A stretch of 64,000 nucleotides of DNA from Branchiostoma floridae (lineage: Eukaryota; Chordata; Leptocardii; Amphioxiformes; Branchiostomatidae), in NCBI RefSeq assembly GCF_000003815.2, contig NC_049989.1, forward strand, positions 8,851,400 to 8,915,399, written 5' to 3'. Numbering within the stretch: the stretch's first letter is position 1; the number at the start of each line of letters is the position of its first letter. The position numbers were made by a program, and so were the translations under genes. The notes beneath the pieces were generated by a model. That model was not told the DNA's origin and did no database searches. It was given only the letters and a program-made list of their open reading frames with translations. Below are positions 1 through 64,000 of the stretch, piece by piece.

Positions 1-871
1 TAAGATTTTGTATTGCTAGTTATTGAGGTGAGAGTTATTGAAAGAATAATTGAAATGAATAGTAAATAGTTGGATGACTTGTTGGGATGAATGTGCCTTT
101 TTTTTCTACAGTCATCTATACACTTGACCTTGTTCTTTGATTACCAATGAGCTGTATGCAGAAGTACTGCAGATGTGTATGATGTAAACTATACAGTCAT
201 GTATATTAGTATATGTAGCAGTAAGTGCAAAGTATATCATAAGGTGAATTCTAGCAATGGCAAACACTATTGCTATATGTTATTGCATGGATATTATTCC
301 TGTAAGTCACACGTAGAACAGAATAGCAAAGAATGTTGTTTGTACTTCAAGAATCAAGTCACACCAGTTCTTTTCCGTGGTTTTTCGAAAATGAATTCAA
401 CATGAAAACAGACAACTTGGAGAAAAGTCGCGCTGTGTGTATACAGGTACTGACTTTCTACTCAGATTCTGTTTCCATGTTGAAATTCTTGTTCAGGATC
501 ATTCTTTAAAATCGGAGAACCAAAGAAATCTTACTGGTGTGACCTTAGAATGGAAATTACCTTCAGAGAGTCTAGAATGTGACTCAAGTGTTTCTGCAGT
601 GAGTATAGATTGTTGGGATAACAGAAAGAACAGAACACAAAGACACACAAGAAACAAAAGAAGAAAGAATGGTTCATGAAAATGAGAACTGTACCAACAA
701 CAAAGTATGCACAACAACCCAAAATGCCACAAATTCAAAGGGAAATGACAACAATCAAGGAAACACAATACATAACACTGTGTACTTTTGTTCTGTCTTG
801 TGAAACACAAGTTATGCAATATTAGCAAATTCAGACACATGATGCTGAATCAGATCAAACATTCAACTTAC
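1..871. other. KSR intron, nothing recognised
   Basis: This AT-rich stretch follows the splice donor of the exon ending at 872 (minus strand, GTAAGT). I found no exon with good splice sites and no repeat here. The next KSR exon, expected to open the kinase-like domain, is not visible. Confidence 0.5.
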
Positions 872-3800
872 GCTGTTCTGTCGAGTGGGCCAACTTCTCT
901 CCATCGGGTCCACATCACTGTCTATAGAGTCTACTTGTTGTAGGGTCTTCAACGTATCGCTCTGTAGAATACAAAGGGAAATTATTTAGACAATGGATGA
1001 AACGTTGTGAATACTCTGACAGAGGGTAACCTCCAACAGAGTATTGTAGTTGGACAAGCTGCATAAGACCACAGTGATAAGTTTAATGAACTCATACATT
1101 GTACCAGGTAGAACCACTAAGTGAGGTGGGATCATTAACATGCTCGAGGTGTGGCTCTCCAAAACAACTCATGGGATGTCCCTAACCTAAGCCACATGTA
1201 TGTAATTTTGTGTGGGTCAAGTGCCCTTCCCAAGGGCAAAATATGCTAGAGATTTAAAACCCAGAGACTTCATATACTTAGTCAACCTCCTTCACAACAA
1301 GGCCTTTGTGAGTCTAGTCTTCCTACATGGGTAATTTCAAAATGAGCTCTTGCCTCCTTTTCAATAAAAACGTAAAGAAAGACTGAAAAGAGTGCACTTA
1401 CATCGGCTACTTCTGTCTTATCACTACCCTGAGACTCTTCACTCTTAACGGTGTCTTCACTCTTCACTGTGTCTACTGTGTCAGTCCTGTGGGGAAGACA
1501 GAAGCAATCATGAAAATGGCACAGCACAGTAAAAATTGGTATTTCCTTGGTACTGAAATTATGGTAGTCATACAAGAATGGAAGGCGCTTCGATCCTTTG
1601 ACTAAAGCTGAGTTCTGTACTGATTTCCTAGGGAGCTGCCAGCAAACGTTTGACTTGGTAACATCAAAGGAACAAACAATACTGCATTGCAGATCAGATG
1701 ACTACTTGCCGTTGACATGGTGAGATAGCCACGTAATCAGATCTCTTACATAGCACTAAGAAGTTTGTCTGGAACTATCAGGTAGAACACAGGACTAACA
1801 GGGACTGAGGTCTCTTTGCAATACTGAGTGCAGTACACAGATGTACTCTTTGTTCTACTCTTGTTGTTTCCTGTATCCAGGGATTCAAAAGGGTCCCAGA
1901 AAACATCATAAAATGATATCTAGTATTAGAAATGTTAGTTTAAACAAAGCTGTACAGCATTTACATGTAATGTCATAGGGAATGGAATGGATTGTGACTT
2001 AAGCATTTTTTGACATGTATAGATCTGCTGACCTATTCAAGTAACCTTTATGAAGTGTGTATAGTTCACATATGATAATGTGTCTATAAAAACAGCATGC
2101 TTGACCTGCAATCAATTGAAATGCAAATAGAGACACCAACATGGCAATTAGAACCAGTCCACCACTATGATATAAAAAGTGAGTGAAACCTGTCTATAGA
2201 GACTTATAAGAACAAGCTACATATTGGCATTTAAATGAGACTTCAATAGATCTAGAAGTTGGTGCAGTCGGTATACTCACAGGTGTTTACAGTTTAAAAT
2301 GATGTCTCCTCTGCCTTGACTGTCCACCTCTGAACCTGACAGACTTGATGTTACATCTGGAACATTGAGGAAAACAGATACTTTTAACAAGTACTTTGGG
2401 GCTAGACAGTAAAGCACTGTGTAGTCAAAGTCTTCTTTCAAAAGCTTGAAAACAGATTGTACCAAATTCAGAAAGAAAGAAACAGCCAGCAATTGTACTT
2501 CAAATGTCAAATGAACAAAACTGCACTGCGTGAGACATGCTATGTCAGGAGCTAGAAAAAAACTCATGCAATGCAGATCAAATCTGCTAGGTGGCACTGT
2601 TACACCACTGCCTTACCTGGGAACCTGAAGGCCTGCCTGGTCATGGGAGACGGCTGGGAGTCGCTGGAGGAAGGCTGGAAGGGACTGGAGGGTGTGGAGG
2701 AGGTTGTGGAGGAAGGGTTGGAGCTGGAGTCTCCATGGGGGAAAGGAGGAACCTGCATCTGATCCTGCGTTAAACAGACAATTCTGTCAGTAGAATATAC
2801 AGTCAAAGCTGTATTAGCGGCCACCTTTGCATAACGGCCACCTGCCCATAGTGGCCACTTTTTGTTGGTCCCTTGGATTCGTAATGATTAAGAAATAGGC
2901 TTAGCGACCACCTGTCCAACGCGGCCACGGCCACACGATTTCCGGTCCCGCAGGTACAAAAACACTGCCGATTACGGCCACGCGGACCGCTGATCTATGT
3001 TTCGGCACGCGTTCGGCCATATACAGCGGCCGTATCGTCACCCTACGCCGGATTTAAAACCTCTTTGACTTATTTTCAAAACAAAACTTCGTAAACTGGC
3101 GCTACCCATACCTGCTGACAAACGAGGTCATGTACGGTCAATAGACGACACCAATATTACGGAGGTAAATTGTGTTAAAGTTACGTTCTAATACACTATC
3201 GCTTAGATTAATTTACATCACAAAAATTTCTAAATAATTGTTACAAAGACAAAATGATATGAACTTCAGACTATGGTGGATTGTATTCTTACATTTATCA
3301 AGAGATAAGTCTAAAATGACGTGACTTTTCTTGTGAGTACCACATTAGCATAATGGGCGAATCTGACGTGTGAACGGGAGCGGGAACATACGGATGGCGA
3401 AGTATCAAAGGATACAAGACGAAAGATCAAAGAAATAGGACGATACCGGTCTCTTCAGACAATATCAACTGTAAAACATTTAAAACTTTTTATAGCTTTT
3501 ATTTTCTTAATACATATAGTGTAAAAATCATTGCAGTACATGTACATGTACAGTACTGTATTATGTGAATAGAGATCAGTGGGTACTAAAACCATGTGTA
3601 TTATTGCTTGTGGTCAATTAATTAGCATATTCTCTATAGTGGCCACCTCTCTATAGTGGCCAATTTTGACCAGTCCCTTGAGTGGCCGCTATAGACAGGT
3701 TTGACTGTATCTGGTGAATATTCTCTTTGAAAGATGGACTTAAAACCTTTGGTAGAAAAAATACACAGTTTTACTGACCCTAACTTTCTCCTTATGACTC

Positions 3801-6800
3801 CATGTTCGGTACTTGTAGTCAGCAGCATTGTGTGTCCAGGCTCCGATAGACCCCACGTGGTCGACTGTCTGATTCTGGTTCACTCTCAGCTCAGCACAGG
3901 ACGGCTCTGACGACGTCCGGTGGACTTTGTTAGGGTGGATGTCTGTATTCAGATCAGGACTGTGCCCTAATGAAAAAACAAAGAGCTACAGTCATGGGTA
4001 CAGGCTGACATAATGTGATAATGGCTTTCAGTTCCAGCCAAGACAATGCCTCCTTCCCTGAGGCGTCGCCAAAAATATTCACAACTGAATCAAAGACAAA
4101 AATTAAAATGGCAAGAAACTGGGAAAAAAGGAATCAAAGGATGGAAGGATTCACAAATCATCCCAAACAAAGACATACAACTCAGAATCCAACAAGTCAA
4201 TTCAACATTATGATCTGCCAATCAAATGAAATGTAAAACAAGTGTTAGTACATGCACGGCAAGAAAAGGTTAAAAGGAAAGAAAAGGCACAAAAGAAGCA
4301 GATACCTGTTGGTATGGGCTTTCTTTCTAACTTAGGAGAGTTTGTTGTCCCAGCTGAGGAAGTGAAAGTATATGTAACAAGTAAGGTAGAGAATATCAGA
4401 GTGCCAGGCAGTGGAAGTGTCTATACATAAAGACAATGTAGGCGTCAAATATTATTTTCCTCCTACTTGCAATATAGTGGTCAGAATACTTTTCCCCTGC
4501 AAACTCTTTTTAAGAGTTATAACAATTTTTATGAGTGGAAATAGCACTAGAAATAACAAGTGAGGACACAAGGAAATAGAGGTGCAAAATCATTAGGAAA
4601 ACTGCATGCCTTTTGTGCAGTAAATGTACACCACAAAGTACTTAGATGAAACAAGAAGTTAATGAAGTGATGCTGAAACTTGATTGGCCAATCAGATATT
4701 TGACTGGCCTGTTCTTAGCCAATCACAGATAAGAAAGGTGGCAGAGACTTGTTATGATTGGACTGCCCCAGTTTTGACCCCACTGTGCCGTACCTTGTAA
4801 GGTATCGCGGAAGACTTTCTCTAGATCAGGGGGAAGACCACAGGAGGGGGGCGCTCTCTGGGCACACTTGTGATGACACTTCACCCTAAAAAAAAAACAC
4901 CAAGAAAAACACAATTATTAAACAATACATTTATTACAGTAGGCAATTGTAGTTAATTATCTCAAAATCTGTAAATCCGATAAGGTTGGTCCTTTCACTA
5001 AAGTTTCAGTTCAAAAATATTAATTCACTGTCTGAACCAACAGATCATTTCTTCTTTGTTACTCCTTCTTGCCAGCCTTTCTTCTTTCCTAAATAACTTC
5101 TCTTTCTAGCACATAATGACATTAAACATATTGACTTTGATAATTTGACCATGTTTGCACAATATACCAATTGTATAAATCCACTCAAGTGTGAAAATAT
5201 TCATCTCACAGTAGATGTTATGGAAGAATATTGCTACATTTTCTGGTCTGCATTTCTGACAGATTCTCTACCCCAACATCTTTCTTGTAGATTGTGGAGA
5301 TGTGAAAAGTTGGAGAAACAGACACGTACTTGCAATCTTTACACTTGAAACCTTTGAACATGATGGCTTTATTGCAGTAGAAGCAGGTCTGAGTCATCCA
5401 GAACTGGTTCTTCACCCATCTGCAATTAGAGCAGAAACCATTTTGTTAGAGTGTGTCTGTCAAAAAGTGACAAAACAGGAAGATACGGCGGTATCATAGA
5501 GACAAATAAGAATTCTATATACATACTCAATTTTGTTTAGTTAAGACTGGAGGAGGGTCTAGTATAAGCTTTACACACTTTTCCCCACCTCCTTGTTTTA
5601 TCTACTGTTATTTTAATATATCATGTTGTATGTAATATTTTGTTGTGCAAATGAATCAAACAAAACAAAGCAATACATAATGTGTGAAAAATTTGTGGTT
5701 GAGACTTGAAAGGATTGTTTCACAATCAAATCAGTACTAGTGATCACCTCTATATAAAGACCACCTGGACATTGTGGCCATGTTATGGTTATTTTTTCCC
5801 ATTAACCTAAGCATTAAGAATGAGATCTATAGTTATTTACAAACTGTCTGATGTTATATTTTCTGGAGCGATCCCTTGGATGTTCAATACTAGGACATGG
5901 TTAACATGTGGCATCTATCAATAGATTTAGCAGCGTTCTCGATAGTTAGAAATTGACATTAATTTCCAGCAGTTCCAAACTGTATGCATGTAAGGGAGAA
6001 GACCAAACCAGTCAAACATTGTACCTTAACTTGAAAGTTCATCTGTGTTAGAAGAAGTCATTATTATACCAGTTAAACTGTAATAACCAACACAAAAATT
6101 GCACTCACCCAGATTTTGACTGAAAAGCACCAGTCTTTGTCAAGGAATGAACAGTCCACTGCTGTCGTGACGTCACGTTATGTAGATAGAACACATGATC
6201 CACTGCTTACTGAGTCACGTGTTCATCACGACAGCAGTGGACTGTTCATTCCTTGACAAAGACTGGTGCTGTTCAGTCAAAAATTTGGGTGAGACCAATT
6301 TTTGTGTTGGAAATTATAGTTTAACTAGTTCAATAAAAACATTGTACCTGTGGTTAATGGAGTGCCCCATACTCCTGCCCACCCTGGCACCGGGCGATCG
6401 AGGTGGCATCACGGGAAGTGTTGCTGAAACAAAACAACAACATTTTAAAATCCTCAAAAAAAACTTTCTTCAATCCTTTGAATGATGCCCACATAAGGTA
6501 AAGAAATCTAACCGCAGATGGGGACAAAACATGATGCTTTTTCGTTAGTTTCGTTAGTGGGTTTTCTAAGGCTCAAGTATTTTTGCCCAAACACACCAGG
6601 TCACCAGGTCACTCTTCTTGAGAAGTATGTTGGGTTCTGTGCAGAGGTTTGATGCCCAGAAGAGCAGTCCCTCCAACCTTACCTCCCCTCTGAACGGACA
6701 AAGCAATTCTTTCCAGGCACAAGACTTGGGCTGATGGCTCGATTGAATTTGAACTAGATGTGGTGAGATGCAGAGTGCCCAAATCACGTACCATGCGGAC

Positions 6801-9800
6801 ACAACTGTGTAAGAAACCTCGAAAAAGATTTGTTTCCCAGGGTTGTACAACGGTCTACTAGCCTGATTGTCCAGAACAAGTGAGAGAGCCCATCAGGCAA
6901 GCACATGTCCTACCCCATTTGCACGATCAGGCAAGTAAGATTTTCGCATGAGTGAGATTTTCATATACTTCTAACTTTTTACAGTCATGCATTGGTCAAC
7001 ACAGAAAAGTTAAGAGCCAATGATAAACGAATACCATCACTGGAAGTGATAAAATCATTTTATTTTCGGGCAAGAGAAAATTTGACTTCGGTAAGTAAAC
7101 GTTTTAACTTGCCTGATATGACAAGTGAATTTTAGAAAATTTCTCCAATGCTGGTTCCCTACCTGATCTACTGTTGTAGTCCTCAGCAGTAGGGTTGTTC
7201 CAGTATGGCCCAGGGGAGGAGCTCCTGACAGGAGAGGTGAGGGGGGGAGAGTGTCTGGTGTTGAGGCGGTTCTCCGACTCGGACACGCCCTTCTGTAAGC
7301 CTGTCTCCCAGCTGCCTCCCATGCTGTCTTGGATCTTCAGGTTACTTGGTTTGGACTTCCCTCGTCTGGGGAGGGAAAAATGAATCAAGACAATCCATTT
7401 TGTCCCTTCTTCAAATACACTCTTCCACAGTTTCTGACAAAAATACCCCTCAACTGCAAAAGAATGCAAACCTATATCGCTTCTTCCCAGCTGCAAAAGC
7501 TATCAGCCACTCCAAAATTACAAGATCACAGTATGACCTGACAGAACATGTAATAACTAGATGTTCCATTAGAAGGAAATCTACTGAGAGCCCCATTTGG
7601 TAAAAGTACCTTTCCATACCAAATATTATTAGAAACCAACAATGGAAACTAGGTCCAAATCATGTCCACAAATACACACACAAAGCCACCAAACAACTAT
7701 GCCACAAATACACACACAAATAAAGACACCAAAAAAGATACTGTTTTCACTGTCAAGGTAATTGTCAAGTAACTAACTTTTGCTAGCAACATCGTATTCT
7801 CAATTTCCTCATTACAGCTGTTTAACAACATTTGTAAGAACTTAATGAACAAGGCAACCAAAGCCTACCAAATGGTTCAAAAGCGCATTTGACATAATAA
7901 ATAAGCCATGAGTTTGCTTCAAAGTGCAGTCCAAAATGACTTACTTGGGAAGGGTTCCTCCCACCAGTACATTATAGTCTTCTATTTTGTTTGTGGTTCT
8001 GTGTGTTAGCTGTGCTTCGTGAGATCTACTTCTGGTGAGGGGGTTGAGCTGGTACTCCGGTAGCTGTAGGTTACTCTTGGAGGGAGGGGGGGTGCCTGGG
8101 GTCTTCATCTTCTTCTGTATGACTCTCAGCGGTGGGGTCGCAGGGGGGGTCGGTCGACGAGTCAGAATCGTTGGCGTGGAAGGCGGAGTCATCCCCGCAT
8201 TCGTCAAATACGACGGTGAAAGAGGAAACTCCTCGTCCTCTGATATATAAGTCTCGGAGTCCCCGGTGCTGGGGTATAGCGTACGGTCGTGGGTGTCGGA
8301 CGCACGTCTGTCCGGCGTGCGGAGGGTCGGCGTTTGTGGCGGATCACGGTCGCCGAAGTCGGCAGGCATGGAGGAGGTGGATGGCCGTTTAGGCGGCGTG
8401 TTAGGGCTACCACTAAAGCCGCCCGCCCAAGACTCCCAGTACAAGTCTGTTGTAGAGTCACCTTTGCACTGTAATTCTGTTGATGGGACAGAGATCAAGT
8501 AATTAACAACACTAATCAGTAAGTAATATCACTGTTTATCTAACCACATTATCATCACACTTAACTCACGATATGGGTACTGTAGTCTTATATAAAAAAT
8601 ATGTCATTGTATACAAAAATTTGAAGAAAACTAGAAAGGCAACATTTTTGAAAAAAATGCAGGATGTGGGCGAAGGGAAAAGAAAGGAAAAATCGCAAGA
8701 AAAGAAACAACTAGAATGACAACATTTTCGCGAAAATGCAGCAAGTCTTTCCCGTGGCCTTTTTTGAAGTTTAAGTCAAACTATCTTACACACAATAATA
8801 ATTGCCATTAGGTGCCCCGTATTCTCGGTTCACCCCTATTCTCGGCCTTTACCTGACGTCACGGGTTGTGCTGTGTAGCAATTATAAAGCTGAAATTCAT
8901 GATCAGGTTCAGGTCCGGTACCGTACCGTAGCCTCCATTCCAAATTTGACTTAACGCCGCAGGCGACAGACATCGACGATACAGTATTTGGCTGCCGGTA
9001 TGGTCCGAGGTGTTGACGAGCCCCCCTCCCCACATGGACCGTCCGACCGTTTAAACGCCGTCTTTTGAGGGCAGTTAAAAAATAAATAAAAAGGCGTGTA
9101 AACTGTAAAATTGTTGTAAATATCAAAAAAGAAAAAAAAAGGACAACTAAAAGAAAGTTGTTCCCGCCCGGAATCGAACCAGGGTTGACCTAGCGAAAAA
9201 AGCGCAAATGTAGCTGGTGCTTTAGCCATTCGGCCAAGCTTGCCGTAACGTTATTTTGCCGGCATTTTAACAGGTACATGTATACAAATGCAATGCGTAG
9301 CTTGAACACGTCCGTTCACTGTTTAATTTGCAAGATTCCAAGGTCCCATTTTCTGAAGATAATGTTTTTCTGTGCAAATTTATCAATCTTGTTCATTCCG
9401 TGGCGGGCAACTTCTTCCTTGAGCGCCTGTTTGGTCGAATGCATGGCCGATTTACTGCCGCGTCTCAGCTGCTATTATAAAACTGGATGCCGAATGACAT
9501 TTTGTGTTCTCTGCGTTGATAGGTCCAGCTCTGACGTACACCCGAGACAGTCTGAATTTAGGCCAATCAAAAAGCTGGGAACGCGGAGTATTTGCTAACA
9601 GCTTCCATTTTTCTGAGTTTTGATTGGCTATTATCAAAATGGATGCCGATTGTGTCCTGCGCGTTGATAGGTTCACCTCTGACGTACAACCGAGAAAGTG
9701 CGACTTTAGGCCAATCAAAAAGCTTGAAACATGGAGTACATGGAGGCTTCCATTTGTTTCTGATTTCCGGTGAAATACTTGTAAGAAAACTATATGTGTG

Positions 9801-11066
9801 GCTTCGCCCACATAAAAAAGGCTTCAATTGAAAAAGTACTGCTAAAAATATCAGATCAGTTTTGGGTATGTTTCTGAGTATAGAAAATGTGTGCAGACCT
9901 TATCACAACATTTTTAGTCACATGTTAACAGTACTAGTATTGCTTTTGCAGTCAACTTTGCAAATGGGTAACTGTACTTAATTCACAGAAGTCCACTCTA
10001 GAATACACAATATGTTCAGAGCACTTCGATTTCACAGCGTGGCAAAAATCATGTTCTTGAAACAATAGTCACTGTGGTGGAAGTGAACAAACATTTGCAG
10101 ATGTTGACTTAATCAAGAATACCGTAAAAATATGATAGCAAGCAATCTGTACGGACCTGTGAAGGTTCTAAGATGATTGACAGCTGACAGAAGCCTGATG
10201 GTCTCCCCTTCCTCTGCTCCATAGTAACTCATCAGTGACACGATCTCCACTTTAGTCATCTTCAGCAGGTCTTCCAACGAGATTTTCTTATTTTCAATTC
10301 CCTGTGGAAAACATAATTATATGTTGCTTAAACGGTTTCTCCTGTTAAACTTTGAATTCTATTTTCCGTTATAGTTAAAAGCCAATTTTAGCAAGCACCA
10401 TAAGGAAATTTGGAGGAATATTTCTATTTTTTTTCTATTTCAACTTCCTCAAGTTTAACATATTTTTGCAATTCAATCACATTTCAAGCATCCATGGCAA
10501 GTTTAACATATAGAATATAACATATGGTGTATTCTGCGTCACCCTCACAAAAAAAAAACCCACACATTTTACTTTTTAGTGTCAAATGCACCAGAAGATG
10601 TGAAAAATTGTAACAACAATCCCAATGTCTGAATCCGTAATTGGAATTTCTGAATCAGGTAGAACTGCCCTACAGTGCTAAACATACCACCAACACCTGC
10701 ATAATTACGTACCCTTATTGCCACAGGTTGTATGTCAACGACCTCCAGCCACTGTTTGACAGACGGGTATCTCTGTAGCTCACTGGTTCTCTGGTCCTCG
10801 GGAACCTTGTTCTTCGCCTGCAGCTGCTTACTGAACAGCTTCACTAACTTGCCCTGTAAGGAGGAAATATTAGAAACATTGACCTCTTGAAAGCTTCTTC
10901 AGCTATGCTGTCCTCAAAGTCAAACACATAAACACACGTGTACACAGACACGTGCACACACACATACACACACACACACACACACAGTCACAGACATGCA
11001 CAATCACACACAGACAAGTAGTGAAGTACACACACACACACATACATACACAGATACACACATCAT

Positions 11067-11121
<55 letters not shown>

Positions 11122-14100
11122 GGATAAAATGTATAAATGTATGGGAGACATCAGGAGAGAACCTATTTGATACTGAGCAGAACATGCTGTATCAGTGTAT
11201 GTACCGGCATACAAATTGAAGAGCCTCAAAAAGCCTAGTGGGAGAAATACTGCAAAACGATTTATTTTGTAGACGGAGGGGAGGTGTTTTAAGTTCACTG
11301 TTGAAACAATTCTGTTGCGAAGCACATGTAGCTAAATGTAGTAATAAGATATGATAACATATATATTTGTTGTATCATGGTTTCAGTATGTGAAACAGCC
11401 TGTGAAAACTACAAACTTACTAGTACAATAACTATTTCAAGAGTCAGAAGTATATATATATATATAGTTTGTAACCTAGAAGTTTTTCAGTTCAGTACAC
11501 AGACAATCCAACTCCAAGAGTCTTTTCAATATTCAGGTCTGAGTCTAAAAATACACTGAGTGCTTTGCCTTTGCCTACATAAAAAGTAAAGACAGTCAGA
11601 CAGCAAATACAAGTTCTATTTTGAGCAGACACTTCTATTTTAGATGCCAAAGTTATGTGCTGGGATGAACTTCAGTGCCATGAGGGATTATTGGCCTTGT
11701 TTAGCACTGACCGCACAGTCTTTGCATAAAGAATTACGTTTCTAAAAATAACGTCAAGATGCTACAAGTATTATGCAGTCTCTAAAAATACTAGTACTAG
11801 GCTAAATCTGCCTGTGTCTTCTATTTTTGCAAGAAGAAAAAGAATATTTACAATATAGATGTAGAATATGGACTCTAACGTGTATGAAATACAATTCTAT
11901 ATAGGAGAATTCAAACACAAAGCTGGAAGTAACACCTGAACATGCAGGTTTACTTAAAATTTAAGTTAAAAGCTCGTAAAACTGAAGTTGTGCATGTATT
12001 TCTGATGTCTACATGTACCGAGTACTACCTACACCTGATCCATGACATAACCAGCTCCACACAGAGTATCAGGACTGGTCATGTAATGTTCAGTCAGTTC
12101 TAGCCCTAAAAATTGCCCTTAATTTTTCATAGTGGAATTTTTTTTAGCAGATTGCAAGATTCTAAATCATATCACAAAGTACGATAGGAAACATCTTTAA
12201 AACTAAGTGATAACAATATCAGACATCTATAAAACGATTACAACTAGTACAATCAGGTACAATGACTGAATGAGTCCGGTGCAGGTAATTTTCAATATAT
12301 ATATATCAGGGCTCGAAATACACTTTTCAGTCAACTTGCACCAGTGCAAGTTAAGCCAAAGGTAACTTGCACCAAAAGAAACTTACTTGCACAACCCAAA
12401 ATAGTGAACTGTTGAATTTTGATATTTGTTTTCCAAAGCGTATTTTATTTTGGATTTCAAATTGTACAACAAATGTGAATTTAGGCTTAATTTAAGACAA
12501 TTCAATGTCTACAAGTTGATAAGATCAATAGATTTCTTCTGGACTCTTTGAGTGACTTCCATCACTATTCCTAACCATCGCTAGAACAACTCAATACAAA
12601 CACATATAACTGGAAAATCCAGTTGATCATATCAAAGTCACTAAATTGTATGCAAAATGTATTTACTCATATGCAAATCAAGGTAAGACAACACCATAGG
12701 AATCATTAGCATTGTAGAGATGGAATTGTCTTCAAATTTTGTTTACCTGGATGTCTAACCAAGTTTAGAAATAACAAATTTAGGCTATTTTTTTATTCAG
12801 TGTTGTTTTCTTTTACCTTTCAATGGCAGACAATATTCTTGGTGTGTGTAAGCTTTTTCTAAAGTCAGGTATTAGTGGATAAAAGTAACTTGCACTGGTG
12901 CAAGTTTGGTCCAAACTTACTTGCACCACACCAATTTTACATGCACAAACTTGCATATGCATGTGGTATTTCGAGCCCTGATTATATATATTATATATAT
13001 ATATATTGAGACCTGCAAATAATATCTATGTTATGTCTGGATTTAACAGTAACATAACCTGAATAACAATTGTGTTAAACTCTATTTACAATTTTGAATG
13101 AGGAATCTCACATCAGTCACAATGAATCCTATTATCAATTCAAAGTAGACCGTATTGTTCTATTTGTAGCTACATAAGGGACTGGTCGATATTTAGCGGG
13201 GGGGGAGGGCCGGTCGTCAGAGGGGGGAGGGCCTAGGAAAAAAAATTTGAGCCGGGGGGAGGGCCTAGGAAAAAAGATTTGAGCCGGGGGGAGGGCCTAG
13301 GAAAAATTTTTTATCGGACTACCAGCAAAATTTGTCCCTCAAAATGCCGGAAATTGGCGTTTCAGAGGGTCAAGATTTCAAAATTCCCCAGGCCTCCACA
13401 AGCTTGAGACGCCTCGCACCCGAGGTTCGGCGCCCGACATGGTAAAAAGAAAAAGGCCGGTGGCTCGCCGCTCCACATGTTGAAAATTCGCTCAGTAATA
13501 TTTCACTGCCGCGCCTTTGACTATATCTCTGTTTAACACCGCTACAATGTTGTAAAAATATTGATGTTACAGTGTTTATTTACCGTTTTAACGCTTGTAT
13601 TAATAGAGGTGGGCGGAGAAAATATCAGTCAAATTTGTTTTCCTTTCTTATGAAGCTGGCGCGGCAAAGGCAGGAAGCCGATAAAGTTACCAAAATGCGA
13701 TGTAAAATATAACGTTGCTTCCGGTTTGCAATGCTACCATTCAGTCACGGTGACAAAATTTAGCGTACTTGCATATCTAGTCAACATCTGCGCACCAACA
13801 CATGCCGGTATTTTCCTCATATTTTACCACAAAAATGACGTGAAAATGCGTATTTTTTTTCATAATTTGGAACCCTCTGGAAGATGACTTGCGACAAAGT
13901 GCCGTCTGTGAAACGGCCTGTGAGACTTGTGAATTCAGCTTTAAACTGCGTTTCATGTCGCTTTCTCTCGCTGTACATTGTCAGCAAACTTGTGTGTTTG
14001 GAGATCAAAATCTTTGTCGACAATGTTTAATTTGCTTAGAAGGAAAAAAGACGGCTGTCACAGGGCTTGGCGCATCGTGAGGGCTTGGAATATTTTGCTT

Positions 14101-17100
14101 GGCGCAACGTGATTTTAAACCCACTGCGCTACCTGAAATTTTGCAGACAGGACACCTCTTCCCCCACTACTATATTATAAAATCTTACACAACGTCCTTG
14201 TTGTAACCTGTACAGCTAGCAGCGAGTGCTCGACTTGGGAACTATCATAATTATCAAAAGCACGCAGTACAAGACGTGTGCAAGCCGATTCCCACGTAGG
14301 ACATGCTGTTGTACGTGTCGTTACCATGGCAACAGCCTTGGCTGCAGTCTTTAGATGTACCGATTGGACAGGGCGTGCCACTTTGTGCGTAAAATCGAAT
14401 TAACTTGCCACCAATCACAGCCCGCAGCGGCGCCAAAAAGGCGGTAAACGTCAATCAAGAAGAAGCGCGAACTATGGGAATAACCCGGGAAACTGCAATG
14501 TTTGGGACTGGACAACATACACAAGTCTCGCCAAGGCGTCGACTTGTCAAGTAGAAGTGGATGACGCGGAAACTGTTGCATCTACTACAAGTGTTGAGGG
14601 ACAAGGAGAAGGGGCAGCGGTGGAGTCAGGGCTGGCAAAGATCGCGAGGAAACGATGTCGGAGCCGCGGTGGACGGCTCGAGCCTCTCAAATCAAAGAAA
14701 AATGGCGCAAGAGGCGGCAGTGTCTTTGTCACGTCGGAGACGAGTGGTGTGTGACGTCTGTTTACAGTTTGCACCAGGAGGAAAACATCCTTAAACGATT
14801 CCTTTGTCGATAGTTTTAAAACTATGAAAATCGGAAGCTTGACAGTTCATAAGTCGTGTGATACAGGCACAGCTACTGAGAAAAGAATCTGAACTAACGT
14901 GTCAAAAAATAAATGAATTTCCGTCAAAATACAGGTTCCGGGTGATTCCGATCGGAGTTTGCAGGCATTGCAAATTAGAATCGTGAATAAAAGTGAATGT
15001 TACCGAAGAAATAGTATCATAATTCTTTGTCATGCTTGTTCATGTGCCAGTACACCTAGAACACCAGTACAAATGGCCTTTTGATTTAGAACTTTTCTTA
15101 CGCGCTAACATGTTGCTGCAACATCGAGCGGGCGTGCCACTTTGTAAATATTTTTTTTCAAATCATCGAAATATCCCTACTATGTGCAGGCCCATTCCGT
15201 CATTTTTGACCGACAAAATGGATGTACAAAAAAAGCGTGGCATTTTTAAAAGATATCCCGAGTAGAAGTCTGTGTTCTAACGCCCCGGGAGAGGTAGAGA
15301 CTGAAGGCGACCGGTCGACCCCGGCCCGCCGTGGGAAAATCGTCCTTACGCTTCGGCGCCCCCCTCCCCACTACAGTTATGGTTAGTCGCATCGTGCTGA
15401 CGTTTTTGTTGGCATTTTCCCCCGAGTCACAGTCAGTTATTGCCACCACAAAACCAACAAGTCCCAAAGGTATGTATATTATTTGAAAATAGTCTCCGAC
15501 AAGCTGCTCCGGGGCGGGGGGCGCGCCGCGAGCGGCGCAAACACGTGTCTACTAGCTGAAATCCAGGTACAAAATACTTTTGCAGTGTTGTTTGGACTAG
15601 TAGAGTGGCATCATTTATGAATATCAAAAGAATAAAGTAGCCTCCATGAAGAATATATTTATGGGCTCCGAGCCATTCAATTTCCCTTTTTTCCTAGGAG
15701 TAAGAGATCTGCTTCGCGACTAAAAACGGAAAACCACTGTATCGTGTATGGCGTAAAGGATATTTCCAAGCGGGAGCGCGGTGATTTATTTGCGTCTTGA
15801 ATATTTTTCAAATTTGATAGGAGGGGGGAGGGCCTAGGAAAAATATTTTGACTTGGGGGGAGGGCCTAGGAAAAAAAATTTGACCGGGGGGGAGGGCCTA
15901 GGAAAAATTTTTTGACCCGACCCTCTGACGACCGGCCCTCCCCCCCCGCTAAATATCGACCAGTCCCTAAAAGGCATCTCATGTGTATTTCCATCATCAA
16001 ACACATCTGTGCCCATTTTAGAAAAACACTTAAACTACATTTTCAACAACCAAAGACAGCACTCGCCCCTAGGCTTGGGACCAAGTTTTACACTAACCAA
16101 GCAGTTTACATGGCATACATTGCATTCAATGTTTGGAGTGGGTTTCTTCACATCCAATTCTAATTCAAAACACACTTTCAGGACAGCTGAAACGCCAGAG
16201 CAACAAGTGTTTGACGTCAGGGCCTGGTATTTTTGGCTATAGCAACAAGACGCGATTATGCACAATAGCTCCGACACACGGACTGCTAACAAGTGCATTT
16301 GTCAAGGAGTCACACTCCAAGTTGTGTGATGAGTCCTGCTAAAAATAAGAAATATTTCTGTGTGATGGAAAGTTACTAGTACAGCAACGATTGAATTTCA
16401 ATTTATGTACTAAAAATATGGATTATTATTTAGTCATGTGGTATTTTATTGTGTTTGTTGAATATCAGATTATCTCAATAACACGTTTCAGTATACTGAA
16501 TCATAAAAAAATTAAGGCATTATGAAAATGATAATACTGTATAGGTTTATTTTCAGAAGCCATTGCTAAAAGTCATAGTTTAACATGGTTCAAATATCAG
16601 ATGTAACTTTAAATCTTCAATTTGACATTCAACTTCATTAAAATCTGCTCATATCGCTATGCCCCGTTCATGATGCAAAAAATCAAACAGTTCTATCCAT
16701 TTTGCAAACTCAAATGGATATGATTTGTCATCAAGAACGCTCCGAAACGGATCTGAAACATTTTTTTTTCGGAACCTCCTCGCGAGGTGGATCTGAAACG
16801 GTTTCTAGTTATCCGGAATTGCGAACCATCATGATCGCAAAAGCGGCGCGATCCGTTTTACATCCGTTCATATTTGGTGGTGTCACGGGGAAAGAGTACA
16901 ATTTTTAATCTGTCATTCGGGTGTTTAACCGTGTTTTGGCTGCGTTTTCAATTGTAAAATTTGTTTTTATTATCGGGCTGCCTCCTGATATCGCAGGGCA
17001 ATGTGTCAGGAAATCCAGTGGAAATGTCATAGCATGGCATATATCGGGACCACAATGTTTTCAGAGACATTTGTTCAATTTTGATCAATAATCTGACACA

Positions 17101-20100
17101 GAAGTGCACAAGTTTGAGCAAGATCACAACAACCTCAGGGGTCAGAGGTCACATTACCAAGCATTACCATGCCCTTTCAAGGAACTGAAACTGTTTGCAA
17201 GTTCGCATCGTGAACGCAAATGCAAACTGTTTGCTGTCGGATTTTTAGGCCAAACCGATAGAACCGTTTCATTTTTTGCATTATGAATGGGGCCTAAATG
17301 ATTCTTGTCCATTATTATTATCATCATTGAAGACTCAATGATTAATTTTGGAAATGTTTCCATTTAACCTTCAAGGTTTGTTACATTCTATTTAATGACT
17401 AGAAATTGTCACAAAAAATCATTGATGCAAAAATACATAATATTGATGAAGTTCTTAAATACAAGCTACATATTTTGCATCATATCACAACTAAATACTC
17501 TAACATTACTCTAAGTATCTTTCAGTTTTACCATTTTAATTACTTCCAGTCCAATCCTAAATCAAAGCCAGTAAATGCTGAAAAGTAAATGATATCAGAT
17601 TCAAAGTCTGCATTCTGTATAAAAATATACACCTTATTAGGCAACTGTAAATTATAAAATTTTAAAAATTCTGAGAAAAAATCAAGAAAGAAAAAAAAGA
17701 ATTGCCAGAATCTAGAAAATCACACAAATGTCAACCATTTTCTGAGAATTATCACCAGGAAGTAATCAGGTACCACACGGCACCATATACCAGGTGTAAA
17801 AGTGCTAAAACAAATAGAGATTTCTGTGCAAACAAAAATTCCTCTGAACAGTCAACAACCAACAACAGCATTTTCTACCCGACTTCCTCTCTGCCAGGTA
17901 TTTCATTGTCTGAACAGGTGAGCCTGTAGCATGAATAATGGGATTTTTGTGCAGTGAGTCATCCACAGGGAAACCACCCACCCACCACATGTCCAGTTGA
18001 CAACCCCTGGCATTTCCCAGTATACCTCAGGACAGGAATAGCACCAAACAACACCCTCCAAACCGCACCAGACACCGTTCATGCCGTGTTGACACAACAA
18101 TGGTGGATATACTGTTGTAAGGACAGGTACATGTACTAGTAATACATAAAACTACAACAAGTCATTTTCATGGTTTTCTGTAATATTTTCATGTAAAAAT
18201 GTCGCAAGGGGTAAAAAGGACACCAAGGCTCAGAGGGCTGGAAATAAAATTTGCAACTTCCTATTAGTATATAATTACAATAATCAATATTTACCTGTCA
18301 TTATCAAAGTACATCTAGTTTCCCATCAACTTTGTTTTCAGTTTAGGATTATTTTTCAGAGTCAGGGAAAGAACCAATTAAATTGGTGTGGCCTAACACA
18401 CAACCATAACACAAGAAGGGAGTTTCTTTTCAACATGGAAGAATTGAATATTTCACGAACCAAAAGCTTCCATTTAGCAAATTTTTACAGTTCTGAAATA
18501 ATGCAATGTTTTAATCAGTTAAATATTTTGTGCTTTATCAACATGTACCCGAAATAACTAGCTGTCTTCATTACCTACATGTACACGGCAAAACATCACA
18601 AGGCAAGGCATCACATTCAATTCAAGCTGTCCACATGACATATCCCTTGGATTTTTATGTGCTTAAACTAAGTTAAAGTAAAAAAGTATGGTATGGGCTT
18701 AATGTTACTTATGACAATGTTTTGCGATGTCATTTACATGTACATAGAATCTAGATATGGCCTACAAATATTAGGAAACCAGCACAAACTATATGGAGAT
18801 GTCTTTAGTGTATGAAGCCGAAGGCGAAGGGTTATCACTGATCTGTTGGCCAATTTGACAGCAAAATTTTGGAACACAAAAGACTAACATAACTGTCAGT
18901 AATGTATAACTACATTATAGGTACAGAAATGTTTAATCCAAATTGCAAATGCTATAGATATCTATGAAATAGCCCAGTACCATACAAATTACAAAGTGAG
19001 TTAGCTGTTCTTGTATAATGTTTCTAATAACTAAATTTACATGGAAAATAAAAGAAACAGAATAAGAAAAGAAATGGAAAATTGTGAAAACTGACCGTAC
19101 ATGAATTTATACAACAGGTAGACTTGCACAAACCCCTCTAATATCCTGATACTGTAAGAATCTTTCCTGGTCTCAGTAATAAAATGGGGTATCCAAAATC
19201 CTTTTTCTATCCCTTCCTCGACTTGAATTTGTATACTTTTATATTGCAATTGTGTTCCTACATGTAAAAGGACCTGGCATGTCATGACTGGAAGAAAGTG
19301 GGGTAATTCTATATCATTATGAGTGCTGGTGTCATCTGCCGACACATCTAGTGTCCGGATGGACCTTTGTCATGCAAATGACATCACCAGCGGTGGCCTG
19401 CACATGACGCAAGAGCGGGGAAGATAACCGTGTACGGGTCAGGAGGAGTGGGCGGCGGAGATGCGTGCGTTTACGTCAGGAGGATATTCATAGCACCGGG
19501 CTGGAGTCGTTCACCCGAGGAAAGTGGCTGAGCCTACGTAACGCATATAACGAGGGGAGAGAATTGGCGGTGACGCCATCCATCCATGACTTACATCTGG
19601 GCCAGGTCTGCTTCTGATAAAACAAACTACTGCCTCCAGCTAATGTGGAAGAGAACCGCTCTATGATCTATCGGGGATGATAAATTACAATCTGTACACT
19701 TTGTGAAACACTGTGGACAGAAAATTTGGAAAAAGGCCTTTCCCTTTTGTCCCTCTTAGTCTAAGTCTAACTTGTATTGTAAGTTTCATGTTCAAATCTG
19801 AGTTAGGCACAAAATACATGTACATCAAAAGCAAATCAATTGTACATGTATGGTTTGTATAGTTTTTGTTCAGGATTACTAGAAATATTATTATCAATTA
19901 TCATCTGCCAGGTATTTTCCTCTATTACATCATCAATCCTTAGATGACACATCGGCTACCAAGAGCAACAAGGTGCCACCTCAAGTGTTTTACAACAGAA
20001 AATTTAAAATTCAAATCAATTCTAAAATATTCAGAATACAAATTACAGTGAATCATCCAGTCATCACTTAAGATCACATTACGAAATTAGAATGAAAATA

Positions 20101-21657
20101 TCACCAGTCTTCAAAAATGTTTCTTGGAAACTTGTGCTATAAATTGCTGACAACAAAAACATTATATTATATACAACACCGCGTCATGAATAAGTTTCAT
20201 TTACTCATAGTTGCTGCATGTCTTTTTCTTCACAACTTAGTTTAATAATTTTCAAGAAAATGTCCTATTCAGCAATTTAGGTTATGAGACTATTTGGAGT
20301 GGAAAACCAACATGCTTTTCTAAAATTCCTGGTTCTCTGGGCTACCTAGTGTTTTCTCACAATGATTTGCCCATACAAGCAATTTATCATCGCTCATATC
20401 TTCGTATCAGCCAGTATGGTGGGTATTACAGTATACACAGCACTTGCTAGTCCTTATTCCAACATGCAAAATGTTTTGTCACTATACCCTGGGGGAGTAA
20501 AGTACTGTACATGTGTATGTCCATGTGTATGTCAGTGTGTGTGCATGTGTGTGTGTGTGTGTGCATGTGTTTATTGTTGCCATACTAGCCTATATAATAA
20601 TCAATGCTGCTATCTACTGCTAATAAATAATTGGTGGGACTGGAAGGGTTGCAGAGTTCTATAAGCAAATTAAAAAGGGGCAAAGTCTGCTATCTCTTAT
20701 TTCAAAGTGTTGCAACTGCAGTACTTGCCTGGCAGGTGACACTCACACACACACACATGTAGTACACGTATAAACAGGTGGCATGTTCATGCCAACAAAA
20801 GCACAATGCGTAAACTGCATCATATTCATCATGTCTCAACTTGTTGCTTGGATGGTTTTCGAAATCTGACCTTAATTTGGCATTGGATCAGACTTCTATC
20901 TAACACATACATATTAATTAAACCTTGCCATTTTCCTTTTTTTTTTCACAAAATAGTACATGCAACTGCATGCATGATTTCCCATTAAAAAAATACACTG
21001 TACAAATTTTGTGTACTTATGTAGATTTCAGTTCCTGTTACTATCAGGTTAAGGAAAAAAACTGCCACACAATTTTCTGTTTCCTTTTGGTGCCATACGT
21101 GTCCTTCAGACTGTTTATTTTTCTCGCCTGGTAAACAGTAAACAACCTGTCAAGTTTCAGTCTGGGTGTAAACAAAATGCTTGCAAGCATCTGGGATTGA
21201 GGAATTAAAATATCTCGTAACCAACTTTCTTTCCGTACAGAAAACGTCCAATTGAAAGATTAATAAGAACTGATGAGGTGAGTTTGTTTTATGGTTTGAT
21301 ATGTGCTTTGGTGAAGAAACTTGATGGGGTTTGGCAGCGCCAGTGGTTTCATCATAATTTTTACAAGATTTCAAAGAACAGTAACTTGTTATACCGTCGT
21401 AAAAAGGCGAAATTCAAACGTAAGGTACATCCCGTTTGGTCATCATTTGGAGAAAAGTCTCCTGGCTTTTGTGAAAAGAGAAAAGCAAGGTCTCTCACCT
21501 CTAAAGTCCGTATTTCTGTTTGTGTGAGGTCGTGCGATGTCTCGCACATCGTTCTCAACCCGTTCAGATTGGACGCGCTGATGTCGATCATGGACTGTAG
21601 AGTCTTGCACGATTCCAGCGCCTTCTTCACGGCTTCCTCTCGCTCTTCCGTCCCCAT
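872..21657 (-). CDS. KSR: KSR-type scaffold (kinase suppressor of Ras), N-terminal 675 residues; kinase domain off the left edge
   Basis: KSR proteins are cytoplasmic and plasma-membrane scaffolds that bring RAF, MEK and ERK together. Coding exons on the minus strand: 21657-21499, 10853-10713, 10301-10157, 8476-7945, 7365-7163, 6423-6348, 5419-5330, 4885-4794, 3966-3779, 2764-2617, 2356-2281, 1486-1402 and 961-872. All junctions are GT/AG and the phases join exactly into 675 codons. Residues 1-148 form the CA1 region (LTQTEIRTLE, KSR's hallmark). Residues 240-300 are Pro-rich (MTPPSTPTILTRRP). Residues 418-464 are a C1 zinc finger with all eight ligands. SSNPSSTTSSTPSSP and FRFP (588-591, an ERK-docking FxFP motif) follow. 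RSRSHE (S300) and RTSSEPS (S499) match the 14-3-3-site contexts of KSR1 S297 and S392. The last exon ends at SWPTRQNS, just before where the family's kinase-like domain begins. Whether it is co-orthologous to KSR1 and KSR2 is inferred, not tested. Start: first ATG, ahead of a CA1 helix. Confidence 0.93.
2800..3707. mobile_element. Tc1/mariner-pogo-like non-autonomous DNA transposon with TA target duplication
   Basis: The left end reads TA-CAGTCAAAGCTGTATTAG and the right end is the inverted match, TAGACAGGTTTGACTG-TA. The ends are followed by repeated GCGGCCACC/GGTGGCC motifs. The element is 908 bp and has no transposase reading frame. It sits in a KSR intron of 1014 bp (2765-3778) and makes up nearly all of it. 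Fragments with the same end sequence occur near 5740 and 43120. Confidence 0.8.
4794..5419 (-). other. KSR: KSR exons 7-8, C1 zinc-finger domain
   Basis: The C1 domain is split by a phase-2 intron after FKCKDC. With H418 from exon 6 the ligand spacing is H-x12-C-x2-C-x10-C-x2-C-x4-H-x2-C-x7-C, so no ligand is missing. The C1 of KSR binds membranes and BRAF rather than diacylglycerol. The sequence has MFKGFKC where vertebrate KSR has IFGVKC, a small insertion between zinc ligands 3 and 4. Confidence 0.9.
5736..5830. mobile_element. Degraded fragment of the CAGTCAAA / GGCCACC transposon family
   Basis: The stretch ATCACCTCTATATAAAGACC followed by ACCTGGACATTGTGGCC resembles the subterminal part of the element at 2800-3707. 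Neither end is intact, so this is a decayed relic at best. It lies in a KSR intron. Confidence 0.4.
6068..6329. mobile_element. Foldback (MITE-like) element with about 103-bp inverted arms
   Basis: Arms at about 6068-6170 and 6225-6329 are inverted copies; the inner 60 bp are almost identical (for example CAGTCTTTGTCAAGGAATGA and its complement). The loop of about 54 bases contains GTGACGTCACG and GAGTCACGTG. The right arm ends about 17 bases from the splice donor of KSR exon 6 (lower end 6348). A short related piece, GACAAAGACTGGTGCTGT, recurs near 59210 in the SH3-SH2 gene. Confidence 0.8.
9150..9246 (-). tRNA. tRNA-like sequence, probably a pseudogene or SINE head
   Basis: Read on the minus strand there is a D-arm-like TTGGCCGAATGGCTAAAGC and a T-arm GGTTCGATTCC with a pairable stem, separated by a long variable-arm-like segment as in class II tRNAs. 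The acceptor strands do not pair and no clean anticodon stem can be formed. I therefore read it as a tRNA-derived relic containing A- and B-box-like sequences, not a working tRNA. Confidence 0.4.
9466..9775. repeat. Tandem duplication, two copies of about 150 bp
   Basis: Copy 1 starts near 9466 and copy 2 near 9622. Shared anchors are GGATGCCGA (9485, 9641), CTCTGACGTACA, and GGCCAATCAAAAAGCT (9561, 9709), followed by GCTTCCATTT. Spacing of 148-156 bases shows small indels. Each copy carries a CCAAT box and a TGACGTA motif. It lies in a KSR intron. Confidence 0.8.
10157..10853 (-). other. KSR: KSR exons 2-3, second part of the CA1 domain
   Basis: Exon 2 (10853-10713) codes LVKLFSKQLQAKNKVPEDQR and the following YPSVKQWLEVV stretch. 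Exon 3 (10301-10157) codes SLEDLLKMTKVEIVSLMSYY and GAEEGETIRLLSAVNHLR. Together with exon 1 they give the coiled-coil/SAM-like CA1 region that in mammals contacts BRAF. The acceptor of exon 2 follows a pyrimidine-rich tract (TCCTTACAG). Exon 3 ends in phase 1 and joins a distal AG at 8477-8478; the nearer AG would put a stop codon in frame, which fixes the junction. Confidence 0.88.
10925..11118. repeat. (AC)n microsatellite
   Basis: Long AC runs are interrupted by TAC and GAC variants, ending in an uninterrupted run of about 45 bases before ATGTGGATAAA. It produces artefactual Cys/Val or His/Thr reading frames on the two strands. It is in KSR intron 1. Confidence 0.95.
12307..12980. mobile_element. 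hAT-like non-autonomous element
   Basis: Ends are CAGGGCTCGAAATAC and its inverse GTATTTCGAGCCCTG, a TIR style common in hAT transposons. Subterminal palindromes built on TTGCACCAGTGCAA appear at both ends in inverted order. Flanking octamers ATATATAT and ATTATATA could be an imperfect 8-bp target duplication in AT-rich DNA. The element is 674 bp with no transposase. Confidence 0.75.
13178..15967. mobile_element. PIF/Harbinger-like element, 2.8 kb, TAA target duplication
   Basis: The left TIR begins GGGACTGGTCGATATTTAGC and the right end is its exact inverse; the match runs about 45 bases. TAA flanks both sides (13175-13177 and 15968-15970), as expected of PIF/Harbinger. Inside each TIR are three copies of a motif containing GGGGGAGGGCCTAGGAAAAA, in the same orientation at both ends instead of inverted. 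The interior is more GC- and CpG-rich than the surrounding intron. I found no convincing transposase; the longest internal frames are about 75 codons. It lies in KSR intron 1. Confidence 0.8.
16661..17294. mobile_element. TIR element, 634 bp, possibly Harbinger-like
   Basis: The left end, GCCCCGTTCATGATGCAAAA, pairs with the right end, which reads as GGCCCCATTCATAATGC when inverted. The similarity continues through AAACAGTTCTATC / AAACGGTTCTATC. Arms are about 38 bp with a few mismatches, so it is older than the element at 13178. The target duplication is unclear (TAA on the right, CTA or TAT on the left). No coding content. Confidence 0.7.
19330..19600. promoter_or_regulatory. Possible enhancer: cluster of CRE/ATF-like sites in KSR intron 1
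   Basis: In about 170 bp of otherwise AT-rich intron there are TGACGCAA (19405), TTACGTCA (19471), TACGTAAC (19534) and GTGACGCC (19570), with GGGCGG-type boxes between. A similar density was not seen in the neighbouring intron. This is a motif-based inference only; it could instead be an unrecognised exon or promoter. Confidence 0.3.
20515..20575. repeat. (TG)n microsatellite
   Basis: Imperfect TG repeats interrupted by CA and TA steps (GTGTGCATGTGTGTGTGTG). Confidence 0.85.
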
Positions 21658-23594
21658 GGTGTAGTCGGATGTGTGGGCACCCTTGGAACAGTGGCTGTAT
21701 TTTCCTGCTGCGTAAAAAATTTCTACAAATTCGAGAGAAAATCCTGGATTTGCTTACACTGAACGTCGGCCATTTTCCAACATTGACATCTCGCCGTTTC
21801 TCGCGTGATGTAAAAATGCTCAAGGTGACCCCCTGACCTCTGGTATGACGAAAGGATTGTGGCGGGAAATTTGAATTTGCACACAGTACATGTTACTTTG
21901 TGGTTAGCATCATGCATGGGTACCATCCTCCTTGGTTACCACTGGCTCAATCTTTTGGCTTTCTAACCACGAAGCCTGGCCCTGCTGGCATCTATTACAT
22001 CTGGAAGTTGAAGGTTCGTTCAGATTTTGAACAAGCTTGCTGATTGGCCACATTGGTCTTCTGTGAGCCAGCAATATTGAGGGTATGGATTGGGGGCCCT
22101 GAAAACGATTTACGCTAAATTCCGAATGGCTGACTATGCTGTACATTAAATTCACAAAGGCTACCAACGCTCTACGCTTCATCCAACTACAAATCACGTA
22201 AAATAAAATAGCTTCCCTACGAATTATGGGAAATTCGAAAGGCCTGCCAACACCTTACGGAAAAGAGCATGCAGACCCTCAGTAATGGCAGATGGTACCC
22301 AGGCTAATTTGTGGTCAGATCAGGCCACACCATAGACCCTAGTCATGCCATTTTAATTTCTTTTTCCCAGATATTGACAGAAAATGAATGGAGCAGGCAG
22401 CTGTAGGTGGAATTACTGTTCCCACTGTATGTAAAGTCTATTAAAGTACATGTGTAACCATGGCATGGGACAAAAGCATGTTCAGAGGCTGGGTTATTTG
22501 TCTCCTCCTTTATTACAAGTGGTTAAAGAAAAATGTTCATCCATTTAGTCAAGTGTGTACAATTCCTTTAAAGAAGTTGTACCTTATAAACCAGAAACTC
22601 TAAGTCTTAAATAGACTTTTAATACCTGAGATGGATGTAATGTTACATGCTAGGTTACGTTGAGTAGTATCTTCAATGTATATACAAGGTCAAGTATCTG
22701 TCAAAACATTTTGACAAAAGACTTTTAAAAAATTTTCAAAAAGAAAACATCACAAACTGTCACCTTAATTGTATGTAGCATAATTACATATCTATATTTT
22801 GAATTCAAATCATATTTCTGCCATTTGATTGAGCTATAATATGTCAACATAGATTTAGAAGTTCAGCAGTCATATAAGTTGTCTATGAATAGTGCAACAC
22901 ATACAAACACATACTGCAATATCTGATATGACACACTGACTGTACTGCTAGATAATGTTTTTGACATTCTTTTAAACAACAGTATTCAATTGTCATTAGC
23001 AGCAAACTATTAATACTTTATCCAAGTCACCAATTTTCTTTTCAAATATCTGTCTTGGGAGTACAAAAGTAGACATGGGGCAATATCACCCCCCCCCCCA
23101 TTAATCATTGCATAGTAAATTTCATCTTTAATAGTGGGATTTGTCTTCCCTGAGTACAAATTTTATCAAAGACTCTCTTTCGGTACCAGTAAAACAAATA
23201 GGTTTAAAAAATGTGAACCAAATAAACAAGGCAATATCAGTTCTCAATACTTCCCAGACAATGTTCTCACAATGACATCATGTCTACTAGGACGTTTTCA
23301 TTTTTTCTATATGAATGAAGCAAACAAGCACAGACTGCCATGTTGGTTTCCCTATTTGCACTTCAGTGGATCATAGGTTACATACAAACGGCATTTTTCA
23401 GTTTTATCTGCAACTTTTCAAGTACTTTTCTCATATTCCATTCTTTGAGCTGTAGACATTTACATTTATACAAACATGAAAGTCTTTCTTATCATATCAG
23501 AAGATCTCTAAATGTCTGAAAAAGCTTGAGCGATGATTTTACTGAAATGCAAATAGGGACACCAGGCACATGATGCCAAATAACAAATAATCTA
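21658..23594. other. Intergenic region between KSR 5' end and NUDT6 3' end
   Basis: The first 200-300 bases should hold the KSR 5'UTR and promoter: there is CpG-containing sequence around 21760-21800 (GGCCATTTTCC, TCTCGCCGTTTCTCGCG) and no obvious TATA box. Beyond about 22200 it is plain AT-rich DNA. A run of 13 C lies at about 23089. I see no gene. Confidence 0.5.
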
Positions 23595-23762
23595 TTATGG
23601 ACAATTATGAATACTGTACAATAAGTAACTTTTTCCTGTTCTAATTGATGGTACATCTGTGGTTGCTATCCTGGAGGACCCCTGCAGAACTGTAGACTTG
23701 AATGTCTGTGCGATGAAGCGGTTAGTTTCAGTCAAGGAGGGATGACTCAAGTATTCCTCAAA
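23595..23762 (-). other. NUDT6: NUDT6 last exon, distal version (canonical-looking)
   Basis: The acceptor TGTTTTTCCAG is followed by FEEYLSHPSLTETNRFIAQ and a 55-residue tail ending at a stop. Near its end, VPSIRTGKSYLLYSIHN resembles the family's terminal LPAVYTGLFYKLYHK, so this looks like the ancestral C-terminus. It joins the QWMP exon in phase 0. Confidence 0.8.
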
Positions 23763-26700
23763 CTGGAAAAACACCAATGATATTGGTCAAATCAACTATG
23801 GCTGGTCACCTATGATTGGCATCTTATCCTATGTTAGCTCTACTTCACTCCTCTGAATGTTTCTCTGGCTGAATAGTCTGGCATTGTTTATTATAGAGGA
23901 TCCAAATCAAATATTCCTAAAGCATAAGGGACAGCTCTGATTTGCTTTGAGTCACAGGCTTTCAGAAGTTTGATTCTATTTATGTAACAATTGCTTCCGA
24001 GAAATTTTTAATATCCAACTAATGAAAAGCATGAGGGCCTTGCATTGAAGCATCAGGGGAGCAAAATGGAGCTAGAATAGTTAGGATATCAAGCTAAATA
24101 TCTTGATCTTTTTGACCAAAGTCTCATGACTGCTTCCTTTGAACAGAATACCATACAGTAGATTAACCCTTTTTCTCTTGAGGTTACCCATTTGGTACCA
24201 AGTTTGTTTTCACAGTGGTAAAGGTAGTGAGAAGCAGGGTTAAAATGAGAAACTGCTACATGTTGGTCTCCTTCTACTGATGCTATAAACAAGGTCATGT
24301 GAGTTCTTCCAGTATGAAATAACCCTCTTAGGAGCAATAGAGGTGTTCCAGGAATGTGCGTCGCCGTCCTGGTAACAGGAAAGGAAGAAGCGGTGCTGTT
24401 CGCTGACGTCAGGGTGGCTGAAGAACTCGCTAATCTGGAAATCGGTGTATTTGGGGGAGGCACAATAGATACATGCATCATGAGCCTTATTGTTTTAACA
24501 AGGTTATGTGAAGGAGAGCAGACTTAGATGTCTAAACTTTAGGAAACCCATACTCACCTCCTGGTATGATTTAGCCTAACATGGACCTTTTATGTCAGAC
24601 AGGCTAACCTTGTCTGCCATACAACAAAATGGAAACAATTTTTGGCTATCATTTAAGCTAATCATAAGAGAAATCCTACAGAAGACAAATCTAGCAAACC
24701 AACATCTTTAGCATAACTGTCATCCCTTAGTAAGACGGCAGACTCGGCTGTATATTTCCCACACTTACTCAGCCACTCACACAGACAAGTTTATCCTATA
24801 TTAATGTGGCTTCTTCAGTGGTTTTGGCTCTAAATCTGGCATGGAATGATATGCAACTGCAAACATTGTGCACTCAGCGCTCATTTGAGAAAGAACCACC
24901 AATTCACAAGAAGTTGCATCAGTGAAACTGGTCTGCGTGAAAAAATGAGAAGTTTGTGGCTATGGGGTGACTTTAGTGCAAAAGATGTTAGCTTTAGTAT
25001 TAGTCTGCTCCACACATATCTTTTGACAGTTTTACAAAATGTAGTAAAAAAGGTGATTGCTCTGTAGTGATTATCTTCATCGTTAGCACTAGCAGAATTC
25101 AAGAAACTTTGGTGAGAGCTTGCAAGAAACATCAGTATGATACCCAAATTGATACTTACTGGCATCCACTGACACTTTGATACTTCCTGCTCACATATAG
25201 TGATGTCTACATTCTTGGGCTTCATGTGGCAGACAAAGTACATGTCAGAGCAGCCGAAGGAGAAATTATGCTGGTGTCGAAAACAGAGAAGAGACAGGAA
25301 CTCTGCGTCAACTCCTGTCTCCTCCAGGACCTCTCTTCTGGCTGTATCTGCAAGGTCCTCTCCTGTGGAAATAATGGAACCAATGTCATGTCAACTCAAT
25401 ATCAACTTTCATAATGATATGGGATATTGTGCAACCACATTAGCTTCTTTGATAAATTCTTGATGACTTATCAAGAATGGCTTGAACATCTAGGGGCTTC
25501 AAAATACTGTACATAGCATGTTGCCCAGTTGCACCGTGGAAATGTTAAAAGGTTTAAGGTTATGATATCTATTAATGATAAGCTGATTTGTGCACTTAGA
25601 TGACCTTACATGTCTATCCTTTTACATCCCTTGAGTGCTTTGTCCAGCTCTGATCAAGGACTGGTTAAAACCTTGTTCTGATTGCTTTATCAATCACCTG
25701 GTTCAGCGAGGCCACCTGGCAGTTTCCAATGGGCCTGCATGGAGTGGGTATACTTCTCCTGGATCACAAGAACCTCATTCTGATCGTTCACCACAAATCC
25801 TGCAACACCTGTGTTTGAGTATGAATAGTTTCATCAGGTAGGTACATATACATCTAAGGGCATCAACAACATTCCCTACCACAACCTTTTGGTAGTCCTT
25901 ATCAGCTACCTTTCTAAAGGCCGCGAATAATGACAGGATCAGCTTCTTGTACCTAGGTGGCACTGTGGTCAGTTTTGCACTCCAAAACAATGTTACATGT
26001 AAAAGCTCAAGACATTATTTCCCTGAGGAATGTTACAGTAGCAAAAAGACTACCAAACATTTGCAAATGAGAACTGTCATTTAAATGGTAAAAGAATTGT
26101 GTAAAAGCAAATGAGGTAGTTTTTCAAAATCTCCAAGCAGATCCTACGGTGTCATAAGAAAGCATCAAAGCTGGCCAAAGGGAGTCAGATTGGAACCAAA
26201 GCATAAATGCTCCTAGTCCGGCTTCACTCTTCTGCCAGCTTTTGATACTATCTTATGCTATCTGTTATAGGATCTGCTTGGAGATTAAGTTTTTCAATCA
26301 GTAATACATGTACTAGGGATTTACTAGTATATCTCAAAGCAGTCGGATGTTAGGAGCATTACGTTTTTCTAGGTTACTGTTGAGAAGCCTACCTACCGAC
26401 ATAGTGTGCTGCATACCCTGGGATCATGTTAGGTTCGTCTGTAGGCAGCCACCTGATCATCATGACATAATCTTTGTGGGCATGGTGGAATTCAAACCCA
26501 TTCTGTAAAGGGAAAGATTGCATACAATTTTGGTGACATGGAAATAAATGCAGCCCTTTTGCACTGATATCATAGTCCTTGTGATGAGGCAAACTTTAAT
26601 ACTATATAAAAAAAAAAACTTTTCAAGCTTAATCAGTAACGGTTTGCTTTGCATTAAAATGAGAGGAAAAAAGACTGACCTGAGCAGCAATAGGGACAAT

Positions 26701-27727
26701 TTCAGCATCCTTCAGACTAATCTTTATCCAGACACCTCGGACTCCATTCTCCTGCCATTTCATCAAGTCAGCTGAGGACAGAAATTCAGGCTAGGTCAGC
26801 AGGTTACTGTAAATGCAGAAATGTTCGCAGTGGTTTTATGTCCGCGGTTTTTGCAGTAACGACAACACTGCAAACTTAAAAACTGCCGCAAACATTTTTC
26901 TATTATAGTATGAGACTGCAGTCTATATGGGCACTACCGAGAACTTAAAACCACTGCAAAAACTCTATTTTCACATTACCACGAAATTAAATCCCTGCAA
27001 ACTCAAATACATTTGACAGTATATGATTGATATATCATCATGTTGTTACGCTGATTTCAAGCATGGCTCTCTTCTGTTCTGAACATATTCTCCATAGAGC
27101 AGGTACAGTTAATATAACTACAACAGGCCTCATCTCCTCATACTACCAGTAGCTGTGTTTCTGACTAGTGAAGGGAATTCTACACACCTTCTAACTTGTT
27201 TTTGAATTCTTCTGCACTGCACTCTTGCTTTATGGTTTCAACAATCACCCCGCCATATCTGTGGAAAAACAATTTGCAGCAGAGTTAGAAATTCATCTGC
27301 CTACCCATGATGATCATAGGTACAATTTATGACTTGTATGACGTTGGCTAAAAAAAGTGATTTTTAAATCTATTTGTAACCATATAAGTTACATATGGGG
27401 GTCAAAAAGCTAATACAATTGTATGATAAGTGGGTACAGTACATCTGAAAATTACAACCCAATCATATCGATGTCTAAGCCTGAGTTTATGACATTTCCT
27501 TTTAGATAACTAAAACACCAGCTCATGAGCTTTAAATCTAAATAAACAAAAATGTCAACATAAAATGTCAGAATGAAAATTGATAATATGGACTTCCAAG
27601 CAATGAGCAGGATGCAAAAAAATGGAATATAAATGAAGACAGCCTGTATAAGATATAATTTAATGATGCAGTAAATAGTAAATACTCACCTATCCTTCCT
27701 ACAGAGAAGTTGGCTATCTTCTGCCAT
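23595..27727 (-). CDS. NUDT6: NUDT6-type Nudix hydrolase (262 or 271 residues by last exon)
   Basis: Nudix enzymes hydrolyse nucleoside diphosphates linked to another moiety, with a metal held by the Nudix box. Coding exons: 27727-27690, 27258-27188, 26771-26680, 26502-26397, 25808-25698 and 25362-25160, then either 24434-24240 or 23762-23595. Phases join exactly. NGFEFHHAHKDY and MIPGYAAHYVGVAG match the NUDT6 N-terminal domain (CFHHAE, LPGYASHQVGVAG). The Nudix box at 135-157 fits Gx5Ex7REUxEExGU perfectly (G135, E141, R149-E150, E153-E154, G156), so it should be catalytic. In vertebrates NUDT6 is antisense to FGF2; no FGF gene is near here. The start ATG follows a short upstream ORF in the same exon (Met-Asn-Lys-stop). 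The substrate is unknown. Confidence 0.92.
24240..24434 (-). other. NUDT6: NUDT6 last exon, proximal version (alternative)
   Basis: The acceptor ACCGATTTCCAG is followed by ISEFFSHPDVSEQHRFFLS, parallel to FEEYLSHPSLTETNRFIAQ of the distal exon. It also joins in phase 0 and runs 64 residues to a stop. After the first 20 or so residues the two tails diverge and this one has no NUDT6-like ending, so it may be a degenerating duplicate or may splice onward from an unrecognised donor. Confidence 0.6.
26128..26286. mobile_element. MITE, 159 bp
   Basis: AATCTCCAAGCAGATCCTA at the left is inverted at the right (TAGGATCTGCTTGGAGATT). Weaker pairing continues inward through CATAAGA and AGCTGGC. It sits in the NUDT6 intron between the exons at 25808 and 26397. 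No TA or other target duplication is clear. Confidence 0.75.
26807..27019. mobile_element. Mariner-type MITE with TA target duplication, 213 bp
   Basis: TA-CTGTAAATGCAG at the left pairs with CATTTGACAG-TA at the right. Inner motifs such as TTCGCAGTGG, CTGCAAACT and CCACTGCAAA recur in both orientations. It fills half of the 416-bp NUDT6 intron at 26772-27187. A related start (CTACTGTAAATGC) occurs at about 56213. Confidence 0.7.
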
Positions 27728-28127
27728 CTCTGAATCTATTGTGAGCTTTATTCATTGACAGTTGAAATGACCTGAAATGATGAAATCAAATATTCAATAA
27801 ACAACAGTTAATACATATTTTGCTTTTATTTTGTTGCCCTGTTACATTTAACATGTACAAAGTTATAAAGGCAAACTTGATGACCAACAAGATCAATGAG
27901 TACTACTACTAGTACAAACCAAGGTGGTTATATAGACATATATACATGTGTATATAACATTAACCTCCTTGTACAAACTTTGGTAACTAGATCGAAACAA
28001 AACGTAGTTATTCTAAGGGTTATATACTAGTAGATACCATAACCGAACTGCCAAATGTGCCGAAGTGCACTGTTGATATTGGCTCCTGTGAAAGATTTCA
28101 ACCACAATTTGATTAGTTTGAGCAAGG

Positions 28128-28176
28128 ACGTCCTTGGTTTGAGCAAGGACGTTATATCTGATATAACGTCCTTGGT
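28128..28176. repeat. Short near-perfect palindrome in the NUDT6 5' intron
   Basis: AAGGACGTTATATC and GATATAACGTCCTT form inverted arms of 14 nt around a single central base. GAGCAAGGACGT is also repeated just upstream. Its function is unknown. Confidence 0.6.
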
Positions 28177-28722
28177 TTGAGGCATATTTTTTTATAGTTT
28201 GCCTATTTTTTCAGCATAGCATATAGCTAACGTTACTATCTCTGCTAGTACAGTAGTAGTAACATGCAACAGTTATGTTTGTTTATTTATTTCGAACTGC
28301 ATTAGACTTTGTGTATTATATTGTACTTATGTACATGGTAAATGTGAATTAGATAACTGTTGGGACAGACAAAAGAGGTCAAAGTCGGCAGTGGGGGTAA
28401 GCAATCATGTGTAAACCGGAAATTGATTCAGATCAGAAACCCACTACCTCCGGACCTCGAGACACAGGCCCTGACTCATGCAGTTTTATAACCCTCACAA
28501 CGCATGGCCATCTCTATTTGTGGGAGTTAATCATTCACTAATGTTGACTTAAAGAGTCAAACGGCACACATGGTTAAAAATTTCGTTATTTATCTATTCT
28601 AGCTAATAACAAGCTCCGTTGTTAGATTTTCAGGTGGCAAGTGATTTACATGCAGGGCACAACTGTACCTTGTAGAACGGAAAATCCGGGTACGGTTGGA
28701 AAGTCAGAGGCAGGCAACTCAC

Positions 28723-29069
28723 CTGGGAAACGGATCCGGAAGTGTATTGGTAGATTCTATTTCAAACAAAGGGGAACTATGATTTAAATTTATAAATATA
28801 AGTAAATTTTTGTGCAATATAATGACAAATGATTATGTAACTATATAACTTTGTTTTTTTCAAAACTATTTTGTTGACTGTAAAAAAGACCTGCCTATTC
28901 AATATTCTTTTGATCTTTATTCGTAACCCCATAATCATTTTTGGATTGATCTGTCCGATTCTTACCGTGGTGCAATCTGGGATACATAATTTTGCAGCCA
29001 CCATCTTTGTTGCCGGTGAAAAAGTGTAGCATTTTTTGTCGTATTTGGTGAGTGTTTTATCATTTAAAA
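28723..29069. promoter_or_regulatory. Divergent promoter region NUDT6 (minus) / CDK2AP (plus)
   Basis: On the minus strand a likely non-coding NUDT6 exon 1 ends at 28723 with donor CCCAG|GTGAGT, and exon 2 opens at 27771 after TTTCAG. An ETS-type CCGGAAGTG lies at 28736-28744. The CDK2AP start codon is at 29070 on the other strand, so both start sites should fall within about 350 bp. No TATA box stands out. Confidence 0.55.
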
Positions 29070-32000
29070 ATGGACAACCTGAGTCCAACTCAGGTTCCAG
29101 GTGAGTCTCTGTGATGCAGTGCATGGTTTGGATTTTAGTGTGAGGGACTAAATTGAACTAACTGCGTAGGATTTGAGTTGGTTTTCTGACTAAAGAAAAT
29201 TTACAGTCCTCCGCTATACCTCCTTTGTCTTGGACGTTCTATACATTTCTGATTTGTTTTTTTCCTGAAAATGAATTTCCTGAAATAGAGCATCGCCGAA
29301 CGCTTTGTTCTTTCCCTCTAAAGTTTGTGAAACAACTTCATGATTTACTTCTAGTATTCATCCCGAATCTACTGCACTGTTTTGCATAGAGCCTGACTGC
29401 TTTGATTTTTATTATATAATTAGCATGTTTATTTGGTATGGATATGTAACTACTAATTTATGCATGAGAGGTTTTGTGTACAGATTGGTAGCAGAACCTA
29501 CCTCAGTTTGATTTTACTGAGTTAACAGCTAATGTAATCTTTCTCAAACTACTGTAGTTTTTACTCTATTCTAGTGACTCTAGTCTAGGTATGATTTATG
29601 TTAAAAAAAAAAAAGATTTTACTGTAGAATCAAATGAAGAATGTGAGGTACTTCAGCTCGTTGTGATGTCAGCTGTGCATCAAAAAGGCAAAAGAGGCAA
29701 TATCTGTATCTATATAGCAAGTATAACAGCCCTTCAGGCTTAACTCACCAGCTTCGCAGGCATGTGGTGCTGCAGCGCTGCTGGTTATATTACACTTCAA
29801 AGGACCTGTCACATCTAACTTTTGCACATCTATCTACAAATGTTCTTAAAAACTATCCAGCAAAGATGACGATAACAATAGTGAAACGCCGAGCCCATTC
29901 CAATTTGTGACAGGGCAAAAAATAGGTAAACGCTATTTAAACTTAAAGGCGATTTTGAAATTTGTCAACCTCCTACTGATCTAAAAATCTGGCTGGCATT
30001 TGTTTGAATCATGAGGCAAAGTAGCTTTGCCAGGTCTTACTACCATGTTGATATGTTCTGCAGACACTACACATGTAAATCCCCAGGGAATGTACTTACA
30101 AAAAAAAATCTCAGGCTCATTTTTGGTTGTAATAACATAGAACAACTAGAAGTATGCAGCATTTAAGGCTATCCTGTATGGGGTAAAGCTGAATGTTTGG
30201 TGTCTCTTTTTCCTAAATACATGACCTTTCTACAGAGGGGAGACCGTTGAGAGACCATCCAAAAATTTGACAAATCTCTCAGTCTCAACAATCTTTAAAA
30301 CTTGAGTGCTCAATGATATCTATCATCCAGTGATTCATTGATCTCTCAGTGAATGCAGTGCATGTTATGAAAAGTATGAATGAATGGTTGCCCTCAGTTT
30401 GGAAGGTTTTGAGGTTCCTCAAAACAGCCTCTCAGGCAGCAGTCTGTGAATGTAGCAGTCTTTCAATGAGTCACTCAGCGATCTCTCATTCTCAACGGGC
30501 ACTCAACGGTCTCACCAGACGATCTGTCCAAGTCAAACATTCCTCAATGAACACAACGTTTTTGGTGAATTTTCAGCCCCAACGGTGATTGGTGAGAGAC
30601 TGTGCTCCGCATGAGAAATTGCTGAAGGACCATTGAAAGATCAGCAAGACATTTATGAAACTGGCTGCTTGTGCAACCTGAAGCATAGAAGTGGTTAATG
30701 CAAAAAGTTGCAGACCCTCAATTGCTGATGAACAGGCTGCAAAACAAGATCTACACCATGCCTCCAAAGAAGTGGGTCAAAATAAATCCTCCAGCAGCTA
30801 CTCCTAGTCCTATCCTTGCCCATGCTCCTGAGGAATCCAGTGACTCTGAGGTCTCCGATGTCACTGGCCTGAACAAGAAGAAGAGGAAGGACAAGACTGT
30901 GGCAACGTTGTCTGAAGAAGAAGAGGAGGTCATGTTGCAGTGGCTAAAGCAGCACCCAGAGTTTTACAACAGGAGGATGATGGAGTATAAAAACATCCAG
31001 AGGAAGGAGGCCCTGTGGCGACAGAAAGCATCAGACATGGGGAAAAGTGTGGAACATTTAAAAACCTGGTATCGGAGTATGAGAACGAGGATGGCCAGGC
31101 TTCTGAGGAATAAGGCCATGAAAACCAGTGAAGATCTAACAGACAGGGACACGTGGGTGATAGAGAACTTATCCTTTCTCAGAAAGCACATTGAAGCTGT
31201 GCACAGGCGGCCAATAAAGGGCGTGAGTATTTTCATCTTGTTTGCATGCGTATTCTTTCCACATTTCAAATTGTTACAAGTATGCATATCGTATCATTGT
31301 CAGTTTAATGTTTTTATCTACATCAATAATAAGTCTGTATAATGCAAGCTCTGTCTGTCTAAGGCTCTATGGTTCTGACCAATGGGAGGGCTGCTAGAAA
31401 TGCAATTTGATCCAACTCTAAACTCTGGTGACTTATCAAAATTGTATCATTTCAGATCACTCAGAGATCTGCCCATACAACTGGACAAGGTTCTTTTGAC
31501 TCTGTCATCTCCATTAAGACTGAAGCTGTCTCCGATACTACAGAAGCACCAGTCAGCAGTACATCCACGTCTACAGTCCCTAAGATTCCAGAACTAAGAA
31601 GGCCAGGTGAGCAGGACAGGAGCACCCTCGAGGGCCTGACCAACCATGTAATGACAATGCAAAACCATCTCATCAGCCGTCTCCAACCACAGGGCGACCA
31701 GGAGAGGCTGGCGTTCTCGGAGTGGGTACGTGCGAGCCTGGTCGGCTTGGAACACGACGTGTGGAGGCAGACCCAGAGGGAGATCACGGAAGTCCTCTTC
31801 CGTGCGATAGCGGAGAACGACGCTGCGAGAGAATGGCCGTCACAGGTTCCAAACCTGACCCCTGTCTGGGCTTCCACCAATCAGGAGCGGCAACAGCAGC
31901 AGGTTCATCACGTGAACTCCCAGAGTCCTGTTCCTCAGTCTCAAGTTCAAGAACAGACAAGGCCTAGATCCGCCCCTCCTGCCACGTCTACCTTCGACAA

Positions 32001-35000
32001 TTCCGACGTTTCGCAGGACGTCAGCGGGTTCATTAACAACCTTCTTCGTAACTTTGATACGAGATACAACTTACAAGATACGAGTTGACTTAGTGCTGTA
32101 TTAGTTTGTCATACTCATAGTCTTATGTTGAATTAAATAGAAGTTGAACTAAAGGTCGAGTCAGTTGAATGTACATTGAATTTTACAATAAAAAGCTTGA
32201 TGGTAGATATACTAATATTGCAATACAGTATTTTGCACAAGAGCAAGATTAAACAGCTGATGAACTAAATGTACAAATAACCGTCAACAATGTTTTTAAA
32301 CATCATGATGTTAGACATTTTAACTTCGCTTTTTACAATGATGCAAAGACAATTTGATACAGTGTAACTGTTTTTTTTTACGAGTTAGATAGGATAATAG
32401 TGAATTGCTGTATTAGTTAATTTGCCCCTAGATTAAGATTGTGTCTTTGGTGCTTCCATTTGTAACGCTCAACTTGGGGTAAAGTTAGTGTTCTTATGCC
32501 TTTTAGCAAGCCTAGATGTGCAAATGCATCTGTAGGTATTTCAATGGCATGACTTATATATGTTGTATTATCATTTCTAACAAGAGTATGAATAAATCCC
32601 CACTGCAATGACTGTTTATGAATGTCAGCTTTTGTATCATTACTATTTGATATGAAACCTCAATATGCGATGTCTACAAAGCCAATGCAATAGGTTTCTG
32701 ATAATGTTAATTGCTAATGTAAATTGACTTTTGTGCTATGTAACATAGAAAGTTGATTGACGGACTAAGTTACAAGTCAAACTAGTGAGAATGATAAAAA
32801 TATTCTTTAACCATACAACATTTCATGTACTAATAACTATTATAGTCATTGATAACCCCCAACCCCTGATCTGACTAATACCTTATGAATACAGTAGTTC
32901 ATCTTACACCAGTAATGACTCTGGCTGCATCAGTTCTAGTTCCTTCATCTGAGGGATGCCTTATGCAGGGACTGAACTTCTTATAATAGATAGATCTCCA
33001 GAGGACAGGCTTTTAGCCATGCATGCGTCATTGCATCATCTGGACGGTCTTTTCTTAAAATAGCACAATGTTGGACGCACTAGACGCCTTTACTGTTACA
33101 CTGGGGAGCAGATCCTCTGACAAGCAAGAAATTCTGTTTGACCAGGGATGCCACTAGGTCATCTGTGGTCTCAGTCATCTACTGTGACCTCTCTGACAGT
33201 AATTTTGGACCCTCTATAATAAAATCCTAGCTAAAAGACTGCCAGAGGAGCTTACGGTGCCAGGTTATTTGACTGAGTAGGCCTTCTTGGATATCATTGA
33301 AGAGGTTTATCAGTCACATGAGTAAGTTTATAGAGTAATTCTTCAATCAGTGACTCTGGAAAACTCATGTTTCAAGAGTCGCTAATTGAAGAATTATTCT
33401 ATAAACTCCCTGCATAGGCTGTGAACCATATAAACACTTCGAAGTGCAGTGTAAATTGTAACAAGTGAGCCTGATTTTACCAATGGTTATTTAGACAAGA
33501 TGAACACGAATGGACCCTAGCTATCCCATCTCAATTAATGTACTCCGCCTGTGTTTGGGTTAAGCAACTAGAAAACAGGCTTGTGTATATGTAGCAGCAT
33601 GACAGCACATTCCTTACAATGTATGAATTGGAATGGACTATTTGTTGACAGTTCAGAGGGGGGTGAGGGGGACACATGTAATTAATGCCATAATTAAGGC
33701 TACAAACAATCCCTTTATGGTGCAGGTTTCTCTGTAACTAAGACTCAAATGATTTGTTCCAGTCCATACTTGCCAAAAAATAAAACTTAAAAACTAAAAA
33801 CTTAAAAACTTAAAAAATAAAAATAAACATGACAAACATGAATCATTGAAGGCGCATCACCATTTATTTCCCATAATGATTTATGGAATCCTTAGTTCGG
33901 GGAGTACTTTAAAAAAAAAATTAGATTTATCTCAAGTTCATCTTAAGCTGGGTATTAGCAAAGACCAAACACCACGGAACAAGCAAAACCAGTTTACTCT
34001 CTGGCTCTCCCCTTGAGAGAAGAACATAGGAAATTTGAACCTGTTGTCTTTAATTCCAGGAACATCCAACACCTACTTCCCCGTTCAACACCAACTAATC
34101 ATGGCATCACCCGCTGGACACGTTAACCCCTCGTCACTGCCCGCCTTGGGAGGACTCATACCAGGCGCTCATCTGTTGGGCCGCGGGGGTCCTGTGCCTC
34201 AGAGCAAGTATGCAGAGCTACTTGCTGTTATAGAGGACTTGGGGAAGGACATACGACCCACCTATGCTGGTAGTAAAAGCTCCACAGAGAGACTAAAGCG
34301 AGGTGGGTGCAATAAATGGTTCCCCTTTTTAGATGTTGTTGTCTTCACTTCTTTATCATCTGCACTTACTAATGTGTTGTTGTAGTTGTGAGATGCATTT
34401 GACATTAACCTTAATCATTGTCTTTGTATATAACATTTCCTAGTGTCACTTATCCTATTAACAGTCTACATTGCTGTAACAAGTCATGAACTCCATTACA
34501 TGCTAGGAGATACCGGGTATTGTGTCTGTACTAAATCATCATACGATTGGACACATTAATCATTTTTAATGCATGCATGGATTACTTAATTAGTACTTAC
34601 ATTGTTGCCTCAGCTACCCATACACCCAGCATGCAATGGGACCTGGGATAAGCTTTATGCAGGGTTAGATTGAAGGAAAAACTCTTTTCTTTCTTTTCTT
34701 TTCTTACCCATGACAAGCTCTCAATTCCTTGTTTGGCCTGAGTTGTTTTCGGAGCTAACTTGTGTGGTGTGTGCCATATGCCTGTGGAGCGGGCGAGGGT
34801 GGCAACTCCTGTTGTGTTTTCTGTCTGTGCAGGTATTATCCATGCTCGGGCCCTGGTCCGCGAGTGTCTCATGGAAACTGAGCGCAGTGCAAGATCCTAA
34901 GAGATACAACAGTGCCAAAGAAGATATGAAAGAAAGCCAAAAAATACACACAAAACTGCCAAAGAAATTTTTCTCCTATTTATTTTTCTCTCCCCGTCTT

Positions 35001-35078
35001 CCTCCCGCAGCAATTATTCACGCGAGGGCGTTGGTACGAGAGTGTCGCATGGAAATGGAGCGCAGTCAACGGTCATGA
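29070..35078 (+). CDS. CDK2AP1: CDK2AP1/2-type protein (DOC-1 family), 113 residues, alternative last exons
   Basis: CDK2AP proteins bind CDK2 and are small subunits of the NuRD complex. Exons: 29070-29100 ([10 protein letters not shown]), 34060-34302, then 34833-34900 or 35011-35078. All three junctions are phase 1 and GT/AG. The core [20 protein letters not shown] with [17 protein letters not shown] is near-identical to vertebrate CDK2AP1, and [11 protein letters not shown] completes the conserved dimerisation helix. Both versions give 113 residues (human CDK2AP1 has 115). The exon 1 assignment rests on phase, the ATG and a strong donor; it bridges a 4.9-kb intron that contains another gene. 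If exon 1 is wrong, the internal ATG at 34101 would start the protein. CDK2AP1 versus CDK2AP2 orthology is not resolved; the ancestor may predate the split. Confidence 0.88.
29101..30757. other. CDK2AP intron 1, left part
   Basis: AT-rich to about 30200. From 30240 to 30620 there is a dense set of short repeated motifs (ATCTCTCAGT, CAACGGTCTC, GAGAGACC) resembling transposon subterminal repeats, just ahead of the MADF-type gene. I found no complete TIR pair. Confidence 0.45.
30758..32088 (+). CDS. MADF/Myb-SANT-like DNA-binding protein, 365 residues, nested gene
   Basis: Exon 1 is 30758-31222, exon 2 is 31456-32088; both junctions are phase 0 (donor GC|GTGAGTAT, acceptor CATTTCAG). The N-terminus is basic and Ser/Glu-rich ([32 protein letters not shown]). 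It is followed by a MADF-like trihelix with aromatic anchors: [45 protein letters not shown]. The middle is Ser/Thr/Gln-rich. The C-terminal [13 protein letters not shown] could serve as a BESS-like interaction motif, but this is weak. MADF and Myb-like proteins occur as transcription factors and as the second protein of PIF/Harbinger transposons; no DDE nuclease is next to it. An upstream in-frame ATG at 30698 is possible. AATAAA lies 100 bases past the stop. I do not recognise a named orthologue. Confidence 0.82.
32187..32192 (+). terminator. Poly(A) signal of the MADF-type gene
   Basis: AATAAA about 100 bases after the stop codon, in AT-rich sequence. It suggests the nested gene has its own transcript end inside the CDK2AP intron. 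Confidence 0.6.
32193..34059. other. CDK2AP intron 1, right part
   Basis: AT-rich intron. It holds a foldback at 33325-33407 (separate entry) and simple A-rich sequence with AAAACTTAAAAAC repeats near 33780-33830. The pyrimidine tract and AG of the next CDK2AP exon end at 34059. Confidence 0.5.
33325..33407. repeat. Foldback with about 33-bp arms
   Basis: AGTTTATAGAGTAATTCTTC at the left is inverted at the right as GAAGAATTATTCTATAAACT, continuing through the GACTCT/AGAGTC pair with few mismatches. The loop is about 17 bases. Probably a MITE remnant. Confidence 0.7.
34833..34900 (+). other. CDK2AP1: CDK2AP terminal exon A
   Basis: The acceptor TCTGTCTGTGCAG opens a 68-nt coding end, [20 protein letters not shown] then RS and stop. 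This version is closest to the vertebrate tail (RECLAETERNARS). Confidence 0.85.
35011..35078 (+). other. CDK2AP1: CDK2AP terminal exon B
   Basis: The acceptor CCGTCTTCCTCCCGCAG opens a second 68-nt coding end, [20 protein letters not shown] then RS and stop. Length, phase and protein match exon A, while third codon positions differ widely. Only 110 bases separate the two, so use of B requires skipping A. Confidence 0.85.
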
Positions 35079-35245
35079 CGGACTAAACAGAACTGAACAG
35101 GACTCGCTAGTACATTGCTAGCACTAGCCATGCAAACATTCACTTTGTACCAATGGTATACTTTTGATATGTTTTTGAACTGTATTTAGTGATGTTCACT
35201 AGAAAAGTTCAGGGACTTAGATGTTCCGAGTGCCAGCTTATGGTA

Positions 35246-35383
35246 GGGTCACATTTTCAAACTGAGGCTTGGTCGTGCAGTTTGCAGGAACAAGAAGTGT
35301 GATATAAAACATGAACTGATTGTCATGACCATAATTTGTATACACTTTTTTTCCGGCTAGGCCTCAGTTGGAAATTGTGACCC
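35246..35383. mobile_element. MITE in the CDK2AP 3' region, TA target duplication
   Basis: TA-GGGTCACATTTTCAAACTG at the left pairs with the right end, whose inverse reads GGGTCACAATTTCCAACTGAG. TA flanks both sides (35244-35245, 35384-35385). It is 138 bp and probably lies in the 3'UTR or just beyond, after terminal exon B. Confidence 0.75.
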
Positions 35384-37750
35384 TATCATTAGGGAAGGAC
35401 GTTGTACCAACCTTAGTTTTATGTGTAGGGTCGGTACGTACCTGTAGAACCTATAACTTCAATAATCATGTTTTTAATTTAACTACACAGTAGCACAACA
35501 TTAAGTTTATTGGTATTCCTAGGTTGTCATACAGCAAGATGCCATGTTCCTTGTCAGACTAGAATTTTCCTCTGACCCTGACTCCTACTTTTTATATATG
35601 CTACATGTGAGTTGTCTGTATGTTAAGTACCTTTGGCAATTCTGCTAAATTTGGGACGGTAGCTTTTCTTGGAAACATACTTGAATTTATTAGGGATGCA
35701 GTTTGCTATCCATATCTACATGTATTGAACTATATCCAAGAGCAGTAATACATATTAAGTTGTGCCAATTAAGCATTAGGAAAAATGTATGTATGTTCAG
35801 CTATTACTGAATGTTGTTATGCATCTTTATGGACCAAGAAAATTAGTTTTCTTACTGTTTCTGATTCTACCCCAAACACCTTAGGTGCTGATAAAGGACT
35901 GTGTAGCTTTACTATGTGTGCAACTTTGTAGTGCCTGTATTACATAACAACAATGCTGTTGATGTAAGAATAGTCCTAAATGTAGAGCTTGTTGAAGACA
36001 AAAAGTATGAACATCATACTGGCACATTTCTCAACATCAGTAAACTGTATTTACATGTACAAATATTGTCAGTATTTGTTTGCTTATGTTTGTGTGTGTG
36101 TGTGTGTGCGTGTTTGGGATTACACATTGTCTCATTGTATGTGAGTAGCCTGTGTTTACACAATCTCTTGCTTGCTAGGTGAGAGACTTGAGACTTGCGC
36201 GATTTTAGTCAGGCTATAGTCTGAAGAGTAAGAAATTCACAACCCTAGAGCTGTGTAAGGGTATACCGGTAGTCAATACCAGAACCCTAGTGTACCGGTT
36301 CTGTACCTATATAATCCAGAACACATGTGACCATTCACATCAAGGGACTGCCTGTCTGTCACTTCGCACTACACAAGGGAACTGACAGAAGAATTCACTT
36401 TAAAATTCTAAAATTTGTTTAGGTACACAGCTCTACACAACCCCTCATTCATGCTCAGGGTATTACATGTAGTAGACATTATTTCCATACTGGCCTTAGC
36501 CAAGCTCAATATGCCATGAGCTGAGAGGTCCCACCAAAGTGAAAGTCAAATTGTTCCACCAGTATTTGCATCCTGTCCTCCAGACAAAGGTATGCCAATT
36601 GTGATGATACAGACCCTTCACAGCAGAGGGGGCTAAATTACCAGTAGTCATTGGAAACTGCACAAGTCTCTCCCCATCTTACCACATACATTAGCCTGAC
36701 TTGTAATACATAACATCCATTACTTTCAATGAATCTGATTTACTCCGCCTCCCTTGAACCAGATTTGTACCTATCATACCACTAGGCTTTGTGAATCGGA
36801 ATCATCTGGGTGAATCCAGGTCAGAGAAACCTGGTATACACAGGGTCAAAGTCACACTTCTAGCAGCCCTCCTACTGGTCACATAGACATTAACTATCAT
36901 CATACAGCACCTGAGTGGATAGAAAGCCTTGTCAAGAATATATAAAAATGTATTCAACAGGAAAAGCAAATCACTTGACCATTTGTGCCATACTACAATG
37001 AAACAAGACATTGGTGAGTATATCAAGAGAAAGAATCTTATTTACTCAATTTCTTATTTTTGCTGCAGAGAGTGGAAGCAGAGAGCAAGCAACTTGCTTA
37101 TTTCCTTTTTTTACATGTCTACAACTCATGCACTTACAAACATCAGGTTAATCTGTGCAATCAAGCTGCAATTCCCATGATGAATAACATGAACTCTAGT
37201 CATTAGCCAAGCATAATTTCCTGGTGGATTTATATAGTTAAATTTGTAAATACACTGTACTACTGGTCATTCTAGTAAAACCAACATCATCTTTGTTCCT
37301 CAAAATATTGCAGAGTAAATTTGCCTTCACTGTGACATTCTATTTATCTCGCCAGTTATCATTTCTAAGCATAAGCAGATGCAATTGTCAATGCTCACAG
37401 AGTATTTATAACTAGGTGTCTTTGTCTTTTGTAGACTGACTAGTATCTTTTTGGCAAACAGAATTATATTTAATATGGCATGATTGATGACTTGAAGAAT
37501 AAAGGCAAGGAGAAGTTTGATCTGACTCTTATCTCTCTTAGTGCAGTACCTAATCAAAGCAGTACATAGACCCACTATCACAGTAGTTGTTATACAACAT
37601 TTCTCTGCAATATGAGCTGGAATTCTGAAAGGCTTTAAAACATACCAATGACTACTATGATTGTGTACATGATGTGCCTTACTTCTCATTTCATTGACAA
37701 TCATTTCTCAACTGATTTTCATTATATCACCATCCTTCTGCGCATGTCCT
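35384..37750. other. Convergent intergenic region CDK2AP / MTRFR
   Basis: This space between two gene 3' ends should contain both 3'UTRs. A (TG)n tract lies at about 36085-36112. I found no exon or RNA gene; reading frames here are short and have no recognisable product. Confidence 0.5.
36085..36112. repeat. (TG)n microsatellite
   Basis: A short run (TTTGTGTGTGTGTGTGTGTG) in the CDK2AP/MTRFR intergenic region. Confidence 0.85.
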
Positions 37751-38640
37751 TCACACTTCATCATCAGATTCTTGCAGGAGCTGTTTAAAGGCCCTTTTCT
37801 TCTCCAGGTTCTTGTTGGCCTTTTTCCGTTTCTCTCTTTTTTTGATGGCGAGTTCTCTCTTCTCCTTGACCAGCTCACTCTCCTGTCCCTTCAGATGTAG
37901 ATCTAGTTTCTCTCTCATATGCTGTCTGGCTATCTTCCTGTTTTCATCCAAGGACCTGGTTTGGTGGCACTGTGATAAGAGGGATAAAAGTTGTTGAAAT
38001 TTTTAAGGGTTTACGAGACAAGCAAACAATTTTTTTGTAGTATTAAATGAATGTACACATATGTTTCAATCAAATACAGTGGTTCAAGAAAAAAAAGCAA
38101 AAACAAAAAAACAACAACATATATTTCAATATTTTGTAACTTGTGTTCACAATTATTATTAAAAGCAATATGTTCCAGAACACACAAAAGTCCCACCAAT
38201 GATTCCCACAACCTGATGATTACAAAATGGAATGATCATTGAAAAATGAATTGTGTTATGTTTTACTTGGACATGCGAAATTTCAAGTTGTGTTGAATAA
38301 ACCAAAGAAAGGAACAAAAGTCTACCTTCACTACAATGCCAGTCGGGACATGCTTCAGTAGTACACAGTTGTTGGTCTTGTTGGTTGCCTGTCCACCAGG
38401 TCCCCAGCCACGCTGAAAGCTCTCTTCCAACTCTGACTCTACTAGTTCAACTAAACTCTTTTTGGGTTCTTTTCTGCTGCTTGTCCAGCGAATGGAATAC
38501 TGTTGTAAACATCTTGGTGGATGTTGTTGTCCTACCAAAGTCGCCTTGCAAGCTGACAGCAACGAGAATTGTCTTTGTAAACAACCATAAAACAGCGGTG
38601 TTAGCTGTAGGTTTTTGGCAAGTAAGGTCAAAGATGTCAT
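37751..38640 (-). CDS. MTRFR: MTRFR (C12orf65): mitochondrial GGQ-motif ribosome-rescue factor, 177 residues
   Basis: MTRFR is a mitochondrial matrix protein of the class I release-factor family that lacks codon-recognition domains and frees peptide from stalled mitoribosomes. Exon 1 is 38640-38326 and exon 2 is 37969-37751, joined in phase 0. Residues 1-60 are a basic, Arg-rich mitochondrial presequence ([27 protein letters not shown]). [15 protein letters not shown] carries the catalytic GGQ at 82-84. [12 protein letters not shown] and [16 protein letters not shown] are near-identical to the human protein. The C-terminal [17 protein letters not shown] is the basic tail that enters the mRNA channel. 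Human MTRFR has 166 residues. An in-frame ATG at 38703 would add 21 residues; I prefer 38640 because the presequence then begins normally. Confidence 0.93.
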
Positions 38641-38703
38641 GTTGAACAGTTGTACATGAATGAAAAGTGACTGAATTGTCCAAATATAATGAAAAGTGCA
38701 CAT

Positions 38704-39186
38704 AAATTGCTCAAAAGTCGATCGATGGCAATTTTCTAGTCTTGTTCAGCCATGTTGCAGGTCAGAGGTGAATGGTTGAGACTAATACCCAAGAGGGTGA
38801 TTAGTACACATAACAAATTTTGTATACTAGCAAGAAGCTCCTTTATCCTAGCTAGCTGAGACTGTAAAATATTTTCTTGACAACAGTTAATCTTTATGTG
38901 GTTAAGAAAATTTATGCGAGCCAATATCGAATATTTCTTGTGACTGTCGAAAGATTTGTGATTTAAGTCTCCCATTTTGACTATGAAACAGTCTGACCAA
39001 AAAATAATGTTTCAAGAAGTGTGATTGGCTATGAGGTTTAGCAAACAACCAATCATGTGGCCGGATTAAGTTTCAAGACATGTTATCGTCCCGCCCCGGG
39101 CTCTTTTGCAAATATAATGGCGGCGACCGTGATGAGAGACTTGTGCAAATGGTGCTTGAAAACTCCACGCTTTCACTCGGTCGCAG
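38704..39186. promoter_or_regulatory. Divergent promoter MTRFR / MPHOSPH9, with possible MPHOSPH9 leader exon
   Basis: A CCAAT box and an inverted ATTGG (39023 and 39049 area) plus CCGCCCCGGG lie between the two genes. At 39117 ATGGCGGCGACCG opens a short frame ending at a good donor (TCGCAG|GTGGGC, 39186), and an acceptor TTCATAACAG lies at about 39503. The spliced frame stops at 39545, before the MPHOSPH9 start at 39614, so it would be an upstream ORF of roughly 37 codons. The leader exon is inferred. Confidence 0.5.
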
Positions 39187-39613
39187 GTGGGCTCTAGGCT
39201 TCTATACGGTCCGATATTTGTAGTGAACGATGCAGGCTTTTGTTATGTATGTGTTGTGGACGTATGGACCTCCGTGACACTTCAACGGAGCTGTAAGGAC
39301 ATATTTCACACCTTGGTGGCGCTGTGAAAGCAGTCAGTCGTATGTTTGTTTTGTAAACTGTGGTAGTTAGCACTTTATTGTGCCGCTTGGTTTGTTTTCT
39401 GTCACTTATCAACTGATTAGGATTATATGGTTGACTTAATAGTTAGGAATCTGTCCATACTGAATGTTGTTTTTGTGGTTTTCTTTCGTGTTTTCATAAC
39501 AGGCACCCCTCCCCCTCTTCAAGTCCTGAGGGAAAAAGTCGTCTGATCCACGCCTGAGGGAACGCCCAAGGCAGAACGATTTCTCCGCACATCTGTTGTG
39601 ACTAGATAACGAC

Positions 39614-42600
39614 ATGGCAGCTGCTACAGATGCTAAACCACCGTTCGACGGCGATCTAACCACTGACAGTGGCTTTCTCTCACAAAATCCGCTCACAACT
39701 ACACAACTGGACGTTACGGTTGAAGGGCTGAAAGAGGAAGAAAACTCCTCGGTAACAACGCCTGCAAATACAGCTGGTGATGTCGTTACCACAGAGAATG
39801 GGGATCCAGGGATTGAAGATCTTAAGAGTTCTAACGGCAATGCAGGTCTTAAGGACACCAACACAAAGACCACAAGCCATTTGCATGGTGAAAGTTTGCA
39901 GACAGAAGCTCCAGGCACTGAGGACCAAAACTCAACACAACAGGAAGACAGTGGACTGGTGGAAATGGCAAGCAGGGCCAGCAGTGACACAATCTCACAG
40001 ACAGGAAGTGAACCTAAGGAGGATGTAACGTTGCAACAAGATGGAGGGCTTGGGAAAACGGAAGGTCAGAAGTCGCTTCCTGAAGACGTTGGTAAAACAA
40101 GAAGCCCAAGATTATCCGGTAGCCCTTGGGACAACAGGACAAGTCCGTTAAGTTTTGATCAACATTCTCCTGTCACTCCGTGGCCGCTGGAAACCATGAG
40201 CGTTTACGTAGACAAGATGAGTGAATATGAAGGGGAGGGGAGGAGAAGGATGCTGGAAGAGCGGTGGCTGCAGCTGTTCCAAGAAATGGAGCTGCGCCAC
40301 CAGGAACACATGCTGGCTCAGCAAGAAGCACATCAGCGACAGATCCGACACATTCAAGTTCAGATTGAGCGAGAAATGCTTCACCACCAGTTGAGGCAGG
40401 ATAGGCGGATTGACAGCGGCGGGAAAAACAGTTCTGGGATTGGGTCTTCACGCGGGAGCCCCGCAAAGGAAGAGCAATTTGTGATCAAGCCTATCGCAGA
40501 AAACCGAGCCAGACAAAGCAGTAGTGCCACAGATATTGCAGACAGCTTAGAAAATGTTTCAAGGCAGACAAGTAGAATAGAAGATAACAGTCCAGAATCA
40601 GTCGGATACAACAAAAGTACACCTTTCCCCCAACAAAGTGTACCACAGATGCAGGTTACTGATGCTACTGACGAAGATGAAGATTTTCCCAGTGTTTCTA
40701 CTACCAACACACCCAAAGCGAAGGAGCATAAATCAAATGGACTACATGGTCAGAGTGAGGTTATTGCGGCACAGTGGCCATTGCGTGAGCCCCCAAAAGA
40801 CACTCAACTCACGAAACCGTTAACAACTTGGTCAAAGAGGCAACAATCTGTTCAACAGAAATCAAGAGACGATCCAAAACCACCAACTGATTCCATTAAA
40901 GCAAGAAACGAAGAGGAAGAGGTAAACAAGTTTTATCCAAGTGTGCCGTATAGTCGATACCCAGCTCACGATGCACAGATTCTAAAGATAGGAGAGAACG
41001 GTTCTATAACGGAAGAGTTTGTGCCAGCGGGGCCAGTGGAGAGTGTAAGTCCATCTACAACAGTGTGCTCGGGATTCTCGTACTGGAAGATGGATGAAAA
41101 TGAGTTGTACCAGAAGCTGCCGGATGATCTGACGTTAAACGAGGTGTCGGTAGAGTTGTCACCTCCACGAGGGGTAGTGCCATCCCAGCCACTTCCTGAA
41201 AGGCACGCTCGTTCCCAGGGCACTGAGGGCCAAAGACAACCTCCTTCCCAGGGTCAACTGCCACCTGATCCAATGAAAGTTGCACAGATGACTCCAGGTG
41301 GGGTTTGTGTCATTTTAATGTTGACTTAATTATGAACACCCCTATATATAAAGCGTTGTCATAAGGTACTAGTAGGTACATGTAGTTATAAGTCTTGGTT
41401 GCAACGTTAAGACAAAGTACCAGTCTGGGTTAAGATTTTATTGGAGTATCAACTTCTCAAGTATGTGTTTATGAAGTTATATTTTAAAGAACAATGAATA
41501 CCTGAAGGTATAAACAAACAAGTTTCTTGTTTCTGACAAGATTTTTTTGCTTTAATTAAGGTACAAAGTTGAAGACTGAGCTTCGAGATAGGCATGAAAA
41601 AATGAAGGCTTACATGGCGGACGTGGATATGACCTCTGACCCCACAGGAACAACCAAAGATCCCTCCCTTACTGAGGATCCAGTGGTCGCATCAAAGTAA
41701 GTTATAATTACCGAAGTAATTTGAAAAAAAAATCTATTATGCATACTACTTTGAAAGGTTTGGGTTTATATCCAAGTAGAGTAGCCTACACTATGTAATT
41801 CCATTTATAATTAGATATTCCAATCTTATTTGTTGATTCTCAAGCAAAGAAACCGTTGTGGCCTCAATGAAAAACTCCTGGGAAAAGATGTATCAATGTA
41901 TCAATCTTTCTTCGTATAGGTACTTTTTGATATTATTCAGATACAGTGTACATGTACATTCATTATGATAGAAAGTCTAATGTAGGCTTGATGGTGATGT
42001 ATAATGTATTGCTATATCCTCTGTTTTAAAACTCTTTGTACTTTCCCACTGCTTGCCAGTGAAGCAGACAATGAGTAAGTATTTTTGACGGTTAAACCCT
42101 TTTCCCATGCCTTTGTTGACAGTGTATTAGGTACAACATAGCGTAATAGACCTTTAGGCAAACATGGTCTTTTGTACATACCTGCGTGTACGTGTACATT
42201 GTGTGGGAACAATGGACCCTGCTCCCGTTAGGTGACCTTAGCTCGGCCTTAGCTTTGTGAAGCACAGGTGTTTTTGATGTTCCCCTTGGGACATTGTAAA
42301 ATATTCATGTAGGTTAATATGTATAGAATTAGAAAGTATCTCTAGCCTGCACTTACTTTTCAAATGTATCATACGTATATAAAAAGATATGATAGATTTA
42401 TTTCCATGTTCGTGTCAGTGTCATCAGCAAGGACAATGGTATGTGGCACCAGTAACATGAAATGATTTTTACAATGGTTCGATATACATCATCAGAGCTC
42501 AAAATACATATTATGTAGAAATGATTTCAAGGAAGAAAAACTATCTACCATTGACGAATGAAGAGCATAATTTCAGTTCCTAGTACTTGTTGTTCGTCCG

Positions 42601-45600
42601 TCGAGTTGACGAGGACTGCTTTCGCCATCTTACCAACATACTAAACTTACCAACATACTAAATATTATAAAGATCCATCCACAATGTCCACAATATATAT
42701 ACACAAACACACATCACTGAAAACATAACACAGGCTTGGTATTATAGTTATACCAAGCCTGTGTTATGTTTTCAGTGATGCACTATTAATCATTTGGTAT
42801 TATGAAACATTCTGCAAAAAAACAGAAATAATGCATTTTGAGCACTGAATTCATTTCTACTCATGTCAGCACACACATATATGTATCATGAGCAGATACA
42901 AATTTCTACCATTTATGATATATCCTTTCATCTCAAACTTTGCTCTTTTCCTGTCTTTCTCACCTGTGCTCTCTAAGAAAAACTCCCTCTCCGGAGCAGC
43001 TTACTCTCATCTTGGAGTATCTATTTTGGTATTCTCTATTTTTACTTTCAATTTGAGTTTTGATATATAGCTATAGACATCTACATGTACATTTATAAAC
43101 AACCAGTAACTTACAGTTACAGTCAAACTTCAAGAATGAACCATATCTGCCATTGTGGACACTTTTTGGTGGTCCATTACTAGTAGACTATTTTCCCCGT
43201 TATCCCAAGCATTTAGCCTGTCTACTGATAATAAATTGAAAGGTCACTCATGCATAAAACAAACTGTTTAAAAAAGATGCATGTATATAAAAATCTACCC
43301 AAATCATTGGAAGAGCAAGGCTTGGGTAAATTTGGCATGTGTGTTGCAGTATGCAATCGGTATAGTATAGCAAAATACAACAATAAAAGTCTTACAATGA
43401 TATGCATGTACAATGTATTTCAAATTGCTATTAATCACTTCTAATCATTTCAAGACACATATTACATAGAACACAATAGTTCTACTAGTGCTTGCCAGCT
43501 ATATAGTTTATGGTTAAAGTTTTTAATTATATTTCGTTTGCTTAAGATGAACAAATAGCTAAGAAGAAATGGTTTTTGTCTTATTAGTATTCGTGTTAAC
43601 TTGCGCGAGAAGCATGCCCGCCACATGGCAGACCTACGGGCGTACTACGAGGAAGAGATCACAGAACTCCACAGCCAGCTGGAGAGAGCCAATAACCAGT
43701 CTCCTTACAAGAGACTGGAGGATGGGAACAAGAGGCTGAGGGAGAGGTGTGAACACCTGGAGGAGACCTTACAGTCAGCCAATGGGTGAGCTGGGATTTT
43801 TGTATGCATTTGGCAATGAAAAAAATAGATTAATGATGATATAGAAATAGTTTGATATGGATATAAACTGGTTTGGAAGTATTATATGTGCTTTTATCAG
43901 TTGCTTTAGACTAGTGTCTTATCAGAATTCTTGGCATTTAGTACTAGCATCTTGTATGTTGCTTACAGAAGAGAGTAATGTAAGAGAGAAGAGAAAAGAG
44001 TAAACTCCAACACACAGTGCTAAAGTAGACTGTAGATGGTAATATTATCTGTGCTTGCATTCAGAAGTATGCCTCAAGAGCTAAGAAAACGGATATATCA
44101 TTATAAGGCAGTGCTCTACACACCACACAGTGTATATTGGGGACAGGACTTTAACTTTGTGTGGCTAACTCTTTTTGGAATTGCTTGATCACTGGTACAT
44201 TGTTTTCTGTCCTTCCCAGTCGAATCCAGGACCTAGAGGACACAGTACAGTCTATGGAGCCCAAACAGCGCTCGCCCCCCTCCCCAATTACAGCACAAAA
44301 CTCCAGTCCAGTTGAACACATCATGAGTGAAAATGAGCGACTGAGACAGAAGGTTGCAGAGTTGGAAAAGGCCTTAGCCGATGCCAACAGGTACAATAGA
44401 AGGAAATACTCTACATATTTTTTATTTTATTTCGAAAAGCTATTTCATATCTTAGTCTTAGAAAGTCTATGGCTTTCCTTAAACACAGGAACTGAAGCTT
44501 AGTACTAATTTTCACTTCAGTCAAGTTAGGAACGTGGTGTAAAGTGGCTTTCCCAAAGGCAGAAAATTACTGGAGAACATATGGGTATTTATCAATGGTC
44601 AGCACCAAGGACAGGACCATTTTAAGTAGGTATTTTACACCAGGGGTGTAGCTTTGTATGTATTCATGTGTAGCTTTGTATTCATAGCCTTGTATGTATT
44701 CAGTACCAGTGACAAGAAGCAAACACGTGGAGGCCGCGTAGCACAGTGGTAGTGTATTCGGCCCGTGACCGAGAGGTTGCCGGTTCGAATCCGCCTGCCG
44801 TGTTGCCGGTCTTGTGCCCTTGGGAAAGGCACTTTACACGACTTTCCTCACTTTACTCAAGTGAAAAATGAGTCGTCCCTCGGATAGGACGTTAAATGGA
44901 GGTCCTGTGTATGCGGAGAGTCATACCCCATGCACGTTAAAGAACCCCCACATGTGCGATGGTGCGGTGTGCGTTGGTGCAAATCCTTCTGTCGGAAGTT
45001 GGTGATTCACTTCAAATCACCCGGATGGAGGCCTGGCGACCTCTGTCTCGTATCAGCCACATGGTGATCTACATCATTCACCCGGACGGGTGTGTCACCC
45101 CGTAAGGGGCGGTATAACCCGTCGTTGTGCGAACATGTGCGAACATGTATATAGGGCTCCCTTGGAAATCAGTTACTACGTTAACTGAAGGGACTACCCT
45201 AAAAGATCAATCAATCAAAAAAAAAAAACACGGGGAAAGTTATATTTTTCTGTGTTCAGCACCAAGGACAGAGCCTTTGATCCAGTGATATACTAGTAGT
45301 ACCAGGAACAGCTGTATTTGTGGGGTCATGTGGCACAATCGGCAGGGGGTTCGATTCATAGCCCAGATGTTCTGAGTTTGAATGAGTCACCGATCTTGTG
45401 CCCTTGGAAAAGGCACTTAACACGACTTTCCTCACTCCACGCTGTGGAAATGAATTAGATTCTGACAGACCCTTTTGTCACAGACATGCTGGAGAGTTGG
45501 AGTCCACTCTGTCATCACTGGAGAAGTCTCAGGCCCAGCTTCAGAGCCTGAACAGTGTTACCTCCTCCCCCATGTATGCTGAACTGTTACAGGCCAACAA

Positions 45601-48600
45601 CAGGCTCAAGTCCAGGTGTCAACAGGCAGAGGAACAGGCACAACAGTCTCATGTGTGAGTTGCCACTGTTATCTGATACAAGTCAGTAGACTCAGTACAT
45701 GTACTAGTCTGACACGGTTGCATAATGATCTGTTACATGATGCACTGGTCAGTTCTTGTGCCAGAATGTTCTCTTACTTTTACCCTTTTGAATGCGTACT
45801 AATTATGAATATAAGATAAAACAAAGAAGTTAAAAAAGAGGATACATTTTTTTTAGATTGTGAGAATTAAAGTAAAGTATGATACTAAATATTCGAAATG
45901 CTAAATTTTGATCAAAATATTCAAATAATACATTTTACTCAAGACATCATAAAAAATTAACAATACTGCTATTACTGACCTTGAGTCTTGGTTACAGCCA
46001 AGAAAAGTTACATACCGATATCTTCTTTACTATAAAATCTTAAAGATGCCAGTCCATTTCAGTTTTGACTCTTTTTCAATTTCAGCCGTATCCACAATTT
46101 GGAAAGCCAACTTCATAGTCTCCAAGGAAAGTTGGTAAGTCAGAAATTTGATTTCTGTGTTGGTAAAACAAATCTATATGTTTGCCTCTTCTCCATGACA
46201 GATAGTCTAAATGTGTTGTTTGTCTTGTTTGTTTGCCCACAAAGCTTGATATGCTCACAAGTGTTTGGTTGTGTCCTTGTATGCTGCTGAAGTTACGAGT
46301 GCAGATATCAGAAGGACAGGAAGACTTTACACTACCAACATGCAATCACACAGGTTGCATTTACCAACAGAAGTCCAAACTGGTAATAATCTGAGAGCTG
46401 AAGATATTTTTTTGCTATGTTTTTTTTAAACAATCTTTTTCTCCATATACTTTTTCACGTTATATAGACAGTACTAGGGAAACAGAATTTTGTGATTTCA
46501 CTGTAAATATCCTATTTTTGATGATGGATTTTACTTTGGAACATTATTCTAAGCTAGGTCTGCACCAGCCTGTTGCAACATTAAGTCCCAAGTTTGTGTG
46601 TGTGTGTGAACGTGTACATGTGTGTGAATGAAGTTAGTGCATGCACACTAGAATGCACATATGTGCATGCATGTTCATATTTGTGTTTGTGTGCATGTGC
46701 ATGTTCATGTACTAGTATATGTGTGTGCATGTGCATGCTTCTGTGCATTGTATGTTGGAAAGGAGGGTATTAACAAATGCTCCAGATCTGCCCCCCCCCT
46801 CTTTTACACCATTTCCAAACAGACCCCTCTGGTCAGTGGTACAAATAATAAAAGATGTAAATGTTGACTTGGCTTTAAAATCCTGGTTTCCCATTGGCTG
46901 CAGACAGAGTGGTCAGACCATTACGAGAACACGACACGTACCGTGGAGGTTCTTCAGGACAGCCTGGAGCAGACGAGACGACAGTCGTCGATGGACACTG
47001 ACACTGTCCTCAAACTGGAGACCCGTAACAGGCAGCTAGAGAGGGAGATGCAAGAAACACTGAAGGTACCGGTAATCTGGATATCTTTGGTGGTGTTATA
47101 ACTTGGTTTTTGTGGGGAGAACTCATCAAACTGCAAATACATTATACTCTGTTGTTTGTCACTATGGACTTGTTTTTCAACTGTCAACTCAAATTAGTAC
47201 TGCAAACTTAAATGAATTTAAAGCACAACTTTTCAACTCCTTAAAGGAAGAAAACCAATAAACAAATAAAATGATATGCAAAACCACTTTGATATTTTGA
47301 AAGTAAAAATTGCATAATAATTATAATAATTAATATATATAATAATTACATAATAAAAATTACTTAATTCATGAAATCTATACACAATAGGTAGATACAT
47401 ATGAGTAAATGACATACTGGACACTTACTTATACTAAGTTATAGCTAACTACTTCAGAATGTGTTGTACAGTTATCAATAAAGTTGTGATTAATGTTCAG
47501 GTATTAAGTAATGTGAAAGTTTACATGGTTATGTATATCCTTGGTGTCACACCTGTTTCAGGCTGATGCTATGAGAGCATCTGCAATTGAGATTGAGCAA
47601 AACCTAATGAAGAAGGTAACAAAACTTCAAAAGATAGTCTAAGAGTAGAAGGTGGCAGATGCACAAGCTATTCTCTAACAGCAAGCTCTACCCTAAAATC
47701 AAATGTGACTAACGAGGGATGTGATTGAAAAGATGCATCGCTAGTGCATGGCATTCTAATGTAATAAGGGGTGATAGCAATCAAGTGTTACCTGGAAAGG
47801 TACTAAATCTTACATAATACAAAAGTTACATAATACAGTAGGAGCCATTTGATTGCACAGCCTATTTGCCAGTGTGTTTCGTGCAATTATCCAGCTGTTG
47901 CAATAATGCAAAATCATCCAGCCGGACCACACTGGTTTTGGATTTTGGAATTCCGTGCAGCTAACAGAAGTGTGCATCAATCCGTTGTGCAATTAACTGG
48001 CTTCTACTGTACAAGCAAGTTTTACAATTGTTCAGAGTTCTATGTTGAGTTTTTCATCAGTGACTGATGATGGTGAACGTCTGACCATTTATAAAACTTA
48101 AGCCTTGAGTAACTTTTGTATTTTGTATCTCATTAAGTAATTATAAATGTCTAACCTTCATTGATGCACTGAATCTTGGGTATATAATCTGCTGAGATTG
48201 AAATTTTGTCCACAGAATCAGTTTCTATGCACACTGTGGCATTATGGACTTTTCTCAAAATGACATTAGAAATTAATTTAAATTTTATGTTTTAACACTC
48301 TGCTTGCACTCACTGCATGTGTTGATTACAATGATAAAGTATAATTGCAAAATCATTTTTTTCTCAGGATTGTTGTTTTAATGTTGTTTTTGGCGATGCC
48401 TCTGGGGTGAAGGCTTTTGTAAATGTATCTGGTCTGACTTGCAATGACTCCTGCTCATTCGAACACAGGTTGTAGAAGAATATGGAGCCTTGGGCAGAGA
48501 ACACCAGAGCACCAAGGTGAGGGAGCATAGTTCCTTTGAACAGTAAAATTAGGGGACAAAAAGAATTAGACTTTTTAGAGTGTGTTATACTGATTTGCAT

Positions 48601-51600
48601 GCTACACTACACTACACTTCAATAAAATTGCATTAGTTCATATTTTGTGTTCAAGAAAGACTTAAGTGGTCCAGCAGATTACCAAGATTATATCGAGGTA
48701 CAAACAAGTAATGTTGAGTTGAACAAGAACAAGATTCTTATTGTTTTGTTATTCCTCTGTACCCCCAGGCTGCTTTAAAGGAGTCAGAAGACAAGCTGTT
48801 TGATGCAAGGTCAGAGGTGGTGGAAATGAAGAGGTGAATAGATACAACACAGTTCTTTACCTTCTTGATGCCATGGCTCATCCATATAGCAATATTGTAT
48901 TGCTTACTCGTAGTAATTCCAGATGCCTTTATTTCCATGGAATCACATCAATGGCTTTTTGTTTTAGAACCTTGTTATTGCAGGATTACAAGGAGGCATG
49001 ACCCTGCTGCCGACGAAGAAATGGCAGAGTTCCCCCCTTCCCGTCAGGGTCATGCCTCCTCGTAATTTAGAGCTCGCAGACTCGTCGTCCGATCGATTTT
49101 CGCCTAATTTGAGGGGAGTATAATGACACTGATGATGATTCTATGTTTCTATCCCAGGGCAATAGGAAAGCTGGAGGTTCAGTTGAAGCAGGTTGAACAT
49201 GAGAACAACCTGATGAGGGAGAAGGGCCTTTCTCCAACAGTCACGTGAGTCTGCACCTGAACTGTATATATGTACACACACCAGATTTGCTCACACAGCA
49301 TTTGTTTGAAGTTAACAACAAAGAAATTTATGTTTAACTAAAGAACTGATTAATGCCTCTAATAAGAGATCTAGATACAGATTTGGATCTATTCTAAGAT
49401 GTATGTATTGGCATTTAGGCAGCCCTGCATTTATCAATGAGAGAACATCTGCCTAAGACATCATATGAGATCAGCAGATAGTGTGTTGTCTAGTACTGTA
49501 AAGAGATTAAAATTGATTCCTAACACAAGGGGATTATCTGAGACAATTTTGAGATCTTTAAGTCTTAAGGATGACTCTAAGATCAATTTCCCTTTGATTT
49601 GATGTCAAAGTTTTGTTATTATATAGTGTTATCTTCTCCCCCAGACTTGCAGAAATCCAGCAGAGCCTGAGTCAGTCGGGAGGGCGGTTCTCCTCCCCCA
49701 CCGCCCGCCGCAGGTGGTTGGCTCCGAGCACCCAGCACAACGTGTTCACAGGCGAGCCACTGGACCGCAGTCCCTCCTACATACACACTGCTCCACAGGA
49801 AACTGCACAGGAGGTATGTCATAGACTGCCTTCCAAGTTCATAATCTATCTAATAATTGATCAATCTGAAAGATCTAGTGACTGCATCAACTCCATCAGC
49901 AATTAAAACTGCCAGTCAACAGAGGTTGCGGTAGACCAAGAAAATCCTGGATGGAATGTGTTAGGAAGGACATCAAGGTGTGTGGTCTAATGGGTGAGCC
50001 CGCTGGACAGAGCCACATGGAAGCACAGTGTGAAGACTAGCCGACTGCTGCCTACCCCTGTGTCAGGGACCCCAGCAGCAGTGTAATCAAATAATGGACA
50101 CTACTACTGAAAACCCTATTATTGTCATCAGGACTCTTTCCAATTGCTGGCCTTCTAACAACTGTTCTAATTTTTAAAATTTTCAGTGTTTCAAGCTCAC
50201 TGTTTTTGATTACACTAAAAGGCAATTATTGTCTATCTTCCACTGCAAACTCTTGGTACTCACAATGCTATGCCAATTACTCAATTAATTACTGCAAATT
50301 TAAGATTAAAATTAGCATAAGTACAATAATGTCAGTGTTGTGTCTATTCAGGCAGAAGCAGAGCGCCCCCTATCCCCAATCATCCAAGCTGCAATAGAGC
50401 TGGACAGGAGGAAACATGACACTGCACAACAGAGATCTCCTAAACGGTATGGCAGCGATGAGACCTCTAGCGAAACACTGGACTCAGAGGATGGGAGAAG
50501 AACATATAGGTGGAGGGCACCTTTTCCTAATTTTATTGTTTAAAGTATTTTTTTGTTACCTTTGACAAGATGGTTATGTTTTCGGTCCTCTTTTTGTTTG
50601 TTGTGGTTTTTTTTGCTTTACAGTGTAACTAAAAAAACTAAAAACTATATTAAAGGATTGTAGGAAATTTGTATGTGGCTGTAGGTGTTAACAAAACAAA
50701 CTTCTTTGTTTGTTGGCCCCCAAGCTGCTTTTTGTGGTTCTGCAGGAGATTTTTTGTTTCTTGTATCTCATATTGGTATTAAGTCCCCTTGTGGCTTTTT
50801 TTGTTGGTACATTTATTTTTTGTATTGTACATGTACTTTTTATCATTTATGTGAGCCACTTGGGTACAAGTAGCGGACTGATCAACCACGGCTGGGTCGC
50901 CTGGGTGAGGGTGCATGGGGAAAGACCAGAAACTTCCAGCAACCCTGGGTTTATCACTGATGATGTGTTCAACACTGTCAGAGTGTGTTCAAGATTTATT
51001 GTTTCAAGTTTCAATGTCAAATTTTTCACACTCTTCACAAGCAACAACAGCACATCATTCACAGATAAACAAGAGTTCGTAGACCTCAGGCCTGCATGAA
51101 ATGTATTGGGTGTCTGTAGACCTATTGTTTATTTTTTTTCCTTTTCGTCCGTGGTTGCGTGGTTGAAAAAGTGAGATTTTTACCTTGTTGGTTTGACTGC
51201 ACCATGCCAAAGTCTGAAATTCCATTTTGGGAATGTGTAAGCTTGGGCATGGATGAACATTACTTATTTTGGATTTCTTAAGCAGGTAACCAACCACAGT
51301 ACCTTAAAGTTGTTGAGACGACTTTTCCTACCTTTTTTTGTCTCAGATGGCCCATGTAGTTATTCTGTCACATATGACTTGGCACTGGAAGGTTATTTGC
51401 ATAATTTGACCAATAATATTTTTACAATAGTTCCATAGACAATATGAATAGTGGTAGGCCCCATCCAGCAGCAACAGTTAGTCCCCAGGGTGGTATGATA
51501 TTTTATTCAATCCGTCCAACTAAAACCTAAATCTCTTGAAGAACCTAAGCCAAATTTAACAGCAGAATTTACTATTCAAAATGTCCTTTTCAATCCCATT

Positions 51601-54600
51601 CATAGATGGCAAGCTGCTGCTGCTTTAAAAAGTTCAGAAAGCTGTTGTAGTCAGAGTGAACACCCAGCAAACATCCCACAAAATCAATGAGCAGTTGCTT
51701 AGAGGGGGAAAACAATTTCATCATATTTTTGCAGTGACAAAATGCAACAAACGATACTAAATTTAAAACAGAACAAAGCCTCTACCACTTAACCCTGCCC
51801 GTACTATAGATTAAGCAGGCCCAAAAGTCAAGCGAATATGACTAGCCCCAAACTACAAATTACCTGCATACAATACGGAAATGGCAACCCCAAAGAAACA
51901 GCAAGAAGGAAAAATCATACACATACCTTTCTCTAACACTCAAGCTCTATACATTTCTTCTCCACTTTAGAAAGTTGTATCTTCTGCTGATTGCCACACA
52001 GGGTAAAGGAACTTGTACCAGAACTTTAAACTCAGTACTACACAGCTCTCAAAACACCACAAAGTCAGACTAAGTAGCAAACTCAAATTGTACCTAACAA
52101 ATACAGCAACAGATACTAGACTAGGTATGTCATCTGGCAGGTCAGACACTGTTGATACAAAGTAACCTGATACATTGAAGGTGTCAGAAGCCAGTGCAAA
52201 AACAGATGACGATTCTACACCTAAGCTTAAAGACCTATCAATCAACCCAAACCCAACCAAACCAAGCAGATATTGGGGGGATGCCCCAACCACACCAAAA
52301 CAGGGTCAACCTACAGTATCAAGTTCAAGCACTAGGAGGCCCAAAATCAAACCTGACCACCAGGACACCAGCAACAACCCACGAAACAAATAGCAACACG
52401 ATGGCACCTTGCGTTCCGGAGATACAGCGCACGCGCAGTGCCCGCACAAAAGGTAACCTGGAATGTCAAGTTCAAGCACCAAGGGCGCCAAAATCAAAAT
52501 TGAGAATTATTCAGCCACCGCCAACACATGTGCCAAATATCAATGCGCCCGCCCCAACCGTTCAGAAGATATAACTCCGGAAATACCCCTCCCGGACACA
52601 AAATTCGACCTGCCACGTCAAGTTCAAACGCGACAAGGCCCAAAGTCAATCCTAGGCAACAGGCAACAACTTCCCACCCATGCACCAAAAATCGTCGCAA
52701 TGACGCGTATCGTTCCGGACACACAGCGCCAAAAGTGCCCCCAAAACACCAAAAATGCCACCTGCAATGTCAAGTTCAAGCGCCAGGAGGCCCAAAATCA
52801 AACCTGAGTGTCAGACTACCACCCCCAACCCACGTACCAAAAATCGTCGTGCTCGCACCATCCGTTCTTGAGATACAGCGCCCTAAATCCCCAGCTTCCA
52901 AATTTTCCCACGCCCGTGAAAACCATACCTGCATACATGCAGGTAAAAATCTATTGTGTTGTAGTATAAACTAGTTACTAATGTTGTAGTGGGGGGTTAT
53001 TTGCTTTTTTTTTTAAATACTGACAAAAGTTGTCATTATTGGAAACATAGGGAACCGAGATACTCACCAAAGAGAGCTCGGCCAGGAACTCCTAAGAAAA
53101 ACCAACAAACACAGACCCCACCCAAAACTGGACAGGGCAGAGTCACCGACAGACTCTCTGGAAAGGTAAGGTATTATTATGCATGACTACTCACGCTGTG
53201 TTCACATGTGCATTCTGCTATTTGCCATATCTAGATCATGTTTGGTATACTATAATAGCCAGCGATCTTAGTTTGGACAGTGCTGGAAAAGAGTCCTTTC
53301 AGATGGGGACGTAATTATGTCTTAATCTCAAACTCAAAGCATGTATTCTTATAGGTTTTCCCAATCTTCATGTGTGTACATTTTGTCTAGAAAAGTGTTT
53401 TCAGTAGTGTTTAGGTTTGTTCATGATCAGGACCTTACCAGTAGTAGAATAATTTTATTCCATGTACATATACAGTGCACACAGAGTACACAGTCTTACA
53501 TACATGATTGTACACACCATTGATAATAGAAGAATCTACACTATTACATGTACCTGGAAATGAATTCATGATTACAATTTTTATTTCAGCAGAATAGAAG
53601 CCCAAAGAAAAGTCTGTCTCCCAAGTTCCATTCTTTGGACAAAGAGAATGACAGAGAAGCCAGATTTGATGTAGAAGTTCCCACCAGAGACAATGGAGCA
53701 TCACTACGGAGAAACCTCCACTTTACTCCTCCAGCCACACAACGTACCTTAAATCAATTTTGTTTTTAGTGTTGCTCTTAAATTTCATGACAGGATTACA
53801 TTAAGAGTCTGTTTTATATTTTAGCTGATTGAAAAAATAGAAGTGACACAGTGGAAGACAACTTAACGTTACTGTATGTTCATGGTATAACGCACCATTT
53901 TCTTGTTGACTGAAACTGAAATGAATTTGAATCAGTTTAGCTCAGTGAAGAGCTACTCTTTCACTGGGCGTGACAGAGAAAACAGATATGTAGAGTGCCG
54001 GGTATTTCCCCAAGCTATTTTTGACAAGGTACAATGAACAGTGGACCACAGCTTAACTTACCGTCTTAATGGCTGCAGCAATTTCCAGTAGCATGGATGT
54101 AGGGTGAGTGATAACAGCCAAGATTGGCACTCCCCACTTCTTGGTCCAGAGACCCTGGGTTGCTAACCACTGGACTATGCATGTTGTGCATGGTATACAA
54201 ACAAGATTTAGTACAGCGTGGTTTGAACAAATTCATAAGTATACATGTAATTACCTACTTCTGTATTCATTAAACATTCTGTCATGAGATTTTAAGTTGT
54301 GAAAAATTGACTACCACAGGCATGTCGGTGGACCCTCGCGTGGCATCAGCAGTAGAAGCGGTGAAATCCGGTACCGTCACGTCGCGCCCACAGTGGGAGA
54401 ACAAACGCACTACACTAGCAGCTGAGAAGAAGACACCCAAAGGTAAGAAAGTGTACATGATTGGAGAAGTGAATTGGTGCAGAGATTCATTTCATACTAT
54501 ACATTTGAGAAAATCTCATCAATAAATGATCTGTCAACCCCCTTCTTTTAAACACTAACAGTAATCTTTTAACAGTCCTTTTTGCCAGTGCGTAGCACCA

Positions 54601-56024
54601 GCTTTGAATCTATAGAAGTGGTTCATTCATTTGGTTTGGATGGGGGGTCTAACGATGCCCTTCTTAATGCCCTTTAAAATGCACTTCACGCAACTAAGTC
54701 AGCGTGGCCGAGCGGTCTAAGGTGCTGCATTTAGATCGCATTTCTTTTGCATGCGTGGGTTCGAACCTCTCTTACAGCAAAAGTTTTTTTCTATGTTCAA
54801 CAAATCCCATGTAATGTCTTTTGATAGAAAATAGACCAATTCAGGCCTTTGATGTTTAACCACCCTCTTTTCATGTGATTTTGTTTAACATCCAGGCTTT
54901 TTCCCAAAATACACACCGGCCAGCTTTTTTTAAAAGCTGTCTTGTTGTGAATTTGTTTGCCCGTTTTCAAACAGGACCATCTCCAGTGAGACCGCCCTAT
55001 GACACAGACGATGCCATGAGGGAGAGAATGGCGAAGGTTCGGGATGTGGAGATGAGATTTGATGAGCTCAACGAGGAAAAGAGACAGGTAATCAAACTGT
55101 AAAAATGGATGCAAACATCCCAGGTTATATCCTCAGTTTGCAACTTGCAAGGTAAAGTTGAAGATTGAAAAATATGTAAAACACAACACTTAAAATTGAG
55201 ACATGTCTGAAACGTTCTTATGCTACAACACTGAAGTATATGTACACAATTTGTTATGCCACCACAAAAGATTGTGAAATCAAAATATATGATAGAAACC
55301 TGTTTTCTTGATTTTCTTTCATATCTAAGAAAAGCTGTAAAGCAATACATGAACTTGATATTCAGTATTACTTTTAAGTTAATGGAATTGAGTGCTCCTC
55401 TGTGTCCTGTATAGTTGGAGTCCTCCCTAAGTCGTATCCCCAGCTCGGGACCAAGACTCACCAGGCAGATGAAGCTGGATCAGGTACCCAACGGCTTTAA
55501 TATCTCTGTTTAAAGGGTAAACTAGTCATTCAATTGAGATTAAGATTGACATTCATGCTTTTTTTAAGTTGCTAGTGGTGGTTCAATGTGGCTTAGCTAT
55601 GACACGCTTTCTGACCAAGAACACAGGGTTGCCATGCTCTTCTTCTAAGGGTTCTTTTTCGTGCAGTGTAACCGGGTTAGTTTTGGTACAGTTGTGTGAG
55701 TTGAAAAATTATCTTTGAGCATCCAGCTAAAAAAAATCACTCAACCTGCAATATGCATGAATGTGTTACACGTTATATTGCAAGACTGTTCATTGTATTA
55801 CTCAACAATACTAGTAGTACGGGAGGGTAACTTCGGACAACTCATTATGCTTTAACAACAATTTTTGAAGTTATTTGTACGATTTGTAACTTCATGTATT
55901 TGGTAAAGATGCAAATGTTATGTTTCATCAACAGGAAGCCCTCGAGGACAGGTTGGACAAAGTTGTGAAGGAGCTTGGTTCAGTGCGCATGACCCTGAGG
56001 AGGTACAATGTTCTACGTTCTTGA
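39614..56024 (+). CDS. MPHOSPH9: MPHOSPH9 (M-phase phosphoprotein 9), about 1276 residues in 20 exons
   Basis: MPHOSPH9 sits at the distal end of centrioles and helps CP110-CEP97 restrain cilium formation. Exons: 39614-41297, 41561-41696, 42060-42074, 43588-43785, 44220-44390, 45484-45654, 46086-46134, 46904-47065, 47562-47615, 48469-48516, 48769-48833, 49158-49244, 49645-49813, 50352-50509, 53051-53165, 53590-53743, 54320-54442, 54975-55087, 55415-55483 and 55935-56024. Every phase matches (3831 coding nt). The first exon codes 561 mostly acidic, disordered residues with an amphipathic Gln/Glu-rich helix. LREKHARHMADLRAYYEEEI begins the long coiled coil (exons 4-12). A Ser/Pro-rich basic region with SPK/SPKK motifs follows, fitting mitotic kinase targets. 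The C-terminus EALEDRLDKVVKELGSVRMT is the most conserved family segment. Human MPHOSPH9 is about 1180 residues. An optional in-frame exon may lie at 48656-48697. Confidence 0.88.
42060..42074 (+). other. MPHOSPH9: Putative 15-nt microexon of MPHOSPH9
   Basis: A pyrimidine-rich acceptor (ACTTTCCCACTGCTTGCCAG) and a strong donor (GTAAGTATTT) bracket just 15 bases, TGAAGCAGACAATGA. In phase these add five residues (EADN and part of the next codon) and keep the frame between the exons at 41696 and 43588, which are also compatible with direct joining. Confidence 0.55.
42712..42780. repeat. Perfect 31-bp inverted repeat, 7-nt loop
   Basis: CATCACTGAAAACATAACAC plus AGGCTTGGTAT (42712-42742) is followed by TATAGTT and then the exact reverse complement (42750-42780). 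The 69-nt hairpin lies in a MPHOSPH9 intron. It could be a recent inverted duplication, a MITE core or a small-RNA precursor. Confidence 0.9.
43120..43236. mobile_element. Truncated copy of the CAGTCAAA pogo-like family
   Basis: CAGTCAAACTTCAAG at 43120, preceded by TA, matches the end of the element at 2800-3707. It is followed by diverged subterminal sequence (GCCATTGTGGACAC, GGTGGTCC). The other end is missing. It lies in a MPHOSPH9 intron. Confidence 0.55.
44728..45231 (+). mobile_element. Full-length tRNA-derived SINE
   Basis: The tRNA-like head has an A box (TAGCACAGTGGTAGTG) and a B box (GGTTCGAATCC), with a recognisable anticodon arm (TCGGCCCGTGACCGA). The body includes CTTGTGCCCTTGGGAAAGGC and CATGCACGTTAAAGAACCC, typical of widely shared metazoan SINE domains. 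The 3' end repeats ATCAATCA and finishes in an A-tail. AAACACG flanks both sides (44721-44727 and 45226-45232) as a target duplication. It lies in a MPHOSPH9 intron, same strand as the gene. Confidence 0.88.
45320..45470 (+). mobile_element. Truncated SINE, second copy
   Basis: A diverged tRNA head (GTGGCACAATCGGCAGGG) leads into CACCGATCTTGTGCCCTTGG and ACACGACTTTCCTCACTCCA, matching the first 150 bases of the copy at 44728. The copy ends a few bases before the acceptor (TTTTGTCACAG) of the MPHOSPH9 exon at 45484. Confidence 0.75.
46595..46745. repeat. Imperfect (TG)n/(CATG)n tract
   Basis: Alternating TG with CATG steps (GTGTGTGTGTGTG, GCATGTGCATG). MPHOSPH9 intron. Confidence 0.8.
48656..48697 (+). 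other. MPHOSPH9: Possible 42-nt cassette exon of MPHOSPH9
   Basis: TTTTGTGTTCAAG | 42 bases | GTACAA codes KDLSGPADYQDYIE with no stop. It is phase 0 on both sides, like its neighbours (48516 and 48769), so it could be skipped or included without changing frame. The residues look less coiled-coil-like than the surrounding exons. Confidence 0.35.
48985..49066. repeat. 82-bp palindromic element
   Basis: ATTACAAGGAGGCATGACCC at the left and GGGTCATGCCTCCTCGTAAT at the right form 22-bp arms with one mismatch around a 38-base loop. It lies in the 324-bp MPHOSPH9 intron at 48834-49157. Probably a MITE. Confidence 0.8.
50510..53050. other. MPHOSPH9 intron with AC-rich block
   Basis: The left half is T-rich. 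From about 51500 to 52960 the plus strand becomes strongly A/C-rich and contains the tandem array at 52200-52900. Several frames of 60-150 codons are open there because of this composition. None has splice sites in phase with the flanking exons (phase 2 at 50509, 53051) that improve the model, so I leave them out. Confidence 0.5.
52200..52900. repeat. Tandem repeat, about four units of 150 bp
   Basis: The anchor TCAAGTTCAAGC (or a one-base variant) recurs at about 52320, 52469, 52618 and 52771. Each is followed by GGCCCAAAATCAAA-like sequence and, farther on, by CCGTTC..GAGATACAGCGC. Units differ by 10-20%. Open frames on both strands follow from the A/C bias. Confidence 0.8.
54702..54780 (+). 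pseudogene. tRNA-Leu(UAG)-like pseudogene
   Basis: GTCAGCGTGGCCGAGCGGTC and TAAGGTGCTGC match the 5' half of eukaryotic tRNA-Leu. The anticodon loop TTTAGAT gives UAG, and a variable arm and GGGTTCGAAC T-loop follow. The T stem has a mismatch and the 3' end (TTACAGCA) does not pair with the 5' acceptor strand, so it is unlikely to be functional. It lies in a MPHOSPH9 intron on the same strand. Confidence 0.65.
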
Positions 56025-57930
56025 TTCACAGCACATTCCGTGGACCAAACTTTAAGGTGCTTTGCATTTTCCAGGTAAAGACTTACCCTTATGCAAAATG
56101 AACAGTTCTTAAAGGAATTTTGCTGAACATACTGTGACAGATAACAGTCTTTATATGCCTTGGTGACATTGAAATCTTTCGATCCTAGGGATGGAGGAAC
56201 CAGAAATTAATCTACTGTAAATGCCTTTAAGTTTGGGGTGGTTTAATTTTGTGGCAAGGAGAATATGCAATGGTCATGGTGGATTTTAGGTTTACGATGG
56301 TGCTACACTGCAGCCACTGCAAAAAACCCTAACAGAAAACCACAGCAAAAATCTGTGGATTTGCAGAGACTGAATCTCATAGATTGAGGGAAAGGAGACA
56401 TTTGCTGTGTTTTAAGTTTGCACATCTAAGTGGGAAAACTAAAACCATGAAAATATCAGTTGTCAGCTTTGGACCCCACTGGGGTCATGATAGTATGTAT
56501 CTGTAACTTGTTATTGGTAGTGGCTAATCCTTTTGATTAGGAGTTCTTGAAGTAGATGATAATATGTGATAATAAACTGAAATAGATAATTGATAAGTGA
56601 GACCAGTTTTGAACAAAATAGAAGTGCCTTTGGTGTTATAGGGTATTCCATAACAGTACACACTCTCTGTTCCTTTTTTTATAGTTGTATGTTATTACCA
56701 TATGGGCTTACTTGTATGATGGTTATCAGTATTTGTTAGTTTCAGAATTCATGCTCAAATATTATATGCTTAAGTATTATATATGCAAATCTGATTGAAT
56801 ATTTCAGAAGGGTATTATTCAAAATTATGTTCTTATTTCGTTATCGCTGTATAATATTGATATGACACAGTAACAATGTAGCACTGTAGTATTTCAGAAA
56901 AAATGATATTGAACATAGCATATTAAATTTCATCCTTTAAGTTTATTAATTTTGATATACATAATATAACATTATTCATAAGCATGTTTAAATGGCTATT
57001 TGGTTTTTAGCAGTGGAGCTTTACATGAATAAAATACAAGTTTCCTTAATCCAACAATTTCTTCCATATAAGCTTTGGTATAAACTTTATTAGTAGATAC
57101 AAACTTTAAGATTCTCTATTTAGATATTCAATATATTTCATCTCAACATATCAATAAATAAGTAGATACAAACTTTTAGATCCTCTATATAGATATTTGA
57201 TATATTTTATCTCAGCACAAATTGACTTTTCATAGTTATTACATATTCATGTTAGAGAAATAGTCATTTGGTCCTTGTCAACTTTCAAATTTGCTTTCAT
57301 AAATATTGATAGTATTTGCCATATTAGTTTGCTGAAATGTAGCATTTCATACTCATAATGTATACACATTGTGTACGAATATGTACCATCTCAGAGGCCC
57401 TAGAACTTAGCAACTCTATCGTTGTGGCTGAAACTTGAGCAAATTGTTCTCCAAATAGGCTTCACTATGATCTCAGAACACGTCACATTTTAGATAAGAC
57501 AATGCTACAGATCGGCCACAAAGTTAAGTAAAATAAGATACACAGTAATACAGTGCTCATATCTTGCAGGTTTCCATATATGGACATGAAGATAGGCAAC
57601 TGCAAAATACGCCACAATACATTAAACTCTGACGTTACTCAACTGCTATTACTAACACATATCCAGCTCTTACATTCACACTCTGACATACACAGTTCCA
57701 AATGGTATATACAAAAACTGCCTCTGCACAGCAGAACATTACAAAAATACATAATATGTATATTTAACAGATACCATTGGTTGTGGGGTATTCTGACACA
57801 GTGGTCACACTACAATGGTAACCAGGCTTTTGACACGACCTTTACCTTTGACCTCCACTTAAGTAACCTGATTATTCAACAGTCAGAACAGTCCCAGTCA
57901 GTGTCTGTGTCTGAGTTGGTGAGGGAAAAG
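56025..57930. other. Convergent intergenic region MPHOSPH9 / SH3-SH2 gene
   Basis: An AATAAA at 56571 could end the MPHOSPH9 transcript. A CTACTGTAAATGC start near 56213 may be a relic of the MITE seen at 26807. A 70-bp tandem duplication is listed separately. Otherwise AT-rich with no gene visible. Confidence 0.5.
57092..57220. repeat. Tandem duplication, two units of about 70 bp
   Basis: AGTAGATACAAACTTTAAGA and AGTAGATACAAACTTTTAGA start the two copies at 57092 and 57163. Both continue with CTCTAT.TAGATATT. Confidence 0.75.
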
Positions 57931-60900
57931 TCAGAAATCTCTGCAGGGAATGATGAGCGGCTGTCCCAACGATATTGGGTCCTTGTCCTCGGAGAAGAAG
58001 AGGGTGTTGTGCTGGTAGTAGCAGACGATGCTGACCATCTCTTTGAAGTAGTGCTTGCCGATGAAGAAGCGTCCGTCGGCGGTGGTCTCTATGGTGAAAT
58101 GATGGATTTTGTCACAGAAAAGCACGGAAAGGACAAAGTCTCCGACCTGTGCCGAGTGAAGGAAGGGAGAGTCTTTGTTTAGGGGGTTATTCCGACCCCA
58201 GCACTCCTTCTTTCCCCTCCCATCTGATATTGATGACTCATTTGAAACGTTTAGCATTTATTCTATTTACAAGTAACAAATCTGATCAGAACCCTTTCAC
58301 TACTTGTAACCTCAATTTCTATTCTGCAAACAACGAAAATCATATAAATAGACGGACTCTCTTCAGAGCAGTACAAGGTACACTTAGACACATTGCTTTA
58401 TCTATGTGCAATAATATTAAAGATGTAAGCATACAATTACTTTTGCTTCATAATATATTTTAGCTATGTAAAATACCCTGAGATTAACACTCAATGCAAA
58501 TATGTTTTAATCGTTTGTCAAAAATGACCTAAACTTAAAATAAAAAGATAGCCAAAATATAGCTTGTACTAAACTGAGAGTTGAGCTCACCCTATGTGTA
58601 CTCTGCCTCACCAAGAAGTCCCTGGACCTGGCGTAACGGAGCAGTCTGCTCTCCGCCTCATGCCGGCTCAGCCGACCATGGTACCAAGGTTCCGTCTCTG
58701 CAAACATGCATAATTAATTTAATCAGTGGTTGTTTGAATTATTTCATAGTTGACTTAGGGTCTGTGAACGTGCCAAAGGACATCAAGCGTTCCTTCCTCC
58801 ATTCAAAAATAAGTTTAATTAATTGGCTTTTACTTTGAGCCATAAGAAAAAAGATCGTGGTGTTTTGTGGAGTAGCACGGCTAGGAATCAGAGTAGGCCC
58901 CAGGGACAGACATGTCGTTTTTGTCAACAACATTTACCTTTCTCATCGAAAATACGGAAGTTAACAATGTTACAAATAGGGCAGATTTTTTGGTCAAAAC
59001 ATCACATGCATGGGTATCCTAGGAAAGACAAACCAACAAGCCAGTCAACGTTTGTCATATACATTAGACAACAGCTATGTCCAAATCGACAAACGAAGCC
59101 ACAGGCAATAAAAGTACAAACAAACAAGCTATCTGGATATCTGTAACATTTGATCCACTGTATACCCTAGCTGCATAAAAGGACGCCGCAGAAGCGGTGG
59201 GTTTCCTGACAAAGACTGGTGCTGTACTATCAGTCAATCATTAGGTAAGTCAAACATTTTCTTGAGTAACATTGAAAACCCCTGCTCCTGCAATATAAGT
59301 AATCAACAAGATGCGTGACTTACCGAAGCCGAAGTATCGGGGTCCCCTGAAGGCTGAGTGAGAGATGGGAGAAACCCTGTGCCCTGGCACACGCGGCTGA
59401 GAATGCTGAAGAATACAGTAATAAATATAAACAATGTTGATGAAATGCTTTGTGGATTTATGAAAAGGAAATGATGATTTCCTTGAATACTTAAAATTGA
59501 ATAACACGTAATGTCTGCTGTAACAGTCTTATACAAAGCGTCACACTGATTTGAATCCATCGACAGCCATATTTGAGTACAGCATCAGTATGTTGCTGTG
59601 TGTAACAGACGTGCAATGCACGGGACCTCCATTGTCATATGTATGTGTGGCGGAGAGTTAAAAAAACAACTATTTCAGCACTAAGGACAGGCCAAAGTAA
59701 AAACTTTGTCAATGATAATAAAACAAAAAGACAGGAAGCTAGTACACCGGCGTACCTTTACAACCTCCCAGTAGTCCCCCGGGACCCATCCCTCCACCAT
59801 GCCGATGCGCACGTACCACCACCCCCGGGAGTTGACGTCCAGCAGCTGACCGTGGTCACCCTTACGGCAGGAGATGCACCCGTCCAGCGTGGCCGTGTAG
59901 TCACACACCGCCACCACTGTAGCGAAGTTCCCGTCATAGGGGCTCTGTGAAATACAAAAGTCACATCATACAGTGTCACGCCTATCTTTATTTCACTAAG
60001 CCTTGGGTCCCCATCCTCCTACGCACGGTCCCCAATCGGCTAATTGCCTATGTGGGGACCCTGCCACCCCCGGTTACTGACCGCCCTGCTTATAAATATC
60101 AATGAGCTTACCCTTATATGGGAGGCAGGCAATTTAGCACCCAATCAGGACTTTATGATACCCCTTTTGAAAACTGAAAGGCTATTCTCTGATTGGCTGA
60201 CAGCTAGTTTGTGGCGACGCTCACAGTAACAACCGGGAGTGGCCCTTCAGATAGCAGGGTCCCCACATAGGCGATTAGCCGGTTGGGGACCCTGAGTAGG
60301 AGGATGTGGGCCCCGCACAAGGAGGATAGCCCTGTGGATCAAATTTTCTAAACGGTACCAGCCAATGCATGGTATAAAAAGGGGTTGAAAATTAGTTTGA
60401 ATTTTAATACAACACCTCACTCACTCACTCAGTCCCGTAGTTCTGATGGCCGAAGGGCAGTAATTACACCTAGAATTACATAATTCACTGCTCAGCAATC
60501 CCTTTTATTATATCCTAGCAAAATGGAAATTACAAGAACGCATGTCTGATAATGGTAGTAATGACTACTACATCATCACAAAAGCAAAATCATTATACAA
60601 CTTTTGATGATTTAAAAATGAAGGGAAACTTATAGATCAGTTTTAGATTAGTTAGATTCGGTTTTCGGGAAAGGAATTTCTGAAAGGATTAATCTTTTGA
60701 TACATACCCAAAGAAGAATGTATGGGTCTTTGATGTCTATGTAAACAATGATTTAGGTTTCTGTGTCATGTGTATGATGAATCCGACGTTCTGCTATCAG
60801 AATAACACTTAACATCACGTTCCCCACTTTCCTCATGTGAAAGTATTTACTCAGCTTACGTCGATGTAGGTTAGACATCCAGGTAATAAGATACGCCAAA

Positions 60901-61874
60901 AAGTAGTTACTCAAGCAATTGGATATGGTTTGGGAAACGGTCAGAATGTCAGGGTCACTGAAGATTAGGTCGTACCAGTAGTATTCCGTCATCAACTGGA
61001 ATTCACCAGTTTTCGTCAGTGACCCTGACATTCTGACCGTTTCCCAAACCATATCCAGTGCTTGACTAACTACTTTTTGGCGTATTTACTCAGCTTGACT
61101 AACTCTTACGTGTGATGTGGCGCCACTGAGAGGTGCCATGACGGGTGGAGGGGAGGGTGGGGCAAACTTGCGGTGGTGCCAGGGACTCTGGTCCCCGCCG
61201 AGCCTGCGGGGGGTAGGTGGAGAAGGCTGGGGGATCCCCACGCCTGGAACACTGTCCCACCTGGGGGTACGGCCATCAGATTAAGGTGTGTCAGTAACAA
61301 CAGATATTGCAATTAAGTTCTGTGTTAGACAATTAAACATGGTATCTTGAAAAGCTACAGGTCTTCCACGTTTCAAATAATGATCTTAAAACAAAGATAA
61401 AGAATTACGTTTCCAAATTGCAGTACTTACTCAAATAATCCTAAATTTTCTAGATCTGGCATAGTATGGCAGTTTTTTGCTCTAAAATTGTTGCATAGAC
61501 ACTAAAAGCTTAAAACTCTCCTTGTTGCAAAAGGCTTTCACCATAGATATAAAGATTACAGTAAAAAGGCACCCCCATTGAACGTGAATCGTACTTGTGT
61601 ATTTTGTTGACATAGTGGCTAGTCGACGAGTCACCCACGCTGACCCCGCTGATACTGATGTTCTCGCAAGACCCACTCCTCCGTTGCTCGAGGCCGATAG
61701 GTTGGAACGGGGCCATTGTGCTTGGTCCCTTCGGGCTACCATCCCTTTGGAACCGAAAGGTTGTGTCTTCGGCTCCGGCGCGACCTGGGGAGGAATCACG
61801 GCTGAGCTCGGGGATTCGGGTCGGTGGAGAAGAGAGGTTAAGAGTCTCAAAGCTGGGTAAGGTGTCCTCCGGAG
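57931..61874 (-). CDS. Adaptor or exchange-factor-like protein, C-terminal part: Ser/Pro-rich linker, SH3, SH2
   Basis: Exons: 61874-61595, 61260-61110, 59944-59756, 59396-59324, 58697-58591 and 58146-57931; phases join and the last ends in a stop after IIPCRDF. The first two exons code a Ser-rich stretch (SCENISISGVSVG) and a Pro-rich stretch (PQPSPPTPRR, FAPPSPPPV). The third is an SH3 domain (VVAVCDYTATLDG, GWWYVRIG, EGWVPGDYWEVV). A short linker follows, then an SH2 domain: WYHGRLSRHEAESRLL, FLVRQST with the phosphotyrosine-binding Arg, HHFTIE with the betaD His, and YYQHNTLF near the end. SH3 then SH2 at the extreme C-terminus without a kinase differs from GRB2, CRK and NCK. It might be a Dbl/Vav-like exchange factor whose DH-PH part is off the right edge, but this is a guess. 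No gene name is assigned. Confidence 0.8.
60005..60314. mobile_element. TIR element, about 310 bp
   Basis: GGGTCCCCATCCTCCTACGC at the left is inverted at the right (GTAGGAGGATGTGGGCCCC). Pairing extends through CCAATCGGCTAATTGCCTAT and TGTGGGGACCCTGC, about 57 bp per arm. It starts 60 bases upstream of the acceptor of the SH3 exon. Confidence 0.8.
60887..61092. mobile_element. Foldback element, about 75-bp arms
   Basis: TACGCCAAAAAGTAGTTACT and GATATGGTTTGGGAAACGGT, with the 20 bases after it, appear inverted at 61017-61092. The loop is about 55 bases. It lies in an intron of the SH3-SH2 gene, ending within 20 bases of the donor of the Pro-rich exon (61110). Confidence 0.8.
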
Positions 61875-62639
61875 CTAAGAGAAACACAGATTTCAAAAAT
61901 CAGATTACAGTATTTCTGTTTTAAGAGCTGATGTCTGTAAAAACCAAGCAAAATCAGAAAAAGTTGGCCAAACTCAAAAAATCGATTTTCCTTAAATTTT
62001 GTGTGGTGGTAGGGCCTTGGTCCAAACCTACAAAAATGGCAAAGTTTTAGATCTGCGGTCACCGGTTGCCATGGCAACGGCCATTTTTCAAAATGGCGGA
62101 TTTTCACCAAGAGAAGGCCTTGGTCGCGTCCAAAATAGGCCTCCTTTGGACTCCTGTAGCCCCCACAAATTAACAGATATTTTATTGATTCTCGGATATG
62201 TTATTACCCATATTCTAATGAAAAAAATGATATATAGTGATGCTCAAAATGTTTTTGTAGTGAGGTGCAGCAGATGTTTGAAAATGATGTGTTTTCGTGA
62301 ATTTCCAAAATTGACAAAAATCAATTTTTTGACCATTTTTATTGACCATTAGCTCATTTACAGGCAAATCAATTTGCTTGATTTTTGGCACAGTTATAGT
62401 TTGAACCTTTGTATACATCATATGTAAAAAAAAGTTTGGGCCTTTTACGTATCGAACCGTGGTGGCCCCGAGAGTAAACCAATATTTCCATTTCAAGAAA
62501 ATCGTAACCATAGAATTATTCCTGGAAAAACAGTCATAGCTTACCAAAAATGAATTTCAGTTTCATTTTATGTAGCAGAGGAACTTACCTATCACTTATA
62601 AAAGCAGGGTTGTTCTAGATTTTTTTATAATTGCCTTTA
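61875..62639. other. Intron of the SH3-SH2 gene, right part
   Basis: AT-rich sequence with a GC-richer patch near 62050-62110 (GGTTGCCATGGCAACGG, an RFX/X-box-like palindrome). No further exon in phase 1 with good splice sites was found. Confidence 0.45.
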
Positions 62640-63460
62640 AAATGATTTTATTGAGTTTTTTTGGTCATTTTTAGACCAAAAAATGTCTATTTTGGCCCAA
62701 GCACCCTGGTATTGCAACCAAATGACCTGAAATTTGGTATAGGAATGTCCTGGACAAGTACACAGATGGATTGATAACTGGTTTGCCATGTAATAGAACA
62801 AAATGCTGAATTTGGTGACTTTTTTGTGGCATTTTCGGCCCAAAAAGTACATTTTTGGCCCCTGTACCCTGGTTTTACAACCGAATGCCCTGAAATTTGG
62901 TATAGGAATGCCCTGGACACATGCGCACATAGATTCAATAACCATTTTGGCATACTGTTCAACAAAATGCTTAACTTTGTGATTTTTGGTTTATTTTTTC
63001 CCCAAAAAAGTACATTTTTGGCTCCCATACCCTGGTTTTACAAGCAATGCCCTGAACATACATGTATGCGCACATGGATTCAATAACATGTTTTGCATAC
63101 AGTACAACAAAATGCTTTATTTTGAACTTTTTGCCATTCTTTTTTCCCAAAATCATTTTCGCTCCTGTTCCCTGGTTTTCCAAGTAAATAACCGGTAAAA
63201 ATTTGGTATAGGAGCGCCTGAAATGGCTTTTATAACCCGTTTTTGCATACAGTGCAACAAAACGCGTAATGTTGTAATTTTTGGTCATTGTTTTACCCAA
63301 AGTACATTTTTGGCTCTTTCTGTAATTTTTGGCGCCAAAAGTACATTTTTGGCCCATTGAACCCTGGTTTTACAACTAAATGACCTGAAATTTGGTATGG
63401 AAATGCCCTGGACACATGCGCACATAGAGTCAATAATAATTTTGGCATGATGATGGCTGT
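62640..63460. repeat. Tandem repeat, about five units of 140-190 bp
   Basis: The anchor ACCCTGGTTTTACAA (or close variants) recurs at about 62703, 62868, 63029, 63167 and 63361. Each is followed by CCTGAAATTTGGTATAGGAA, TGCGCACATAGATTCAATAA and ACAAAATGCT. On the minus strand each unit stays open for 70-110 codons, giving repetitive frames that I do not treat as genes. Confidence 0.85.
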
Positions 63461-63880
63461 TTCTTCGTATCCGAAGATCAATGGTAGGCAGAAAAGGTTG
63501 ATTAGACGACCAGTCTGCCTGGCCTGCACGTGACTATTTTTAAGGTGAAGGAGGGGTGTGCACTCCCTTCTCCACCCTCTCGTCTACTGGCGCACTAAGT
63601 CATACAGGGACAGAACTGTTTGCCACGTAAGACGGCCTCAGCAGATGCAGGTTTATTATTTGGAGTTTCCGTCTCCTAGGAGGACTTCCGACCAAGGATG
63701 TGAGGGGTTCCTCCTACCCCCGATCGCGCAACTCGTGTGTCATGGCGGGTGCGTCATGCCCGAACATGCCCCTAAGGCTTGTCTCGGCCACAAAGCCCCG
63801 CCAAGGCCACTAGCCGAAGCTAGAACCTTGAACCTTGAACGTGGACATCTTTGAGATGCCGAAGCTAGATACTCATTTAA
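63461..63880. other. Unclassified, probably repeat-derived
   Basis: Higher GC than the flanks, with a short palindrome-like CTTCGTATCCGAAG and a repeated CCTTGAACCTTGAAC. It lies between a tandem array and a SINE. It looks like the tail of another retroelement, but I cannot name the family. Confidence 0.35.
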
Positions 63881-63888
63881 ACCTGAGT

Positions 63889-64000
63889 TAAGTGAGGAAA
63901 GTCATGTAAAGTGCCTTTCCCAAGGGCACAAGATCGGTGACACAGCAGTCGGATTCGAACCCGCCACCTCTCGGTTTCGAGCCGAATGCTTGTCATACAG
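63889..64000 (-). mobile_element. SINE copy, reverse orientation, cut by the window edge
   Basis: On the minus strand the sequence reads a tRNA-like head with B box GGGTTCGAATCC, then CACCGATCTTGTGCCCTTGG and GAAAGGCACTTTACATGACT, matching the element at 44728. The head runs to the right edge, so the 5' end may be missing. Confidence 0.8.

Follow-up and report, generated by a model that had tools for sequence, protein, structure and literature searches.

The CDK2AP gene on the plus strand of a 64-kb stretch of the Branchiostoma floridae genome (NC_049989.1; the whole stretch is called the window below) carries two similar terminal coding segments, which raises the question of whether one gene makes two versions of the CDK2AP C-terminus and how a choice between them could be made. 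An exon at 34060–34302, which encodes 33 residues of the conserved CDK2AP part and ends in a good donor, is followed by two segments, 3a and 3b, that are 68 nt each, lie 110 nt apart and are both in frame with the phase-1 exon ending at 34302. A preliminary description of this DNA had given these coordinates, the segment length and spacing, the phase-1 junction, the open frames and the stops, and all were correct on re-computation. The features of the locus are:

34060–34302, plus strand: CDK2AP exon upstream of both tails, with an ATG at 34101, a phase 1 end at 34302 and the donor GAG/GTGGGT
34683–34712, plus strand: upstream UCUU-rich tract with five TCTT, a possible pyrimidine-tract repressor site for 3a
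34833–34900, plus strand: tail copy 3a, the putative canonical tail, 22 residues then stop, its acceptor tied at rank 10–11 of 3998 window AGs (approximate matrix)
34901–34967, plus strand: A-rich, GAA-containing spacer, 3′ untranslated if 3a is used and intron if 3b is used
34968–35010, plus strand: pyrimidine tract (37 of 43 pyrimidine) and acceptor of 3b, ranked 1 of 3998 (approximate matrix)
35011–35078, plus strand: tail copy 3b, the putative derived tail, 22 residues then stop

A CDK2AP gene with a duplicated tail

Both predicted proteins match the Pfam CDK2AP family (PF09806) well above the cut-off of 26.2 bits, with 76.9 bits for the 3a protein and 71.7 bits for the 3b protein, and Cys105, a feature of the family, is present in both tails. 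A search against solved domains, run with the 3a protein, returned those of human CDK2AP1 and CDK2AP2 (PDB 2kw6 and 2m1l; E 1.2e-25 and 1.6e-24), while the 3b protein was compared with the human proteins by alignment. A pattern search for the CDK2AP domain in contig collections from viruses and prokaryotes gave 145 and 251 matches, none of which tblastn confirmed, as expected for an animal family.

Tail to tail with CDK2AP, on the minus strand at 37751–38745, lie pieces of an RF-1 domain gene with GGQ in its translation (Pfam E 2.2e-9 for one piece, while a further one, at E 0.006, misses the cut-off), which is probably MTRFR, and a long plus strand frame starting at 39614, without a Pfam match, may presumably be MPHOSPH9-like. 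The human gene order is MPHOSPH9, MTRFR, CDK2AP1. The neighbours may fit conserved chordate synteny, and the CDK2AP gene may be a plain orthologue of the vertebrate genes. A MADF (Myb/SANT-like) domain gene lies just upstream of CDK2AP on the plus strand (30771–32088, E 2.2e-8, one intron placed by eye), and NUDIX, SH2 and SH3 domain pieces are found on the minus strand at 24884–25390, 57934–58257 and 59684–59965, respectively.

Compared codon by codon, 8 of the 22 sense codons are identical between 3a and 3b, 10 differ synonymously only and 4 change the residue (G/A, L/R, T/M, A/Q); the five differing positions given in the preliminary description are thus reduced to four. The two copies share 49 of 68 bases. 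In ungapped six-frame scans of the window, 3a against 3b scored 85, with the next best stretch at 24 or 25, so their likeness is not due to chance, and neither a third tail nor a repeat of the exon-2 domain was conspicuous within the 64 kb. In the 40 bases that precede each segment, 3a and 3b match at 9 of 40 positions, which is chance level, and in the 40 bases downstream at 17 of 40, slightly above chance (P 0.017) and perhaps a trace of the duplication.

Two further observations concern the fine structure of the copies. Six consecutive degenerate codons are identical between them (34862–34888 and 35040–35066), whereas of the 11 other degenerate codons that encode the same residue in both copies, 10 differ (post hoc permutation P 0.006). 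Gene conversion fits this block poorly, as three residue-changing base differences fall inside it; a shared splicing element, or chance, is possible. Separately, the reading frame that contains 3b stays open over 134 codons on the plus strand (34674–35078), back through the spacer and 3a, which is probably chance.

Selection and age of the duplication

The preliminary description had proposed an old exon duplication kept by selection on both copies and a comparison of dN with dS between them. By the Nei-Gojobori method there are 12.5 synonymous differences over 15.7 sites (pS 0.80) and 5.5 nonsynonymous differences over 50.3 sites (pN 0.11); synonymous sites are saturated, leaving the NG86 dS undefined. 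In estimates that are wide because they rest on 22 residues, dN is far below dS by both YN00 (0.18 and 0.84) and maximum likelihood (0.11 and 2.1). When the 19 observed changes were placed at random in neutral simulations, only 2 of 200000 runs gave four or fewer residue changes. Had one copy evolved neutrally throughout, the expected number of nonsynonymous changes would be about 21 at a dS of 0.845 (Poisson P for six or fewer, 1e-4) and 53 at a dS of 2.12. It is therefore unlikely that either copy was neutral throughout, although an unconstrained share of up to ∼56% (dS 0.845) or 22% (dS 2.12) of one copy's history is compatible with the data. Taken with the intact frames and the kept acceptors, the contrast between pS and pN supports an old duplication in which both copies spent much of their history under selection.

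The same divergence bears on whether the tandem arrangement is an artefact of assembly, with two haplotypes, or the exon of a paralogue, placed side by side. Saturated synonymous sites and unalignable upstream introns are unlike alleles, and the window contains no N, so we regard such an artefact as highly improbable.

Probable competing 3′ splice sites and rival readings

All 3998 AGs on the plus strand of the window were scored with an approximate matrix, by which the 3b acceptor is the best of all (score 10.0), the 3a acceptor lies in the top 0.3% (score 7.8), the acceptor of exon 2, before 34060, takes rank 30 and the next best AG within 34303–35100 reaches 2.3. That both acceptors rank this high, when the flanks before them are no more alike than chance, suggests that the two sites have been maintained. 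The 3b tract is pyrimidine-rich to a level reached by 9 of 63957 window 43-mers (overlapping ones and itself counted), and a motif scan, likewise approximate, placed a branch-point-like TTTAT 29 nt upstream of 3b and found no yTnAy motif between −60 and −15 of 3a.

These signals weigh on the two readings in which a single tail is in use. If only 3a were used, 3b would be a once functional copy whose constraint is now loosening within the 3′ untranslated region, which would suit the fact that all four residue differences are departures of 3b from 3a and from both human paralogues, and neutrality for up to about half of the history of 3b is compatible with the data. However, 3b possesses the top acceptor of the window together with its 43-nt pyrimidine tract, its frame and stop are intact, and 18 of its 22 sense codons are identical to those of 3a or differ synonymously only, so we consider this reading improbable. 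The converse, in which mainly 3b is used and 3a is a relic, draws on the stronger acceptor, the pyrimidine tract and the branch motif all belonging to 3b; a relic would hardly keep the residue of both human paralogues at each of the four differing sites, as 3a does, or an acceptor still so near the top of the window AGs, and this reading is very unlikely.

If both tails are used, the question becomes what kind of choice the gene presents. The seven GTs in 34833–35010 include none that is donor-like, the best scoring −0.11 versus 5.88 for the donor at 34303, and both copies end in stops, so that the downstream donor of mutually exclusive internal exons is not found here. With no credible donor after it, 3a can hardly serve as an internal exon, and a pair of terminal 3′ splice sites in competition is likely. 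The sequence shows the structural features of homologous alternative terminal exons: two homologous segments in the same phase, each with its own stop and its own acceptor.

The preliminary description had offered alternative splicing or polyadenylation as the source of two tails, and of these polyadenylation as the driver became less likely. In that case, 3a and 3b would be separate terminal exons, with the 3a form ending at an earlier poly(A) site in the gap that separates them. A scan of 14 poly(A) signal forms between the copies found only AATACA (34943) and AAGAAA (34930 and 34962) after the 3a stop, and no AATAAA or ATTAAA. AATACA and AAGAAA are weak variants of the poly(A) signal. On the plus strand AATAAA is missing as well from 35079–37497, the 2.4 kb that follow the CDK2AP stops, so this gene may rely on weak signals in any case. 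Besides the missing AATAAA and ATTAAA, the size of the gap speaks against a poly(A) site within it: it measures just 110 nt, 43 of which are the pyrimidine tract and acceptor of 3b, and we hold a choice by polyadenylation to be distinctly unlikely. The lack of a credible donor after 3a, together with the lack of AATAAA and ATTAAA between the copies, makes competing 3′ splice sites likelier than a cassette exon or classical mutually exclusive exons.

The explanation that we find likely is that an old tandem duplication of the last CDK2AP coding segment left the gene with two terminal 3′ splice sites that lie 178 nt apart and compete with each other, with exclusive tails. Splicing from 34302 to 34833 would give the canonical tail and leave 3b in the 3′ untranslated region, while splicing from 34302 to 35011 would skip 3a and give a tail with G94A, L106R, T109M and A113Q (human CDK2AP1 numbering). 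The stop in 3a closes the reading frame and no credible donor follows it, so choosing one tail would exclude the other with no special mechanism needed. By the same rough scores the distal acceptor is very strong and the proximal one weaker, a combination that speaks for regulated or mixed use. The sequences, frames, selection signature and splice signals are observed; from them we infer that both junctions are probably used, that their use may be regulated and that the tails may differ biochemically. Homologous-exon substitutions are described as ancient and over-represented among human splice isoforms seen at the protein level (PMC4465641), which, as far as that account goes, makes use of both tails more probable from the outset.

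As to how the choice might be regulated, the spacer (34901–34967) consists of 38 A and only 6 T among its 67 bases and contains GAA/AGAAG-type motifs at 34918–34936 and 34962; such T-poor stretches are not very rare, as 321 of 63933 window 67-mers show. Judging by its composition and motifs, the spacer could possibly act as a splicing enhancer that would be exonic for 3a only. Folding of the RNA from 34780 to 35079 gave no stability above that of shuffled sequences (z 0.84; 155 of 200 shuffles as stable), leaving an RNA-structure switch between the tails unsupported. A scan for bacterial promoters and terminators found none, which is uninformative for an animal gene.

Two predicted tails for one dimerisation domain

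When the two tails are aligned with human CDK2AP1 and CDK2AP2, 3a matches both human proteins at the four differing sites and 3b does not, and both tails depart alike from human at two further sites (Met for Ala107 and Ser for Asn112; the human tail ends at residue 115). As far as these two human paralogues show, 3a would represent the canonical form of the tail and 3b a derived form. The preliminary description had placed the tail in a dimer helix, in agreement with the published account of human CDK2AP1, in which residues 61–115 form a homodimeric four-helix bundle with the C-terminal helices as its flexible part (PMC11875312). In that account CDK2AP1 is described as a CDK2 inhibitor, Cys105 is considered essential, yet its change to Ala disturbs the dimer little, and Thr109, Glu110 and Arg111, in an end pocket, are cited as having been put forward as a CDK2 site (PMC11875312). 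CDK2AP1 is also described as a component of NuRD (PMC7736783).

One of the four differing sites lies inside the proposed CDK2 site and one near it. Residues 109–111 read Thr-Glu-Arg in 3a and Met-Glu-Arg in 3b; both tails keep Cys105, Glu110 and Arg111, and 3b has Arg106 and Met109. The 3b protein retains Cys105, an 11-residue stretch and the exon-2 part and so would probably still fold and form dimers, and its changed residues would probably alter the end pocket and with it the contact with CDK2. One could go further and suppose that splicing switches between a CDK2-binding 3a form (Thr-Glu-Arg) and a 3b form (Met-Glu-Arg, L106R) that would dimerise and enter NuRD without binding CDK2, with 3a/3b heterodimers as a third state; we regard this full scheme as doubtful. 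The interpretation given in the preliminary description is, as a whole, partly supported.

The pair is best filed with homologous alternative terminal exons, an already known kind. As described in PMC9882654, KRAS 4A and 4B are likewise two serial alternative last coding exons of which one or the other is used, giving a signalling protein alternative C-termini. Unlike the CDK2AP copies, which alter a folded dimer region, those of KRAS alter an unstructured membrane-targeting tail, and 4A is proposed to derive from NRAS (PMC9882654), while the CDK2AP copies, 110 nt apart, look locally duplicated. The Drosophila genes pip and PGRP-LC similarly have tandem terminal exons or 3′ regions with exclusive use, with eight repeated clusters in pip versus two copies in CDK2AP, and the choice in PGRP-LC reportedly involves competing RNA structures (PMC9013439), of which CDK2AP gave no signal. 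COE/EBF H2a–H2d provides a chordate example of tandem duplication of an exon for part of a helix-loop-helix dimerisation motif; in contrast to the CDK2AP copies, which exclude each other, the duplicated exon of vertebrate EBF is included additionally (PMC2394523). Literature searches of partial coverage found nothing on CDK2AP or CDK2AP1 in amphioxus, lancelet or Branchiostoma and nothing on CDK2AP1 with a 'TER motif'; isoforms of the gene may have been described in other animals.

A further comparison may be drawn within the family itself. Human CDK2AP1 and CDK2AP2 share the family and the tail with this gene and likewise give more than one domain version per genome; each of the two has the Leu and the Thr that 3b lacks. 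The human versions are two separate genes, whereas one amphioxus gene would give two domain versions. Exon duplication would give one animal two versions of a domain that in vertebrates is spread over two genes and, if both tails are made, their four differences would provide a natural separation-of-function pair for the CDK2 and NuRD roles of CDK2AP.
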